From the NCBI GenBank assembly GCA_946623125.1, contig CAMOQR010000012.1:1-38365 (forward strand): DNA of 38,365 nucleotides, written 5' to 3'. Both the position numbers and the translations under genes were made by a program. This DNA comes from an uncultured Caryophanales bacterium (lineage in GTDB: Bacteria; Bacillota_I; Bacilli_A; RF39; UBA660). Within the stretch, counting starts at the first letter, position 1. Each line of letters opens with the position of its first letter. Positions 1-38,365 of this stretch are shown piece after piece. The notes below the pieces were generated by a model, which did no database searches, was not told the origin of the DNA, and saw only the letters and a list, made by a program, of their open reading frames with translations.

Positions 1-1857
1 TGCTACTATCATATTGGTTTTGCTTATGAGATTGCATGTATTTTAAATCGTAAGGTTACTTTACCTGAACGTGGGTTTAAAACTATTTCTGATTCCATTA
101 AGGATCACTTTAAATTAGATGTTAAAACGTCTAAATGTAATTATTATATGGCAAGAGAAGTTCGTAATGTAAGAATTGGAGAAAGTCCTGAATTTATTAA
201 GAGACGTTTAATTGCTGCAGGAATGAGACCTATTAATAATGTTGTTGATATTTCTAATTATGTTATGTTGGAATTTGGTCAACCTCTTCATTTCTTTGAT
301 ATGGACAAGTTGGGTAATAAAATTGTTGTTCGTGATGCCAAAGAAGGAGAAGAAATTACTACTTTGGATGGTAAGGTTCGTACGCTTCTTTCATCTGATA
401 TTGTCATAACTGATGGAAAGAAGCCTGTATGTATTGCTGGTATTATGGGTGGAGAAAACACAGAAGTAGATGAAAATACGAAAAATATTTTAATTGAGTC
501 TGCTATTTTTGATCCAATTTCTATTCGTTATACTTCTCGAAGATTGGAGTTACCAAGTGAGGCATCTATTCGTTATGGAAAGGGTCTTTCTTATGAATAT
601 ACGGCTATGGCAAGTGAAAGAGCATGTCACTTGTTAGAAAAATATGCTGGTGCAGAAGTATTATCTGATTATGTTTTAGTGGATTCTATAAAGCATGAGC
701 CTAAAAAACTTACTTTTGAGGCGGGAGATGTTGACAAAATACTTGGAATTGAGATATCTGAAGAGGATATGAAAAAAGAATTAGAGCGTTTGGATTTTCC
801 ATATACTGTAAAAAAAGGAAAATTTGAAGTTATTATTCCTAGTAGAAGACTTGATATTGATGCTAATGTAAATGATATTGCTGAAGAAATTGGTAGACTT
901 TATGGGTATAATAATTTAGTATCTTCTCTTCCTAGAATTCCTGTTCGTAGAGGAGAATATATCGGAGATGTCAAATATCGTAAGTTAGTTTCTCATAGAC
1001 TTCGTAGTTTGGGTTTAAATGAGGTTAAAACTTATACTTTAGTTAGTCCAGAAATGTCTCAATCATTTGTTTATGAAGATAAAAAACCAGTTATCTTACC
1101 AAATCCTATGAGTATGGATAAGAGTGTTGTTCGTACGACTTTAATTCCTTCTTTAATGAATGTTTATGATTATAATGTTTCTAGAGGAGTTAAAGATATT
1201 TCTATTTATGAAATTGCTAAAACATATGATAGTAATTATGATGAAGTAAGTAAAGTTGCTGGATTAATGAGTGGCTCTTATCTTACGAATAGTTGGAATG
1301 GAAATGTTCAAATTGATTTTTATCTTGTAAAGGGTATTTTAGAGAATCTTCTTGATTATATGGGATATCATGATCGTTATTCCTTTACTCGTAGTAATTG
1401 TTCTGATCTTCATCCAGGAGTACAAGCATCTATTGTGATAGATGGAAAAGCAATTGGTATTTTGGGAAAAGTTCATCCAAATCTTACTAAGAAAGATATT
1501 TATGTATTTGAATTAAATTTAGATTCTTTATACGGTAAAACAGGTAAGTTAAAGTATAAAGAGGCTTATAAGTATCCAAGTATTATGAAAGATATGGCAT
1601 TTATTATTGATAAAGATATTGATGTTCGTGATGTTATGAAGACGATTAAGAAATCTGCAAATAAAACATTACAGGATATTGATGTATTTGATGTTTATGA
1701 AGGAGAAAATGTTCCTGAAGGCAAAAAAAGTGTTGCTTTCTCCTTATTATTTAATGCATTAGATCGTACTTTAACAGATACTGAGGTTATGGATGTATTT
1801 AATAAGATTATTGATAAAGTTTTAGCTGTTCATGATGCTGTTTTAAGAGATAAGTAA
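1..1857 (+). CDS. pheT: Phenylalanine-tRNA ligase beta subunit, 3' part (5'-truncated by window edge)
   Basis: This is the beta chain of the cytoplasmic alpha2beta2 enzyme that charges tRNA-Phe. The frame is open from base 1, so the ATG at 148 is internal and the true start lies upstream. About 618 residues are visible, against roughly 800 for a full bacterial PheT, so the N-terminal B1 and tRNA-binding part is missing. The visible part begins just after the usual RxDCLS region (YYHIGFAYEIACILNR). The B3/B4 editing region follows (FIKRRLIAAGMRPINNVVDI, FGQPLHFFD), then B5 (SRRLDIDANVNDIAEEIGRL), the catalytic-like core (GVQASIVIDGKAIGILGKVH) and a C-terminal FDX-ACB anticodon-binding domain (YPSIMKDMAFII). 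pheS is expected just upstream, outside the window. A strong terminator follows directly. Confidence 0.97.
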   Translation, partial: CYYHIGFAYEIACILNRKVTLPERGFKTISDSIKDHFKLDVKTSKCNYYMAREVRNVRIGESPEFIKRRLIAAGMRPINNVVDISNYVMLEFGQPLHFFDMDKLGNKIVVRDAKEGEEITTLDGKVRTLLSSDIVITDGKKPVCIAGIMGGENTEVDENTKNILIESAIFDPISIRYTSRRLELPSEASIRYGKGLSYEYTAMASERACHLLEKYAGAEVLSDYVLVDSIKHEPKKLTFEAGDVDKILGIEISEEDMKKELERLDFPYTVKKGKFEVIIPSRRLDIDANVNDIAEEIGRLYGYNNLVSSLPRIPVRRGEYIGDVKYRKLVSHRLRSLGLNEVKTYTLVSPEMSQSFVYEDKKPVILPNPMSMDKSVVRTTLIPSLMNVYDYNVSRGVKDISIYEIAKTYDSNYDEVSKVAGLMSGSYLTNSWNGNVQIDFYLVKGILENLLDYMGYHDRYSFTRSNCSDLHPGVQASIVIDGKAIGILGKVHPNLTKKDIYVFELNLDSLYGKTGKLKYKEAYKYPSIMKDMAFIIDKDIDVRDVMKTIKKSANKTLQDIDVFDVYEGENVPEGKKSVAFSLLFNALDRTLTDTEVMDVFNKIIDKVLAVHDAVLRDK

Positions 1858-1858
1858 A

Positions 1859-1887
1859 AAGAGTTAGTTTTCTAATTCTTTTTTTTT
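1859..1887 (+). terminator. Intrinsic terminator of pheT
   Basis: Nine-base-pair stem AAGAGTTAG / CTAATTCTT (one G-U) with a TTTT loop, followed by a run of T. It begins two bases after the pheT stop. Confidence 0.85.
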
Positions 1888-1945
1888 ACCCATCTTGTCG
1901 AAATCTTATTTTTGTGGTATTTTTATAATAGTAAAGGAGTCTAAT

Positions 1946-2803
1946 ATGATAAAGAAAAGAAGAAGTAGTGGGGAAATTGAGGCTGCTAGAAATTCATCTC
2001 GTGTTATGATTATTATCATTATTATCTTAATCATTTTAATGCTTGGATGTATTGTGTATGTTGGTTATTTGTATCAGATCGGAAAGATTTTTCAAAATGA
2101 AAATGGTGATCTTATGATTCAAAAGGATCCTGTTATAAAAAAGAAAAAAGATAATACTGTTTCTTTAGATGTTGATAATACCAATATTGTTTCATTATTT
2201 AATATTGTAAAAGTTAGTAACTCTTCTTGTGAAGATGGAAGTTATTCTAATCAAAAGAAAATTTTGGTAGAAGATCTTTCTTCTAAGTGTTTATTTGATA
2301 TTGCTAAAAATAAATATATTGAAAGTATTCAGTATGATTCTATTCGTAATATTACATATATTCCTGAGGCTAAAGTAAGAGATGCTTATAATTCTTTATA
2401 TGGAAATGGAAAGTATCAAACGCAAGAAGTTATTCCTTATGTTTCTATGCATGATTTAATGTATCAAGCATCTCAAAAAAATTATTTTATTGAAGGTCGT
2501 TTTGAAGAGAGTGATGGATCTTTTCAAGCATTTGAAAAAATTCTATCTGCTTCTCGTGTTGAGAATGATTTATATATTACTTCTGCTGTTTTATATTATG
2601 AAAAGGTACAAAATGTATTATGTAGAGATTTAAGATGTGAAAGTGTTATTGAACAAGTTGAAGATGGAGATGAATATTTTGATCATTACTTTTATTTGTA
2701 TCTAGAACATAATAAAGATTTACTATATCAATATACTTATCATTTTCAATTAGATGAATCTGGATTTTATCATTATATCGGTTATGAAAGGACTAAAGAA
2801 TAG
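1946..2803 (+). CDS. Single-pass membrane protein of unknown function
   Basis: I do not recognise this 285-residue protein. The start is the ATG at 1946, preceded by AAAGGAG at a good distance. A longer TTG-started version from 1895 has no binding site and begins right behind the pheT terminator. A basic N-terminus (KKRRSSGEIEAARNSS) is followed by a strongly hydrophobic segment at about residues 25-48. The remaining 235 or so residues are predicted outside the cell. That part contains four cysteines (SSCEDGS, SSKCLFD, VLCRDLRCES) that could form disulfides, and it is rich in aromatic residues. It has its own terminator, so it is probably monocistronic. Topology is inferred from the charge distribution. 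Confidence 0.8.
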   Translation: MIKKRRSSGEIEAARNSSRVMIIIIIILIILMLGCIVYVGYLYQIGKIFQNENGDLMIQKDPVIKKKKDNTVSLDVDNTNIVSLFNIVKVSNSSCEDGSYSNQKKILVEDLSSKCLFDIAKNKYIESIQYDSIRNITYIPEAKVRDAYNSLYGNGKYQTQEVIPYVSMHDLMYQASQKNYFIEGRFEESDGSFQAFEKILSASRVENDLYITSAVLYYEKVQNVLCRDLRCESVIEQVEDGDEYFDHYFYLYLEHNKDLLYQYTYHFQLDESGFYHYIGYERTKE

Positions 2804-2815
2804 TCTTTTCTTTTG
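2787..2815 (+). terminator. Terminator overlapping the end of the 1946 gene
   Basis: GACTA AAGAA TAGTC with flanking A/T pairs, followed by T-rich sequence. The TAG stop (2801-2803) is part of the 3' arm. Confidence 0.6.
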
Positions 2816-2820
2816 TTTTG

Positions 2821-2829
2821 TGGTAAAAT
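2821..2829 (+). promoter_or_regulatory. Extended -10 promoter for the YgjP-rimM-trmD operon
   Basis: TGGTAAAAT lies about 15 bases before the start at 2845. No convincing -35 box is visible. Confidence 0.45.
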
Positions 2830-2844
2830 GTTAGTGGTGGTTGT

Positions 2845-3483
2845 ATGCATCTTTCGTATCAAAATAAAGATTATGACATTATAATTGAGAAAAAAAAGAG
2901 TAATCGGAATACTTATATTCGGGTAAAAAATGATTTAGCCATTCATGTTACGACTAATTATTTTACTCCTTTACGTAGTATTGAAAAATTGATAGAGACA
3001 AATTATGAAAGAATTTGTGATATGATTGATTTTCAAGAAAAAAAGGTTCGTAATAATATGGGGTTCTTATATTTAGGAAAGCAATATGTTGTTGTTTATT
3101 CTGATTATCCTGAGTTAGAGTTTTCAAATAATAAGGTATATGTTCCTCATGATTTTGATATTGATAAATGGTATAAAAAAGAGGCTAAAAAACTATTTTT
3201 AGAACGATTAAACTATAATTATGAAAAGTTTACTAGAAAGATTCCTTATCCTTCTTTACGGATACGTAAAATGACTACTAGATGGGGAGTTTGTAATATT
3301 CGTAGTCATGTTATTACTTTAAATTTAGAATTAATGAAGAGAGATATTTGTTATTTGGATTATGTTATTATTCATGAAATGAGTCATTTAATATATGGAG
3401 ATCATTCTAAGGCTTTTTGGAAATTGGTAGGAGAGAATATGCCGGATTATAAAAAATATAGAGATGAAATGAAGGAGTTTTAA
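2845..3483 (+). CDS. YgjP-like (DUF45/WLM-type) zinc metallopeptidase
   Basis: A 212-residue predicted cytoplasmic zinc protease of the YgjP/DUF45 family. The signature is complete: HEMSH at 177-181 with catalytic Glu178, and a third zinc ligand at His187 in GDHSKAFW. The family's RWGxC motif is present as TRWGVC. The N-terminal half is the basic beta-rich region usual for YgjP proteins. Substrates of the family are poorly defined. It is the first gene of a tight run: its TAA overlaps the next ATG by one base (TAATG), so it is probably co-expressed with the rRNA/tRNA modification genes. A housekeeping role linked to translation is possible but is only inferred from this position. Confidence 0.9.
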   Translation: MHLSYQNKDYDIIIEKKKSNRNTYIRVKNDLAIHVTTNYFTPLRSIEKLIETNYERICDMIDFQEKKVRNNMGFLYLGKQYVVVYSDYPELEFSNNKVYVPHDFDIDKWYKKEAKKLFLERLNYNYEKFTRKIPYPSLRIRKMTTRWGVCNIRSHVITLNLELMKRDICYLDYVIIHEMSHLIYGDHSKAFWKLVGENMPDYKKYRDEMKEF

Positions 3484-4214
3484 TGATTATTACGAGTTTA
3501 GAAAATGAAAAAGTAAAAATGCTTGTTAAGTTACAACAAAAAAAGTACCGAGATCTTTCTAATACTTTTTTAGTAGAAGGAGAGCATTTAGTAGAAGAGT
3601 GTTATCGTGCAGGACTTGTTCTTGAAATATTTGTTTTAGAAGGTAAAAATTATTCTTATCCTGATTGTATTTTTGTTAGTTATGATGTTATGAAAAAGAT
3701 AACTACTTTAGAGTCTCTTCCTCCAATTATTGCTTTATGTAAAAAAATGGAGGTTCTTTCTATTGTAGGAAATCGAGTTTTATTACTAGATGAGATACAA
3801 GATCCAGGAAATTTAGGAACTATTATTCGTAGTAGTTTGGCTTTTCAAGTTAGTTGTATTGTGTTATCTAAAAAATCTGTTGATTTATATAATCCTAAAG
3901 TTTTAAGAGCAACACAAGGAATGTTTTGTCATATTCCAATTCTTTCTATGGATACTTATGATGCAATTGCTTTTATGAAGAAGAACCGTATTCCTGTATA
4001 CGGTACTAGTGTTGAGAATGGTGCTCAAGCATCTACGTTAACGGAAGAAGAAAAGAAGTCTTTCTGTTTAATTATGGGAAATGAAGGAAATGGATTATCA
4101 AATGATGTGTTATCTTTATGTGATAAAAGACTTTATATTCCAATGGATTCTAAGGTGGAAAGTTTGAATGTTGGTGTTGCTTGTAGTATTTTATTATATG
4201 AGCTTATGAGATAG
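3483..4214 (+). CDS. SpoU/TrmH-family RNA 2'-O-methyltransferase (YsgA/RlmP-like)
   Basis: A 243-residue SPOUT-class enzyme that transfers a methyl group from S-adenosylmethionine to a ribose 2'-OH in RNA. The N-terminal substrate-binding domain (KYRDLSNTFLVEGEHLVEEC) precedes the trefoil-knot domain. All three knot motifs are visible: NLGTIIRSSLAF, IMGNEGNGLS and VESLNVGVACSILLYE. B. subtilis keeps the related ysgA next to pheST, which fits the pheT neighbourhood here. YsgA has been reported as RlmP, which modifies 23S rRNA, so a 23S target is the best guess; the exact nucleotide cannot be read from sequence. The start overlaps the upstream stop, and rimM follows after ten bases. Confidence 0.93.
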   Translation: MIITSLENEKVKMLVKLQQKKYRDLSNTFLVEGEHLVEECYRAGLVLEIFVLEGKNYSYPDCIFVSYDVMKKITTLESLPPIIALCKKMEVLSIVGNRVLLLDEIQDPGNLGTIIRSSLAFQVSCIVLSKKSVDLYNPKVLRATQGMFCHIPILSMDTYDAIAFMKKNRIPVYGTSVENGAQASTLTEEEKKSFCLIMGNEGNGLSNDVLSLCDKRLYIPMDSKVESLNVGVACSILLYELMR

Positions 4215-4224
4215 GGGATTTTGT

Positions 4225-4707
4225 ATGGAAAAGGTATATATTGGTAAAGTTGTAAATACTCATGGTATTAAAGGTGAAATTCGTATTCTTAGTAATTTTC
4301 CTTATAAAGATAAAGTTTTTCAAATTGGGAATTCTCTTATCATTGATGGAGAAACTTATAAAATAGAAAGTTACCGAGTACATAAGGGGTATGATATGGT
4401 TACTTTTCAATCTTTTTCTAATATTAATGATGTTTTATTCTTATTAAAAAAAGATGTTTATTTTTCAAAAGATGAATTACATCTCAATGATGATGAAATA
4501 TTAGATGAGGATTTAATTACTTATACGGTTCTTACAAAAGATGGGAAAAAAGGGATTATTCAAGAGATATTTATGGCAAGTGAAAATAATAAAATATTAA
4601 GAGTTTATTTAGATAAAGAAGTATTGATTCCTTTTTCTTCTCCTATGATATGTCATATTGATAAAAACAAAAAAGAGATTTTAGTTGAATTGATAGAAGG
4701 TATGTGA
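4225..4707 (+). CDS. rimM: Ribosome maturation factor RimM
   Basis: A 160-residue factor for late 30S subunit assembly that binds ribosomal protein S19. The N-terminal RimM barrel starts with the typical YIGKVVNTHGIKGEIRI. The C-terminal PRC-barrel includes the usual VLIPFSSPMICHIDKNKKEI stretch. A binding site (AGGGGATT) sits 7 bases before the ATG. The stop overlaps the start of trmD, the classical rimM-trmD coupling in Bacillota. Confidence 0.96.
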   Translation: MEKVYIGKVVNTHGIKGEIRILSNFPYKDKVFQIGNSLIIDGETYKIESYRVHKGYDMVTFQSFSNINDVLFLLKKDVYFSKDELHLNDDEILDEDLITYTVLTKDGKKGIIQEIFMASENNKILRVYLDKEVLIPFSSPMICHIDKNKKEILVELIEGM

Positions 4708-5378
4708 TGAGTATGAAGATTGATATATTGACTTTATTTCCTGAAATGTTTCAGGGAGTATTTGAAGAATCTATTATTAAACGAGCAATTGATGAAGGAA
4801 AGGTTCAAATATCTCTTATTAATTTTCGTGATTATACAGATGATCCTCATCATAAAGTAGATGATACTCCTTATGGTGGTGGTGCTGGAATGGTATTAAT
4901 GTGCCAACCAATTTTTGATTGTATTGAGAGTATTCGTACACCAGAATCTGTTGTTGTTATGCTTACCCCAGATGGGGTTCCTTATCAACAAAGAATGGCA
5001 TATTATTTATCAGAAAAAAAACATATTATTCTCTTATGTGGTCGTTATGAAGGCTTTGATGAGAGAATTCGTAGTATTTGTGATTATGAGATTAGTATCG
5101 GGGATTATGTTTTAACAGGTGGAGAAGTTCCTGCTATGGTGCTAGTTGATTCTATTACTCGTTTGTTACCTGGTGTTATTAATGAAAGAAGTCATATAGA
5201 AGATTCTTTTAATGAAAATTATTTATTGGATTATCCAACTTATACTAAACCTAGAGTTTTTCGTGGAATGGAAGTTCCTGAGATTTTAATTTCAGGTGAT
5301 CATCAAAAAATTGATGAGTATCGTTATCAAGAAAGTTTAAAAAGGACTAAAGAACGTAGACCAGATTTATTGAAATAG
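4707..5378 (+). CDS. trmD: tRNA (guanine-N1)-methyltransferase
   Basis: TrmD methylates G37 of tRNAs at N1, preventing +1 frameshifting. Diagnostic stretches are IDILTLFPEMF, the DDTPYGGGAGMV loop, LLCGRYEGFDERI and the knot segment ISIGDYVLTGGEVPAM. I place the start at the ATG at 4707, where TGATG overlaps the rimM stop and AGAAGG lies 6 bases upstream. A GTG at 4704 and an ATG at 4713 are alternatives. At about 223 residues it is slightly shorter than most TrmD proteins but complete. In many Bacillota rplS follows trmD directly. Here three other genes intervene. Confidence 0.96.
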   Translation: MSMKIDILTLFPEMFQGVFEESIIKRAIDEGKVQISLINFRDYTDDPHHKVDDTPYGGGAGMVLMCQPIFDCIESIRTPESVVVMLTPDGVPYQQRMAYYLSEKKHIILLCGRYEGFDERIRSICDYEISIGDYVLTGGEVPAMVLVDSITRLLPGVINERSHIEDSFNENYLLDYPTYTKPRVFRGMEVPEILISGDHQKIDEYRYQESLKRTKERRPDLLK

Positions 5379-5389
5379 TAAAGTGGGTG

Positions 5390-5830
5390 ATGGGTATGTA
5401 TTATCTTTATATTGGAAAAAAGAAGGGTAAAATGATAGATTCATTCTTTGAAAATGGATTCCTTATGGGTTCTTCTAAGAAAATTTATCATATTGAAGAG
5501 AGTAGAATTCATTCTATTCGGGTATTTCAAAAGAGTATCTCATCATCTCTTGCAACTTCTTTTGTATTAAAGAAATATCATAAATTAATTGCTCTTTTAA
5601 CTAATTTATTACTGGATGATGATGATTCTGGTGATAGTTTACGAGAAGTTTTAAATCAAATTGAGAAGTTTCGTTTAGAAATAAAGATAAAATATCGTAA
5701 TTTTTTAAAGCAAAAAGAACTTGAAATGATGGCAAAACAATTACAAGTTCTTAAAACAGAGGCTAAAAAGAGATTGTTAGAAATTGAAGATAGTTATCAA
5801 TCTTATAGAGAAGGGAAAAGAAGTCGTTGA
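5390..5830 (+). CDS. Small basic coiled-coil protein, unknown
   Basis: A 146-residue protein I do not recognise. It begins MGMYYLYIGKKKGKM. A short beta-like N-terminal part is followed by a hydrophobic helical middle (KLIALLTNLLLDDDDSGD) and a long charged C-terminal helix (KQKELEMMAKQLQVLKTEAK) that should form a coiled coil. There is no signal peptide. The start could be GTG 5387, ATG 5390 or ATG 5396; the binding site is weak (AGTGGGTG). It follows trmD by a few bases and ends in a strong terminator, so it is the last gene of the operon. Confidence 0.8.
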   Translation: MGMYYLYIGKKKGKMIDSFFENGFLMGSSKKIYHIEESRIHSIRVFQKSISSSLATSFVLKKYHKLIALLTNLLLDDDDSGDSLREVLNQIEKFRLEIKIKYRNFLKQKELEMMAKQLQVLKTEAKKRLLEIEDSYQSYREGKRSR

Positions 5831-5846
5831 TTTCTTTTCCTTTTTC
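5814..5846 (+). terminator. Terminator of the rimM-trmD operon
   Basis: Perfect stem GGAAAAGAA / TTCTTTTCC around the stop codon, followed by a T tract. Confidence 0.85.
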
Positions 5847-5856
5847 TTAAAAATTA

Positions 5857-5885
5857 TTTTGTTTCTATATAAAATGTGTTATACT
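5857..5885 (+). promoter_or_regulatory. Promoter, extended -10
   Basis: TGTTATACT (-10 TATACT at 5880-5885) with TTTTGT 17 bases upstream. It precedes the gene at 5959. Confidence 0.6.
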
Positions 5886-5958
5886 TTATTTTAGGATAGG
5901 ATATGAAGTTCTGATCCTGGTATGTAGTTATTTCAAGTAGAAGGTGGTGGATTACTAC

Positions 5959-7248
5959 ATGAGTGATACGAATAAAAAGGGTTCTTCTAAGTTTCAATTT
6001 GTTTCTGAAGGTAATGATGATGTAGAAAAAGAGATATCTTTAACTGCAGAAAAAAAAGAGAGTAGTGATGCAGAAAAGAAAAAACGTGAAGATGTAAATC
6101 TTCAGACTTTATTACATCAAAGTGGGGAAGAAACAGATACTCAAATCTTTAATACTAGAGAGATGGCCATTATTCGAGAAAACATGATTGATGAAAAAGA
6201 TGAATTAAAAAAGAGTAGAAAGTTTTATTTTGGTTTTCGTCTTCGTGTTGGGTTATTTCTATGTATGATTATTCTTTTGTTTTCTATTGGTACAGTCTTT
6301 ATTTATCAGGCTCTAAATTCTATGGATAAAAAGAAAGTTCAATATATAGAAAATGCTGATGTTCAATATCAAGTTTGTATGTTATCAAGTGATTCTTTTT
6401 CCGATAATTGTGGGTATTCTTCTTACCAGTATCCAACGGATACAGTATCACGTATTCGTATTGATTATGATTATAATAATGTTTTATTAGATACAATTGA
6501 TATTGACTCATCTTTAAATTTGACTTATTATATAGAGATTGTAAATCGAATTGTTGATAAGTTTGATAGTAGTAAGATACTTTATGAAAATGAAGATTTG
6601 ATTATTGATAAAACACCGATTGAATTTATTGGAACAAAGGCTAATGTGAATACTGATTTTTCCATTGATTTTAAAAAGTATAATGATTTCTTTTTAGATT
6701 ATCAAAAGAAGTATTCAGAGGATGTTTTATCTCAGATAGAACTTCAAGTATTTGTGGATGATGGAGTTGATTCTCATTCTGTTGGAGTGATGAGGGTTCC
6801 ATTAGGAGTGGATACTTTAAAAGTTGAAAAAGACTTTGTAAAAAATGATAGTCATGATATCGAAGTTATGGTAAAAGAATGGTCAAATCATAATACTTTA
6901 TATGTTGTTATTGGATCTTGTCTTATCTTCTTATCATTAGTGATTATGGTTTATTTTACAAGATTTGTATTAACGGTTTTAGATCGTAGATCGAAATATG
7001 AGAAAAAGTTAATGGAAATTTTAAGAGAATATGATCGATTCATTGTTATTGCAAGAGATGGATATGAGACAGATATTGTAAAACAAGTTATTAAAGTTCC
7101 TAATTTTGATGAATTACTTGATGCTAGAGATATTTTAGATAAACCTATTATTTATTCTCGAGTTAATAATGTAAAAAGTGAATTTATTGTTGAGGATGAT
7201 GAAAAGATTTATAAGTATGTTCTTAAAGAAGCAGATTTGGAAGGATAG
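5959..7248 (+). CDS. Two-pass membrane protein, DUF5305-like
   Basis: A 429-residue protein. The N-terminal 85 or so residues are charged and cytoplasmic, followed by a membrane segment at about 97-117 (VGLFLCMIILLFSIGTVFIY). An extracellular domain of about 195 residues comes next, then a second membrane segment at about 313-338 (LYVVIGSCLIFLSLVIMVYF) and a cytoplasmic tail. The tail ends with a pattern (FDELLDARDILDKPIIYSRV, then Y.Y) resembling the end of DUF5305 proteins. I suggest that family with moderate confidence only. AAGGTGG lies 11 bases before the chosen ATG; two in-frame GTGs upstream (5944, 5947) fall inside that site. A 48-codon ORF follows before the next terminator. Confidence 0.85.
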   Translation: MSDTNKKGSSKFQFVSEGNDDVEKEISLTAEKKESSDAEKKKREDVNLQTLLHQSGEETDTQIFNTREMAIIRENMIDEKDELKKSRKFYFGFRLRVGLFLCMIILLFSIGTVFIYQALNSMDKKKVQYIENADVQYQVCMLSSDSFSDNCGYSSYQYPTDTVSRIRIDYDYNNVLLDTIDIDSSLNLTYYIEIVNRIVDKFDSSKILYENEDLIIDKTPIEFIGTKANVNTDFSIDFKKYNDFFLDYQKKYSEDVLSQIELQVFVDDGVDSHSVGVMRVPLGVDTLKVEKDFVKNDSHDIEVMVKEWSNHNTLYVVIGSCLIFLSLVIMVYFTRFVLTVLDRRSKYEKKLMEILREYDRFIVIARDGYETDIVKQVIKVPNFDELLDARDILDKPIIYSRVNNVKSEFIVEDDEKIYKYVLKEADLEG

Positions 7249-7256
7249 TGATTATA

Positions 7257-7403
7257 ATGAATTCTTCGAATTCAAGAAATTTTAGTTTTATTATAGTAAT
7301 GATAGTGGTATTAAGTATTACTTTTGGATATTTGATTTTTTCATCTAGTTTTGATTCTTCATCCATTTATGCACAAATTAGAAACAATCATCTTGAAAGA
7401 TGA
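7257..7403 (+). CDS. Possible 48-aa membrane peptide
   Basis: A 48-codon ORF 8 bases after the 5959 gene. AAGGA lies 11 bases before its ATG, overlapping the upstream gene's last codons. The peptide has a polar N-terminus (MNSSNSRNFS), a hydrophobic stretch (FIIVMIVVLSITFGYLIFSS) and a short polar tail, so it is a signal-anchor or single-pass microprotein if made. Its TGA sits in the 3' arm of the operon terminator. It could equally be a chance ORF between gene and terminator. No function is assigned. Confidence 0.45.
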   Translation: MNSSNSRNFSFIIVMIVVLSITFGYLIFSSSFDSSSIYAQIRNNHLER

Positions 7404-7413
7404 TTGTTTTCTT
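7382..7413 (+). terminator. Strong terminator
   Basis: Perfect 11-bp stem AAACAATCATC / GATGATTGTTT with loop TTGAAA and a T run. Confidence 0.88.
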
Positions 7414-7430
7414 TATTATTTACTTTTTTG

Positions 7431-7459
7431 TTGATTTTTCTTATAAAATATGCTATTAT
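7431..7459 (+). promoter_or_regulatory. rplS promoter
   Basis: TTGATT (7431-7436), 17-base spacer, TATTAT (7454-7459), with a TGC extension before the -10 box. Confidence 0.8.
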
Positions 7460-7465
7460 TAATTC

Positions 7466-7525
7466 TGTCTAGTGGAATGATCCGCTGATTTTAGAATTAT
7501 GATCATTTGTTACAAATATATTAGA
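7466..7525 (+). promoter_or_regulatory. Structured 5' leader of rplS, candidate L19 autoregulatory element
   Basis: About 73 bases separate the predicted transcription start from the rplS ATG. Within them AGTGGA / TCCGCT can form a hairpin around ATGA. A mutually exclusive pairing AATGATC / GATCATT (7 bp, perfect) uses part of the same bases. Bacillota are known to have an L19 leader family, so this is a sensible candidate; I could not match it to that family's consensus. Confidence 0.4.
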
Positions 7526-7538
7526 GAGGAGATTTTAT

Positions 7539-7883
7539 ATGAATATTATAGACAAAATTAATGCTAAGCAAATTAAAAATGATGTTCCTGAATTCCGTGT
7601 TGGTGATACTGTTAAAGTTGATGTAAAAATCATCGAAGGAAATAGAGAACGTATCCAAACTTTTGAAGGTGTTGTTGTTGCACGTCGTGGTGGAAGTGTT
7701 TCTGAAACATTCACTGTTCGTAAAATGTCAAGTGGTGTTGGTGTTGAAAGAACTTTCCCAATTCATTCTCCAAAAGTTGCCGGTATTACTGTTGTACGTA
7801 AGGGTAAGGTTAGAAGAGCAAAACTTACATTCCTTAAAGGTATGGTTGGCGGATATCGTATTAAAGAAAGAGGACAAAAATAA
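7539..7883 (+). CDS. rplS: 50S ribosomal protein L19
   Basis: A 114-residue protein at the 30S/50S interface. The family signature is plain: [55 protein letters not shown] and the basic C-terminus. GAGAGGAG lies upstream of the ATG. It is separated from rimM-trmD by three genes and has its own strong promoter and leader, so its expression is uncoupled from trmD. Confidence 0.98.
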
Positions 7884-7904
7884 GGCCAACGCCTTATTTT
7901 TTTT
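7878..7904 (+). terminator. rplS terminator
   Basis: Perfect 9-bp stem AAATAAGGC / GCCTTATTT with CAAC loop and T run. The TAA stop lies in the 5' arm. Confidence 0.9.
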
Positions 7905-7918
7905 AGAGGTTGGTGTTT

Positions 7919-8437
7919 ATGAATAATACTGGTGAATCTAAAGGTTTACAAATTTTAAAAAGTCTTGTTCCATATTTTGTTATTATTTTAATCATTATTC
8001 TTTTTAAAAGTTTTATTATTACTCCAGTTAAAGTAGTTGGTAATAGTATGATTCCTACTTTAGATGATGGAAATATTATGTTATTAGATATTATTTCTTT
8101 TAAATTAAAAGGTGCAGATCGATTTGATATTGTGGTTATTAACCAAGGAAAAGAATTAATTATTAAAAGAGTAATTGGGTTACCCGGGGATTCTATTGAA
8201 TATAAGGATAGTCAGTTATATGTAAATGGAAAAGAAGTAGAAGATCCATTTGTGACAAGTTATGGATTTACACAGGACTTATCTGTTAAGGTTCCAAAAG
8301 ATCATTATTATGTATTAGGAGATAATCGTCATAATTCAAATGATAGTCGTACTTATGGACCTTTTCATAAAAGTCAAATAATTGGTAAAACAGATTTAGT
8401 TTTATATCCATTTAATGAATTTGGATTAAGAAAATAA
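7919..8437 (+). CDS. lepB: Signal peptidase I (first of two)
   Basis: A 172-residue membrane serine protease that cleaves signal peptides outside the membrane. One N-terminal membrane segment (about 15-30) is followed by the catalytic Ser43 in GNSMIPTL and the general-base Lys83 in IIKRVIGLPGD. The later family boxes VNGKEV and LGDNRHNSNDSRTYG are also visible. Gram-positive SipS-type length. The start is the ATG at 7919 with AGAGG nine bases upstream; an in-frame TTG at 7910 has no site. It follows the rplS terminator with no separate promoter I can see, so it may rely on readthrough. A second, diverged copy lies at 31959. Confidence 0.96.
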   Translation: MNNTGESKGLQILKSLVPYFVIILIIILFKSFIITPVKVVGNSMIPTLDDGNIMLLDIISFKLKGADRFDIVVINQGKELIIKRVIGLPGDSIEYKDSQLYVNGKEVEDPFVTSYGFTQDLSVKVPKDHYYVLGDNRHNSNDSRTYGPFHKSQIIGKTDLVLYPFNEFGLRK

Positions 8438-8466
8438 GGATATATATTTATATATCCTTTTTTTTT
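8437..8466 (+). terminator. lepB terminator
   Basis: AGGATATA / TATATCCT stem overlapping the stop codon, followed by T8. Confidence 0.8.
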
Positions 8467-8478
8467 GATAGGAGTTTT

Positions 8479-8684
8479 ATGTTTGATTTAGTTGGATTAA
8501 AAAAATTATTTTTAAATCTCATCATTTGATTGGTTCTGGTATGGTTTCATATCTTGTTGAAAGATATCCTTTCTTTCAACAATTTTGTGATATTTTATCT
8601 TCTTCTTATGATGATGATTCTTTGGATTATATTTTTCGTCAATACTCTTTGTTTGATGAAGATGATAGTTTTTATTCTTTATAG
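8479..8684 (+). pseudogene. Small gene interrupted by a frameshift at an A7 tract
   Basis: GGAG lies 4 bases before an ATG that reads MFDLVGLKK and then stops after 16 codons. Shifting -1 at the A7 run (8499-8505) opens a further 60 codons reading SHHLIGSGMVSYLVERYPF, later DSLDYIFRQYSLFDEDDS, and ending at TAG 8682-8684. The residues and codons of the second half look like a real gene of this genome. Adding one A (A8) would join both parts into a protein of about 68 residues. A_AAA_AAA in the zero frame is also a slippery sequence, so frameshifting or polymerase slippage could produce the full protein. I do not recognise the product. Confidence 0.6.
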
Positions 8685-8722
8685 ATTATTTCATATTTTT
8701 TTGCCTTTTTCATAAGTATTAA

Positions 8723-8731
8723 TGGTATAAT
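8723..8731 (+). promoter_or_regulatory. Extended -10 promoter of the ABC fusion gene
   Basis: TGGTATAAT with a perfect -10 box. TTGCCT at 8701 is 19 bases upstream, a poor -35. Confidence 0.6.
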
Positions 8732-8760
8732 AAGTTAGTAATGATTTGTGGGGTGTATTT

Positions 8761-11700
8761 ATGCTTGAAGTTAAAAATATTAGTAAAACATATATTACAG
8801 GTGATTTAAAGCAAGTTGCCTTAAATCATGTTAGTTTATGTTTTCGGGATAATGAGTTTGTATCTATTTTAGGCCCTAGTGGATCTGGTAAAACTACTTT
8901 ACTTAATATAATTGGTGGTCTTGATCAATATGATTCAGGAGATTTAATTATCAATGGTGTTTCTACTAAGAAATATAAAAGTCGTGATTGGGATAGTTAT
9001 CGTAATCATACTGTTGGTTTTGTATTTCAAAGTTATAATTTAATTCCTCATCAAACAATTCTTTCTAATGTTGAACTTGCTTTAACAATTAGTGGAGTTT
9101 CTAAAAAAGAAAGAAGAAAGAGAGCATTAAAGGCTCTTGATGAGGTTGGGTTAAAAAATCAGGCTCATAAGAAACCGAATCAAATGAGTGGTGGACAAAT
9201 GCAGAGAGTTGCGGTTGCTCGTGCAATTGTTAATAATCCAAGTATTTTATTGGCTGATGAACCAACTGGAGCACTTGATTCTGAAACAAGTATTCAAGTT
9301 ATGAATTTACTTCAAAAGATTGCAAAAGATCGTTTGGTTGTTATGGTTACGCATAATCCTGAATTAGCAAATGTTTATTCAAATCGTATTGTACAATTAA
9401 AAGATGGAAAGATTGTAGATGATTCTAATCCATTAAAAAAGGAAAAAGATAGTACTATTACTTCTTATAAATATTTAGGAAAGTCTTCTATGGCTCTTCC
9501 TACAGCATTTGGTTTAAGTCTTAATAATTTACTTACTAAAAAAGGAAGAACTATTTTAACATCATTTGCTGGTAGTATTGGTATTATTGGAATTGCTTTA
9601 ATTCTTTCTTTATCCAATGGTTTTCAAAATTATATTGATCAGATTCAAGAAGATATGTTAACTTCTTATCCTTTAACAATAGAAAAAGAAACTGCTGATA
9701 CAACAAGTATTTTATTATCGGCTGTTTCTAATGAAGAAAATAATAATAAAGATGGTGTAGATGTTTCTGAAACTAAAAATATTGAAAAGATGTTTTCTTC
9801 TGTTGGAAAAAATGATATGAAGTCTTTTAAAAGATATATTGAAGATCGTACATCAAAAGTAAGTCAAATGACAACTTATGTTTCTTATCAATATGAGGTT
9901 ATTCCTAATATTTATACTAGAGATGTTACTAATAAAGTATTTAGACTTAATCCAAGTTCTGTTATGAATACTTTAATGGGTGGTATGCCAAGTTCTGGAA
10001 TGGGATATAATATGAGTATCTTTCAAGAGCTTGCTGGTAGTGATGAAATGATTCATGATAATTATACGGTAATTACGGGAAGATATCCTTCTAATTATAA
10101 CGAAATTGTAATTGTTTTGCCAGATGAGAATCATATTTCTGATTTATTACTTTATAATTTAGGTTTGAAAGATAGTAGTAAATTAAATGAAATGTTATCT
10201 AAAATTATGGCTGGTGAAAAGATTAAAAATGACGGTTCTAATTTAGAATATACTTATGAAGATTTGATGAGTCTTGACATGAGATTAATTGATAATGCAG
10301 ATTTATATCGTTTTAATGATCGTTATCAATTGTATGAAGATATGTCAGGGGACGTTAATTACATGGAAGATTTATATAAAAATGCTTTATCTTTAAAAAT
10401 TGTTGGTATTTTAAAACCTACTGATAGTGATGGAATGTCTGCATTAATGTCAGGGGTTGGATATACGAGAGATTTAACACAATATGTAATTGATCGTGCC
10501 AGTGAAAAAGAAATTGTTAAAAAACAATTAGATAAAAAGACTATTAATGTTTTTAGTGGTAAATCATTTGATGATACTAGTAATGATTCTGGAATTAATT
10601 TTGATGAGTTAATTCATGTAGATACTGAAATGTTATCAAGTGCGTTTAATGTTGAAATTGATCAAAATGCTATTGCTGATATGACGAATGGTTATATGGA
10701 AGAGATTAATAATGCTATTACGGTAGATACAGAGAATGCAAGAAATTTATTTCTTAATAATTTAAGTAATATTTCAAAAAGTTTATTAAAGGATTATATT
10801 ACAAATCATCCTATGGAAGGGATGGAAGGTGTTGCTACAATTTCTTTAGAAAATGTATCTTCAGTTGTTGATGAGTATTTTAATCAAGATTCTGTTAAAA
10901 GTATTTTATCTGATATGGAGAGAGAGTACACAATTCCTTCTAGTGTTTATCATGATTTTTATTCTGAATTTATTAAAACATTTATGAATGGTTATGTATC
11001 TATGATGAGTGCAAGTGGGGGAGATGCTATTCTTTCTATAGATTCTGTTGATGCTTTAGTTGATGGATTCATGAGTGATGATAATATTAATGGTGTTGCT
11101 GATAATTTTGGAAAACAAATGGTTGAGGCTACTATGAGAAAGACGATTCTTTCTAAAGTAGGTGAATTAACGGGTAAGTTAATGGAATCTATGGCGAATG
11201 CTTTTCATGTTGATCAAAATAAAATTGCAGGGGCTTTTCAATTTAATTTGGGAGAAGAGGATATTAAACGTATCTTTAGTGCTATGAGTAGTAATACATC
11301 TGTTGTAGACTATAATTCTAATTTAATAGGTCTTGGTTATCAAGATGTTGAAGAACCTTCTTCTATTTCCTTTTATTTTAAAAACTTTGATTCTAAAGAA
11401 AAATTTATTGATTTTCTAACTGATTATAATAAAAAAATGAAAAAGGAAGATAAAAAGAAAGTAATTGAGTATACGGATATTACTAGTATTATGATTTCAT
11501 CTGTAAAAGTTATTGTTGATAGTGTTAGTTATGTTTTAATTGCTTTTGTTAGTATATCTCTTATTGTTTCTTCCATTATGATTGGAATTATTACTTATAT
11601 TTCAGTACTTGAGAGGACAAAAGAAATTGGTATCTTGCGAGCAATCGGGGCATCAAAGAAAAATATTTCATCTATTTTTAATGCTGAGACAATTATTGTT

Positions 11701-11928
11701 GGTTTCTTATCTGGGTTACTCGGAGTACTTGTTTCCTTATCTTTATTGATTCCAATTAATCATATTATTCATACATTAACTAATAATCAAAAAATTACTG
11801 CAGTTTTACCATTTGGGGCAATGATTATTTTAATATTATTGAGTACTATTTTAACTTTAATTGGTGGGTTAATCCCATCTCGTAAGGCTGCTAAACAAGA
11901 TCCTGTCCTTGCTTTAAGAAGTGAATAA
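8761..11928 (+). CDS. MacB/FtsX-type ABC transporter, ATPase fused to permease
   Basis: A 1055-residue single-chain protein. Residues 1 to about 225 form the ATPase: Walker A GPSGSGKT (38-45), FQSYNLIP Q-loop, signature MSGGQMQR (142-149), Walker B ILLADE (162-167) and switch His198. A first membrane helix follows at about 258-282, then a very large extracytoplasmic region of about 640 residues. Three C-terminal membrane helices carry the FtsX-family ERTKEIGILRAIGASKKNI between helices 2 and 3. This is the MacB/LolCDE-like mechanotransmission class, which works on substrates outside the membrane rather than importing them. Stand-alone fusions of this size occur in gut Bacillota; the substrate is unknown. 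The start is the ATG at 8761 after GTGGGGTG. It has its own promoter and terminator. Confidence 0.93.
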   Translation: MLEVKNISKTYITGDLKQVALNHVSLCFRDNEFVSILGPSGSGKTTLLNIIGGLDQYDSGDLIINGVSTKKYKSRDWDSYRNHTVGFVFQSYNLIPHQTILSNVELALTISGVSKKERRKRALKALDEVGLKNQAHKKPNQMSGGQMQRVAVARAIVNNPSILLADEPTGALDSETSIQVMNLLQKIAKDRLVVMVTHNPELANVYSNRIVQLKDGKIVDDSNPLKKEKDSTITSYKYLGKSSMALPTAFGLSLNNLLTKKGRTILTSFAGSIGIIGIALILSLSNGFQNYIDQIQEDMLTSYPLTIEKETADTTSILLSAVSNEENNNKDGVDVSETKNIEKMFSSVGKNDMKSFKRYIEDRTSKVSQMTTYVSYQYEVIPNIYTRDVTNKVFRLNPSSVMNTLMGGMPSSGMGYNMSIFQELAGSDEMIHDNYTVITGRYPSNYNEIVIVLPDENHISDLLLYNLGLKDSSKLNEMLSKIMAGEKIKNDGSNLEYTYEDLMSLDMRLIDNADLYRFNDRYQLYEDMSGDVNYMEDLYKNALSLKIVGILKPTDSDGMSALMSGVGYTRDLTQYVIDRASEKEIVKKQLDKKTINVFSGKSFDDTSNDSGINFDELIHVDTEMLSSAFNVEIDQNAIADMTNGYMEEINNAITVDTENARNLFLNNLSNISKSLLKDYITNHPMEGMEGVATISLENVSSVVDEYFNQDSVKSILSDMEREYTIPSSVYHDFYSEFIKTFMNGYVSMMSASGGDAILSIDSVDALVDGFMSDDNINGVADNFGKQMVEATMRKTILSKVGELTGKLMESMANAFHVDQNKIAGAFQFNLGEEDIKRIFSAMSSNTSVVDYNSNLIGLGYQDVEEPSSISFYFKNFDSKEKFIDFLTDYNKKMKKEDKKKVIEYTDITSIMISSVKVIVDSVSYVLIAFVSISLIVSSIMIGIITYISVLERTKEIGILRAIGASKKNISSIFNAETIIVGFLSGLLGVLVSLSLLIPINHIIHTLTNNQKITAVLPFGAMIILILLSTILTLIGGLIPSRKAAKQDPVLALRSE

Positions 11929-11954
11929 AATCAAGTTTATAACTTGATTTTTTT
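11928..11954 (+). terminator. Terminator of the ABC gene
   Basis: AAATCAAGTT / AACTTGATTT perfect stem with TAT loop and T run. It begins at the last base of the stop codon. Confidence 0.88.
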
Positions 11955-11955
11955 A

Positions 11956-11964
11956 TGCTATAAT
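11956..11964 (+). promoter_or_regulatory. Extended -10 promoter of the acyltransferase gene
   Basis: TGCTATAAT immediately behind the preceding terminator. No recognisable -35 box. Confidence 0.6.
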
Positions 11965-11992
11965 ATTAAGTGTAGAGTATGGTGATCAGTGA

Positions 11993-14221
11993 ATGGAGAA
12001 AAGATATTATAAATATTTAGATTATATGAGATTTTTATTTTGTATTGCAGTCTTTTTTTATCATTTAAATCTTTTAAAAGGAGGATTTTTAGCAGTATGT
12101 TCTTTCTTTGTTTTAAGTGGATATCTTGCTTGCTATTCTGCGTTTCATAAGAAGAAGTTTTCTTGGAAGGAATATTATATCAATCGTTTTCAAAAAATTT
12201 ATGTTCCTTTAATTGTAGTTGTTTTTGGAAGTCTTGCGGTTTTCTCTTTTATTCCTAATCTAGTATGGGTTACTTTAAAGCCTGAAACAATATCAGTTCT
12301 TGGTGGATATAATAATTTTTGGCAATTGAGTGCTAATTTAGATTATTTTGCAAGACATGTAGATTCTCCTTTTATGCATATGTGGTATATTGCAATCCTT
12401 TTACAATTTGAACTTCTTTTTCCTTTTCTCTTTACTTTTTTTCGAATGCTAGGTAATAAAATACATAAGTCTTTTCCTTGTATTTTATTAGGAATTCTTA
12501 CTATCATTTTTACTGGTATCTTTTTCTGGTTTTCTTTTACTCAGAATATTATGTTTATTTATTATCATTCTTTATCTCGTGTTTTTTCGTTATTCTTTGG
12601 TGTTTTTTTAGGTTTTATTCATCATTATTACAAACCTGTTATTTCATCTAAGATTTCTACTTTAATTTTTTCCTTTTATTCTGTTTTATTATTCCTTCTT
12701 TTTCTTTTCATAGGATCTGATTCTATTTTCTTATCTTATAGTATGATTCTTGTCTCTTTTATTACTTGTCGTATGATTGATTATGGTGTTTCTTATTCTG
12801 CTTGGAATCATTCCATTCTTGATAAAGTGATATCTTTTATTTCTCATATTAGTTATGAAGTTTATTTAGTTCAATACCCTGTTATATATTTTTTACAGTT
12901 GTGTAATATTTCTTTTCTTTTTAAAATTATTTTAACGATTCTTTGTACTTTTTCTATTTCTTATTATTTATCTCATTTCTTTTCTTTTGATTTCTCTTCT
13001 GTTCCTTTTCGAAATCATTTTAAAGATAAATTATTTCATGGCTTATCTTATGTTTTTTGTTCTATTATTATTGCTTTTACGATATATGGACAATTGGTTT
13101 TTTATAAGAGCGAAGATCATACTGTTGAGATGAAAAAATTAGAGAGTCAATTATCTAAGAATGAAGAGTTGATGCTTGAAAAACAGAAAGAATTTTTACA
13201 GAAAGAAAAACAAGATAATGATTTATGGATTTCTAAATTGTCAGAAATGGATCAATATGAATCTGGATTACATGAATATGTTTCTTCTTTACCTGTTGTA
13301 GGAGTAGGGGATTCTATTATGCTTGGAGCGGTTTCTAATTTGTATGAGCAATTTCCGAATGGCTATTTTGATGCGAAAGTGTCTCGTACAGATTGGGAAG
13401 CCAATGATATTTTAAGGCAATTAGATTTGAATGGAATGTTAGGTAGTCCTGTTATTTTTAATTTAGGTGCTAACGGATTTGGACCAGATTCCTTGAAATA
13501 TGAAATTATTCGGTCTTGTGGAGATCGAGATATTTACTGGATTAATGTTACGAATAATGATAGTGTTCATGTTAATGAGTTTTTGTCTTCTTTAGAGGAG
13601 AGATTTGCTAATTTCCATATTATTGATTGGAATTCTTATTCACAAGGACACCCAGAATATTTTGTTGCTGATGGGATACATTTAACAGATTCTGGTAGAG
13701 TTGCTTACACACAATGTATTTATGATGCTATTTATAAAGAATATCATAATCAGTTTCTACAAGAAAGGGAACGATTGGTTCAAGAATATGAAAATCGTAA
13801 GAGACAACAGATTGGTTTTTACGGGAATGATTTATTATTAAACTCTTATACAAAATTACATACTTATTATCCTGATAGTAAATTTGTTATAGAGAAGGAT
13901 TATTTATTTGATACTCTTTTTTCACAATTAAAAGAGGATCTTGAAAAGGATGTATTACCTTATCGATTAGTATTTGTTTTTGATAGGGAATTTTCTATGA
14001 ATCAAGATGAATATGATGCTCTTATTACTTTATGTGATAATCGGGATGTGTTTTTTGTTCAAATGGATCGTTCTTTTGAAATGAGTCATTCTATTCCTTT
14101 TTATGAGGAAATATTAAAACATCCAGAATACTTAATGGTAGATTATATACATTTATCAGATAGGGGAAATGATGCTTTATCTAGAATGATTCAACAGTAT
14201 CTTTCTTCTTCCACAAAATGA
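11993..14221 (+). CDS. OatA-like acyltransferase-3 protein with two SGNH domains, the second degenerate
   Basis: A 742-residue envelope protein. The N-terminal 355 or so residues are the multi-pass acyltransferase-3 domain; the conserved His is His24 in FFYHLNLL, after Arg13. A charged coiled coil follows (about 375-412). An extracellular SGNH domain comes next, with Ser441 in VGVGDSIMLG and the Asp560/His563 pair in DGIHLTDSG. This is the layout of OatA, which O-acetylates peptidoglycan. A second SGNH-like unit occupies residues 605-740. There the GDS block has become GND at 611-613, with Asp where the Ser should be, while Asp717/His720 remain in DYIHLSDRG. The extra unit is therefore probably non-catalytic. 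The acceptor could be peptidoglycan or a teichoic or other glycan. Confidence 0.9.
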   Translation: MEKRYYKYLDYMRFLFCIAVFFYHLNLLKGGFLAVCSFFVLSGYLACYSAFHKKKFSWKEYYINRFQKIYVPLIVVVFGSLAVFSFIPNLVWVTLKPETISVLGGYNNFWQLSANLDYFARHVDSPFMHMWYIAILLQFELLFPFLFTFFRMLGNKIHKSFPCILLGILTIIFTGIFFWFSFTQNIMFIYYHSLSRVFSLFFGVFLGFIHHYYKPVISSKISTLIFSFYSVLLFLLFLFIGSDSIFLSYSMILVSFITCRMIDYGVSYSAWNHSILDKVISFISHISYEVYLVQYPVIYFLQLCNISFLFKIILTILCTFSISYYLSHFFSFDFSSVPFRNHFKDKLFHGLSYVFCSIIIAFTIYGQLVFYKSEDHTVEMKKLESQLSKNEELMLEKQKEFLQKEKQDNDLWISKLSEMDQYESGLHEYVSSLPVVGVGDSIMLGAVSNLYEQFPNGYFDAKVSRTDWEANDILRQLDLNGMLGSPVIFNLGANGFGPDSLKYEIIRSCGDRDIYWINVTNNDSVHVNEFLSSLEERFANFHIIDWNSYSQGHPEYFVADGIHLTDSGRVAYTQCIYDAIYKEYHNQFLQERERLVQEYENRKRQQIGFYGNDLLLNSYTKLHTYYPDSKFVIEKDYLFDTLFSQLKEDLEKDVLPYRLVFVFDREFSMNQDEYDALITLCDNRDVFFVQMDRSFEMSHSIPFYEEILKHPEYLMVDYIHLSDRGNDALSRMIQQYLSSSTK

Positions 14222-14223
14222 TA

Positions 14224-14252
14224 TTGATTTTTTATTTAAAGAATGTAATAAT
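14224..14252 (+). promoter_or_regulatory. Promoter of the repeat-bearing membrane protein
   Basis: TTGATT, 17-base spacer, AATAAT, with TGT directly before the -10 box. Confidence 0.5.
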
Positions 14253-14275
14253 GATTATAGAAAGGATGATGTGTG

Positions 14276-14944
14276 ATGAGTGATAAGGGTAAAGGTGTTT
14301 TATCATATTTATTAGGTTTTGTTGGAGGATTAATTGTTTTATTAGGATTTAAAGATAATAATAAAAAAACTTGTATGCATGCCGGACAGGCTATTGTTAT
14401 ATCTGGTGGTACTATTGCATGTAATATTGTTTTTTCAATGCTTTCTGTAATATCTGGATTTGAAATTCCATTTGTATCTTTTATTTTATATATTCTTGAA
14501 ATTACTTTACTTATTATTGGTGTTGTAAAAGTATTAAATGATGATGCTGATCCTAAGTTACCTGTTGTGGGTGATATTGCTGAAAAGTTATTTGAAAAGA
14601 CTATTTCAGAGGCTCCAGAATTTGTTTCTAGTAATGTGGTTACTCCTAAATTTGATCCAAATACAGGGGAACCTATTAAAACTGTACCTGCAAATGCTAA
14701 ATTTGATCCAAATACGGGTAAACCAATTCATAATGTACCTGCAAATGCAAAGTTTGATCCAGAAACAGGAGAACGTTTAGTTCCTGCAAATGCTAAATTT
14801 GATCCAAATACGGGTAAACCAATTTCTGTTACAGATGAGGATTCAAAATCTCATGATGATACTACTACAAAGGATGAACAACCTCATGAAGAAGAGAGTA
14901 ATTCAGTAACAGAAGATGGTAAAGAAGAGAAAACAGAAGAATAA
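14276..14944 (+). CDS. DUF4870/Tic20-like membrane protein with FDPNTGKPI tail repeats
   Basis: A 222-residue protein. The N-terminal 95 or so residues hold about three membrane segments: YLLGFVGGLIVLLGFKDNN, IVISGGTIACNIVFSMLSVI and FILYILEITLLIIGVVKVL. A short KKTCMHAGQAIV stretch between them recalls DUF4870-type proteins, where a His precedes an AxQ motif. A tail follows with four copies of a KFDPNTGKPI unit spaced by VPANA, then a very acidic Ser/Thr/Glu-rich end. I place the start at the ATG at 14276 after AAGGA; an in-frame GTG lies at 14273. The function is unknown. The repeats may bind a partner or act as a spacer. Confidence 0.8.
   Translation: MSDKGKGVLSYLLGFVGGLIVLLGFKDNNKKTCMHAGQAIVISGGTIACNIVFSMLSVISGFEIPFVSFILYILEITLLIIGVVKVLNDDADPKLPVVGDIAEKLFEKTISEAPEFVSSNVVTPKFDPNTGEPIKTVPANAKFDPNTGKPIHNVPANAKFDPETGERLVPANAKFDPNTGKPISVTDEDSKSHDDTTTKDEQPHEEESNSVTEDGKEEKTEE
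14648..14826 (+). repeat. Four in-frame tandem repeats (51-nt unit)
   Basis: Units start at 14648, 14699, 14750 and 14795. The first three are 51 bases apart; the third is shortened to 45. Each encodes KFDP(N/E)TG(K/E) plus a two-residue variable part and VPANA. Confidence 0.9.
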
Positions 14945-14972
14945 AAAAAAACTCAATTTTAGAGTTTTTTTT
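14945..14972. terminator. Bidirectional terminator between convergent genes
   Basis: AAAAACTC / GAGTTTTT stem with A and T runs on both sides. It serves the gene ending at 14944 and the minus-strand gene ending at 14971. Confidence 0.8.
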
Positions 14973-15834
14973 ATTTATTTAAATCAATATAGTATGTATT
15001 TGCGGTTGTACCAATGATTTCTCCTTTACTTGCTGCTGTTTGATCAATACTTGAATAAGATTTAATTTGAAGAGTTCCAAATGTTGTATTCTCTGTTTTA
15101 CAATATAGGTATCCTTCTACAGTTTCTTTTCCCATTACTGAACTTGGTAGGGCATCAGATACTACATATTCATACATTTCATCTGCTGTGTAACAATCTG
15201 CAATGATAGAATTTGAACTATCTAATAAGTTAAATTCATTTATACTCCAAATAGTTACAGTAGATTTCTTTTTGTTTTTATACATTATTTTTATCTTTGT
15301 AAATTGCTCTGATTTGTTTCTTAGACTTTTTCTTGCTGTTGAGTTGTTTCTTGACACAACAACATTTGTTTTTACTTCGGTTGCCATTATGACATAGTTG
15401 TTTATAGGAGATTTCATTTTGATTCTTTTTCCCATTTCTACTTTTTTTCCACTTTCAGTAGATGATGTTGATATTAATATAAAAACGGTTGAGATAATAA
15501 TTAAGGCAATTCCAATTGCTAGAATCATAATTCTATGTTTTGTTAAGAATTGTAAAAGTCCGCTTTCTTTTTTGACATGTCTTCTTCTGACTTTGTGTAC
15601 AGTTGTTTTTGTTACTGTTGTCTCAGGTTTTTCTTCTTCTACTTTTTTCTCAGGGGACTCTTCTATATTATCCTCTTTTATTTCTTCTATAATTTTATTT
15701 AATTCTTCTTTTTTTTCTTTGTCTATTTTGTCTTTTCTTTCTTGTTCTTCTTTCTCTATATCTTTTTTGTTTTCTTCTTTTTTGTCATTATTCTCATTAT
15801 TGAAAACACTTTTCCATCCATTATCTTCATCCAT
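14971..15834 (-). CDS. Membrane-anchored protein with DUF4352-like extracellular domain
   Basis: A 287-residue protein. The first 95 or so residues are highly charged, almost all Glu/Lys/Asp/Asn, and predicted coiled coil in the cytoplasm. A basic patch (KVRRRHVKKES) precedes one membrane helix at about 104-122 (IMILAIGIALIIISTVFILI). The outer 160 residues match the DUF4352 immunoglobulin-like pattern: a strand with TKIKIMYKNKKKSTV, then FNLLDSSNS, and GKETVEGYLYC near the end. DUF4352 domains are common in Gram-positive surface and lipoproteins, but their ligand is usually unknown. AGAGGA precedes the ATG. It is transcribed against the flanking genes. Confidence 0.85.
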   Translation of the reverse strand: MDEDNGWKSVFNNENNDKKEENKKDIEKEEQERKDKIDKEKKEELNKIIEEIKEDNIEESPEKKVEEEKPETTVTKTTVHKVRRRHVKKESGLLQFLTKHRIMILAIGIALIIISTVFILISTSSTESGKKVEMGKRIKMKSPINNYVIMATEVKTNVVVSRNNSTARKSLRNKSEQFTKIKIMYKNKKKSTVTIWSINEFNLLDSSNSIIADCYTADEMYEYVVSDALPSSVMGKETVEGYLYCKTENTTFGTLQIKSYSSIDQTAASKGEIIGTTANTYYIDLNK

Positions 15835-15869
15835 AGAAATCCTCTTTTCTATTTTATTCTCTATTATTA

Positions 15870-15898
15870 GAATAACATAGTTTTTTTATAAAGTACAA
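15870..15898 (-). promoter_or_regulatory. Promoter of the minus-strand DUF4352-like gene
   Basis: On the minus strand TTGTAC, 17-base spacer, TTATTC. Confidence 0.5.
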
Positions 15899-15939
15899 TG
15901 TTTCCTTTTCGTTTTCTGTAAAGTTTTTTAATAATTCTT

Positions 15940-15967
15940 TGTGATTTTTTTATTTTGATATTATAAT
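15940..15967 (+). promoter_or_regulatory. Promoter of the thioredoxin-fold gene
   Basis: TTGTGA, 16-base spacer, TATAAT. TAGGAGGT lies just downstream as binding site. Confidence 0.55.
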
Positions 15968-15985
15968 GAATTAGGAGGTTTATTT

Positions 15986-16645
15986 ATGAAAAGGTATTTA
16001 TTTTTGTTATTATTTGTTTTATTTTTTATTCCCAGTCATGTTTTTGCTATGACATTTGAGTATGATAATAAATCTTATGCAGCTCTTAATCTGGATGAAA
16101 TACTAGAAGAAAATAATATAGAAAAAGAGTATGATCATTATGAAGAAAAGGATGATCAAGTTCCTATTTATTTATTTTATGGTGATGGTTGTACTTATTG
16201 TGAGAATTTTATTAAATATTTAAATAGTATTACTAATGAATATGGAGAGTATTTTAAATTAGTTGCTTTTAATGTATGGGATGATGAGGATATTGTTTCT
16301 CTACATAAGAGTGTTGCTGATTTTATTGGATCTGAAGAGAGTGGTATTCCTTTAATTATTATAGATGGTGCTTTTTATAATGGATATGATTCTAGTTATG
16401 ATGATTCTATTAAAGAGGCAATAAAGACAGCATATGATAGTTCTAAAAAGAATGATGTTTTTGAAAGTATGTTAAAAAAAGGAGTATCTCCATCTTCTAA
16501 AGACAAAGAGCATGATTCTTCTGATTCTTCTGATTCTTCTAATATTATTTTATCATTCTTATTTACTGTAATTTCTACAATTATTATTATTGTTTATATT
16601 CATGTTCGTTTTAATCGCTTTGAAGAAAAATATTTAAAAAAATAA
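15986..16645 (+). CDS. Membrane-tethered extracytoplasmic thioredoxin-fold protein
   Basis: A 219-residue protein. A signal peptide (YLFLLLFVLFFIPSHVFA) is followed by a thioredoxin-like domain with a CTYC active site at Cys69/Cys72 (YGDGCTYCENF). The cis-proline loop SGIPLIIIDG is also present. A Ser/Asp-rich linker (DSSDSSDSSN) leads to a C-terminal membrane helix (IILSFLFTVISTIIIIVYIH) and a short basic tail. The redox domain therefore sits outside the cell. Likely work is disulfide formation, isomerisation or reduction on exported proteins. No DsbB/CcdA-like partner is in the window, so direction of electron flow is open. It is bounded by its own promoter and terminator. Confidence 0.88.
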   Translation: MKRYLFLLLFVLFFIPSHVFAMTFEYDNKSYAALNLDEILEENNIEKEYDHYEEKDDQVPIYLFYGDGCTYCENFIKYLNSITNEYGEYFKLVAFNVWDDEDIVSLHKSVADFIGSEESGIPLIIIDGAFYNGYDSSYDDSIKEAIKTAYDSSKKNDVFESMLKKGVSPSSKDKEHDSSDSSDSSNIILSFLFTVISTIIIIVYIHVRFNRFEEKYLKK

Positions 16646-16666
16646 CAGAGTAATTCTGTTTTTTTC
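16644..16666 (+). terminator. Terminator
   Basis: AACAGA / TCTGTT stem overlapping the TAA stop, followed by a T run. Confidence 0.7.
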
Positions 16667-16694
16667 TTGTTTTTTTTCCTTTTCAATATATAAT
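16667..16694 (+). promoter_or_regulatory. Promoter of the first lipoprotein
   Basis: TTGTTT, 16-base spacer, TATAAT. Confidence 0.65.
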
Positions 16695-16714
16695 ACATAA
16701 TAGAGGTGATTGTT

Positions 16715-17212
16715 TTGAAACGTTTGGGTAGATTTATCTTTGTTATATTGTGCCTTTTTTTATTTTCTGGTTGTTCTCATAAGAAAATATTACAATATAA
16801 AGAAGATGAATATGAGATATCTTTTTCTGTTCCTGAAAAGGAAAATTATATTCTTTCAACGGAGATTAGTGATTGTGTTTCTTCTTTAGAAAAAGCAATA
16901 TTAATTGGTGATCATATTAAAATTGGAATTGAGAGAGATTCTTCTTTAACAGAATATGGTTATTCTGGAGATTTTCAAAAGTATATGAATGCTTTTAAAA
17001 AGGAGAGGGGATTTCAAAAGGTAACATATGCATCTATTGATGGCTTTCAAAGGTATTTAGAAGAAATGAATCGTTATGAAGTTTTTCTTCCTATTTCTAA
17101 TAGTATTATTTTAAAATTTAATGTTTATTCTAATCAAAAAAAGAATAAAGAATCTTTTCCATCTGATGTGAAGAAAATTTTAAATCATATGAAAATTCAA
17201 GTTTTCTCTTAA
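16715..17212 (+). CDS. Lipoprotein of unknown function (family A copy 1)
   Basis: A 165-residue lipoprotein starting at TTG 16715. GAGGTG lies 6 bases upstream and fixes this start against an in-frame GTG at 16706. The signal peptide ends in a lipobox, LFSGC, so the mature protein is anchored by an N-terminal lipid-modified Cys. The mature part opens with a strand pattern FSVPEKENYIL, and it ends with SIILKFNVY and a short amphipathic helix VKKILNHMKI. The same order of elements appears in the lipoprotein at 18287, so the two look like distant paralogues. The fold may be PsbP-like; that is a guess. Confidence 0.85.
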   Translation: MKRLGRFIFVILCLFLFSGCSHKKILQYKEDEYEISFSVPEKENYILSTEISDCVSSLEKAILIGDHIKIGIERDSSLTEYGYSGDFQKYMNAFKKERGFQKVTYASIDGFQRYLEEMNRYEVFLPISNSIILKFNVYSNQKKNKESFPSDVKKILNHMKIQVFS

Positions 17213-17238
17213 AAAAACAATTATATTGTTTTTTTTTG
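17211..17238 (+). terminator. Terminator of the first lipoprotein gene
   Basis: AAAAAACAA / TTGTTTTTT stem with TTATA loop and T run. It overlaps the next promoter. Confidence 0.75.
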
Positions 17239-17254
17239 TTTCTGATATTATACT
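17226..17254 (+). promoter_or_regulatory. Promoter nested in the terminator arm
   Basis: TTGTTT in the 3' arm of the hairpin, 17-base spacer, TATACT. Confidence 0.6.
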
Positions 17255-17273
17255 TAATATGGAGGGTATAGGT

Positions 17274-18209
17274 ATGGCAAAGGCAAAAAAAGAAAAAGAT
17301 TTAAAAAAGGATGAAGAGGTAAGGGAGTTTGATTTAGAATCTATTAAAGAGGATTTAAAAGGGTATATTGATCAAACTGTAAAGAATGATTTAACTCTTT
17401 ATATTGAAAAGAAAGTTAAAGATGAATTTGCTGATGATATTGATCGTGTTTATAAAAAGATTATTCGAGAGAAGAATTATAAATTATTTTTTAAAAATAT
17501 TATTATTCTTTTATTATTAGGAGTTATTATCTTTTTATTGTATTTAATGTATGATGCAGATTATTTTGATTCTTATTTTCATTTAAAAGAAGATCATAAA
17601 GATAAGACTGTTGAAGAGGTTCCAAAAGATTCTTTAGAAAAAGAAGAGAAACCAAAGAGTCCTACTTTGGATGAATTAAAGGAAGAATATAGTGGATTAC
17701 TTGATTCTGTTGTTTTAGCATCAAATTCTAGTTATATTCATGATTTTTATAATGGAAATCTTACCAATGAATTAAAAAGTTATTTTACTTTGAGTCAAAT
17801 GGATTTTTCTTCTTTTGAGGTAGAAGATGATTATTATGTAATTGATGAAGAGACTTTTAAAAATACTTATTTATCATATTTTGATGATTATTCAGCAGTT
17901 GGTTTTGATTATGGAGACAGTCGTGTTCGTTATTTTTCAAAGTTAGAGTCTTATGTTTCTGATTCTTTATTTGATTCTATATCAAGTGATATTGTTCGTG
18001 AAATTAAAAGTATTGAAGTAAAGGATGGAGAAGTTTTTATTACGACGGTTGAAGGAAAAATAGTTGATCAACAATTGATGAATATTTTATCATCTGATGT
18101 GGTTGACTCTTATCAAAATGATAGTTTACTAAATTATTCTTCTTATTTAAATGAAATAACTTATGTTTTTAAGAATGGAAAATTAATACATTTGGCTTCT
18201 CATTTTTAA
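17274..18209 (+). CDS. Single-pass membrane protein with cytoplasmic coiled coil, unknown
   Basis: A 311-residue protein. GGAGGG lies 7 bases before the ATG at 17274; a longer version would run through the promoter. The N-terminal 75 residues are charged and helical (AKAKKEKDLKKDEEVREFDL). A membrane helix covers about 78-97 (IIILLLLGVIIFLLYLMYDA). An acidic linker (EVPKDSLEKEEKPKSPTLDE) and an extracellular domain of about 170 residues follow. That domain is rich in Asp, Ser and Tyr. I do not recognise the family. It stands between two related lipoproteins, each with its own promoter, so shared function is possible but co-transcription is not shown. Confidence 0.82.
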   Translation: MAKAKKEKDLKKDEEVREFDLESIKEDLKGYIDQTVKNDLTLYIEKKVKDEFADDIDRVYKKIIREKNYKLFFKNIIILLLLGVIIFLLYLMYDADYFDSYFHLKEDHKDKTVEEVPKDSLEKEEKPKSPTLDELKEEYSGLLDSVVLASNSSYIHDFYNGNLTNELKSYFTLSQMDFSSFEVEDDYYVIDEETFKNTYLSYFDDYSAVGFDYGDSRVRYFSKLESYVSDSLFDSISSDIVREIKSIEVKDGEVFITTVEGKIVDQQLMNILSSDVVDSYQNDSLLNYSSYLNEITYVFKNGKLIHLASHF

Positions 18210-18221
18210 TTGAATATTTTC

Positions 18222-18250
18222 TTGTTTGTTTTTTAGAATAATTGTATAAT
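18222..18250 (+). promoter_or_regulatory. Strong promoter of the second lipoprotein
   Basis: TTGTTT, 17-base spacer, consensus TATAAT. Confidence 0.75.
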
Positions 18251-18286
18251 TTATTTATGGTAAATTTGGGTTGGAGGTATTTTTAT

Positions 18287-18823
18287 ATGAAAAAAATCTA
18301 TGTTTTTTTAACAGTAATTATTTGTTGTTTTCTTGTTGTTGGATGTGGTAAAAAAGAGGTTAAAAAAGAAAAGAAGGAAGAGATGGTTTCATTAACGTTA
18401 GAAAATCCTTCTGTTGGAAGCGTTGTTTTTCAACATCCTAAGTCTAGAAATTATACTTTGGAAGTTGAACAAAATGAGGAAGATTATTTTTATACTTTAA
18501 CGGCTGAAAAAGAAGAACTTATTTTTGATGTACAACTACATGAAGGAACAAGATCTGCTTATGAAACACATAAAAAATCGTACGCTGGTTCTAAACATTT
18601 TAAAGAATATACATGGAATAATAAGAAATATGAAGGTTATACTTTTTCTGATAATTCTGTAACTTTGCATTTTAATATTATTCTAGAAGAAGATAAAAAT
18701 GGTTTTAATTATATGTTATCCGGTATTTTATATTCTCATAATGATTCAATAGATGTTTATAAAACATTTAATTCGGAATCTATACAGGCTTTATTTGAGT
18801 CAATGAAATTTGAAAAAAAATAA
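18287..18823 (+). CDS. Lipoprotein of unknown function (family A copy 2)
   Basis: A 178-residue lipoprotein. GGAGG lies 9 bases before the ATG at 18287. The signal peptide YVFLTVIICCFLVVGC ends in a lipobox with VVGC. After a Lys/Glu-rich spacer (KKEVKKEKKEE) the mature part runs VVFQHPKSRNYTLEVE, then an amphipathic stretch, SVTLHFNIIL, and a final helix IQALFESMKF. This parallels the 16715 protein element by element. It is the last gene before a bidirectional terminator. No function is assigned. Confidence 0.85.
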   Translation: MKKIYVFLTVIICCFLVVGCGKKEVKKEKKEEMVSLTLENPSVGSVVFQHPKSRNYTLEVEQNEEDYFYTLTAEKEELIFDVQLHEGTRSAYETHKKSYAGSKHFKEYTWNNKKYEGYTFSDNSVTLHFNIILEEDKNGFNYMLSGILYSHNDSIDVYKTFNSESIQALFESMKFEKK

Positions 18824-18848
18824 GAAGAGTTTTCTCTTCTTATTTTTT
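18815..18848. terminator. Bidirectional terminator containing both stop codons
   Basis: Stem AATAAGAAGAG / CTCTTCTTATT, loop TTTT, with A and T runs on either side. The plus-strand TAA (18821-18823) and the minus-strand stop (18840-18842) both lie in the stem. Confidence 0.88.
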
Positions 18849-20252
18849 GAATAAATGGTTATATTCCATCCATCCGTCTTTATTAATTTTGTTATTACAT
18901 TTTTTATCTTTTTCTTCTACCATTTTTAATACAATTTTTCTTAATTTTTCTTTATTCTCATTTTTAAAATATTCAAATGGTATTATGATGGAATTCTCAT
19001 TATTAATATTCATTTCTTCATAACATTGTAGTGGAGTAACTACTACTTTAGTAGACAGATATATGGCTTCTAGTACTGAATAACTATAGGCCTCTGTATC
19101 ACTTAATTGAACAAAATAGTCAGCATCTGCAATATAGGGAAGTGGATTTTGAACAGGTTGTCTGTAGATTAGACCTCCATATACTTTATTTTCTTCATGA
19201 TATTGTGTGAAAACATTCCATGTATATGGAATGTTTTCTTCATCTAAAATCGATGAGATTTGATGAAGACGATCTAGTTTTTTAAATTGATCATTTCTTT
19301 GAGCAGATACTAGTTTTAGGTGTGGTTTTGCTTCTTCTGGTAGTATTAGTATAGGATTGTAGATATATTCGATTTTGTCTGTTGGAAAGTATCCTTTTGC
19401 TTTTTCTGCGGCAACTTTTGATACTGCTATATAACGGGTGTAGTTATCATCATAGAATTTTCTACTATTTTTAAAATCACTCATATTTCCATGTATAAAT
19501 AAATAGCTTTCTTCTAAAAAGATTATATTTTTAGGATAGTAATAGGTTGAATATGTTACTAATAATCGATCACATAAATAATTGATATTTTCTTTTCTTT
19601 GAACTAAGTTAAAATATTTTTCTAGACTTTTTCTAGTTGGTTCATACATTTCATCGTATAGAATTGTAATGTTGTAATCTTTTGAAAAAACTTTTCCAAT
19701 GTTTTTTAACCAAGTAATATAACCATTAAAGGAACCATTACAATATTCACCTACATAAACAATATTTTTATATGTTTCAATCTCTTTTTCATCTTGATAT
19801 ATGAAGTCTTTTATGATTGGTTTAGCGGGAATGTGAATATATACGGGTTCTTTAATACAATCAATTTTTTTAAAAATTGCATCTATGTTTTCTTTTTCTG
19901 AATTACCAGATATGATTAATGTTACTAATTTTTCTTTATTCCAAATATAACTCCAAATATATTTCCCTTTATATGGTTTTGTTTTTAAATCATATTCTGG
20001 TGTTTTTAAAAACTCATCTTTATAAGATAAATTATAGTTAATAAAACAGGCATCGAATTCTTTTTTACATTTATCTAATAAAATGTTTAAATAGTTTTTT
20101 AAACATTTGTCTGTTCCTTTTATAAAAGTTATATATTTTCCTTTAGCAGACATAATCTCTTCTAGTAGGTTTCCCTCTTTATGAGGAATTATTTCGATTG
20201 AATCCTTTTCTTCTATTGTTTTATTTAGTGTTATTATTGATAATAATTTCAT
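18840..20252 (-). CDS. Glycosyltransferase, GT-B (family 4-like) with degenerate GT-A-like N-terminus
   Basis: A 470-residue cytoplasmic enzyme. The C-terminal half has the GT-B layout: a switch-helix region KLDRLHQISSIL, PYIADADYFVQLSD, and the donor-binding EAYSYSVLEAIYLSTKVVVT typical of GT4. The central part (IVYVGEYCNGSFNGYITWLK) resembles the acceptor side. The first 130 residues read like the end of a GT-A domain (SAKGKYITFIKGTDKCLKNY), but the usual DxD is replaced, so this part should be inactive. I choose the ATG at 20252: AAAAGGATG lies 8 bases upstream of it, whereas it would abut the ATG at 20261. The gene diverges from the ESX-like operon. A role in wall or teichoic glycan synthesis is inferred. 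Confidence 0.82.
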   Translation of the reverse strand: MKLLSIITLNKTIEEKDSIEIIPHKEGNLLEEIMSAKGKYITFIKGTDKCLKNYLNILLDKCKKEFDACFINYNLSYKDEFLKTPEYDLKTKPYKGKYIWSYIWNKEKLVTLIISGNSEKENIDAIFKKIDCIKEPVYIHIPAKPIIKDFIYQDEKEIETYKNIVYVGEYCNGSFNGYITWLKNIGKVFSKDYNITILYDEMYEPTRKSLEKYFNLVQRKENINYLCDRLLVTYSTYYYPKNIIFLEESYLFIHGNMSDFKNSRKFYDDNYTRYIAVSKVAAEKAKGYFPTDKIEYIYNPILILPEEAKPHLKLVSAQRNDQFKKLDRLHQISSILDEENIPYTWNVFTQYHEENKVYGGLIYRQPVQNPLPYIADADYFVQLSDTEAYSYSVLEAIYLSTKVVVTPLQCYEEMNINNENSIIIPFEYFKNENKEKLRKIVLKMVEEKDKKCNNKINKDGWMEYNHLFKK

Positions 20253-20272
20253 TTTACTCATCCTTTTCTTCT

Positions 20273-20281
20273 ATTATATCA
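20273..20281 (-). promoter_or_regulatory. Extended -10 promoter of the glycosyltransferase gene
   Basis: On the minus strand TGATATAAT, about 20 bases before the gene. -35 box unclear. Confidence 0.55.
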
Positions 20282-20344
20282 TAACTTTTTTTGGTAAAAA
20301 GTGTCTAATTTAAAATAAAAATATTTTTTTCTATTTCTATTTTA

Positions 20345-20353
20345 TGTTATACT
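20345..20353 (+). promoter_or_regulatory. Extended -10 promoter of the ESX-like operon
   Basis: TGTTATACT, 25 bases before the ATG at 20379, with a T6 run at the -35 position. Diverges from the glycosyltransferase promoter across a 126-base gap. Confidence 0.6.
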
Positions 20354-20378
20354 ATTTTTGATAATAGGAGGATAGTTT

Positions 20379-20675
20379 ATGGGTGGATTAGGAACTTATA
20401 ATATTAAAAATGAGAGTGATCTTTTATATACATCAGAAGAGTTGGCTGCAAATAATCAAAAGTTGGCTGAATATGCAGCAACTTTACAAAATGTATTAAA
20501 TCAAATTCGAGGTGCATGGGTTAGTAGTGGTCAGGATGCTGAAAGTTTTGCTAATGTTTTACAGACATGTATTAGTACAATTAATGAACGTATTGTACCT
20601 GCATTGAATCAGTATTCTGCAACGATGAAGCAATTAGCCAATAATACTATGGCTTTAAAAAATAAGAGTATTTAG
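20379..20675 (+). CDS. WXG100/ESX-like small secreted protein (A1)
   Basis: A 98-residue, two-helix protein without a signal peptide, of the WXG100 type exported by type VII secretion. The helical hairpin bends at GAWVSSGQDAESF, a W-x-S-x-G variant of the W-x-G turn with the usual following Ala and Phe. The C-terminal helix reads INERIVPALNQYSATMKQLA. No classical YxxxD/E export motif is visible. Binding site AGGAGG lies before the ATG. It is the first gene of a four-gene operon. The last gene (22024) is its paralogue: both share AWVSSG, a following A-x-SFA and NEx(I/V)(V/I)P. Family members usually pair as dimers, so A1 and A2 may form a hetero- or homodimer. Confidence 0.85.
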   Translation: MGGLGTYNIKNESDLLYTSEELAANNQKLAEYAATLQNVLNQIRGAWVSSGQDAESFANVLQTCISTINERIVPALNQYSATMKQLANNTMALKNKSI

Positions 20676-20688
20676 GTAGGTGATATAT

Positions 20689-21012
20689 ATGAATTTAGAT
20701 TTAGATAAATTAATTGAATTAAAAAATCAGACTAGTCAAATGAATGTAGATATTATTGAAAAGTTATCTACAATTAATACAAATCTTGATAATATTTGTT
20801 CTAATGTTCAATCAACTAATTTGACAAATAGTACAAATAATTTAACAAATATTATTAATAGTGTATCTACTAAATTGGGACAAGTTTTGCCAAATGTTAC
20901 TAATTTTTTAGATAGTCAAATTGCACAATATTCTACTGCAAATGAGGCTGCAAAAACAGATGTTGATCGCTTGGTTCAAATTATGGGTGGAATATCTACT
21001 GAGAGGAGATGA
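20689..21012 (+). CDS. Helical-hairpin ESX-like partner protein (B1)
   Basis: A 107-residue all-helical protein without signal peptide, rich in Asn, Thr, Ser and Ile/Leu. It begins MNLDLDKLIELKNQTSQMN and ends QIAQYSTANEAAKTDVDRLV plus a short tail. There is no Trp and so no WxG turn. It is clearly related to the first 105 residues of the next gene, which starts MLDLDEL and carries SQLSAYNNANVEAQTGLTDL at the same place. AGGTAGGTGAT precedes the ATG at 20689; an in-frame GTG lies at 20680 inside that site. Its stop overlaps the region of the next gene's binding site. It is probably a secretion partner or immunity/chaperone-like counterpart of the 21018 product; that is inference. Confidence 0.78.
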   Translation: MNLDLDKLIELKNQTSQMNVDIIEKLSTINTNLDNICSNVQSTNLTNSTNNLTNIINSVSTKLGQVLPNVTNFLDSQIAQYSTANEAAKTDVDRLVQIMGGISTERR

Positions 21013-21017
21013 TTTAT

Positions 21018-22010
21018 ATGATGCTTGATTTAGATGAATTACAGAGACAAAGTGCAAATTTGGAAAACTTAAAGGCAAGTTTTACTGCAGATTTTGCTGG
21101 AATAAAAAATCAACTTGGATCTATTAATGCTAATGTTAATTCTTCAGAGTTGACGGCCAGTCTTAATACTTTTTTAGATAATACGGAAACGATTACTACG
21201 GCTATTAATTCTGCTTTAGATAATCTATCTGTTTTCTTTAATTCTCAGCTAAGTGCTTATAATAATGCAAATGTTGAGGCTCAAACAGGTTTAACAGATT
21301 TAGTTAGTACTTTAGATGGATTGGAAAATCCTCTTGCTGCTGCAACAGTAGGTGGAGCGCTTGCTGGTGGTGCTGCAGCAATTGATCCTGCTGCTCCTGT
21401 TGCTGGTGGTACTGCAGCAATGGCACCTGTAGCAGATACTTCTGGTACCGTTACACCTGTTGCTAATGATCCTCTTCCTATACCAGAGGGGGGAGCAGTT
21501 TCTAGTGGAGAACCTACTGTTCCTGATGGTGGTGTTTCTACTTCTATTCCGGAGCAAGCAATTACAAATCCAACACCTGTTGCACAATCTATTCCTGCAA
21601 AGAGTAATCCTGCTAATGGATTTAATGTTACAAGCGGAAATAAAACTTATGATTTGAATTCTTCTGATTTGGATTTGTTGTATTCCATTGTTGCTGCAGA
21701 AAGTGATAAGTCTTATGATGATGCTTTGGCTGTTGCATCCGTTATTTTAAATCGTTGTGAAGATTCTGCTTGGGTATCCAGTTTTGGAACAAATCCAATT
21801 CGTCAGGCTACTGCACCAAATCAGTTTGTAGTATATCAAACGGGTGCTTATCGTTCTTTTACGAACGGAAGATCTCCTGCTGCTGTTAAATCTGCTGTTG
21901 ATGCTGCTATTAGTGGAACTCGTAATAATCGCTATTTAAGTTTTCGTTCCAATAATTCTAGAAGCTATAGTAGTAACATGATTACACCAACTGGTAATCG
22001 TTATAAATAG
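21018..22010 (+). CDS. ESX-like helical domain fused to SleB-type peptidoglycan hydrolase (B2)
   Basis: A 330-residue fusion. Residues 1-105 are the B-family helical hairpin, paralogous to the preceding protein. Residues about 108-205 are a low-complexity Ala/Gly/Pro/Val linker (GGALAGGAAAIDPAAPVAGG). Residues about 215-330 match the SleB/hydrolase_2 cell-wall lytic domain. Visible there are LLYSIVAAESDKSYDDALAV with the likely catalytic Glu228, ASVILNRC, QATAPNQFVVY, and a final NNRYLSF strand. SleB enzymes cleave peptidoglycan glycan strands as spore-cortex lytic transglycosylases. Here there is no classical signal peptide, and the ESX-like N-terminus should direct export. It could be a muralytic effector or an enzyme that opens the wall for the secretion system. 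Start 21018 is set by GAGAGGAG 9-10 bases upstream; 21021 is possible. Confidence 0.85.
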   Translation: MMLDLDELQRQSANLENLKASFTADFAGIKNQLGSINANVNSSELTASLNTFLDNTETITTAINSALDNLSVFFNSQLSAYNNANVEAQTGLTDLVSTLDGLENPLAAATVGGALAGGAAAIDPAAPVAGGTAAMAPVADTSGTVTPVANDPLPIPEGGAVSSGEPTVPDGGVSTSIPEQAITNPTPVAQSIPAKSNPANGFNVTSGNKTYDLNSSDLDLLYSIVAAESDKSYDDALAVASVILNRCEDSAWVSSFGTNPIRQATAPNQFVVYQTGAYRSFTNGRSPAAVKSAVDAAISGTRNNRYLSFRSNNSRSYSSNMITPTGNRYK

Positions 22011-22023
22011 AGGAAAGTGAGTG

Positions 22024-22323
22024 ATGGAAATGGCTGGTACTTTTCAATTAGATGAAAATCGTTTAGAGGCAGATGCTAGTGTTTTAGCACAAATTAATCA
22101 ACAATTACTGTCTGATACTCAAGTTTTACAAAATATGTTAAATATTGTTCGAAATGCATGGGTTAGTAGTGGAAATGATGCTGCTAGTTTTGCTGATTTA
22201 TTGCAACATAATATCAATCAGATTAATGAGGGAGTTATTCCAACATTATCTGCTTTTGTAGAAACTTGTAATACATTGGCTGCTAATACTAGAGTTGCTA
22301 AGAGTCAAACTTTTCAAGGTTAG
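22024..22323 (+). CDS. WXG100/ESX-like small secreted protein (A2)
   Basis: A 99-residue two-helix protein paralogous to the first gene of the operon. Its turn reads NAWVSSGNDAASFADLL, and the second helix starts INQINEGVIPTLSAF. There is no signal peptide. The binding site AGGA lies 9 bases before the ATG at 22024; GTG 22021 and ATG 22030 are in frame. It starts 13 bases after the hydrolase fusion and is the last gene before a strong terminator. So the operon order is A1-B1-B2+hydrolase-A2. Confidence 0.85.
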   Translation: MEMAGTFQLDENRLEADASVLAQINQQLLSDTQVLQNMLNIVRNAWVSSGNDAASFADLLQHNINQINEGVIPTLSAFVETCNTLAANTRVAKSQTFQG

Positions 22324-22325
22324 TT

Positions 22326-22353
22326 AAAAAAAGAGGTTTTCCTCTTTTTTTTT
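22326..22353 (+). terminator. Terminator of the ESX-like operon
   Basis: AAAAAAGAGG / CCTCTTTTTT stem, TTTT loop, long T run. Confidence 0.88.
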
Positions 22354-22354
22354 G

Positions 22355-22363
22355 TGATATACT
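22355..22363 (+). promoter_or_regulatory. Extended -10 promoter of the LtaS-like gene
   Basis: TGATATACT directly behind the terminator, 17 bases before the ATG. Confidence 0.5.
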
Positions 22364-22379
22364 TTTATAGAGGTGTATT

Positions 22380-24302
22380 ATGAAGAATAAGATCAATTTG
22401 TTATTTCCTTTTCTTACTAAATCATTTTGGTTTCTTACGATTCTTTTTTTAGAAATAATGTTTATCATTATTATGCCAGTTTCATTTTCTGTTTCTTCAT
22501 TTTTTCATATTCTTTTATTTACTTTATTATTTTCATCCATTTTAAGTCTTATTACTAATTTGTCTTCTGAACGAGTTAATATGATTCTTACTAAAATTAT
22601 TTGTTTTGCTACTTGCTTTTTATTTGCTTTACAATGTGTTTTTTATAAAATATTTAAAGTGTATTTTTCTTTTTATAATTTAGGATTAAGTGATCAATTA
22701 ACTAGTTTTTTAGATGAGACGGTTTCTTTAATTGTTTCTCATATTTTTTATATTTTTCTATTCTTCCTTCCCTTTATTCTTTTTTTAATGTCTTCTCGTT
22801 ATTTTAAGTTTTCTCGTAATGATAGTAAGTATCGTTTTTTATATTATTGTATTATTCTTTTTACTTTACCAATTATCAGTATTAATATTTATTCTTCTAA
22901 GGATAAATCTAATGATTTATATGATTTATATTTTCAAGTGAATAATGTTTCTTTAAATATTTATAAGTTAGGTGTTATGAATAGCTATGTTTTAGATATT
23001 CATCGCCTCTTGTTTGGATTTTCTCCTAAAACGGTTGGTACTTTTTCATCAAATCTTTTAAATGATCATAAAACCTATTCTAAAAATGTATTGGATTTTG
23101 ATTTTCCTGATACTAATTCTTCTACTATTTCTATGATTAATGATTATATTTCTCAAGATGAAGGTACTTATCAAAATGAATATACCGGGATGTTTCAAGG
23201 GTATAATTTAATTTATATTACGGCTGAGAGTTTTAGTGAGGTTGGTATTTCTCCTCATTATACTCCTACTTTATATCGTCTAACTCATTCTGGATTTCAA
23301 TTTCAAAATTTTTATACACCTAATGTTTTATCGACAATAGGAGGAGAGTTTCAATCTCTTACAGGTCTTTATCCTGATTATTCTATTTTGAGTCAATGGC
23401 GTAGTGGAGAGAATTATTTTCCTTTTGGTTTGGCTTATCAATTTCAAAAGATGGATTATCGTACTTTTGCTTATCATAATAATTCTTATTTGTTTCAAAA
23501 TCGATATCGCTATATGAATAGTCAAGGATTTGATAACTTTTTAGCCTGTGGAAATGGATTAGAAAAGAATATTAATTGTGATGTTTGGCCTCAAAGTGAT
23601 CTTGAAATGTTTCAAAAAACTATTCCTGATTATCTTTCGAAAGATAATCCTTTTATGGCTTATTATATGACTGTTTCTGGTCATTTTGCATATTCTTTTG
23701 ATGGAAATTATATTGCATCTAAAAATTATGATATTGTAAAAGATATGAATGTATCAGATGAGGCTAAGGCATATGTTGCTACTCAAATTGAATTAGATCG
23801 TGCTTTAGAATATTTAATTAAAGAATTGGATGATAAAGGAGTTTTAGATCGTACTGTAATTGTCTTAATGGCAGATCATTACCCTTACGAATTAAGTTTG
23901 TCTGCTATTAATGAGTTATCTGATTATCCTCGTAATTCTTTAGAAGTGAATCATAATTCTGTTATTTTATGGAATTCTAAAATGGAAGATGTTATTGTTT
24001 CTAAACCTTGTATGTCTAGTGATTTATTACCTACGGTTTATAATCTTTTTGGTATTCCTTATGATTCTAGATTAATGACAGGGAGAGATATTTTATCAGA
24101 TTCTTTAGGGATTGCTATTATGTCAGATTATAGTTGGATAAGTGAAAAAGGAGTTTATGACTCCAATACTGATTCTTTTGATTCTCATGAGAATGTTTCT
24201 TCTGATTATGTTGATTCTATTAATCGTATGATCCAAGGAAGATTAACAATAAGTAGGTTTATTTTAGAAACAGATTATTATAAATATTTATTTCCTGAAT
24301 AA
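22380..24302 (+). CDS. LtaS-like polyglycerolphosphate / phosphoglycerol transferase
   Basis: A 640-residue membrane enzyme of the sulfatase-superfamily lipoteichoic acid synthase group. The N-terminal 210 or so residues hold about five membrane helices. The extracellular domain contains the metal and nucleophile motifs: Glu283 in YITAESFSE, the nucleophile Thr319 in LSTIGGEFQSLTGLYP, and Asp499/His500 in LMADHYPYE. It transfers glycerol phosphate from phosphatidylglycerol to build the teichoic chain on the outer membrane face. It could instead be a related phosphoglycerol transferase acting on another glycan. GAGGTG precedes the ATG. It lies between the ESX-like operon and a DUF4352 protein, a surface-polymer neighbourhood with the glycosyltransferase at 18840. 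Confidence 0.9.
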   Translation: MKNKINLLFPFLTKSFWFLTILFLEIMFIIIMPVSFSVSSFFHILLFTLLFSSILSLITNLSSERVNMILTKIICFATCFLFALQCVFYKIFKVYFSFYNLGLSDQLTSFLDETVSLIVSHIFYIFLFFLPFILFLMSSRYFKFSRNDSKYRFLYYCIILFTLPIISINIYSSKDKSNDLYDLYFQVNNVSLNIYKLGVMNSYVLDIHRLLFGFSPKTVGTFSSNLLNDHKTYSKNVLDFDFPDTNSSTISMINDYISQDEGTYQNEYTGMFQGYNLIYITAESFSEVGISPHYTPTLYRLTHSGFQFQNFYTPNVLSTIGGEFQSLTGLYPDYSILSQWRSGENYFPFGLAYQFQKMDYRTFAYHNNSYLFQNRYRYMNSQGFDNFLACGNGLEKNINCDVWPQSDLEMFQKTIPDYLSKDNPFMAYYMTVSGHFAYSFDGNYIASKNYDIVKDMNVSDEAKAYVATQIELDRALEYLIKELDDKGVLDRTVIVLMADHYPYELSLSAINELSDYPRNSLEVNHNSVILWNSKMEDVIVSKPCMSSDLLPTVYNLFGIPYDSRLMTGRDILSDSLGIAIMSDYSWISEKGVYDSNTDSFDSHENVSSDYVDSINRMIQGRLTISRFILETDYYKYLFPE

Positions 24303-24305
24303 AAA

Positions 24306-24331
24306 TGTAAAAAAAATTGAGTTTTTTTACA
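24306..24331 (+). terminator. A/T hairpin after the LtaS-like gene (weak terminator)
   Basis: TGTAAAAAAA / TTTTTTTACA stem with a short loop. There is no T run after the hairpin, so termination may be inefficient. Confidence 0.4.
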
Positions 24332-24338
24332 TAAAATT

Positions 24339-24347
24339 TGATACAAT
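24339..24347 (+). promoter_or_regulatory. Extended -10 promoter
   Basis: TGATACAAT, 22 bases before the ATG at 24369. No clear -35 box. Confidence 0.4.
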
Positions 24348-24368
24348 TAAATAAAGGTAGGTTTTTAT

Positions 24369-25142
24369 ATGAAAAAAATATTAGAATGTCAATATTGTGG
24401 GTCTATTATTACTGAGAAAGATGTAACTTGTCCTAAGTGTGGGGCTAATTGTAGTGATGTTATTAAAAATTATAGAAAAGCCCTAGAAGAAGAGGAAGAG
24501 GCTAAGAAAAAACTATCTAAAGAAGAGATGGAGGCTATGAAGAAGAAATCTCAAGAAATTCAAAAAGCTATTTCTATTCCTTTTTATTTGGTTTTTGGTG
24601 CTGTATTTTTAATTGTTATCTTTACTTTCTTTATGATTTTTTATAATATTCGAAATCAATCATCTTCTAATCGTGATCATGATACGGTACAAGGTACTTT
24701 ACATGAAGAAGCATTTGGTACAAAAGATGAGGCACCTAAGTATAATATTTTAGTTGATCAATATGAAGAATATGAGTATTATGATGACTTTTTCCATGAT
24801 TGTAATATGAAAGAGGGTTATCAGTGGGTTGCTTTTCATTTTGTTATTGAGAATATAACAGATGAGACTATTAGTACTTCATCTATTGTTAATCATATTT
24901 CTTTGAAAGTAGAAGATGAAATGGCTATTAAGAAGTTTTTAAAAGCAGATGATCATTTTTGTGAAGTTAGACGTGGAAAGAATGATTATACTGAGTTACC
25001 TAGTACCAATCTTTTAGCGGGTGATAAGATTTCTGGTTATGTAGGATTTGAAGTACCAAAAAATAAAGAAAAAATGAAATTTATTCTTGATGATGATTAT
25101 GTTATTGAAATGGATAATCCTGTTTATGAAAAGAGTGAATAA
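24369..25142 (+). CDS. Zinc-ribbon membrane protein with DUF4352-like extracellular domain
   Basis: A 257-residue protein. A zinc ribbon uses Cys7, Cys10, Cys21 and Cys24 (CQYCG and CPKCG). A charged coiled-coil region (about 40-68, KALEEEEEAKKKLSKEEMEA) and one membrane helix (about 76-96) follow. The outer 150 residues have the DUF4352 look: QWVAFHFVIENITDETISTS, an aspartate/cysteine stretch, LLAGDKISGYVGFEVPKN and KMKFILDDD. It may therefore sense or bind something outside and couple to the cytoplasmic ribbon; this is inference. It shares the outer domain type with the minus-strand protein at 14971. Confidence 0.87.
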   Translation: MKKILECQYCGSIITEKDVTCPKCGANCSDVIKNYRKALEEEEEAKKKLSKEEMEAMKKKSQEIQKAISIPFYLVFGAVFLIVIFTFFMIFYNIRNQSSSNRDHDTVQGTLHEEAFGTKDEAPKYNILVDQYEEYEYYDDFFHDCNMKEGYQWVAFHFVIENITDETISTSSIVNHISLKVEDEMAIKKFLKADDHFCEVRRGKNDYTELPSTNLLAGDKISGYVGFEVPKNKEKMKFILDDDYVIEMDNPVYEKSE

Positions 25143-25154
25143 CTCTTTTTTTTT
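25131..25154 (+). terminator. Terminator overlapping the 24369 stop codon
   Basis: AAGAGT GAATA ACTCTT stem with T7 after it. The TAA is in the loop and 3' arm. Confidence 0.75.
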
Positions 25155-25215
25155 AGGTGATTATGATGGCTCTTTATTATTTATTTGTATAAACTATTAT
25201 GAAAGGTGATAGTTT

Positions 25216-25533
25216 ATGAAATCTGTTATATTAAATTTTATTGGTATAAATTATTGTAAGGTAGAATTATTTCTATATCAAAATCATAATCTTATTTATT
25301 ATGATTCTACATGTTTGGGAAGATTTGAGGTAGATCTTTGTCAAAATCAGGTATATGAATTGATTGCTATTTCAGGTCATGATATCATTCGTGTATTCTT
25401 TTTTGTTGATGATCGGACTTCTTATTATTTTTATTTTTCATCTGGTATTTCTAAAATTACCTTTCATTTATATGATTCTTTCTATAAGAATTTATTGATT
25501 CAGAAAGGAGAGATTATTTTATGGCAAAAGTAA
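25216..25533 (+). CDS. Small beta-rich protein of unknown function
   Basis: A 105-residue protein I do not recognise. It alternates hydrophobic and polar residues in beta-strand fashion (KVELFLYQNHNLIYY, IRVFFFVDDRTSYYFYF, KITFHLYDSF) and lacks a signal peptide or a clear membrane helix. GAAAGGTGATAG precedes the ATG. Its last 13 bases overlap the start of the next gene, and the strong AGAAAGGAGAGA site for that gene lies inside this one. The two are therefore translationally linked. Functional partnership with the SpaA-like protein is likely but unproven. Confidence 0.75.
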   Translation: MKSVILNFIGINYCKVELFLYQNHNLIYYDSTCLGRFEVDLCQNQVYELIAISGHDIIRVFFFVDDRTSYYFYFSSGISKITFHLYDSFYKNLLIQKGEIILWQK

Positions 25534-26057
25534 TACCTATTACAAATGGTACTGGTAGTTCGGAGTTAATTAATGGTACTTATACTGTTACTGCCTCTGT
25601 TAATGGATATGATAATAGTTCTATCCAGCCAGACAGCGTTGTTATTGATCAAAGTAGTAATACTTATTCTTTTACGATTTGTGCCAATGGTACTTTAACT
25701 CTTCATGTAACAGATGATGGAACATCAACAGGAAATCCAATTGTTGGAGCAACTTTTGTAAGAGTGGATTCTACTGGTACAGAGTATGGATCTGTTATTA
25801 CAACAGGAAGTGATGGTAATGCTATATTTGAAAATGTTCCTTATGCTGATACAGATGCACCTGTTATTTATTACAGGCAAACTTCATCTGATGGAGAACA
25901 TGAGTTTGATTCAAGCATTCAATCTATTACTATGACTACTGATACACAAACTATTGAAATCGAAAATACAGTCGGTGCAACTAGAACTATACAATTAACA
26001 GATGCTAATTATGATAACATGCCGATTGAAAGTGGTACTTTAACATTTACAAATTAA
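25521..26057 (+). CDS. Leaderless SpaA/Cna_B-like beta-sandwich protein
   Basis: A 178-residue protein. It begins MAKVIPITNGTGSSELINGT, so there is no signal peptide, and it ends without LPXTG or a membrane helix. Residues about 52-135 look like a prealbumin/Cna_B-type domain: GTLTLHVTDDG, GNPIVGATFVRVDSTGTEYG, TTGSDGNAIFENVPY, then ITMTTDTQTIEIENT. Short Ig-like strands lie before and after (GTYTVTASVNGYDN; SGTLTFTN). The residue make-up (Thr, Asp, Ser, Gly; few Lys) is unlike the Lys-rich neighbours. Such domains normally build surface adhesins and pilins. Here it may be exported without a classical signal, be a structural protein of another kind, or be a fragment of a longer adhesin. It has an unusually strong binding site. 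Confidence 0.75.
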   Translation: MAKVIPITNGTGSSELINGTYTVTASVNGYDNSSIQPDSVVIDQSSNTYSFTICANGTLTLHVTDDGTSTGNPIVGATFVRVDSTGTEYGSVITTGSDGNAIFENVPYADTDAPVIYYRQTSSDGEHEFDSSIQSITMTTDTQTIEIENTVGATRTIQLTDANYDNMPIESGTLTFTN

Positions 26058-26063
26058 TATGGG

Positions 26064-26098
26064 AAAAGTAAATTTTAATTTACTTTTTCTTTTTTTTC
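26064..26098 (+). terminator. Terminator of the SpaA-like gene
   Basis: AAAAGTAAA / TTTACTTTT stem with TTTTAA loop and long T run. Confidence 0.85.
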
Positions 26099-26126
26099 TT
26101 TTATTATTTTTTTGAGGTGAATCGTA

Positions 26127-26669
26127 GTGAAGAGATGTTCTTGGTGTAATCTTAATAATCCTATTTATATAAAGTATCATGATTCTGAGTGGTGTGTTCC
26201 AAGACATGATGATTTTTATTTATATGAAATGTTGTTGTTGGAATCTTTTCAAGCAGGGTTATCTTGGGAATGTATTTTAAATAAGAGAGAGTCCTTTCGA
26301 AAGGCTTATGATGGTTTTGATTGGAATAAAGTTATTTCTTATGATGATTGTAAAATACAAGAATTGATGAATAATCCTGATATCATAAGGAATCGTTTAA
26401 AAATAAAGGCTAGTATTTCTAATACGATTATTTTTTGCCAAATTCAAAAAGAATATGGTTCTTTTTGGAATTATTTAAATACTTTTATAAGAAATCGTAT
26501 TTTTTATGAGACTGGTAATGTTACTAATTCTTTATCAGATGAGATTTCTTCTGATTTAAAAAAAAGAGGAATGAAATTTGTAGGAAGTGTTATTATTTAT
26601 TCTTTTTTACAGGCTATTGGAGTTATTTATTCCCATGATGAGAATTGTTTCTTGTATCAATCAAAATAA
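26127..26669 (+). CDS. tag: DNA-3-methyladenine glycosylase I
   Basis: A 180-residue base-excision repair enzyme that removes 3-methyladenine from alkylated DNA. It starts with GTG, giving MKRCSWC, with GAGGTG 7 bases upstream. Family landmarks are Cys4, His18 in YHDSEWCVP, Glu39 in ESFQAGLSWECIL and the C-terminal zinc ligands His170 and Cys174 in SHDENC. NRLKIKASISN and KRGMKFVGSVI match the conserved middle. Length is normal for Tag. It appears monocistronic. Confidence 0.95.
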   Translation: MKRCSWCNLNNPIYIKYHDSEWCVPRHDDFYLYEMLLLESFQAGLSWECILNKRESFRKAYDGFDWNKVISYDDCKIQELMNNPDIIRNRLKIKASISNTIIFCQIQKEYGSFWNYLNTFIRNRIFYETGNVTNSLSDEISSDLKKRGMKFVGSVIIYSFLQAIGVIYSHDENCFLYQSK

Positions 26670-26680
26670 TTATTTTTTTC

Positions 26681-26701
26681 TGTTATAAAATATGATATAG
26701 T
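26681..26701 (+). promoter_or_regulatory. Promoter region with two overlapping extended -10 boxes
   Basis: TGTTATAAA and TGATATAGT lie 12 bases apart ahead of the gene at 26720. Which one is used cannot be told. Confidence 0.4.
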
Positions 26702-26719
26702 AATAATGAGATGATAGTT

Positions 26720-27124
26720 ATGAAAAAAGATAAAATATTTATTATTGTTGGTGTTGTTATATTTTTGATTGTAATTTTAATTTTTATTATGGATCATAGA
26801 AAACCGCGACAGAAGGAAAAAACTTTTTCCTTTGATAATTCATCTTTAATGGAATATTCTGCTTATAAAGATATTCAATTGGAAGATATTGAGTTTATTG
26901 CTGTTTTAGGTAAGGATTCTTCAAAGAAGTATAGAACTTCATCTGATATTGAACGTGTTTATCGTTTTTTAGCAAGTATTCAATTAAATGGTGAGACAGA
27001 AGAAGGTTGTGATGATGTAGTAACTTATACTTTGCATATGAAAAATGATAAGAATAAAAAAATTGTATTAGAGTGTGATACTGTTATTCTTAATAAAAAA
27101 CATTATATGATTGCACAAAAGTAG
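26720..27124 (+). CDS. Small single-pass membrane protein, unknown
   Basis: A 134-residue protein with an N-terminal membrane helix (IFIIVGVVIFLIVILIFIMD) and an outer domain of about 100 residues. The domain contains IEFIAVLGKDSSKKYRTSSD and a C-terminal pair of strands, VTYTLHMKN and KIVLECDTVIL. ATG 26720 is preferred because GAGATGAT precedes it; an in-frame ATG lies at 26711. I do not recognise the family. A gene of unknown function starts 19 bases after its stop. Confidence 0.72.
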   Translation: MKKDKIFIIVGVVIFLIVILIFIMDHRKPRQKEKTFSFDNSSLMEYSAYKDIQLEDIEFIAVLGKDSSKKYRTSSDIERVYRFLASIQLNGETEEGCDDVVTYTLHMKNDKNKKIVLECDTVILNKKHYMIAQK

Positions 27125-27143
27125 TTGTAATGGAGTGGTTTTT

Positions 27144-27569
27144 TTGGATAATAAAATTAGTTGTTATTTAACCGGACTTGCTCATATGGCGTCTTCTTTA
27201 TCTAAAAGTATTGGACCTTCTTTTTTTGAAATTGATTGTTATCATTTAAAAGATTTTCCAAATCAGTTTTTATCTTTTTATAATATATCTGATTTATCTT
27301 TAGAATTAGAAACTACTTCTTATTCATTTTCTGATGTTTGTCAATTTGTATTAGGGGATGAAAAGGAACTATTAGATTCTTTTCAATACTGGATTCATAA
27401 CGAATTAGGAGATGCGGAGGTTGTGTATCAGGCTAAAAATCATACAATACTTAAAGATAGATTGAGTCGCGGAAGTGGTGGATGCAGTTCATTTTATTTT
27501 GTAGAGGATGTTTTTTTTATAAAGTATAAGAAGTATATGCTTTGTTTGCTGGTTGGAAATAATGAATAG
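27144..27569 (+). CDS. Unknown 141-aa protein, TTG start
   Basis: I do not recognise this protein. GGAGTGG lies 5 bases before a TTG at 27144, giving MDNKISCYLTGLAHMASSL. An upstream TTG at 27111 has no site. There is no signal peptide or membrane helix. It contains five Cys and a near-terminal RLSRGSGGCSSFYFVED, and it ends with hydrophobic YKKYMLCLLVGNN. It is probably cytoplasmic and globular. It sits between a small membrane protein and the VTC operon, whose promoter starts right after it. Confidence 0.7.
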   Translation: MDNKISCYLTGLAHMASSLSKSIGPSFFEIDCYHLKDFPNQFLSFYNISDLSLELETTSYSFSDVCQFVLGDEKELLDSFQYWIHNELGDAEVVYQAKNHTILKDRLSRGSGGCSSFYFVEDVFFIKYKKYMLCLLVGNNE

Positions 27570-27574
27570 TTTGA

Positions 27575-27583
27575 TGATATAAT
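27575..27583 (+). promoter_or_regulatory. Extended -10 promoter of the VTC operon
   Basis: TGATATAAT with perfect -10 box. TTGGAA is 19 bases upstream, a weak -35. Confidence 0.6.
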
Positions 27584-27603
27584 ATAGTAGAGGATGTGGT
27601 TAT

Positions 27604-28302
27604 TTGAAGTATTATCGTAATGAATGGAAGTATTTGCTTTCCAATCAAGATTTGGCACTTTTGAGGTCTCGTCTTTCTGGTATTATGGAACTTGATCCTC
27701 ATACTCCTTCTAGTGGGAAGTATAGAATTCATTCTTTATATTTTGATGATTATACTGATAATTCTCTATATTGTACAGGTGCAGGAATTCCTACTCGTTT
27801 TAAATGGAGAATTCGTTATTATAATGATGATTTATCCTATATTGCTTTAGAAAAAAAAGAAAAGTTAGAAGGAAGAACTCATAAAAAATATTGTCCTATT
27901 ACCTTAGATGAATATCATGCAATTGTATCGGGAAATATTTTGGATATTTTTTATGATACTGATAAAAAACTAGTTAAAGAATTTACTCGAGATGTTCTTT
28001 TATATCATTTTCATCCTAAAATTATTATCGATTATGAGCGAATTGCATATGTTGAGGAAATTACAAATGTTCGTATAACATTTGATATGAATATTTCTGC
28101 ATCTTATGATATTGAACATTTTTTAGATCGTAATTATATAAAATATTATATTCAACCTGTTGGTATGAATTTGTTGGAAATAAAATTTTATGAGATTTTT
28201 CCATCTTATATTCGAAATATTGTTGAGTCTTTTTCTTTTCAACAAGTCTTTTTTTCGAAATATTATTATGGTAGAAGATTGTTAGATTCATATATGAGAT
28301 AG
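27604..28302 (+). CDS. VTC-domain protein (polyphosphate polymerase-like)
   Basis: A 232-residue VTC domain, the tunnel-fold triphosphate-binding catalytic domain of yeast polyphosphate polymerase. The charged strands that line the tunnel are visible: YRNEWKYLL, YRIHSLYFDD, FKWRIRYY, IALEKKEKLEGRTHKK, IIIDYERIAYV and VRITFDMNIS, ending with LLEIKFYEIFPSYI. The start is a TTG after GAGGATG. In bacteria such genes commonly sit beside a DUF4956 gene, as here. Bacterial members are only partly characterised; polyphosphate or another polyanion is the likely product or ligand. There is no membrane segment in this protein, so the next gene may supply the membrane part. Confidence 0.92.
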   Translation: MKYYRNEWKYLLSNQDLALLRSRLSGIMELDPHTPSSGKYRIHSLYFDDYTDNSLYCTGAGIPTRFKWRIRYYNDDLSYIALEKKEKLEGRTHKKYCPITLDEYHAIVSGNILDIFYDTDKKLVKEFTRDVLLYHFHPKIIIDYERIAYVEEITNVRITFDMNISASYDIEHFLDRNYIKYYIQPVGMNLLEIKFYEIFPSYIRNIVESFSFQQVFFSKYYYGRRLLDSYMR

Positions 28303-28312
28303 GAGTGTTAAG

Positions 28313-28975
28313 ATGTTAAATGTTTTTAATAATATTTTTGGAGTTTATTTTAATGAAAATATAACTACTATTACTATTGTGTCTGTATTATTTATGGTTA
28401 CGTTACTTGCTATTTATGAGTTTTTTATTTATCGTTTAGTTTCTCATAGGTCTTTTTATAATAAATCATTAAATATTACAATTGCAATATTACCTTTTTT
28501 TATTTCAACGATTATTTTGTGTTTACAATCTAATATTATTATTACTTTAGGTACTATTGGTGCTTTAGCAATTATTCGATTTCGTACTGCCATTAAAGAT
28601 CCTATTGATATGTTATATTTATTGTGGGGTGTATATATTGGTATTATTTGTGGATGTCAATTATTTGAAGTAGGTGTTTTAACTTCTATTTTTGTAACAA
28701 TTGTATTATTAGTTTTAGAATTTCTTCCTTTTGGTAGAAAACCTTTTGTTTTAATTCTTCATAGTGATGAAGATATTGAGAAAGACTTAGTTGAATGTTT
28801 TAAAAATCGTGGTATTTCTAATCGTATTAAATCTAGAAGTTTTTCATCTAATGGATTTGATTATGCAATTGAATTTACTACAAGGAATATTGAAGGTTTA
28901 AAAATGGAATTATCAAAGCAAACTAAGGTTAGTAAGTATTCTATTATAGAATATGATTCTGATGATATTGTTTAA
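28313..28975 (+). CDS. DUF4956 membrane protein
   Basis: A 220-residue protein. Four membrane helices are followed by a cytoplasmic alpha/beta tail of about 75 residues. The family hallmark is seen in the stretch TLGTIGALAIIRFRTAIKDP, followed by MLYLLWGVYIGIICG. AGGAGTG precedes the ATG, 10 bases after the VTC stop. DUF4956 is the usual membrane companion of VTC-domain proteins and is thought to be part of the same machine. The tail (KPFVLILHSDEDIEKDLVEC) looks like a small ferredoxin-like fold. The stop codon is only 13 bases before the next start. Confidence 0.92.
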   Translation: MLNVFNNIFGVYFNENITTITIVSVLFMVTLLAIYEFFIYRLVSHRSFYNKSLNITIAILPFFISTIILCLQSNIIITLGTIGALAIIRFRTAIKDPIDMLYLLWGVYIGIICGCQLFEVGVLTSIFVTIVLLVLEFLPFGRKPFVLILHSDEDIEKDLVECFKNRGISNRIKSRSFSSNGFDYAIEFTTRNIEGLKMELSKQTKVSKYSIIEYDSDDIV

Positions 28976-28988
28976 TGAAAGAGGTTAT

Positions 28989-29819
28989 ATGAATCGAAAA
29001 ATTATATTATTGATTGTTTTTTTAGTTTTTTTTCTTATTATTTTATTGTCTTTGTCTAAGTTTCGTAATCATTATGAGGATTATCCTTTTCAAATCTATT
29101 TTTTTAATGCAGGTAAGGCCGATGCTATTGTTTTATCTAAAAATGGAAAATATATGATGATTGATACTGGTGAAGAGAGTTTAAAGAATGAAGTACTTGC
29201 TTATTTAAAAAAGAATCATATTTCAAAATTAGATTATTTAATTATTACTCATTTTGATAAAGATCATGTTGGGGGTGCTGCCTCAATTATTTCTTCTTTA
29301 GAGATTGGAGAGGTTTTTCAAAGTAATGTTCCAAAAAATAGTGAGTATTATCAAGAGTATTTGAGTGCATTACATGATAAAAATATTGTTCCTATTACAG
29401 TGTCTGGAGATTATTCTATTTCCTTAGATGATTTAGATATTGTCATTAATGGACCTAATATTATTTATGATAAAAATGAAAGTAATAATTCTTCTTTAAT
29501 TGTTACAATTACGGATCAAAATAATCGTTTTTTATTTATGGGAGATTCTCAAAATGCTCGTATTTCTGATTTTTTAGTTGATCATAGGGAAAAATATCAG
29601 TTCTTAAAAGTACCATATCATGGACATTATTTAAAAAGACTTGAAGAAGTGTTGAATGGTAATTCTATTCAGTATGCTGTTATTACTTCTTCTTCTAAGG
29701 AGTTAGAGGATAAAGAGACAATGGATTTATTAAAAAAGTATCATGTTTCTTATTATTTAACTCGAAAAGGAGATTTAACTGTTTATTCTAATGGAGAAGA
29801 TATTAAGATTCTGCAATAA
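28989..29819 (+). CDS. Membrane-anchored ComEC-like metallo-beta-lactamase-fold hydrolase
   Basis: A 276-residue protein. An N-terminal helix (KIILLIVFLVFFLIILLSLS) anchors it with the catalytic domain outside. The domain is the ComEC/Rec2 type of the metallo-beta-lactamase fold: IYFFNAGKADAIVL, MMIDTGEE, the metal motif THFDKDH (His88, Asp90, Asp92, His93), LFMGDS and KVPYHGH. ComEC versions act on DNA; others hydrolyse various phosphoesters. Start at ATG 28989 after AAAGAGG. In many genomes the third gene of VTC-DUF4956 clusters is CotH-like. Here this hydrolase takes the place, suggesting an external phosphodiester or polyphosphate substrate; that is inference. Confidence 0.9.
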   Translation: MNRKIILLIVFLVFFLIILLSLSKFRNHYEDYPFQIYFFNAGKADAIVLSKNGKYMMIDTGEESLKNEVLAYLKKNHISKLDYLIITHFDKDHVGGAASIISSLEIGEVFQSNVPKNSEYYQEYLSALHDKNIVPITVSGDYSISLDDLDIVINGPNIIYDKNESNNSSLIVTITDQNNRFLFMGDSQNARISDFLVDHREKYQFLKVPYHGHYLKRLEEVLNGNSIQYAVITSSSKELEDKETMDLLKKYHVSYYLTRKGDLTVYSNGEDIKILQ

Positions 29820-29823
29820 TTAT

Positions 29824-29852
29824 TTGACAATTTGACTGATTCGTTTTAGAAT
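29824..29852 (+). promoter_or_regulatory. aspS promoter
   Basis: Consensus TTGACA, 17-base spacer, TAGAAT, starting 5 bases after the preceding gene. Confidence 0.8.
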
Positions 29853-29864
29853 ATGGGTATAAAT

Positions 29865-30073
29865 GTTGATTGAGAAGAGTATAGAATACTAATTGATAGA
29901 GAGTTAGTGGTTGGTGGAAACTAATAATGAGGTATTTTAGAAGACACTCAGGAGTTGGTTATAGAAGTATAATCCGGAGTAATCCGTTATCATAAAAGTG
30001 ACTATTTTTAGTAAATTGGGTGGTACCGCGGAATAACTAGTTTTCGTCCCTTGTGGATGATACTAGTTTTTTT
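29865..30073 (+). promoter_or_regulatory. T-box riboswitch, Asp (GAC) specifier
   Basis: Leader RNA that reads tRNA-Asp charging and controls aspS. Stem I is closed by GAGT/ACTC and GAATAC/GTATTTT. The AGAGAG region follows, and the specifier loop near the 3' side has GAAGACACT, placing GAC (29943-29945) as the codon. The conserved T-box TGGTACCGCGG lies at 30021-30031. The terminator stem AACTAGT / ACTAGTT with inner CGTCC / GGATG and a T run spans 30035-30073. Uncharged tRNA-Asp would stabilise the antiterminator and turn aspS on. Confidence 0.93.
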
Positions 30074-30093
30074 ATTTAAGGAAGGTGTTATAT

Positions 30094-31827
30094 ATGGAAA
30101 AATATCAATATTATTCAATTCAAAATGTTGGAGAAGAAGTAACTTTAAAAGGATGGGTTTCTAAAGTTCGTAATTTAGGAGGATTAGTTTTTATTGATCT
30201 TCGTAATCGTACTGGTATTATGCAAGTAGTTGTTCGTCCTGAAAATAAAGATTATGAACTTGCTAATAGTTTACGTAATGAATATGTTATTGAAGTTCAG
30301 GGTAAAATTGTTGAAAGAGAAAGTAAAAATCCTAAGTTAGCAACAGGAGATATAGAAGTTGAATCTTCTAATTTAGTGTTAATTAATACATCTAAAGAAA
30401 TTCCTTTTCAAATTACAGATGATACTACTGCTTTAGAGGATACTCGTTTAAAATATCGTTATTTGGATTTAAGAAGAGAAGTTTTAAGAGATAAGTTTGT
30501 TACTCGTAATAAGATTACTTTTGCAACTCGTAAGTTTTTAAATGATTTGGATTTTTTAGAGGTTGAAACTCCAATTTTGTGTAAAAGTACTCCAGAAGGA
30601 GCGAGAGACTATTTGGTTCCAAGTAGAGTTAATAAAGGAAAGTTTTATGCTTTACCTCAATCTCCTCAAATTTTTAAGCAATTATTAATGGTATCTGGAT
30701 TTGAGCGTTATTTTCAAATTGCAAAGTGTTTTCGTGATGAAGATTTAAGAGCAGATCGTCAACCCGAATTTACTCAGATTGATGTTGAAATGTCATTTGT
30801 TGATGAGAATCAAGTTATGGAGTTGGGAGAACAATTAGTTGCAAGAATCTTTAAAGAGGTTAAAGGAATTGATGTTTCTCTACCACTTATGAGAATGAAG
30901 TATGATGAGGCAATGGACAGATTTGGTTCTGATAAACCGGATTTAAGATTTGGAATGGAAATTCATGATATTACAAAGTGTTTTGCTCATACAGATTTTA
31001 CTGTTTTTCAAAATGTTATTCAAGATGGTGGTATCATTAATGCTATCGTTGTAAAGGGCGAGGCTCCAAACTATTCTAGGAAGGATTTGGATAAACTTAC
31101 TGATTTTGTTAAAACTTATAAGGCTAGTGGACTTGCTTATTTAAAATATATGGATGAAGTAAGTGGTTCTATTTTTAAAGTATTACATGAGGATGAAGTT
31201 GAAGATGTTCGTAAAACTTTAAATGTTGAGAAGGATGATTTAGTTTTAATTGTTAGTGGAAAAGAAAAAGTTGTAAAAACTTCTTTGGGTGCTTTAAGAT
31301 GTAAATTGGCACGTGATTTAAATCTTATTCAAGAAGGGGATTATAAATTATTATGGGTAGTTGATTTTCCTTCTTTTGAGTGGAGTGATGAAGAGAATCG
31401 TTATATGGCATGTCACCATCCATTTACGATGCCAAAAGATGAAGATGTTGATAAATTGCTTACTGATAAGGCACATTGTTATAGTAAGGCCTATGATATT
31501 GTTATTAATGGGTATGAAGCAGGTGGTGGATCTATTCGTATTCATGATCAAGATGTTCAAACAAAAATGTTTGAGGCTTTGGAGTTAACTCCAGAAGAAA
31601 TTGATTCAAAATTTGGATTCTTTGTTGAGGCATTAAAATATGGATGTCCTCCTCATGGTGGATTTGCTCTTGGACTTGATCGTTTAACAATGTTACTTAC
31701 TGGTACTGAAAATATTAGAGATGTAATTGCTTTTCCAAAGACTGCGTCTGCTACTGACTTAATGTGTGATTGTCCAAGTAATGTTGATGAACATCAATTA
31801 GATGAGGTTGGATTAAAATTAAAATAG
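30094..31827 (+). CDS. aspS: Aspartate-tRNA ligase
   Basis: A 577-residue class II synthetase of bacterial type that charges tRNA-Asp. The N-terminal OB-fold anticodon-binding domain starts GWVSKVRNLGGLVFIDLRN. Motif 2 is FRDEDLRADRQPEFTQIDVE (213-232), and motif 3 is GLDRLTMLL with Arg530. The bacterial GAD insertion lies between, at about 290-420. AAGGAAGGTG sets the start at 30094; an in-frame TTG at 30085 is inside the site. Whether it also charges tRNA-Asn cannot be decided here. No asn/gat genes are in the window. Confidence 0.97.
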   Translation: MEKYQYYSIQNVGEEVTLKGWVSKVRNLGGLVFIDLRNRTGIMQVVVRPENKDYELANSLRNEYVIEVQGKIVERESKNPKLATGDIEVESSNLVLINTSKEIPFQITDDTTALEDTRLKYRYLDLRREVLRDKFVTRNKITFATRKFLNDLDFLEVETPILCKSTPEGARDYLVPSRVNKGKFYALPQSPQIFKQLLMVSGFERYFQIAKCFRDEDLRADRQPEFTQIDVEMSFVDENQVMELGEQLVARIFKEVKGIDVSLPLMRMKYDEAMDRFGSDKPDLRFGMEIHDITKCFAHTDFTVFQNVIQDGGIINAIVVKGEAPNYSRKDLDKLTDFVKTYKASGLAYLKYMDEVSGSIFKVLHEDEVEDVRKTLNVEKDDLVLIVSGKEKVVKTSLGALRCKLARDLNLIQEGDYKLLWVVDFPSFEWSDEENRYMACHHPFTMPKDEDVDKLLTDKAHCYSKAYDIVINGYEAGGGSIRIHDQDVQTKMFEALELTPEEIDSKFGFFVEALKYGCPPHGGFALGLDRLTMLLTGTENIRDVIAFPKTASATDLMCDCPSNVDEHQLDEVGLKLK

Positions 31828-31847
31828 ACTTTATGTCTATTTTTTTT
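31821..31847 (+). terminator. aspS terminator
   Basis: AAAATAGAC / GTCTATTTT stem containing the TAG stop, loop TTTAT, T run. Confidence 0.88.
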
Positions 31848-31934
31848 GTTGCTTTGAACTATAATAATTATAATGTTTAAATATGTCAATTAGAGTTTTA
31901 TATTTTATTTAAATATTTCTTTTCACATAGAATG

Positions 31935-31943
31935 TGATATAAT
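31935..31943 (+). promoter_or_regulatory. Extended -10 promoter of the second signal peptidase
   Basis: TGATATAAT, 16 bases before the ATG at 31959. No clear -35 box. Confidence 0.55.
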
Positions 31944-31958
31944 GAGTTAGTGATTTAT

Positions 31959-32489
31959 ATGGAAAAAGAGAAGAAAAATTCAAAACAAGTTATTAAAGAA
32001 ATACTTAGTTATGTTATTATTTTTATTGTTGTGTTTTTGATTAAGACCTATATTGTTACTCCTGTTAGAGTTGTTGGTGATTCTATGAATCCTAATTTAC
32101 ATGAAGGAGAAATCTTAATTTTAAATCGTTTTCAATATCGTATTTCTGATATTGAAAGGGGACAAGTTGTTGTTGTGAGACATGGTGGAGAACCTATTAT
32201 TAAGAGAGTTATAGGGCTACCAGGGGAGCATATTTCTTATAAAGATAATCAATTATATATTAATGGTAAAAAATATAATTTAAAATATGATACTTATAAA
32301 ACAGATGATTTTACTTTAGAAGATATTTGTTCTTGTTCTAAAATACCTAGTCATAAATATTTAGTATTAGGTGATAATAGACCTAATTCTTTAGATAGTC
32401 GAATTATTGGTTTAATTGATGAAAGTGAAATTATGGGGAAAGCATCTTTTCGTTTATGGCCTTTTTCTTCTTTTGGATCATTAAAATAA
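31959..32489 (+). CDS. lepB: Signal peptidase I (second copy)
   Basis: A 176-residue SipS-type peptidase. One membrane helix (about 14-29) is followed by catalytic Ser42 in GDSMNPNLHEGE and Lys82 in IIKRVIGLPGE. The box LGDNRPNSLDSRIIG is intact. It differs from the 7919 copy most between Lys82 and the GDNR box, where this copy has an insertion with DICSCSKIP. The binding site is weak (AGTGAT), and an in-frame GTG sits at 31950. Two peptidases within 25 kb suggest a division of labour among exported proteins. Confidence 0.95.
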   Translation: MEKEKKNSKQVIKEILSYVIIFIVVFLIKTYIVTPVRVVGDSMNPNLHEGEILILNRFQYRISDIERGQVVVVRHGGEPIIKRVIGLPGEHISYKDNQLYINGKKYNLKYDTYKTDDFTLEDICSCSKIPSHKYLVLGDNRPNSLDSRIIGLIDESEIMGKASFRLWPFSSFGSLK

Positions 32490-32492
32490 TAT

Positions 32493-32522
32493 AAAATGGA
32501 ATCCTATTATTCCATTTTTTTT
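32493..32522 (+). terminator. Terminator
   Basis: AAATGGAAT / ATTCCATTT stem with CCTATT loop and T run. Confidence 0.88.
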
Positions 32523-32528
32523 AATTTG

Positions 32529-32537
32529 TGTTATAAT
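32529..32537 (+). promoter_or_regulatory. Extended -10 promoter of the DUF4230 pair
   Basis: TGTTATAAT with perfect -10. The -35 position falls in the previous terminator. Confidence 0.6.
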
Positions 32538-32575
32538 TTTATATATAGTAGTTTATTGTAGTAAGGAGTAGTTTT

Positions 32576-33238
32576 ATGGATCAAATGGAAAACCAAGAAA
32601 ATGCTAAATCTAGTGAGGAGATAGAGAAAAAACCTAAAAAGAAAAAGGCAATATCAAAGAAGACTACCATAATTATTTTCTTTCCAATTTCTTTTGCTTT
32701 TGTTATTTTACTTTGTATTTTGTTTTTAGTACCTAATAAAGAGAGAAAAATTAAAATTACTGTTCGAAGTACTTTAGAGAATTTTGTTGAGAAAAGTGAT
32801 TTAGAAACTGTTAATATTTCTTATAATGTGATTGCTAAAAAATGCAAGGATGAAAAGAAGTGTGATTTGAAATCTAATAATATTGATGATTTTCAATATG
32901 TAGTATCATGTAAAGGAAAGATTACTGCGGGTATTGATTTTAGTAAAGTTAAGATAGATGTTGAACCATCTTCAAAAAAGATTATTATTCATTTACCAGA
33001 CGCTAATTTAACAGATAATCCAACAGTTGGATCAATTAAATTTTTAAATGGAGCAGAGGTTCCATCTGATGAACTTCCAAATGCTAGAGCATTATGTCAG
33101 GATACTATTATTGCCAAGAGTAAAGAAGATAAAAATGTTTTACCTGCTGCTAAGAATCAAGCAACTTTGATTTTAACTGAGTTTTATGGTCAATGGATTA
33201 AAGCATATGATGCATCTTATTCTGTGGAAGTTGTTTAG
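32576..33238 (+). CDS. DUF4230-like membrane-anchored protein (copy 1)
   Basis: A 220-residue protein. A charged N-terminus with a Lys run (KKPKKKKAISKK) precedes one membrane helix (about 31-53). The outer domain matches DUF4230: VRSTLENFVEKSDLETVNI at the start and then the hallmark KITAGIDFSKVKIDVE followed by KIIIHLPDANLTDNP. A paired Cys motif (KKCKDEKKCD) could form a disulfide. The C-terminal helix reads ATLILTEFYGQWIKAY. GGAG precedes the ATG. DUF4230 proteins are widespread exported proteins without a known function. A second copy follows after 10 bases. Confidence 0.85.
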   Translation: MDQMENQENAKSSEEIEKKPKKKKAISKKTTIIIFFPISFAFVILLCILFLVPNKERKIKITVRSTLENFVEKSDLETVNISYNVIAKKCKDEKKCDLKSNNIDDFQYVVSCKGKITAGIDFSKVKIDVEPSSKKIIIHLPDANLTDNPTVGSIKFLNGAEVPSDELPNARALCQDTIIAKSKEDKNVLPAAKNQATLILTEFYGQWIKAYDASYSVEVV

Positions 33239-33248
33239 AGGTGGTAGT

Positions 33249-33842
33249 ATGAAAAAAATGAAGTTATTATTTTTAGTTCTTACTTTTATGGTGTGTTTTA
33301 CTGGGTGTGGTAAAGTAAAAACTACAGTATTAAGTGATAATATTAAAAAAATTGAATTAACTGGAAATTTAGTTACTTATCAAGCATATTTTCATAATGT
33401 TATTGAATATGATAAAGAGGCTGGTTCTGGAGTTTCTCATTTATTTGAAAAAGATCGTAAATTATTTGCTGAATATACTGGTACCATTAAATATGGAATT
33501 AATTTATCAAAAGTTAAGATTGATGTTGATGGAAATGATATCAATGTGTTCATTCCAAAAGCAATGGTTATTGGTGATCCTAATGTGGATCGTGATGATT
33601 TTGTTTCTGATAATTTTATTGAATCAAAAGATAGTGTATTAAATCGTAATAAAATTACTGCAGATGATTCGAATGCTGCTTTTGAGGCTGCTCAAAAGGA
33701 AATGAAGGAAAGTGCATCTCAGGATGAGGAATTATTATCCCTTGCTCAAAAAAGAGCAAAAGTAATTATTGAAGAAAATATTAAACAGTTTAGTGGTTTA
33801 TCGGAAAATTCTTATACGATTAATTGGGAATATGAACAATAA
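33249..33842 (+). CDS. DUF4230-like lipoprotein (copy 2)
   Basis: A 197-residue protein. The signal peptide LLFLVLTFMVCFTGC carries a lipobox, so this copy is lipid-anchored where copy 1 uses a helix. The DUF4230 core is shared: LTGNLVTYQAYFHNVIE, then GTIKYGINLSKVKIDVDGND and INVFIPKAM. The C-terminal half is helical and acidic with SLAQKRAKVIIEENIKQF. Start at ATG 33249 after AGAGGTGG. The tandem arrangement and shared core point to local duplication. They may form a complex at the membrane surface. Confidence 0.87.
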   Translation: MKKMKLLFLVLTFMVCFTGCGKVKTTVLSDNIKKIELTGNLVTYQAYFHNVIEYDKEAGSGVSHLFEKDRKLFAEYTGTIKYGINLSKVKIDVDGNDINVFIPKAMVIGDPNVDRDDFVSDNFIESKDSVLNRNKITADDSNAAFEAAQKEMKESASQDEELLSLAQKRAKVIIEENIKQFSGLSENSYTINWEYEQ

Positions 33843-33843
33843 T

Positions 33844-33880
33844 AAAAAAGTAAACACTTGAAATATGTGTTTACTTTTTA
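33844..33880. terminator. Bidirectional terminator
   Basis: Perfect 13-bp stem AAAAAGTAAACAC / GTGTTTACTTTTT. The minus-strand stop (33871-33873) is inside the stem. Confidence 0.9.
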
Positions 33881-34113
33881 TTTGATATTTGTTTCAGTTT
33901 TATTTTTGGCTTTTCTGAATCTATATTTTTTTTAGAAATATCTTCAATTTTTAAGCCAAAGTAATCCATTGTATAATATCCTCTATATTGTTCTTCTGTT
34001 TCTTCATAATCTTTATCAGGACAATAGAATGAATGTTTTTCTACTTTTTTTTCTCCTGTAGAATATTTTTTTTCATAAGGCATGTCACTATAATTAATTT
34101 TTGGCATTTTCAT
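33871..34113 (-). CDS. Small acidic/basic 80-aa protein, unknown
   Basis: An 80-residue soluble protein with no membrane segment, rich in Lys, Glu, Asp and Tyr. It includes KHSFYCPDKDYEETEEQYRG and ends in a Lys-rich tail (KPKIKLKQISNKK). AAAGGAG lies 7 bases before the ATG on the minus strand. A consensus promoter stands behind that, so the gene is almost certainly expressed. No family is recognised. It is one of only three minus-strand genes in the window. Confidence 0.8.
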   Translation of the reverse strand: MKMPKINYSDMPYEKKYSTGEKKVEKHSFYCPDKDYEETEEQYRGYYTMDYFGLKIEDISKKNIDSEKPKIKLKQISNKK

Positions 34114-34130
34114 CTTGCTCCTTTTTCTTT

Positions 34131-34159
34131 ATTCTATGGTGATAGATTCTTTTTGTCAA
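34131..34159 (-). promoter_or_regulatory. Consensus promoter of the 80-aa gene
   Basis: On the minus strand TTGACA, 17-base spacer, TAGAAT, the same boxes as the aspS promoter. Confidence 0.8.
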
Positions 34160-34201
34160 TTGAGTATTCTTTTTCTTTTCTATGATTGTTTATTTAAAAT
34201 A

Positions 34202-34210
34202 TGTTATAAT
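34202..34210 (+). promoter_or_regulatory. Extended -10 promoter
   Basis: TGTTATAAT about 110 bases before the gene at 34321. The long leader shows no clear structure. Confidence 0.55.
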
Positions 34211-34320
34211 GAATATAGATTATGTTTGGTTGTAGTTTTTTGTATGTTATTATTAGTGTTCAAGTATTATTTAGGTAGGGAAGATACTTTTAGAACAGAT
34301 TTGATAGGAGTGATTTTTAT

Positions 34321-35280
34321 ATGAATTTATTAGAATTAATTGGTTTAGATGCTTTATTAAAGGATTCTGGTGCTTTTGCTGGAATTTTAGGTGGTTTGTT
34401 GTTTATTATTGGTTTAGTTGCATGGATATTTTTAAGTATTGTTGCTGGACCTTATATGGATATTTCTGCAGTTGCTTGGAATTTGATTCCTGCAATCTTA
34501 TTATTAGTATTTCATATTGTTAGAACTGTTTTATCGATTACGAAAAATAAGGAAGATAATCTTATTGTGAATCTTATTATTATGGGGTTGATTATTGCTT
34601 GTTTTATATTTGGTTTATTTCATCCTTATAAATCATTAATTTTTTCTTATGAATATAGACCTTTTTGGAGTGGTGTTGCTTATACTTTATATCCAAATAT
34701 TATTAGGCTTATTATAGATGGTTTTTCTATTTATAATGATTCTATTTTTGAGAAATTATCTGTTATTTATAAGGCGCTTGGTGTATATGTATTTACTTTC
34801 TTATTTATTCTTTTTGTAGGTCAAGCATTTAGTGTAGTTTTTTACTTTACAGGAAAAACGGATATTTATAATGGAATTGCTTATTATCATAATATTGCTT
34901 ATAATAAAGCAAGAATTGAGTATAAGGATAAGACATTAGAAGAATTTTTAAATGAAAGATATCAGTTAGTAAATGAACATTATAAGAAAGTTTGTGCAGA
35001 AAGATATCCTGATTTAGTAGGAGAGGCTTTTGATAAACAATGTATTGCAGTTCAAAAGGGTGTAAATGGTTCTATGTATATTGATACGATGAATAGTGCA
35101 ACTAGAAAAAAATATGGTTATTATGTTGTTGCTCATAGAGAAATTCCAGATGAATATCAAGATGTTATAAAAGTAATTGATAAAGAGTGGAATACTTATA
35201 CGTATTATGTTTTAGATAAAAGTAATTATACCGTTAAACAAACAACGAAAAAGTATTATGATGATGTAAATAATAATTAA
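34321..35280 (+). CDS. Multi-pass membrane protein, unknown
   Basis: A 319-residue protein. Four to five membrane segments lie in the first 180 residues: ILGGLLFIIGLVAWIFLSIV, LIPAILLLVFHIVRTVLSI, IVNLIIMGLIIACFIFGLF and VYVFTFLFILFVGQAFSVVF. A soluble tail of about 135 residues follows, rich in Tyr, Lys and Asp, with two Cys (VCAERYPD, KQCIAVQ). GGAGTG precedes the ATG. No family is recognised. It is bounded by its own promoter and terminator. Confidence 0.82.
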   Translation: MNLLELIGLDALLKDSGAFAGILGGLLFIIGLVAWIFLSIVAGPYMDISAVAWNLIPAILLLVFHIVRTVLSITKNKEDNLIVNLIIMGLIIACFIFGLFHPYKSLIFSYEYRPFWSGVAYTLYPNIIRLIIDGFSIYNDSIFEKLSVIYKALGVYVFTFLFILFVGQAFSVVFYFTGKTDIYNGIAYYHNIAYNKARIEYKDKTLEEFLNERYQLVNEHYKKVCAERYPDLVGEAFDKQCIAVQKGVNGSMYIDTMNSATRKKYGYYVVAHREIPDEYQDVIKVIDKEWNTYTYYVLDKSNYTVKQTTKKYYDDVNNN

Positions 35281-35308
35281 TGCAAGGTTTAAATCCTTGC
35301 ATTTTTTT
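35279..35308 (+). terminator. Terminator
   Basis: AATGCAAGG / CCTTGCATT stem overlapping the stop, loop TTTAAAT, T run. Confidence 0.88.
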
Positions 35309-35400
35309 GTTAGAATAGAAATAGTTATACACTCAACCATTGGTATGTGTAATTATTGATTTTATTTTATTATATTATTGTCATGAAAGGAGAAAAGTTC

Positions 35401-36009
35401 ATGAATTTAATTAAGATTGGAAAATTTATTGCTCAATGTAGAAAGGAAAAGGAACTAACACAGGAACAGTTGGCAGAAAAATTGTTGATTACTGATCGTG
35501 CTGTATCAAAATGGGAACGAGGGCTGTCTTTACCAGATGCTGACAAGATGTTAGAACTAGGTACTATACTTGATATTAGTGTTAATGAACTTTTAAATGG
35601 TGAGAGAATTAATATGAAGGATTATGAAAAGAAAACTGAGGAATTATTACTTGAATTAGCAAAACAAGATAAAATAAATAATCAAAAGATAATGACTAAT
35701 ATGTTGGTTTTATTAATTACTGATTTTATATTTTATGTAGGTATCTTATTTATATCTTGTATGACATTAGAAGAAGGAGTTTTACTTGGAAGTATTATTT
35801 GTTGTTTTACTATTCTTTTTGTCTTAGTTGCCTTTTATGCTTTAAAGTTAGAAGTAGATGCTGGATATTATGAATGTAAGAATTGTGGTCATAAATATGT
35901 TCCAAGTTATTTTACAGCATTAATTGTGCCTCATGTGCATACTACAAGATATTTAAAATGTCCTAAATGTGGAAGAAGAACTTGGGCTAAGAAAGTAATG
36001 TCTAAATAG
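35401..36009 (+). CDS. XRE-family HTH regulator with membrane helices and C-terminal zinc ribbon
   Basis: A 202-residue protein. Residues 1-65 are a Cro/C1 helix-turn-helix (IAQCRKEKELTQEQLAEKLL, then ITDRAVSKWERGLSLPD). A short linker helix follows, then two membrane helices (about 98-120 and 128-148). The C-terminal zinc ribbon uses Cys159, Cys162, Cys187 and Cys190 (CKNCG, CPKCG). The layout suggests a membrane-bound DNA-binding regulator; HTH-plus-helices proteins of this kind are common in gut Bacillota. GAAAGGAGAAAAG fixes the start at 35401. The upstream region has an imperfect inverted repeat (TTATACAC ... GTGTAATTA) that could be its own operator. Confidence 0.9.
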   Translation: MNLIKIGKFIAQCRKEKELTQEQLAEKLLITDRAVSKWERGLSLPDADKMLELGTILDISVNELLNGERINMKDYEKKTEELLLELAKQDKINNQKIMTNMLVLLITDFIFYVGILFISCMTLEEGVLLGSIICCFTILFVLVAFYALKLEVDAGYYECKNCGHKYVPSYFTALIVPHVHTTRYLKCPKCGRRTWAKKVMSK

Positions 36010-36046
36010 TAGTGATAAAGAATCCTTTTTTAAGTACTTCTTTTCA

Positions 36047-36055
36047 TGTTATAAT
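36047..36055 (+). promoter_or_regulatory. Extended -10 promoter of the ASCH pair
   Basis: TGTTATAAT, about 70 bases before the ATG at 36127. The leader shows nothing recognisable. Confidence 0.55.
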
Positions 36056-36126
36056 ATTGGTGATTTAAGTCGTATGATATGAATGAATCTATGATACATT
36101 TAGAAGTGTTGAAATGAGGTGATAGT

Positions 36127-36900
36127 ATGATTCATGTTATGAAATTAAAGGAGCAGTATTTTAATTATATTAAATATGGAACTAAGAAATATGAAATTAG
36201 ACTTTATGATGAGAAAAGAAAAAATATTAAAAAAGGAGATTTTATTGAGTTTCAAAAGGAACCTTTATTGGAAGAAAAATTTATTGTAATGGTTGAAGAT
36301 ATTCTTCTTTATCGTAATTTTGATCAATTGCTTTCTGATATTGATATTGAATTTCTTTCAGATTCTACTTCTTCTAAGAAAAAGTTACTTTCTGATTTAG
36401 AGAAATTTTATCCATTAGAAAAACAAAAAAAATATGGAGTTGTTGCTATTCAGCTAAATAAAGATATTATGATTCATCATTCGGATATTAATCAGATTTC
36501 TTTTGATGATGAAATGTTTGATATTTTAAAGAGTAATTATGATATTGATTCTTGGATAAATAAAATGAAGGATTCTCATATCGATGTTTATTATACAGAA
36601 AAGGATTATAATTTATCTTCTATTTTAATTTTAAAAATAAATGAGACGGATTCTCAACAATTTCTAAAGACAGGTAAGATTTTAAAAATTAGAACTCTTT
36701 TGGTAAAGGATAAGGAAAAGGGAATTGGGGGAAGGTATTTAAGTTTAGTGGATGAGATTGCTAAAAGTAATCAAATTGATTATATTTATTTAACAACGAA
36801 ACAAGATAATTTGGAATTTATCTCTTTTATAAAACAAAATGGTTATCAAAAGTATGGTTCTTATTATAATGAATTTGTTTATTATAAGGAGTTAAAATGA
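36127..36900 (+). CDS. ASCH domain fused to GNAT acetyltransferase-like domain
   Basis: A 257-residue fusion. Residues 1-110 are an ASCH domain, a PUA-like RNA/nucleoside-binding fold: MKLKEQYFNYIKYGTKKYEI with the G-x-K-x-x-E-x-R core (Gly18, Lys21, Glu23, Arg25), then IKKGDFIEFQ and KYGVVAIQL at the end. Residues about 140-257 look like a GNAT domain: SSILILKINE, then LKIRTLLVKDKEKGIGGRYL with a GxG acetyl-CoA loop, DYIYLTTKQDNLEFISFI and a final NGYQKYGSYYNEF. GAGGTGATAG precedes the ATG. The next gene, another ASCH protein, overlaps it by ATGA. The pair suggests linked nucleic acid or nucleoside acetylation functions; that is inference. Confidence 0.85.
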   Translation: MIHVMKLKEQYFNYIKYGTKKYEIRLYDEKRKNIKKGDFIEFQKEPLLEEKFIVMVEDILLYRNFDQLLSDIDIEFLSDSTSSKKKLLSDLEKFYPLEKQKKYGVVAIQLNKDIMIHHSDINQISFDDEMFDILKSNYDIDSWINKMKDSHIDVYYTEKDYNLSSILILKINETDSQQFLKTGKILKIRTLLVKDKEKGIGGRYLSLVDEIAKSNQIDYIYLTTKQDNLEFISFIKQNGYQKYGSYYNEFVYYKELK

Positions 36901-37268
36901 GTACAATTTTAATGTCAATTAAACCTCAATATGTAGATAAGATTTTTTCTGGTGAAAAAAAATATGAGTATCGTAAGAGACTTTGTCAAAAAAAGATTGA
37001 TAGAATTATTGTTTATTCTTCTTCTCCTATTAAAAAGGTAGTAGGAGAATTGATAATAAAACAAGTGTTATATCATAATAAAAATACTATTTGGAATATG
37101 ACAAATCAATATGGTGGGATTGATAAGATTGAATTTGATCAGTATTATGAAAATTTAGAAAATGCTGTTGCTTATGAAATTGAAAAAGTAATTATATATG
37201 ATAAGCCTAAAGATTTGATGGATTATCATATTAAATCTGCACCTCAGTCCTATGTGTATATAAATTAA
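36897..37268 (+). CDS. Stand-alone ASCH-domain protein
   Basis: A 123-residue protein made of one ASCH domain: ILMSIKPQYVDKIFSGEKKY with the G-x-K-x-x-E-x-R core (GEKKYEYR), then RIIVYSSSPIKKVVGELII and AVAYEIEKVIIYD. E. coli YqfB, an N4-acetylcytidine amidohydrolase, is an ASCH protein; its catalytic Thr corresponds to a Glu here, so the same activity should not be assumed. The start overlaps the upstream stop by four bases (ATGA), giving translational coupling to the ASCH-GNAT fusion. Confidence 0.88.
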   Translation: MSTILMSIKPQYVDKIFSGEKKYEYRKRLCQKKIDRIIVYSSSPIKKVVGELIIKQVLYHNKNTIWNMTNQYGGIDKIEFDQYYENLENAVAYEIEKVIIYDKPKDLMDYHIKSAPQSYVYIN

Positions 37269-37277
37269 TATATTAGA

Positions 37278-37299
37278 ATACATTAATGTATGTTATAAT
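37278..37299 (+). promoter_or_regulatory. Promoter with perfect 14-bp palindrome in the spacer
   Basis: ATACATTAATGTAT (37278-37291) is a perfect palindrome and is followed at once by TGTTATAAT sharing its last base. It fills the -35/-10 spacer of the gene at 37328, an ideal operator position. Confidence 0.6.
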
Positions 37300-37327
37300 T
37301 ATTTTATATGATTAGAAGGAGTTTTAT

Positions 37328-37930
37328 ATGAAAAAAATATTTGTATCAGAGTGGTTTTGGAGAATATATGGTTTATTGTTTGGACCAATAGAATTACTTA
37401 TTATATTTTTAGTTAGAGGTAGTGATGGGGAAATTGGTTTATTTCAACTTATTGGTGTTATGATTGCATTATCTTTTGCTTATCATATTATTCCTTTCAT
37501 TATTAGATTATTATTAAAAATTCCTAAGATTGATTTCTTTGATGAAGATAATCAGATTAGTACTTATTTTACGGGAATTATTGGTTTGATTGCTGTTTGG
37601 CTTCCAATACTAATATATGCTACTAAAAAAGAGGGTATGGTTATGATGATTATAACCATAGTAGTTCTTTTACCATTTATATTAGCTCAGGTTGGTATTT
37701 TTGCATTTGTTGATTCTATCGTACATGGAGATGGTGCTTCAAAAGATGAAAAAGTTAAACCTTCTAAACCAAAAGACAAGCCAAGTTTTACAATGACAGA
37801 ATTCATTGATAAAAGAGGTCGTAGTAAAACAGCGTATACTTTGAAAAATGGAAATATTTCTCATACAACTGTTACAAATGAATTTGGTAATACAGAAGAT
37901 GAGTTTACAACAATAAAACATAAATTTTAA
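37328..37930 (+). CDS. Multi-pass membrane protein with cytoplasmic or outer tail, unknown
   Basis: A 200-residue protein. About four membrane helices lie in the first 130 residues (YGLLFGPIELLIIFLV, LFQLIGVMIALSFAYHIIPF, YFTGIIGLIAVWLPILIY, MMIITIVVLLPFILAQVGIF). A basic linker (KDEKVKPSKPKDKPS) and a small polar tail of about 55 residues with several Thr follow (TNEFGNTEDEFTTIKHKF). AGAAGGAG precedes the ATG. I do not recognise the family. The palindrome in its promoter suggests regulation by a dimeric repressor. Confidence 0.8.
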   Translation: MKKIFVSEWFWRIYGLLFGPIELLIIFLVRGSDGEIGLFQLIGVMIALSFAYHIIPFIIRLLLKIPKIDFFDEDNQISTYFTGIIGLIAVWLPILIYATKKEGMVMMIITIVVLLPFILAQVGIFAFVDSIVHGDGASKDEKVKPSKPKDKPSFTMTEFIDKRGRSKTAYTLKNGNISHTTVTNEFGNTEDEFTTIKHKF

Positions 37931-37938
37931 AGAGTTTC

Positions 37939-37964
37939 AAGAGGATTTTAAAATCCTCTTTTTT
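37939..37964 (+). terminator. Terminator
   Basis: Perfect AAGAGGATTTT / AAAATCCTCTT stem with T run. A weaker GAATA / TATTC hairpin with T6 follows at 37976-37996. Confidence 0.85.
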
Positions 37965-38010
37965 GTTTGATATAAAGAATAAAACTATTCTTTTTTATTC
38001 CTATTTTTAT

Positions 38011-38231
38011 TTGTTAGAGTGGAAGGATGAAGTGGACGAATCTTTATTTATTATGAAATGTTCAATGGATGAAAAAAATATTATCAAATTCTTCAAGAAG
38101 ATAATGAGAAATCTTCATTGGGAATAGATGAAGGTGATAAAATGTCTTTATCTGTTGTTGATCATACAAGTAAAGATACTATTATTAATTCTATTGAACA
38201 CTATCAGTCTCCTGGTGGTATGCGTCTATAA
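38011..38231 (+). pseudogene. Broken ORF, frameshift at an A7 tract
   Basis: Bases 38011-38078 read LLEWKDEVDESLFIMKCSMDEK in one frame. From 38079 a different frame reads YYQILQEDNEKSSLGIDEGD, then KMSLSVVDHTSKDT, and ends GGMRL at TAA 38229-38231. The switch lies at A7 (38072-38078), and one extra A would join the parts. Both halves have residue use typical of real proteins in this window, but no ribosome binding site or promoter is visible for the first half. It may be a decayed gene, a 3' remnant, or an expressed gene with slippage. The product is not recognised. Confidence 0.45.
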
Positions 38232-38358
38232 TTTATCATGCAAATTATGGCAATTTTTTATAAAAACGATAATCTTCTTATAGAAAATATGTTCGCGTTT
38301 TTCTTGAAAAAGTAGTATAATATAAGTAGTTGATAAATCATTGTAAAGGGGGAATATT
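38232..38358 (+). other. Intergenic region before the last gene
   Basis: Nothing is recognisable apart from TATAAT at 38316-38321, a likely -10 box with no good -35, and the AAAGGGGGA ribosome binding site near 38345. Confidence 0.4.
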
Positions 38359-38365
38359 ATGAATG
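38359..38365 (+). CDS. Start of a gene cut by the window edge
   Basis: ATG at 38359 with AAAGGGGGA at the right distance upstream and a -10 box before it. Only two codons and one base are present. Confidence 0.55.

Follow-up and report, generated by a model that had tools for sequence, protein, structure and literature searches.

A VTC-DUF4956 operon with a membrane-anchored ComEC/Pce-type hydrolase, a candidate module for a phosphate-containing surface polymer

A three-gene locus of a gut-type bacterium, an uncultured member of the Caryophanales, can be read, at a probability that we place near 0.4, as a phosphate-polymer module of VTC and DUF4956 whose accessory, a hydrolase at the cell surface, trims the exported product or its carrier polymer. 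The co-directional genes fill positions 27604-29819 on the plus strand of a contig of 38,365 nucleotides (CAMOQR010000012.1, assembly GCA_946623125.1), which was analysed over its whole length and is called the window below. The VTC-DUF4956 module is already known and the hydrolase-bearing variant is new. The original prediction, that this module makes and also cuts a phosphate polymer, remains a plausible hypothesis, and the locus on which it was based was recovered as described, with all three plus-strand ORFs in place and confirmed by Pfam.

The first gene encodes a VTC-domain protein, a triphosphate tunnel enzyme of the polyphosphate-polymerase type (27604..28302, +, 232 aa, TTG start), and is followed after 10 bases by a gene for a DUF4956 membrane protein (28313..28975, +, 220 aa). 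The third encodes a membrane-anchored, standalone hydrolase of the metallo-beta-lactamase (MBL) fold and of ComEC/Pce type (28989..29819, +). Its mechanically called ORF (28953-29819) begins inside DUF4956; an ATG at 28989 is preceded by what reads in the sequence as an AAAGAGG-like ribosome site, suits the homologues better and is the likely start, giving a product of 276 aa and a gap of 13 bases behind DUF4956. Given this spacing and the shared strand, the trio is probably co-transcribed. A weak candidate promoter lies just upstream of VTC (27554..27583, +; TGGAAA and TATAAT separated by 18, with TG before the -10), and the scan of the region returned 29 matches against 24.3 in shuffled sequences (sd 4.8), a chance level at which we dropped the proposal of a promoter belonging to the operon. 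Downstream, the operon is bounded by the T-box leader of the following gene (29857..30054, +; RF00230, 125.5 bits), which looks by eye like an aspartyl-tRNA synthetase gene.

The VTC protein matches PF09359 at 109.1 bits (cut-off 23), and a profile built from 13 relatives matches the structures of yeast VTC4 with an E value of 1.7e-13 (PDB 3g3q, 5iiq, 8i6v). Arg, Glu and Lys columns are invariant in all 13 aligned sequences and coincide with VTC4 residues that we take to be catalytic. The active site appears intact and the basic and acidic residues lining the VTC4 tunnel are kept. The likeness extends to the catalytic tunnel domain, whereas the SPX domain and the VTC membrane domain of yeast VTC4 are absent from the window protein, alongside which the DUF4956 membrane partner is encoded. 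PPK1 was matched in none of 39 congeneric genomes, many of them incomplete, the control search succeeding in 7 of 14 named genomes; VTC may thus be the polyphosphate synthase of these bacteria. Some gut bacteria carry VTC genes frequently, as in 74 of 117 genomes from the order of another linked genome (G039, a sheep rumen record labelled Oscillospiraceae).

The DUF4956 protein scores 35.8 bits with PF16316 (cut-off 30.6) and is predicted to have about five membrane helices followed by a ferredoxin-like, ACT-like C-terminal domain, although the model is weak (pLDDT 67.4). Aligned with MgtC by hhalign it gives an E value of 6.9e-12 over 211 columns at 12% identity, in a comparison with only three controls (one unrelated membrane protein compared with both MgtC and DUF4956, and the CotH-like alignment compared with MgtC). 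Judged from its profile, DUF4956 is a remote homologue of MgtC, by which we claim homology and not family membership. The predicted layout resembles that of MgtC/SapB (PF02308), which likewise combines helices with an ACT-like C-terminal domain, but the Pfam model of that family does not match the window protein at E 0.001, and a VTC-adjacent DUF4956 gene in another genome (G056) reaches 20.9 bits with it, under the cut-off of 31.4. Fold searches with the weak model mostly return generic ferredoxin-like domains; the C-terminal domain of MgtC (2lqj) ranks third in Foldseek (E 1.5e-3) and does not appear among the best 50 VIA matches listed. A sequence search of the PDB with the DUF4956 profile gave no match at E 1, and a scan of viral contigs with DUF4956 gave none either. 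The MgtC homology supplies this partner with a family and a topology. Its expected companionship with VTC is supported in the genus, where 12 of the 13 VTC-bearing genomes also encode DUF4956 and all 13 DUF4956 matches sit directly downstream of a VTC gene.

The hydrolase contains a Lactamase_B domain (PF00753, 55.1 bits, cut-off 22.7), and its structural model has a mean pLDDT of 95.3. The nuclease domain of ComEC is both its best profile match and its nearest solved fold (PDB 9ic4, with 30bt as a second ComEC structure; Z 30.6, rmsd 2.4 over 245 residues), followed by the pneumococcal phosphorylcholine esterase Pce/CbpE (PDB 1wra and 2bib; 1wra_B, Z 27.8, rmsd 2.4 over 244 residues). The putative metal-binding motif H-F-D-K-D-H occupies residues 88-93 (29250..29267, +), and H88, D90, D92 and H93 are identical in all 80 rows of the hydrolase alignment (79 loci plus the window; locus L123 was left out of this alignment and kept in the tree), a conservation that arises partly by construction because THFDKDH was one of two search patterns. 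Outside both patterns, D186 (29544..29546, +) and H211 of a P-Y-H-G motif (29619..29621, +), a likely active-site residue, are also kept in 80 of 80 rows. In ComEC, H598, D600, D602, H603 and D700 are described as metal ligands and H725 and S728 as putative DNA-binding residues. By profile alignment the five ligands correspond to H88, D90, D92, H93 and D186, leaving the metal site intact, whereas H725 and S728 align with Y210 and H213; the first of these columns holds Tyr in 45 and His in 35 of the 80 rows, and the second holds Ser in only 3.

The description of this protein as ComEC-like holds for the domain, on the basis of TIGR00361, but the protein is not ComEC itself. With 276 aa and one membrane helix, the protein lacks the channel and OB domains of ComEC, and its TIGR00361 score of 69 bits falls under the 190-bit cut-off. 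Elsewhere in the genome, the end of contig C14 shows a weak ComEC-like match. Pce is a surface enzyme that acts on a surface polymer and carries choline-binding repeats. Pfam finds no such repeats in the window hydrolase, which ends with its MBL domain, has a membrane helix, and reads HxDxDH where the alignment gives HxHxDH for Pce. The latter is also the metal motif of beta-lactamases, and on that difference we rejected a beta-lactamase assignment, together with a score of 180.5 bits (E 3.5e-53) against a cut-off of 590 for the best NCBIfam match, the AHM B3-like metallo-beta-lactamase family (NF049846).

The hydrolase had been predicted to be membrane-anchored and to face outward, and the first part is supported, with an N-terminal membrane helix at residues 3-24 (28995..29060, +) in the predicted model. 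An anchor helix or a lipobox was scored in all 23 linked hydrolases, which speaks against a cytoplasmic enzyme; in this scoring L066 was counted as a lipobox and resembles a plain helix, and L093 and L175 were counted as helices and resemble lipoboxes. Basic residues flank the window helix on both sides, so that the charges of this protein leave its orientation undecided, and the outward side is suggested instead by the lipobox-bearing homologues. Export signals are equally present in 62 of 62 distinct unlinked MBLs (67 rows were marked unlinked, of which five are repeats: L173, L178 and L179 duplicate the linked L071, L094 and L107, and L176 and L177 duplicate L064 and L073). Export is thus a trait of the family and no sign of coupling to VTC.

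The association with VTC and DUF4956 can be judged from both ends. The neighbourhood survey shows that the linkage recurs in other gut bacteria: of the 80 closest MBL loci, 21 have VTC and/or DUF4956 genes next to the hydrolase (18 with VTC within 4 kb, two with DUF4956 alone, and one with a CotH-like gene and the tail of a DUF4956 gene). The records concerned carry the labels Bacilli, Clostridia and Oscillospiraceae, contrary to a restriction to one genus. The two tests proposed to refute the original prediction, on conservation of the hydrolase next to VTC in relatives and on its location, do not do so. The remaining 59 MBLs are not near either gene, and in L102 and L107 the DUF4956-MBL pair is retained without an adjoining VTC. 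Against the 18 loci with a VTC neighbour among the 80, random density would yield about 0.26, a figure that assumes 2.2-Mb genomes and the surveyed VTC density (the Poisson figure was run on 81 loci with at least 19 matches) and that, because the loci are akin to one another, is to be taken as a guide rather than as a chance value. The linkage label requires 13 changes on the MBL tree, at least five of them forced by supported branches, and it is clustered, given a shuffled mean of 21.1 and no value as low as 13 in 500 shuffles. Besides VTC-DUF4956-(CotH-like, Cthe_2159)-MBL, the gene orders include an MBL gene directly upstream of VTC (L174, L175) and divergent arrangements (L082, L098). In all 12 loci where the MBL gene directly follows DUF4956, the two genes are at most 38 bases apart and in 4 of 12 overlap by 4 bases, as measured with script-chosen starts.

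Approached from VTC, the linkage is a minority state. The hydrolase lies near 4 of 15 VTC matches in the genus (the window included, and one inferred across a contig break). The figures for the two order samples are 3 of 44 for the bacterium's own order, falling to 2 of 42 when the window genome is excluded, and 2 of 105 for that of G039, falling to 1 of 100 when G039 itself, picked for its linkage, is set aside. With MBL cut-offs at 1e-30 and 1e-40 and adjacency judged by eye from contig coordinates, these surveys would miss weaker MBL neighbours, and contig ends may hide others; the 105 and 44 VTC rows include two under Pfam's cut-off and some partial matches. The results contradict linkage as a general property of VTC loci, and the hydrolase is accordingly an optional accessory rather than a core part.

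If the main reading is correct, VTC at the inner face of the membrane would string phosphate from nucleotide triphosphates into a chain. The MgtC-like, ACT-domain DUF4956 protein would dock VTC in a physical complex and help pass the chain, or a phosphate-bearing precursor, outward. The hydrolase, tethered by its single N-terminal helix with a two-metal active site outside, would then hydrolyse phosphate bonds of either the exported product or its carrier surface polymer, thereby trimming, releasing or recycling it. We know of no MBL of the hydrolase's subgroup that has been assayed on polyphosphate.

An unlikely alternative holds that the enzyme is a surface nuclease or phosphodiesterase acting on external DNA or teichoic acid to release phosphate, that VTC stores the uptake as internal polyphosphate, and that the MgtC-like partner tunes phosphate handling. 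That the DNA-degrading domain of ComEC is the closest fold and profile match, with identical metal ligands, agrees with this proposal, as do the genus-wide lack of PPK1 matches in 39 genomes and the resemblance of DUF4956 to MgtC, which is linked to phosphate control in Salmonella. However, the substitutions of Y210 and H213 at the putative DNA-binding sites and the missing OB-fold part weaken a DNA-nuclease role, and the linked Cthe_2159-type and CotH-type genes favour a surface polymer over storage.

Those same neighbours bear on another, similarly unlikely explanation, in which VTC and DUF4956 serve to assemble or modify a surface glycan rich in phosphate, a Pce-like esterase strips phospho-substituents from a teichoic-type polymer, and the product is not polyphosphate as such. 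Around the 80 MBLs, the two most populous clusters of neighbouring genes are those of Cthe_2159-type carbohydrate-binding proteins (16 loci) and of DUF4956 (13 loci), the next reaching at most 9; some clusters were partly inspected and some consist of antisense ORFs. One Cthe_2159-type companion was tested with Pfam, the others by BLAST. The inspected clusters, with one member examined for most, were mixed and offered no other constant partner for the unlinked MBLs. In the three nearest relatives the hydrolase comes fourth or fifth, preceded by a CotH-like gene and in two cases by a Cthe_2159-type gene as well; it is third in the window because both are absent there. CotH adjoins VTC in the genomes G030, G182 and G138, and a 260-aa CotH-like gene gives a suggestive match to CotH by hhalign (probability 56%, E 1.1e-4). 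The CotH-like companion named in the original prediction is thus found in relatives.

In the sections available to us, one report describes cotH-PPP-DUF4956(-DUF4832) as accessory genes alongside the Pel polysaccharide genes of Gram-positive bacteria, including streptococci and clostridia (PMC7112168), and another a VTC-'tubulin'-CotH cluster on NELoc-2 of C. perfringens (PMC2879425), whose 'tubulin' genes are probably of the DUF4956 type given their size and place. On that assignment, both place a VTC-type polymerase beside a small DUF4956-type membrane protein, as in the window. They differ in carrying CotH, for whose kinase gene the window operon has no ORF, and those sections mention no MBL hydrolase in either cluster, an MBL gene being listed in the separate NELoc-1. 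The glycan proposal gains further from Pce as the second-best fold, a teichoic-acid phosphorylcholine esterase, from genes for a NAGPA phosphodiester glycosidase and a GtrA/DPM-type glycosyltransferase within about 5 kb of four hydrolase-free VTC loci of the genus, which count for the polymer-module reading as well, and from an LtaS-like sulfatase-family gene 3.3 kb upstream in the window (22380-24302). However, the LtaS-like gene lies outside the operon with other genes between, the three-gene operon itself contains no glycosyltransferase, and the VTC catalytic residues resemble those of a true polymerase. It is very improbable that the hydrolase is a passenger with a separate role, such as an AHM-like beta-lactamase, that came by chance to lie beside VTC several times, because the top NCBIfam match, the mixed contexts of most homologues and the rarity of linkage among VTC loci are set against a score far under cut-off, the HxDxDH motif, linkage far above random density, the 4-base overlaps and the two largest neighbour clusters.

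Given the tie between an outward-predicted hydrolase and VTC-DUF4956, the polymer-module reading predicts that the product, or its carrier, is found outside the cell. A broader generalisation, which we regard as rather doubtful, is that, in gut Firmicutes lacking PPK1, a VTC/MgtC-like synthase-exporter makes a surface polymer containing phosphate, which is processed outside by accessory exported enzymes, at some loci this ComEC/Pce-type hydrolase and at others the NAGPA phosphodiester glycosidase, an extracellular system for which we found no description in the literature. Should a polymer indeed be both produced and cleaved at the surface, it would be a new kind of phosphate-rich material on gut bacteria.

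The three-gene arrangement proposed in the original prediction stands: three plus-strand open reading frames (ORFs) at 27604-29819 could be assigned to families, in the window, contig C12 of a genome that comprises 1.14 Mb in 41 contigs and is 71% complete. They encode a VTC protein (27604-28302), a DUF4956 protein (28313-28975) and a metallo-beta-lactamase (MBL)-fold hydrolase (ORF 28953-29819, start most likely at 28989), and a T-box leader at 29857-30054 marks the beginning of the next unit. CotH-like and Cthe_2159 genes are absent from this operon, and contig C33 of the same genome carries a second VTC-DUF4956 pair, followed by a Cthe_2159-like gene, without the hydrolase. Elsewhere in the window, 22380-24302 encodes an LtaS-like membrane protein of the sulfatase family, 3.3 kb 5′ of VTC (PF00884, 94.5 bits; NF053595 under its cut-off), and the C-terminal part of an ORF at 21009-22010 weakly resembles a cell-wall hydrolase domain (PF07486, 26.6 bits against a cut-off of 27).

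Among 39 genomes of the genus, VTC is present in 13 (15 matches) and DUF4956 in 12 (13 matches, each immediately 3′ of VTC). PPK1 (PF02503) had no match in any of the 39, the 11 most complete included, using a search that was positive in 7 of 14 controls. Sorting of the VTC loci by BLAST and alignment yields a group, type a, with nine intact or nearly intact members (the window genome G000, G002, G007, G011, G018, G021, G031, G032 and G036), whose VTC proteins are 61-66% identical to that of the window (seven aligned; G021, 62% by BLAST). The hydrolase lies within the cluster in four of the nine: G000; G031 and G036, where the order is VTC-DUF4956-CotH-like-Cthe_2159-MBL; and G021, where VTC and the start of DUF4956 occupy one contig end and the DUF4956 tail, CotH-like, MBL and Cthe_2159 genes another, unjoined halves that probably form one cluster. 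BLAST found no hydrolase in the other five (VTC-DUF4956-CotH-like-Cthe_2159, some with two Cthe_2159-type genes), an absence that is uncertain in G018, whose contig stops shortly after the Cthe_2159 gene. Some species show apparent decay of the operon: in G025 (locus L039, 2321-2953) VTC 1-120 runs straight into MBL 183-288 with stop codons present, through either genuine decay or faulty assembly, and G029 has the C-terminal part of the MBL alone, with a negative VTC search.

Two further features of these loci deserve mention. The approximately 260-residue membrane protein encoded after DUF4956 (L035, 8991-9782, and relatives) shows similarity to a portion of CotH (E 1.1e-4, probability 56%) and is too short for a whole kinase. 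In addition, a WXG100-like/C39-peptidase ORF (20.9 bits, below cut-off) and LXG-like ORFs recognized by eye adjoin type a VTC operons in G021 and G011 (L062 1957-2853, L058 3060-4857, L037 3266-4854), and may encode type VII secretion substrates.

In the accessible text of published reports, genes for CotH, a polyphosphate polymerase, DUF4956 and DUF4832 adjoin Pel genes in streptococci and clostridia (PMC7112168), and the Clostridium perfringens locus NELoc-2 includes VTC-'tubulin'-CotH genes (PMC2879425), its polyphosphate polymerase and CotH genes also being named elsewhere (PMC11677781). In size the 'tubulin' proteins match DUF4956, and we infer that they belong to this family. Among the papers listed on VTC or polyphosphate polymerases with DUF4956, CotH or MBL, none reports a VTC-linked MBL in the accessible text.

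The expectation that the hydrolase is conserved beside VTC was borne out in part by a neighbourhood survey. A genome scan with the hydrolase (search patterns THFDKDH and one around FFNAGK) confirmed 463 loci, of which the best 80 were kept; according to profile searches of their flanks, 21 of these are linked to VTC or DUF4956, three of them (L063, L065 and L077) genus members already counted. VTC adjoins in 18 of the 80, against approximately 0.26 expected at random density, a guide only, since the loci are related and genome size was assumed; L077 has a CotH-like gene plus a DUF4956 tail found by BLAST. The hydrolase lies directly 3′ of DUF4956 in 12 loci, with gaps from -4 (four of the 12) to 38 bases, and immediately 5′ of VTC, with CotH close by, in G182 and G138 (DUF4956 match weak in the latter, 20 bits). 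On a quick tree of 86 MBLs with several long branches, the linked state is clustered, needing 13 changes, at least five of them forced, with none of 500 shuffles as low. Counted from VTC, however, linkage is rare. The order to which G039 belongs gave 2 linked among 105 VTC matches (117 genomes), or 1 of 100 if G039, a genome selected for being linked, is set aside; the order of the window gave 3 of 44 (193 genomes), or 2 of 42 when the window genome is excluded. One more MBL follows DUF4956 in G116, of the G039 order, at a site lacking an adjacent VTC. The hydrolase therefore recurs as a partner but is optional.

The remaining two linked loci (L102 9222-10735, L107 9216-10726) have DUF4956 and then the hydrolase, overlapping by four bases, with VTC undetected beside them; the association of the hydrolase may be with DUF4956 instead of VTC. 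In a Ruminococcus clade (L097, L092, L113, L128 and L131), an unlinked MBL lies 3′ of one gene family, whose L097 member resembles a D-alanyl-D-alanine carboxypeptidase by eye.

The hydrolase model (pLDDT 95.3) consists of a single N-terminal helix and an MBL domain, and its best solved fold matches are a ComEC domain (9ic4, Z 30.6, 245 residues, rmsd 2.4) and Pce (1wra, Z 27.8), with RNase J well below both (Z 20.0). AHM-1 is reportedly a beta-lactamase of C. difficile. H88, D90, D92, H93, D186 and H211 are identical in all 80 rows of an alignment of 79 MBL loci and the window, a conservation that for the first four is partly an effect of the search pattern, from which D186 and H211 are free. 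All but H211 match ComEC metal ligands, whose replacement by alanine reduced or abolished nuclease activity (PMC12455585). An export-type signal is present in all 23 linked hydrolases scored (14 lipobox, 9 membrane helix, three of these labels looking wrong by eye) and likewise in all 62 distinct unlinked hydrolases scored, which makes location a trait of the family. Basic residues flank the window helix on both sides, and its predicted outward orientation therefore rests on homologues.

We consider the best single reading, at a probability of roughly 0.40 and by guilt by association, to be that VTC and DUF4956 build a phosphate polymer and that the hydrolase cuts this polymer or its surface carrier. 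A close rival, if an unlikely one, is that a surface nuclease or phosphodiesterase frees phosphate for storage by VTC. The putative DNA-binding residues H725 and S728 of ComEC align with Y210 and H213 in the window hydrolase; this gives no indication of a DNA substrate and argues against scavenging by DNA cutting. Bearing on plain storage are the neighbours of four genus VTC loci at which the hydrolase was not found (G002, G018, G013 and a second G021 locus). Here an NAGPA phosphodiester glycosidase (138.9-150.3 bits, cut-off 25; L056 9427-10302, L055 5552-6319, L060 7047-7925, L061 4110-4988) is joined by a GtrA/DPM-type glycosyltransferase (assigned by Pfam in three loci and BLAST in the fourth), both within approximately 5 kb; an N-terminal hydrophobic stretch is seen by eye in the three of the four NAGPA proteins whose start is covered. 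Together with the Cthe_2159-type companions, these neighbours favour a surface polymer over plain storage. Third comes another close rival, improbable in itself, in which a Pce-like esterase tailors a phosphate-rich glycan.

The predicted layout of DUF4956, approximately five helices and a beta-alpha-beta-beta-alpha-beta C-terminal domain in a low-confidence model, suggested a comparison with MgtC. Profiles of 20 DUF4956 and 9 MgtC sequences aligned over 211 columns (hhalign, probability 97.5%, E 6.9e-12), three control profile comparisons were negative (E 0.08 to 0.45), and the MgtC Pfam model weakly matched a DUF4956 gene beside VTC in G056 at 20.9 bits, below its cut-off. The DUF4956 protein of the window is, as judged by these profiles, a remote MgtC/SapB homologue, a relationship of which we found no mention in the accessible DUF4956 literature. 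Such homology would give this uncharacterized family a topology and a relative.
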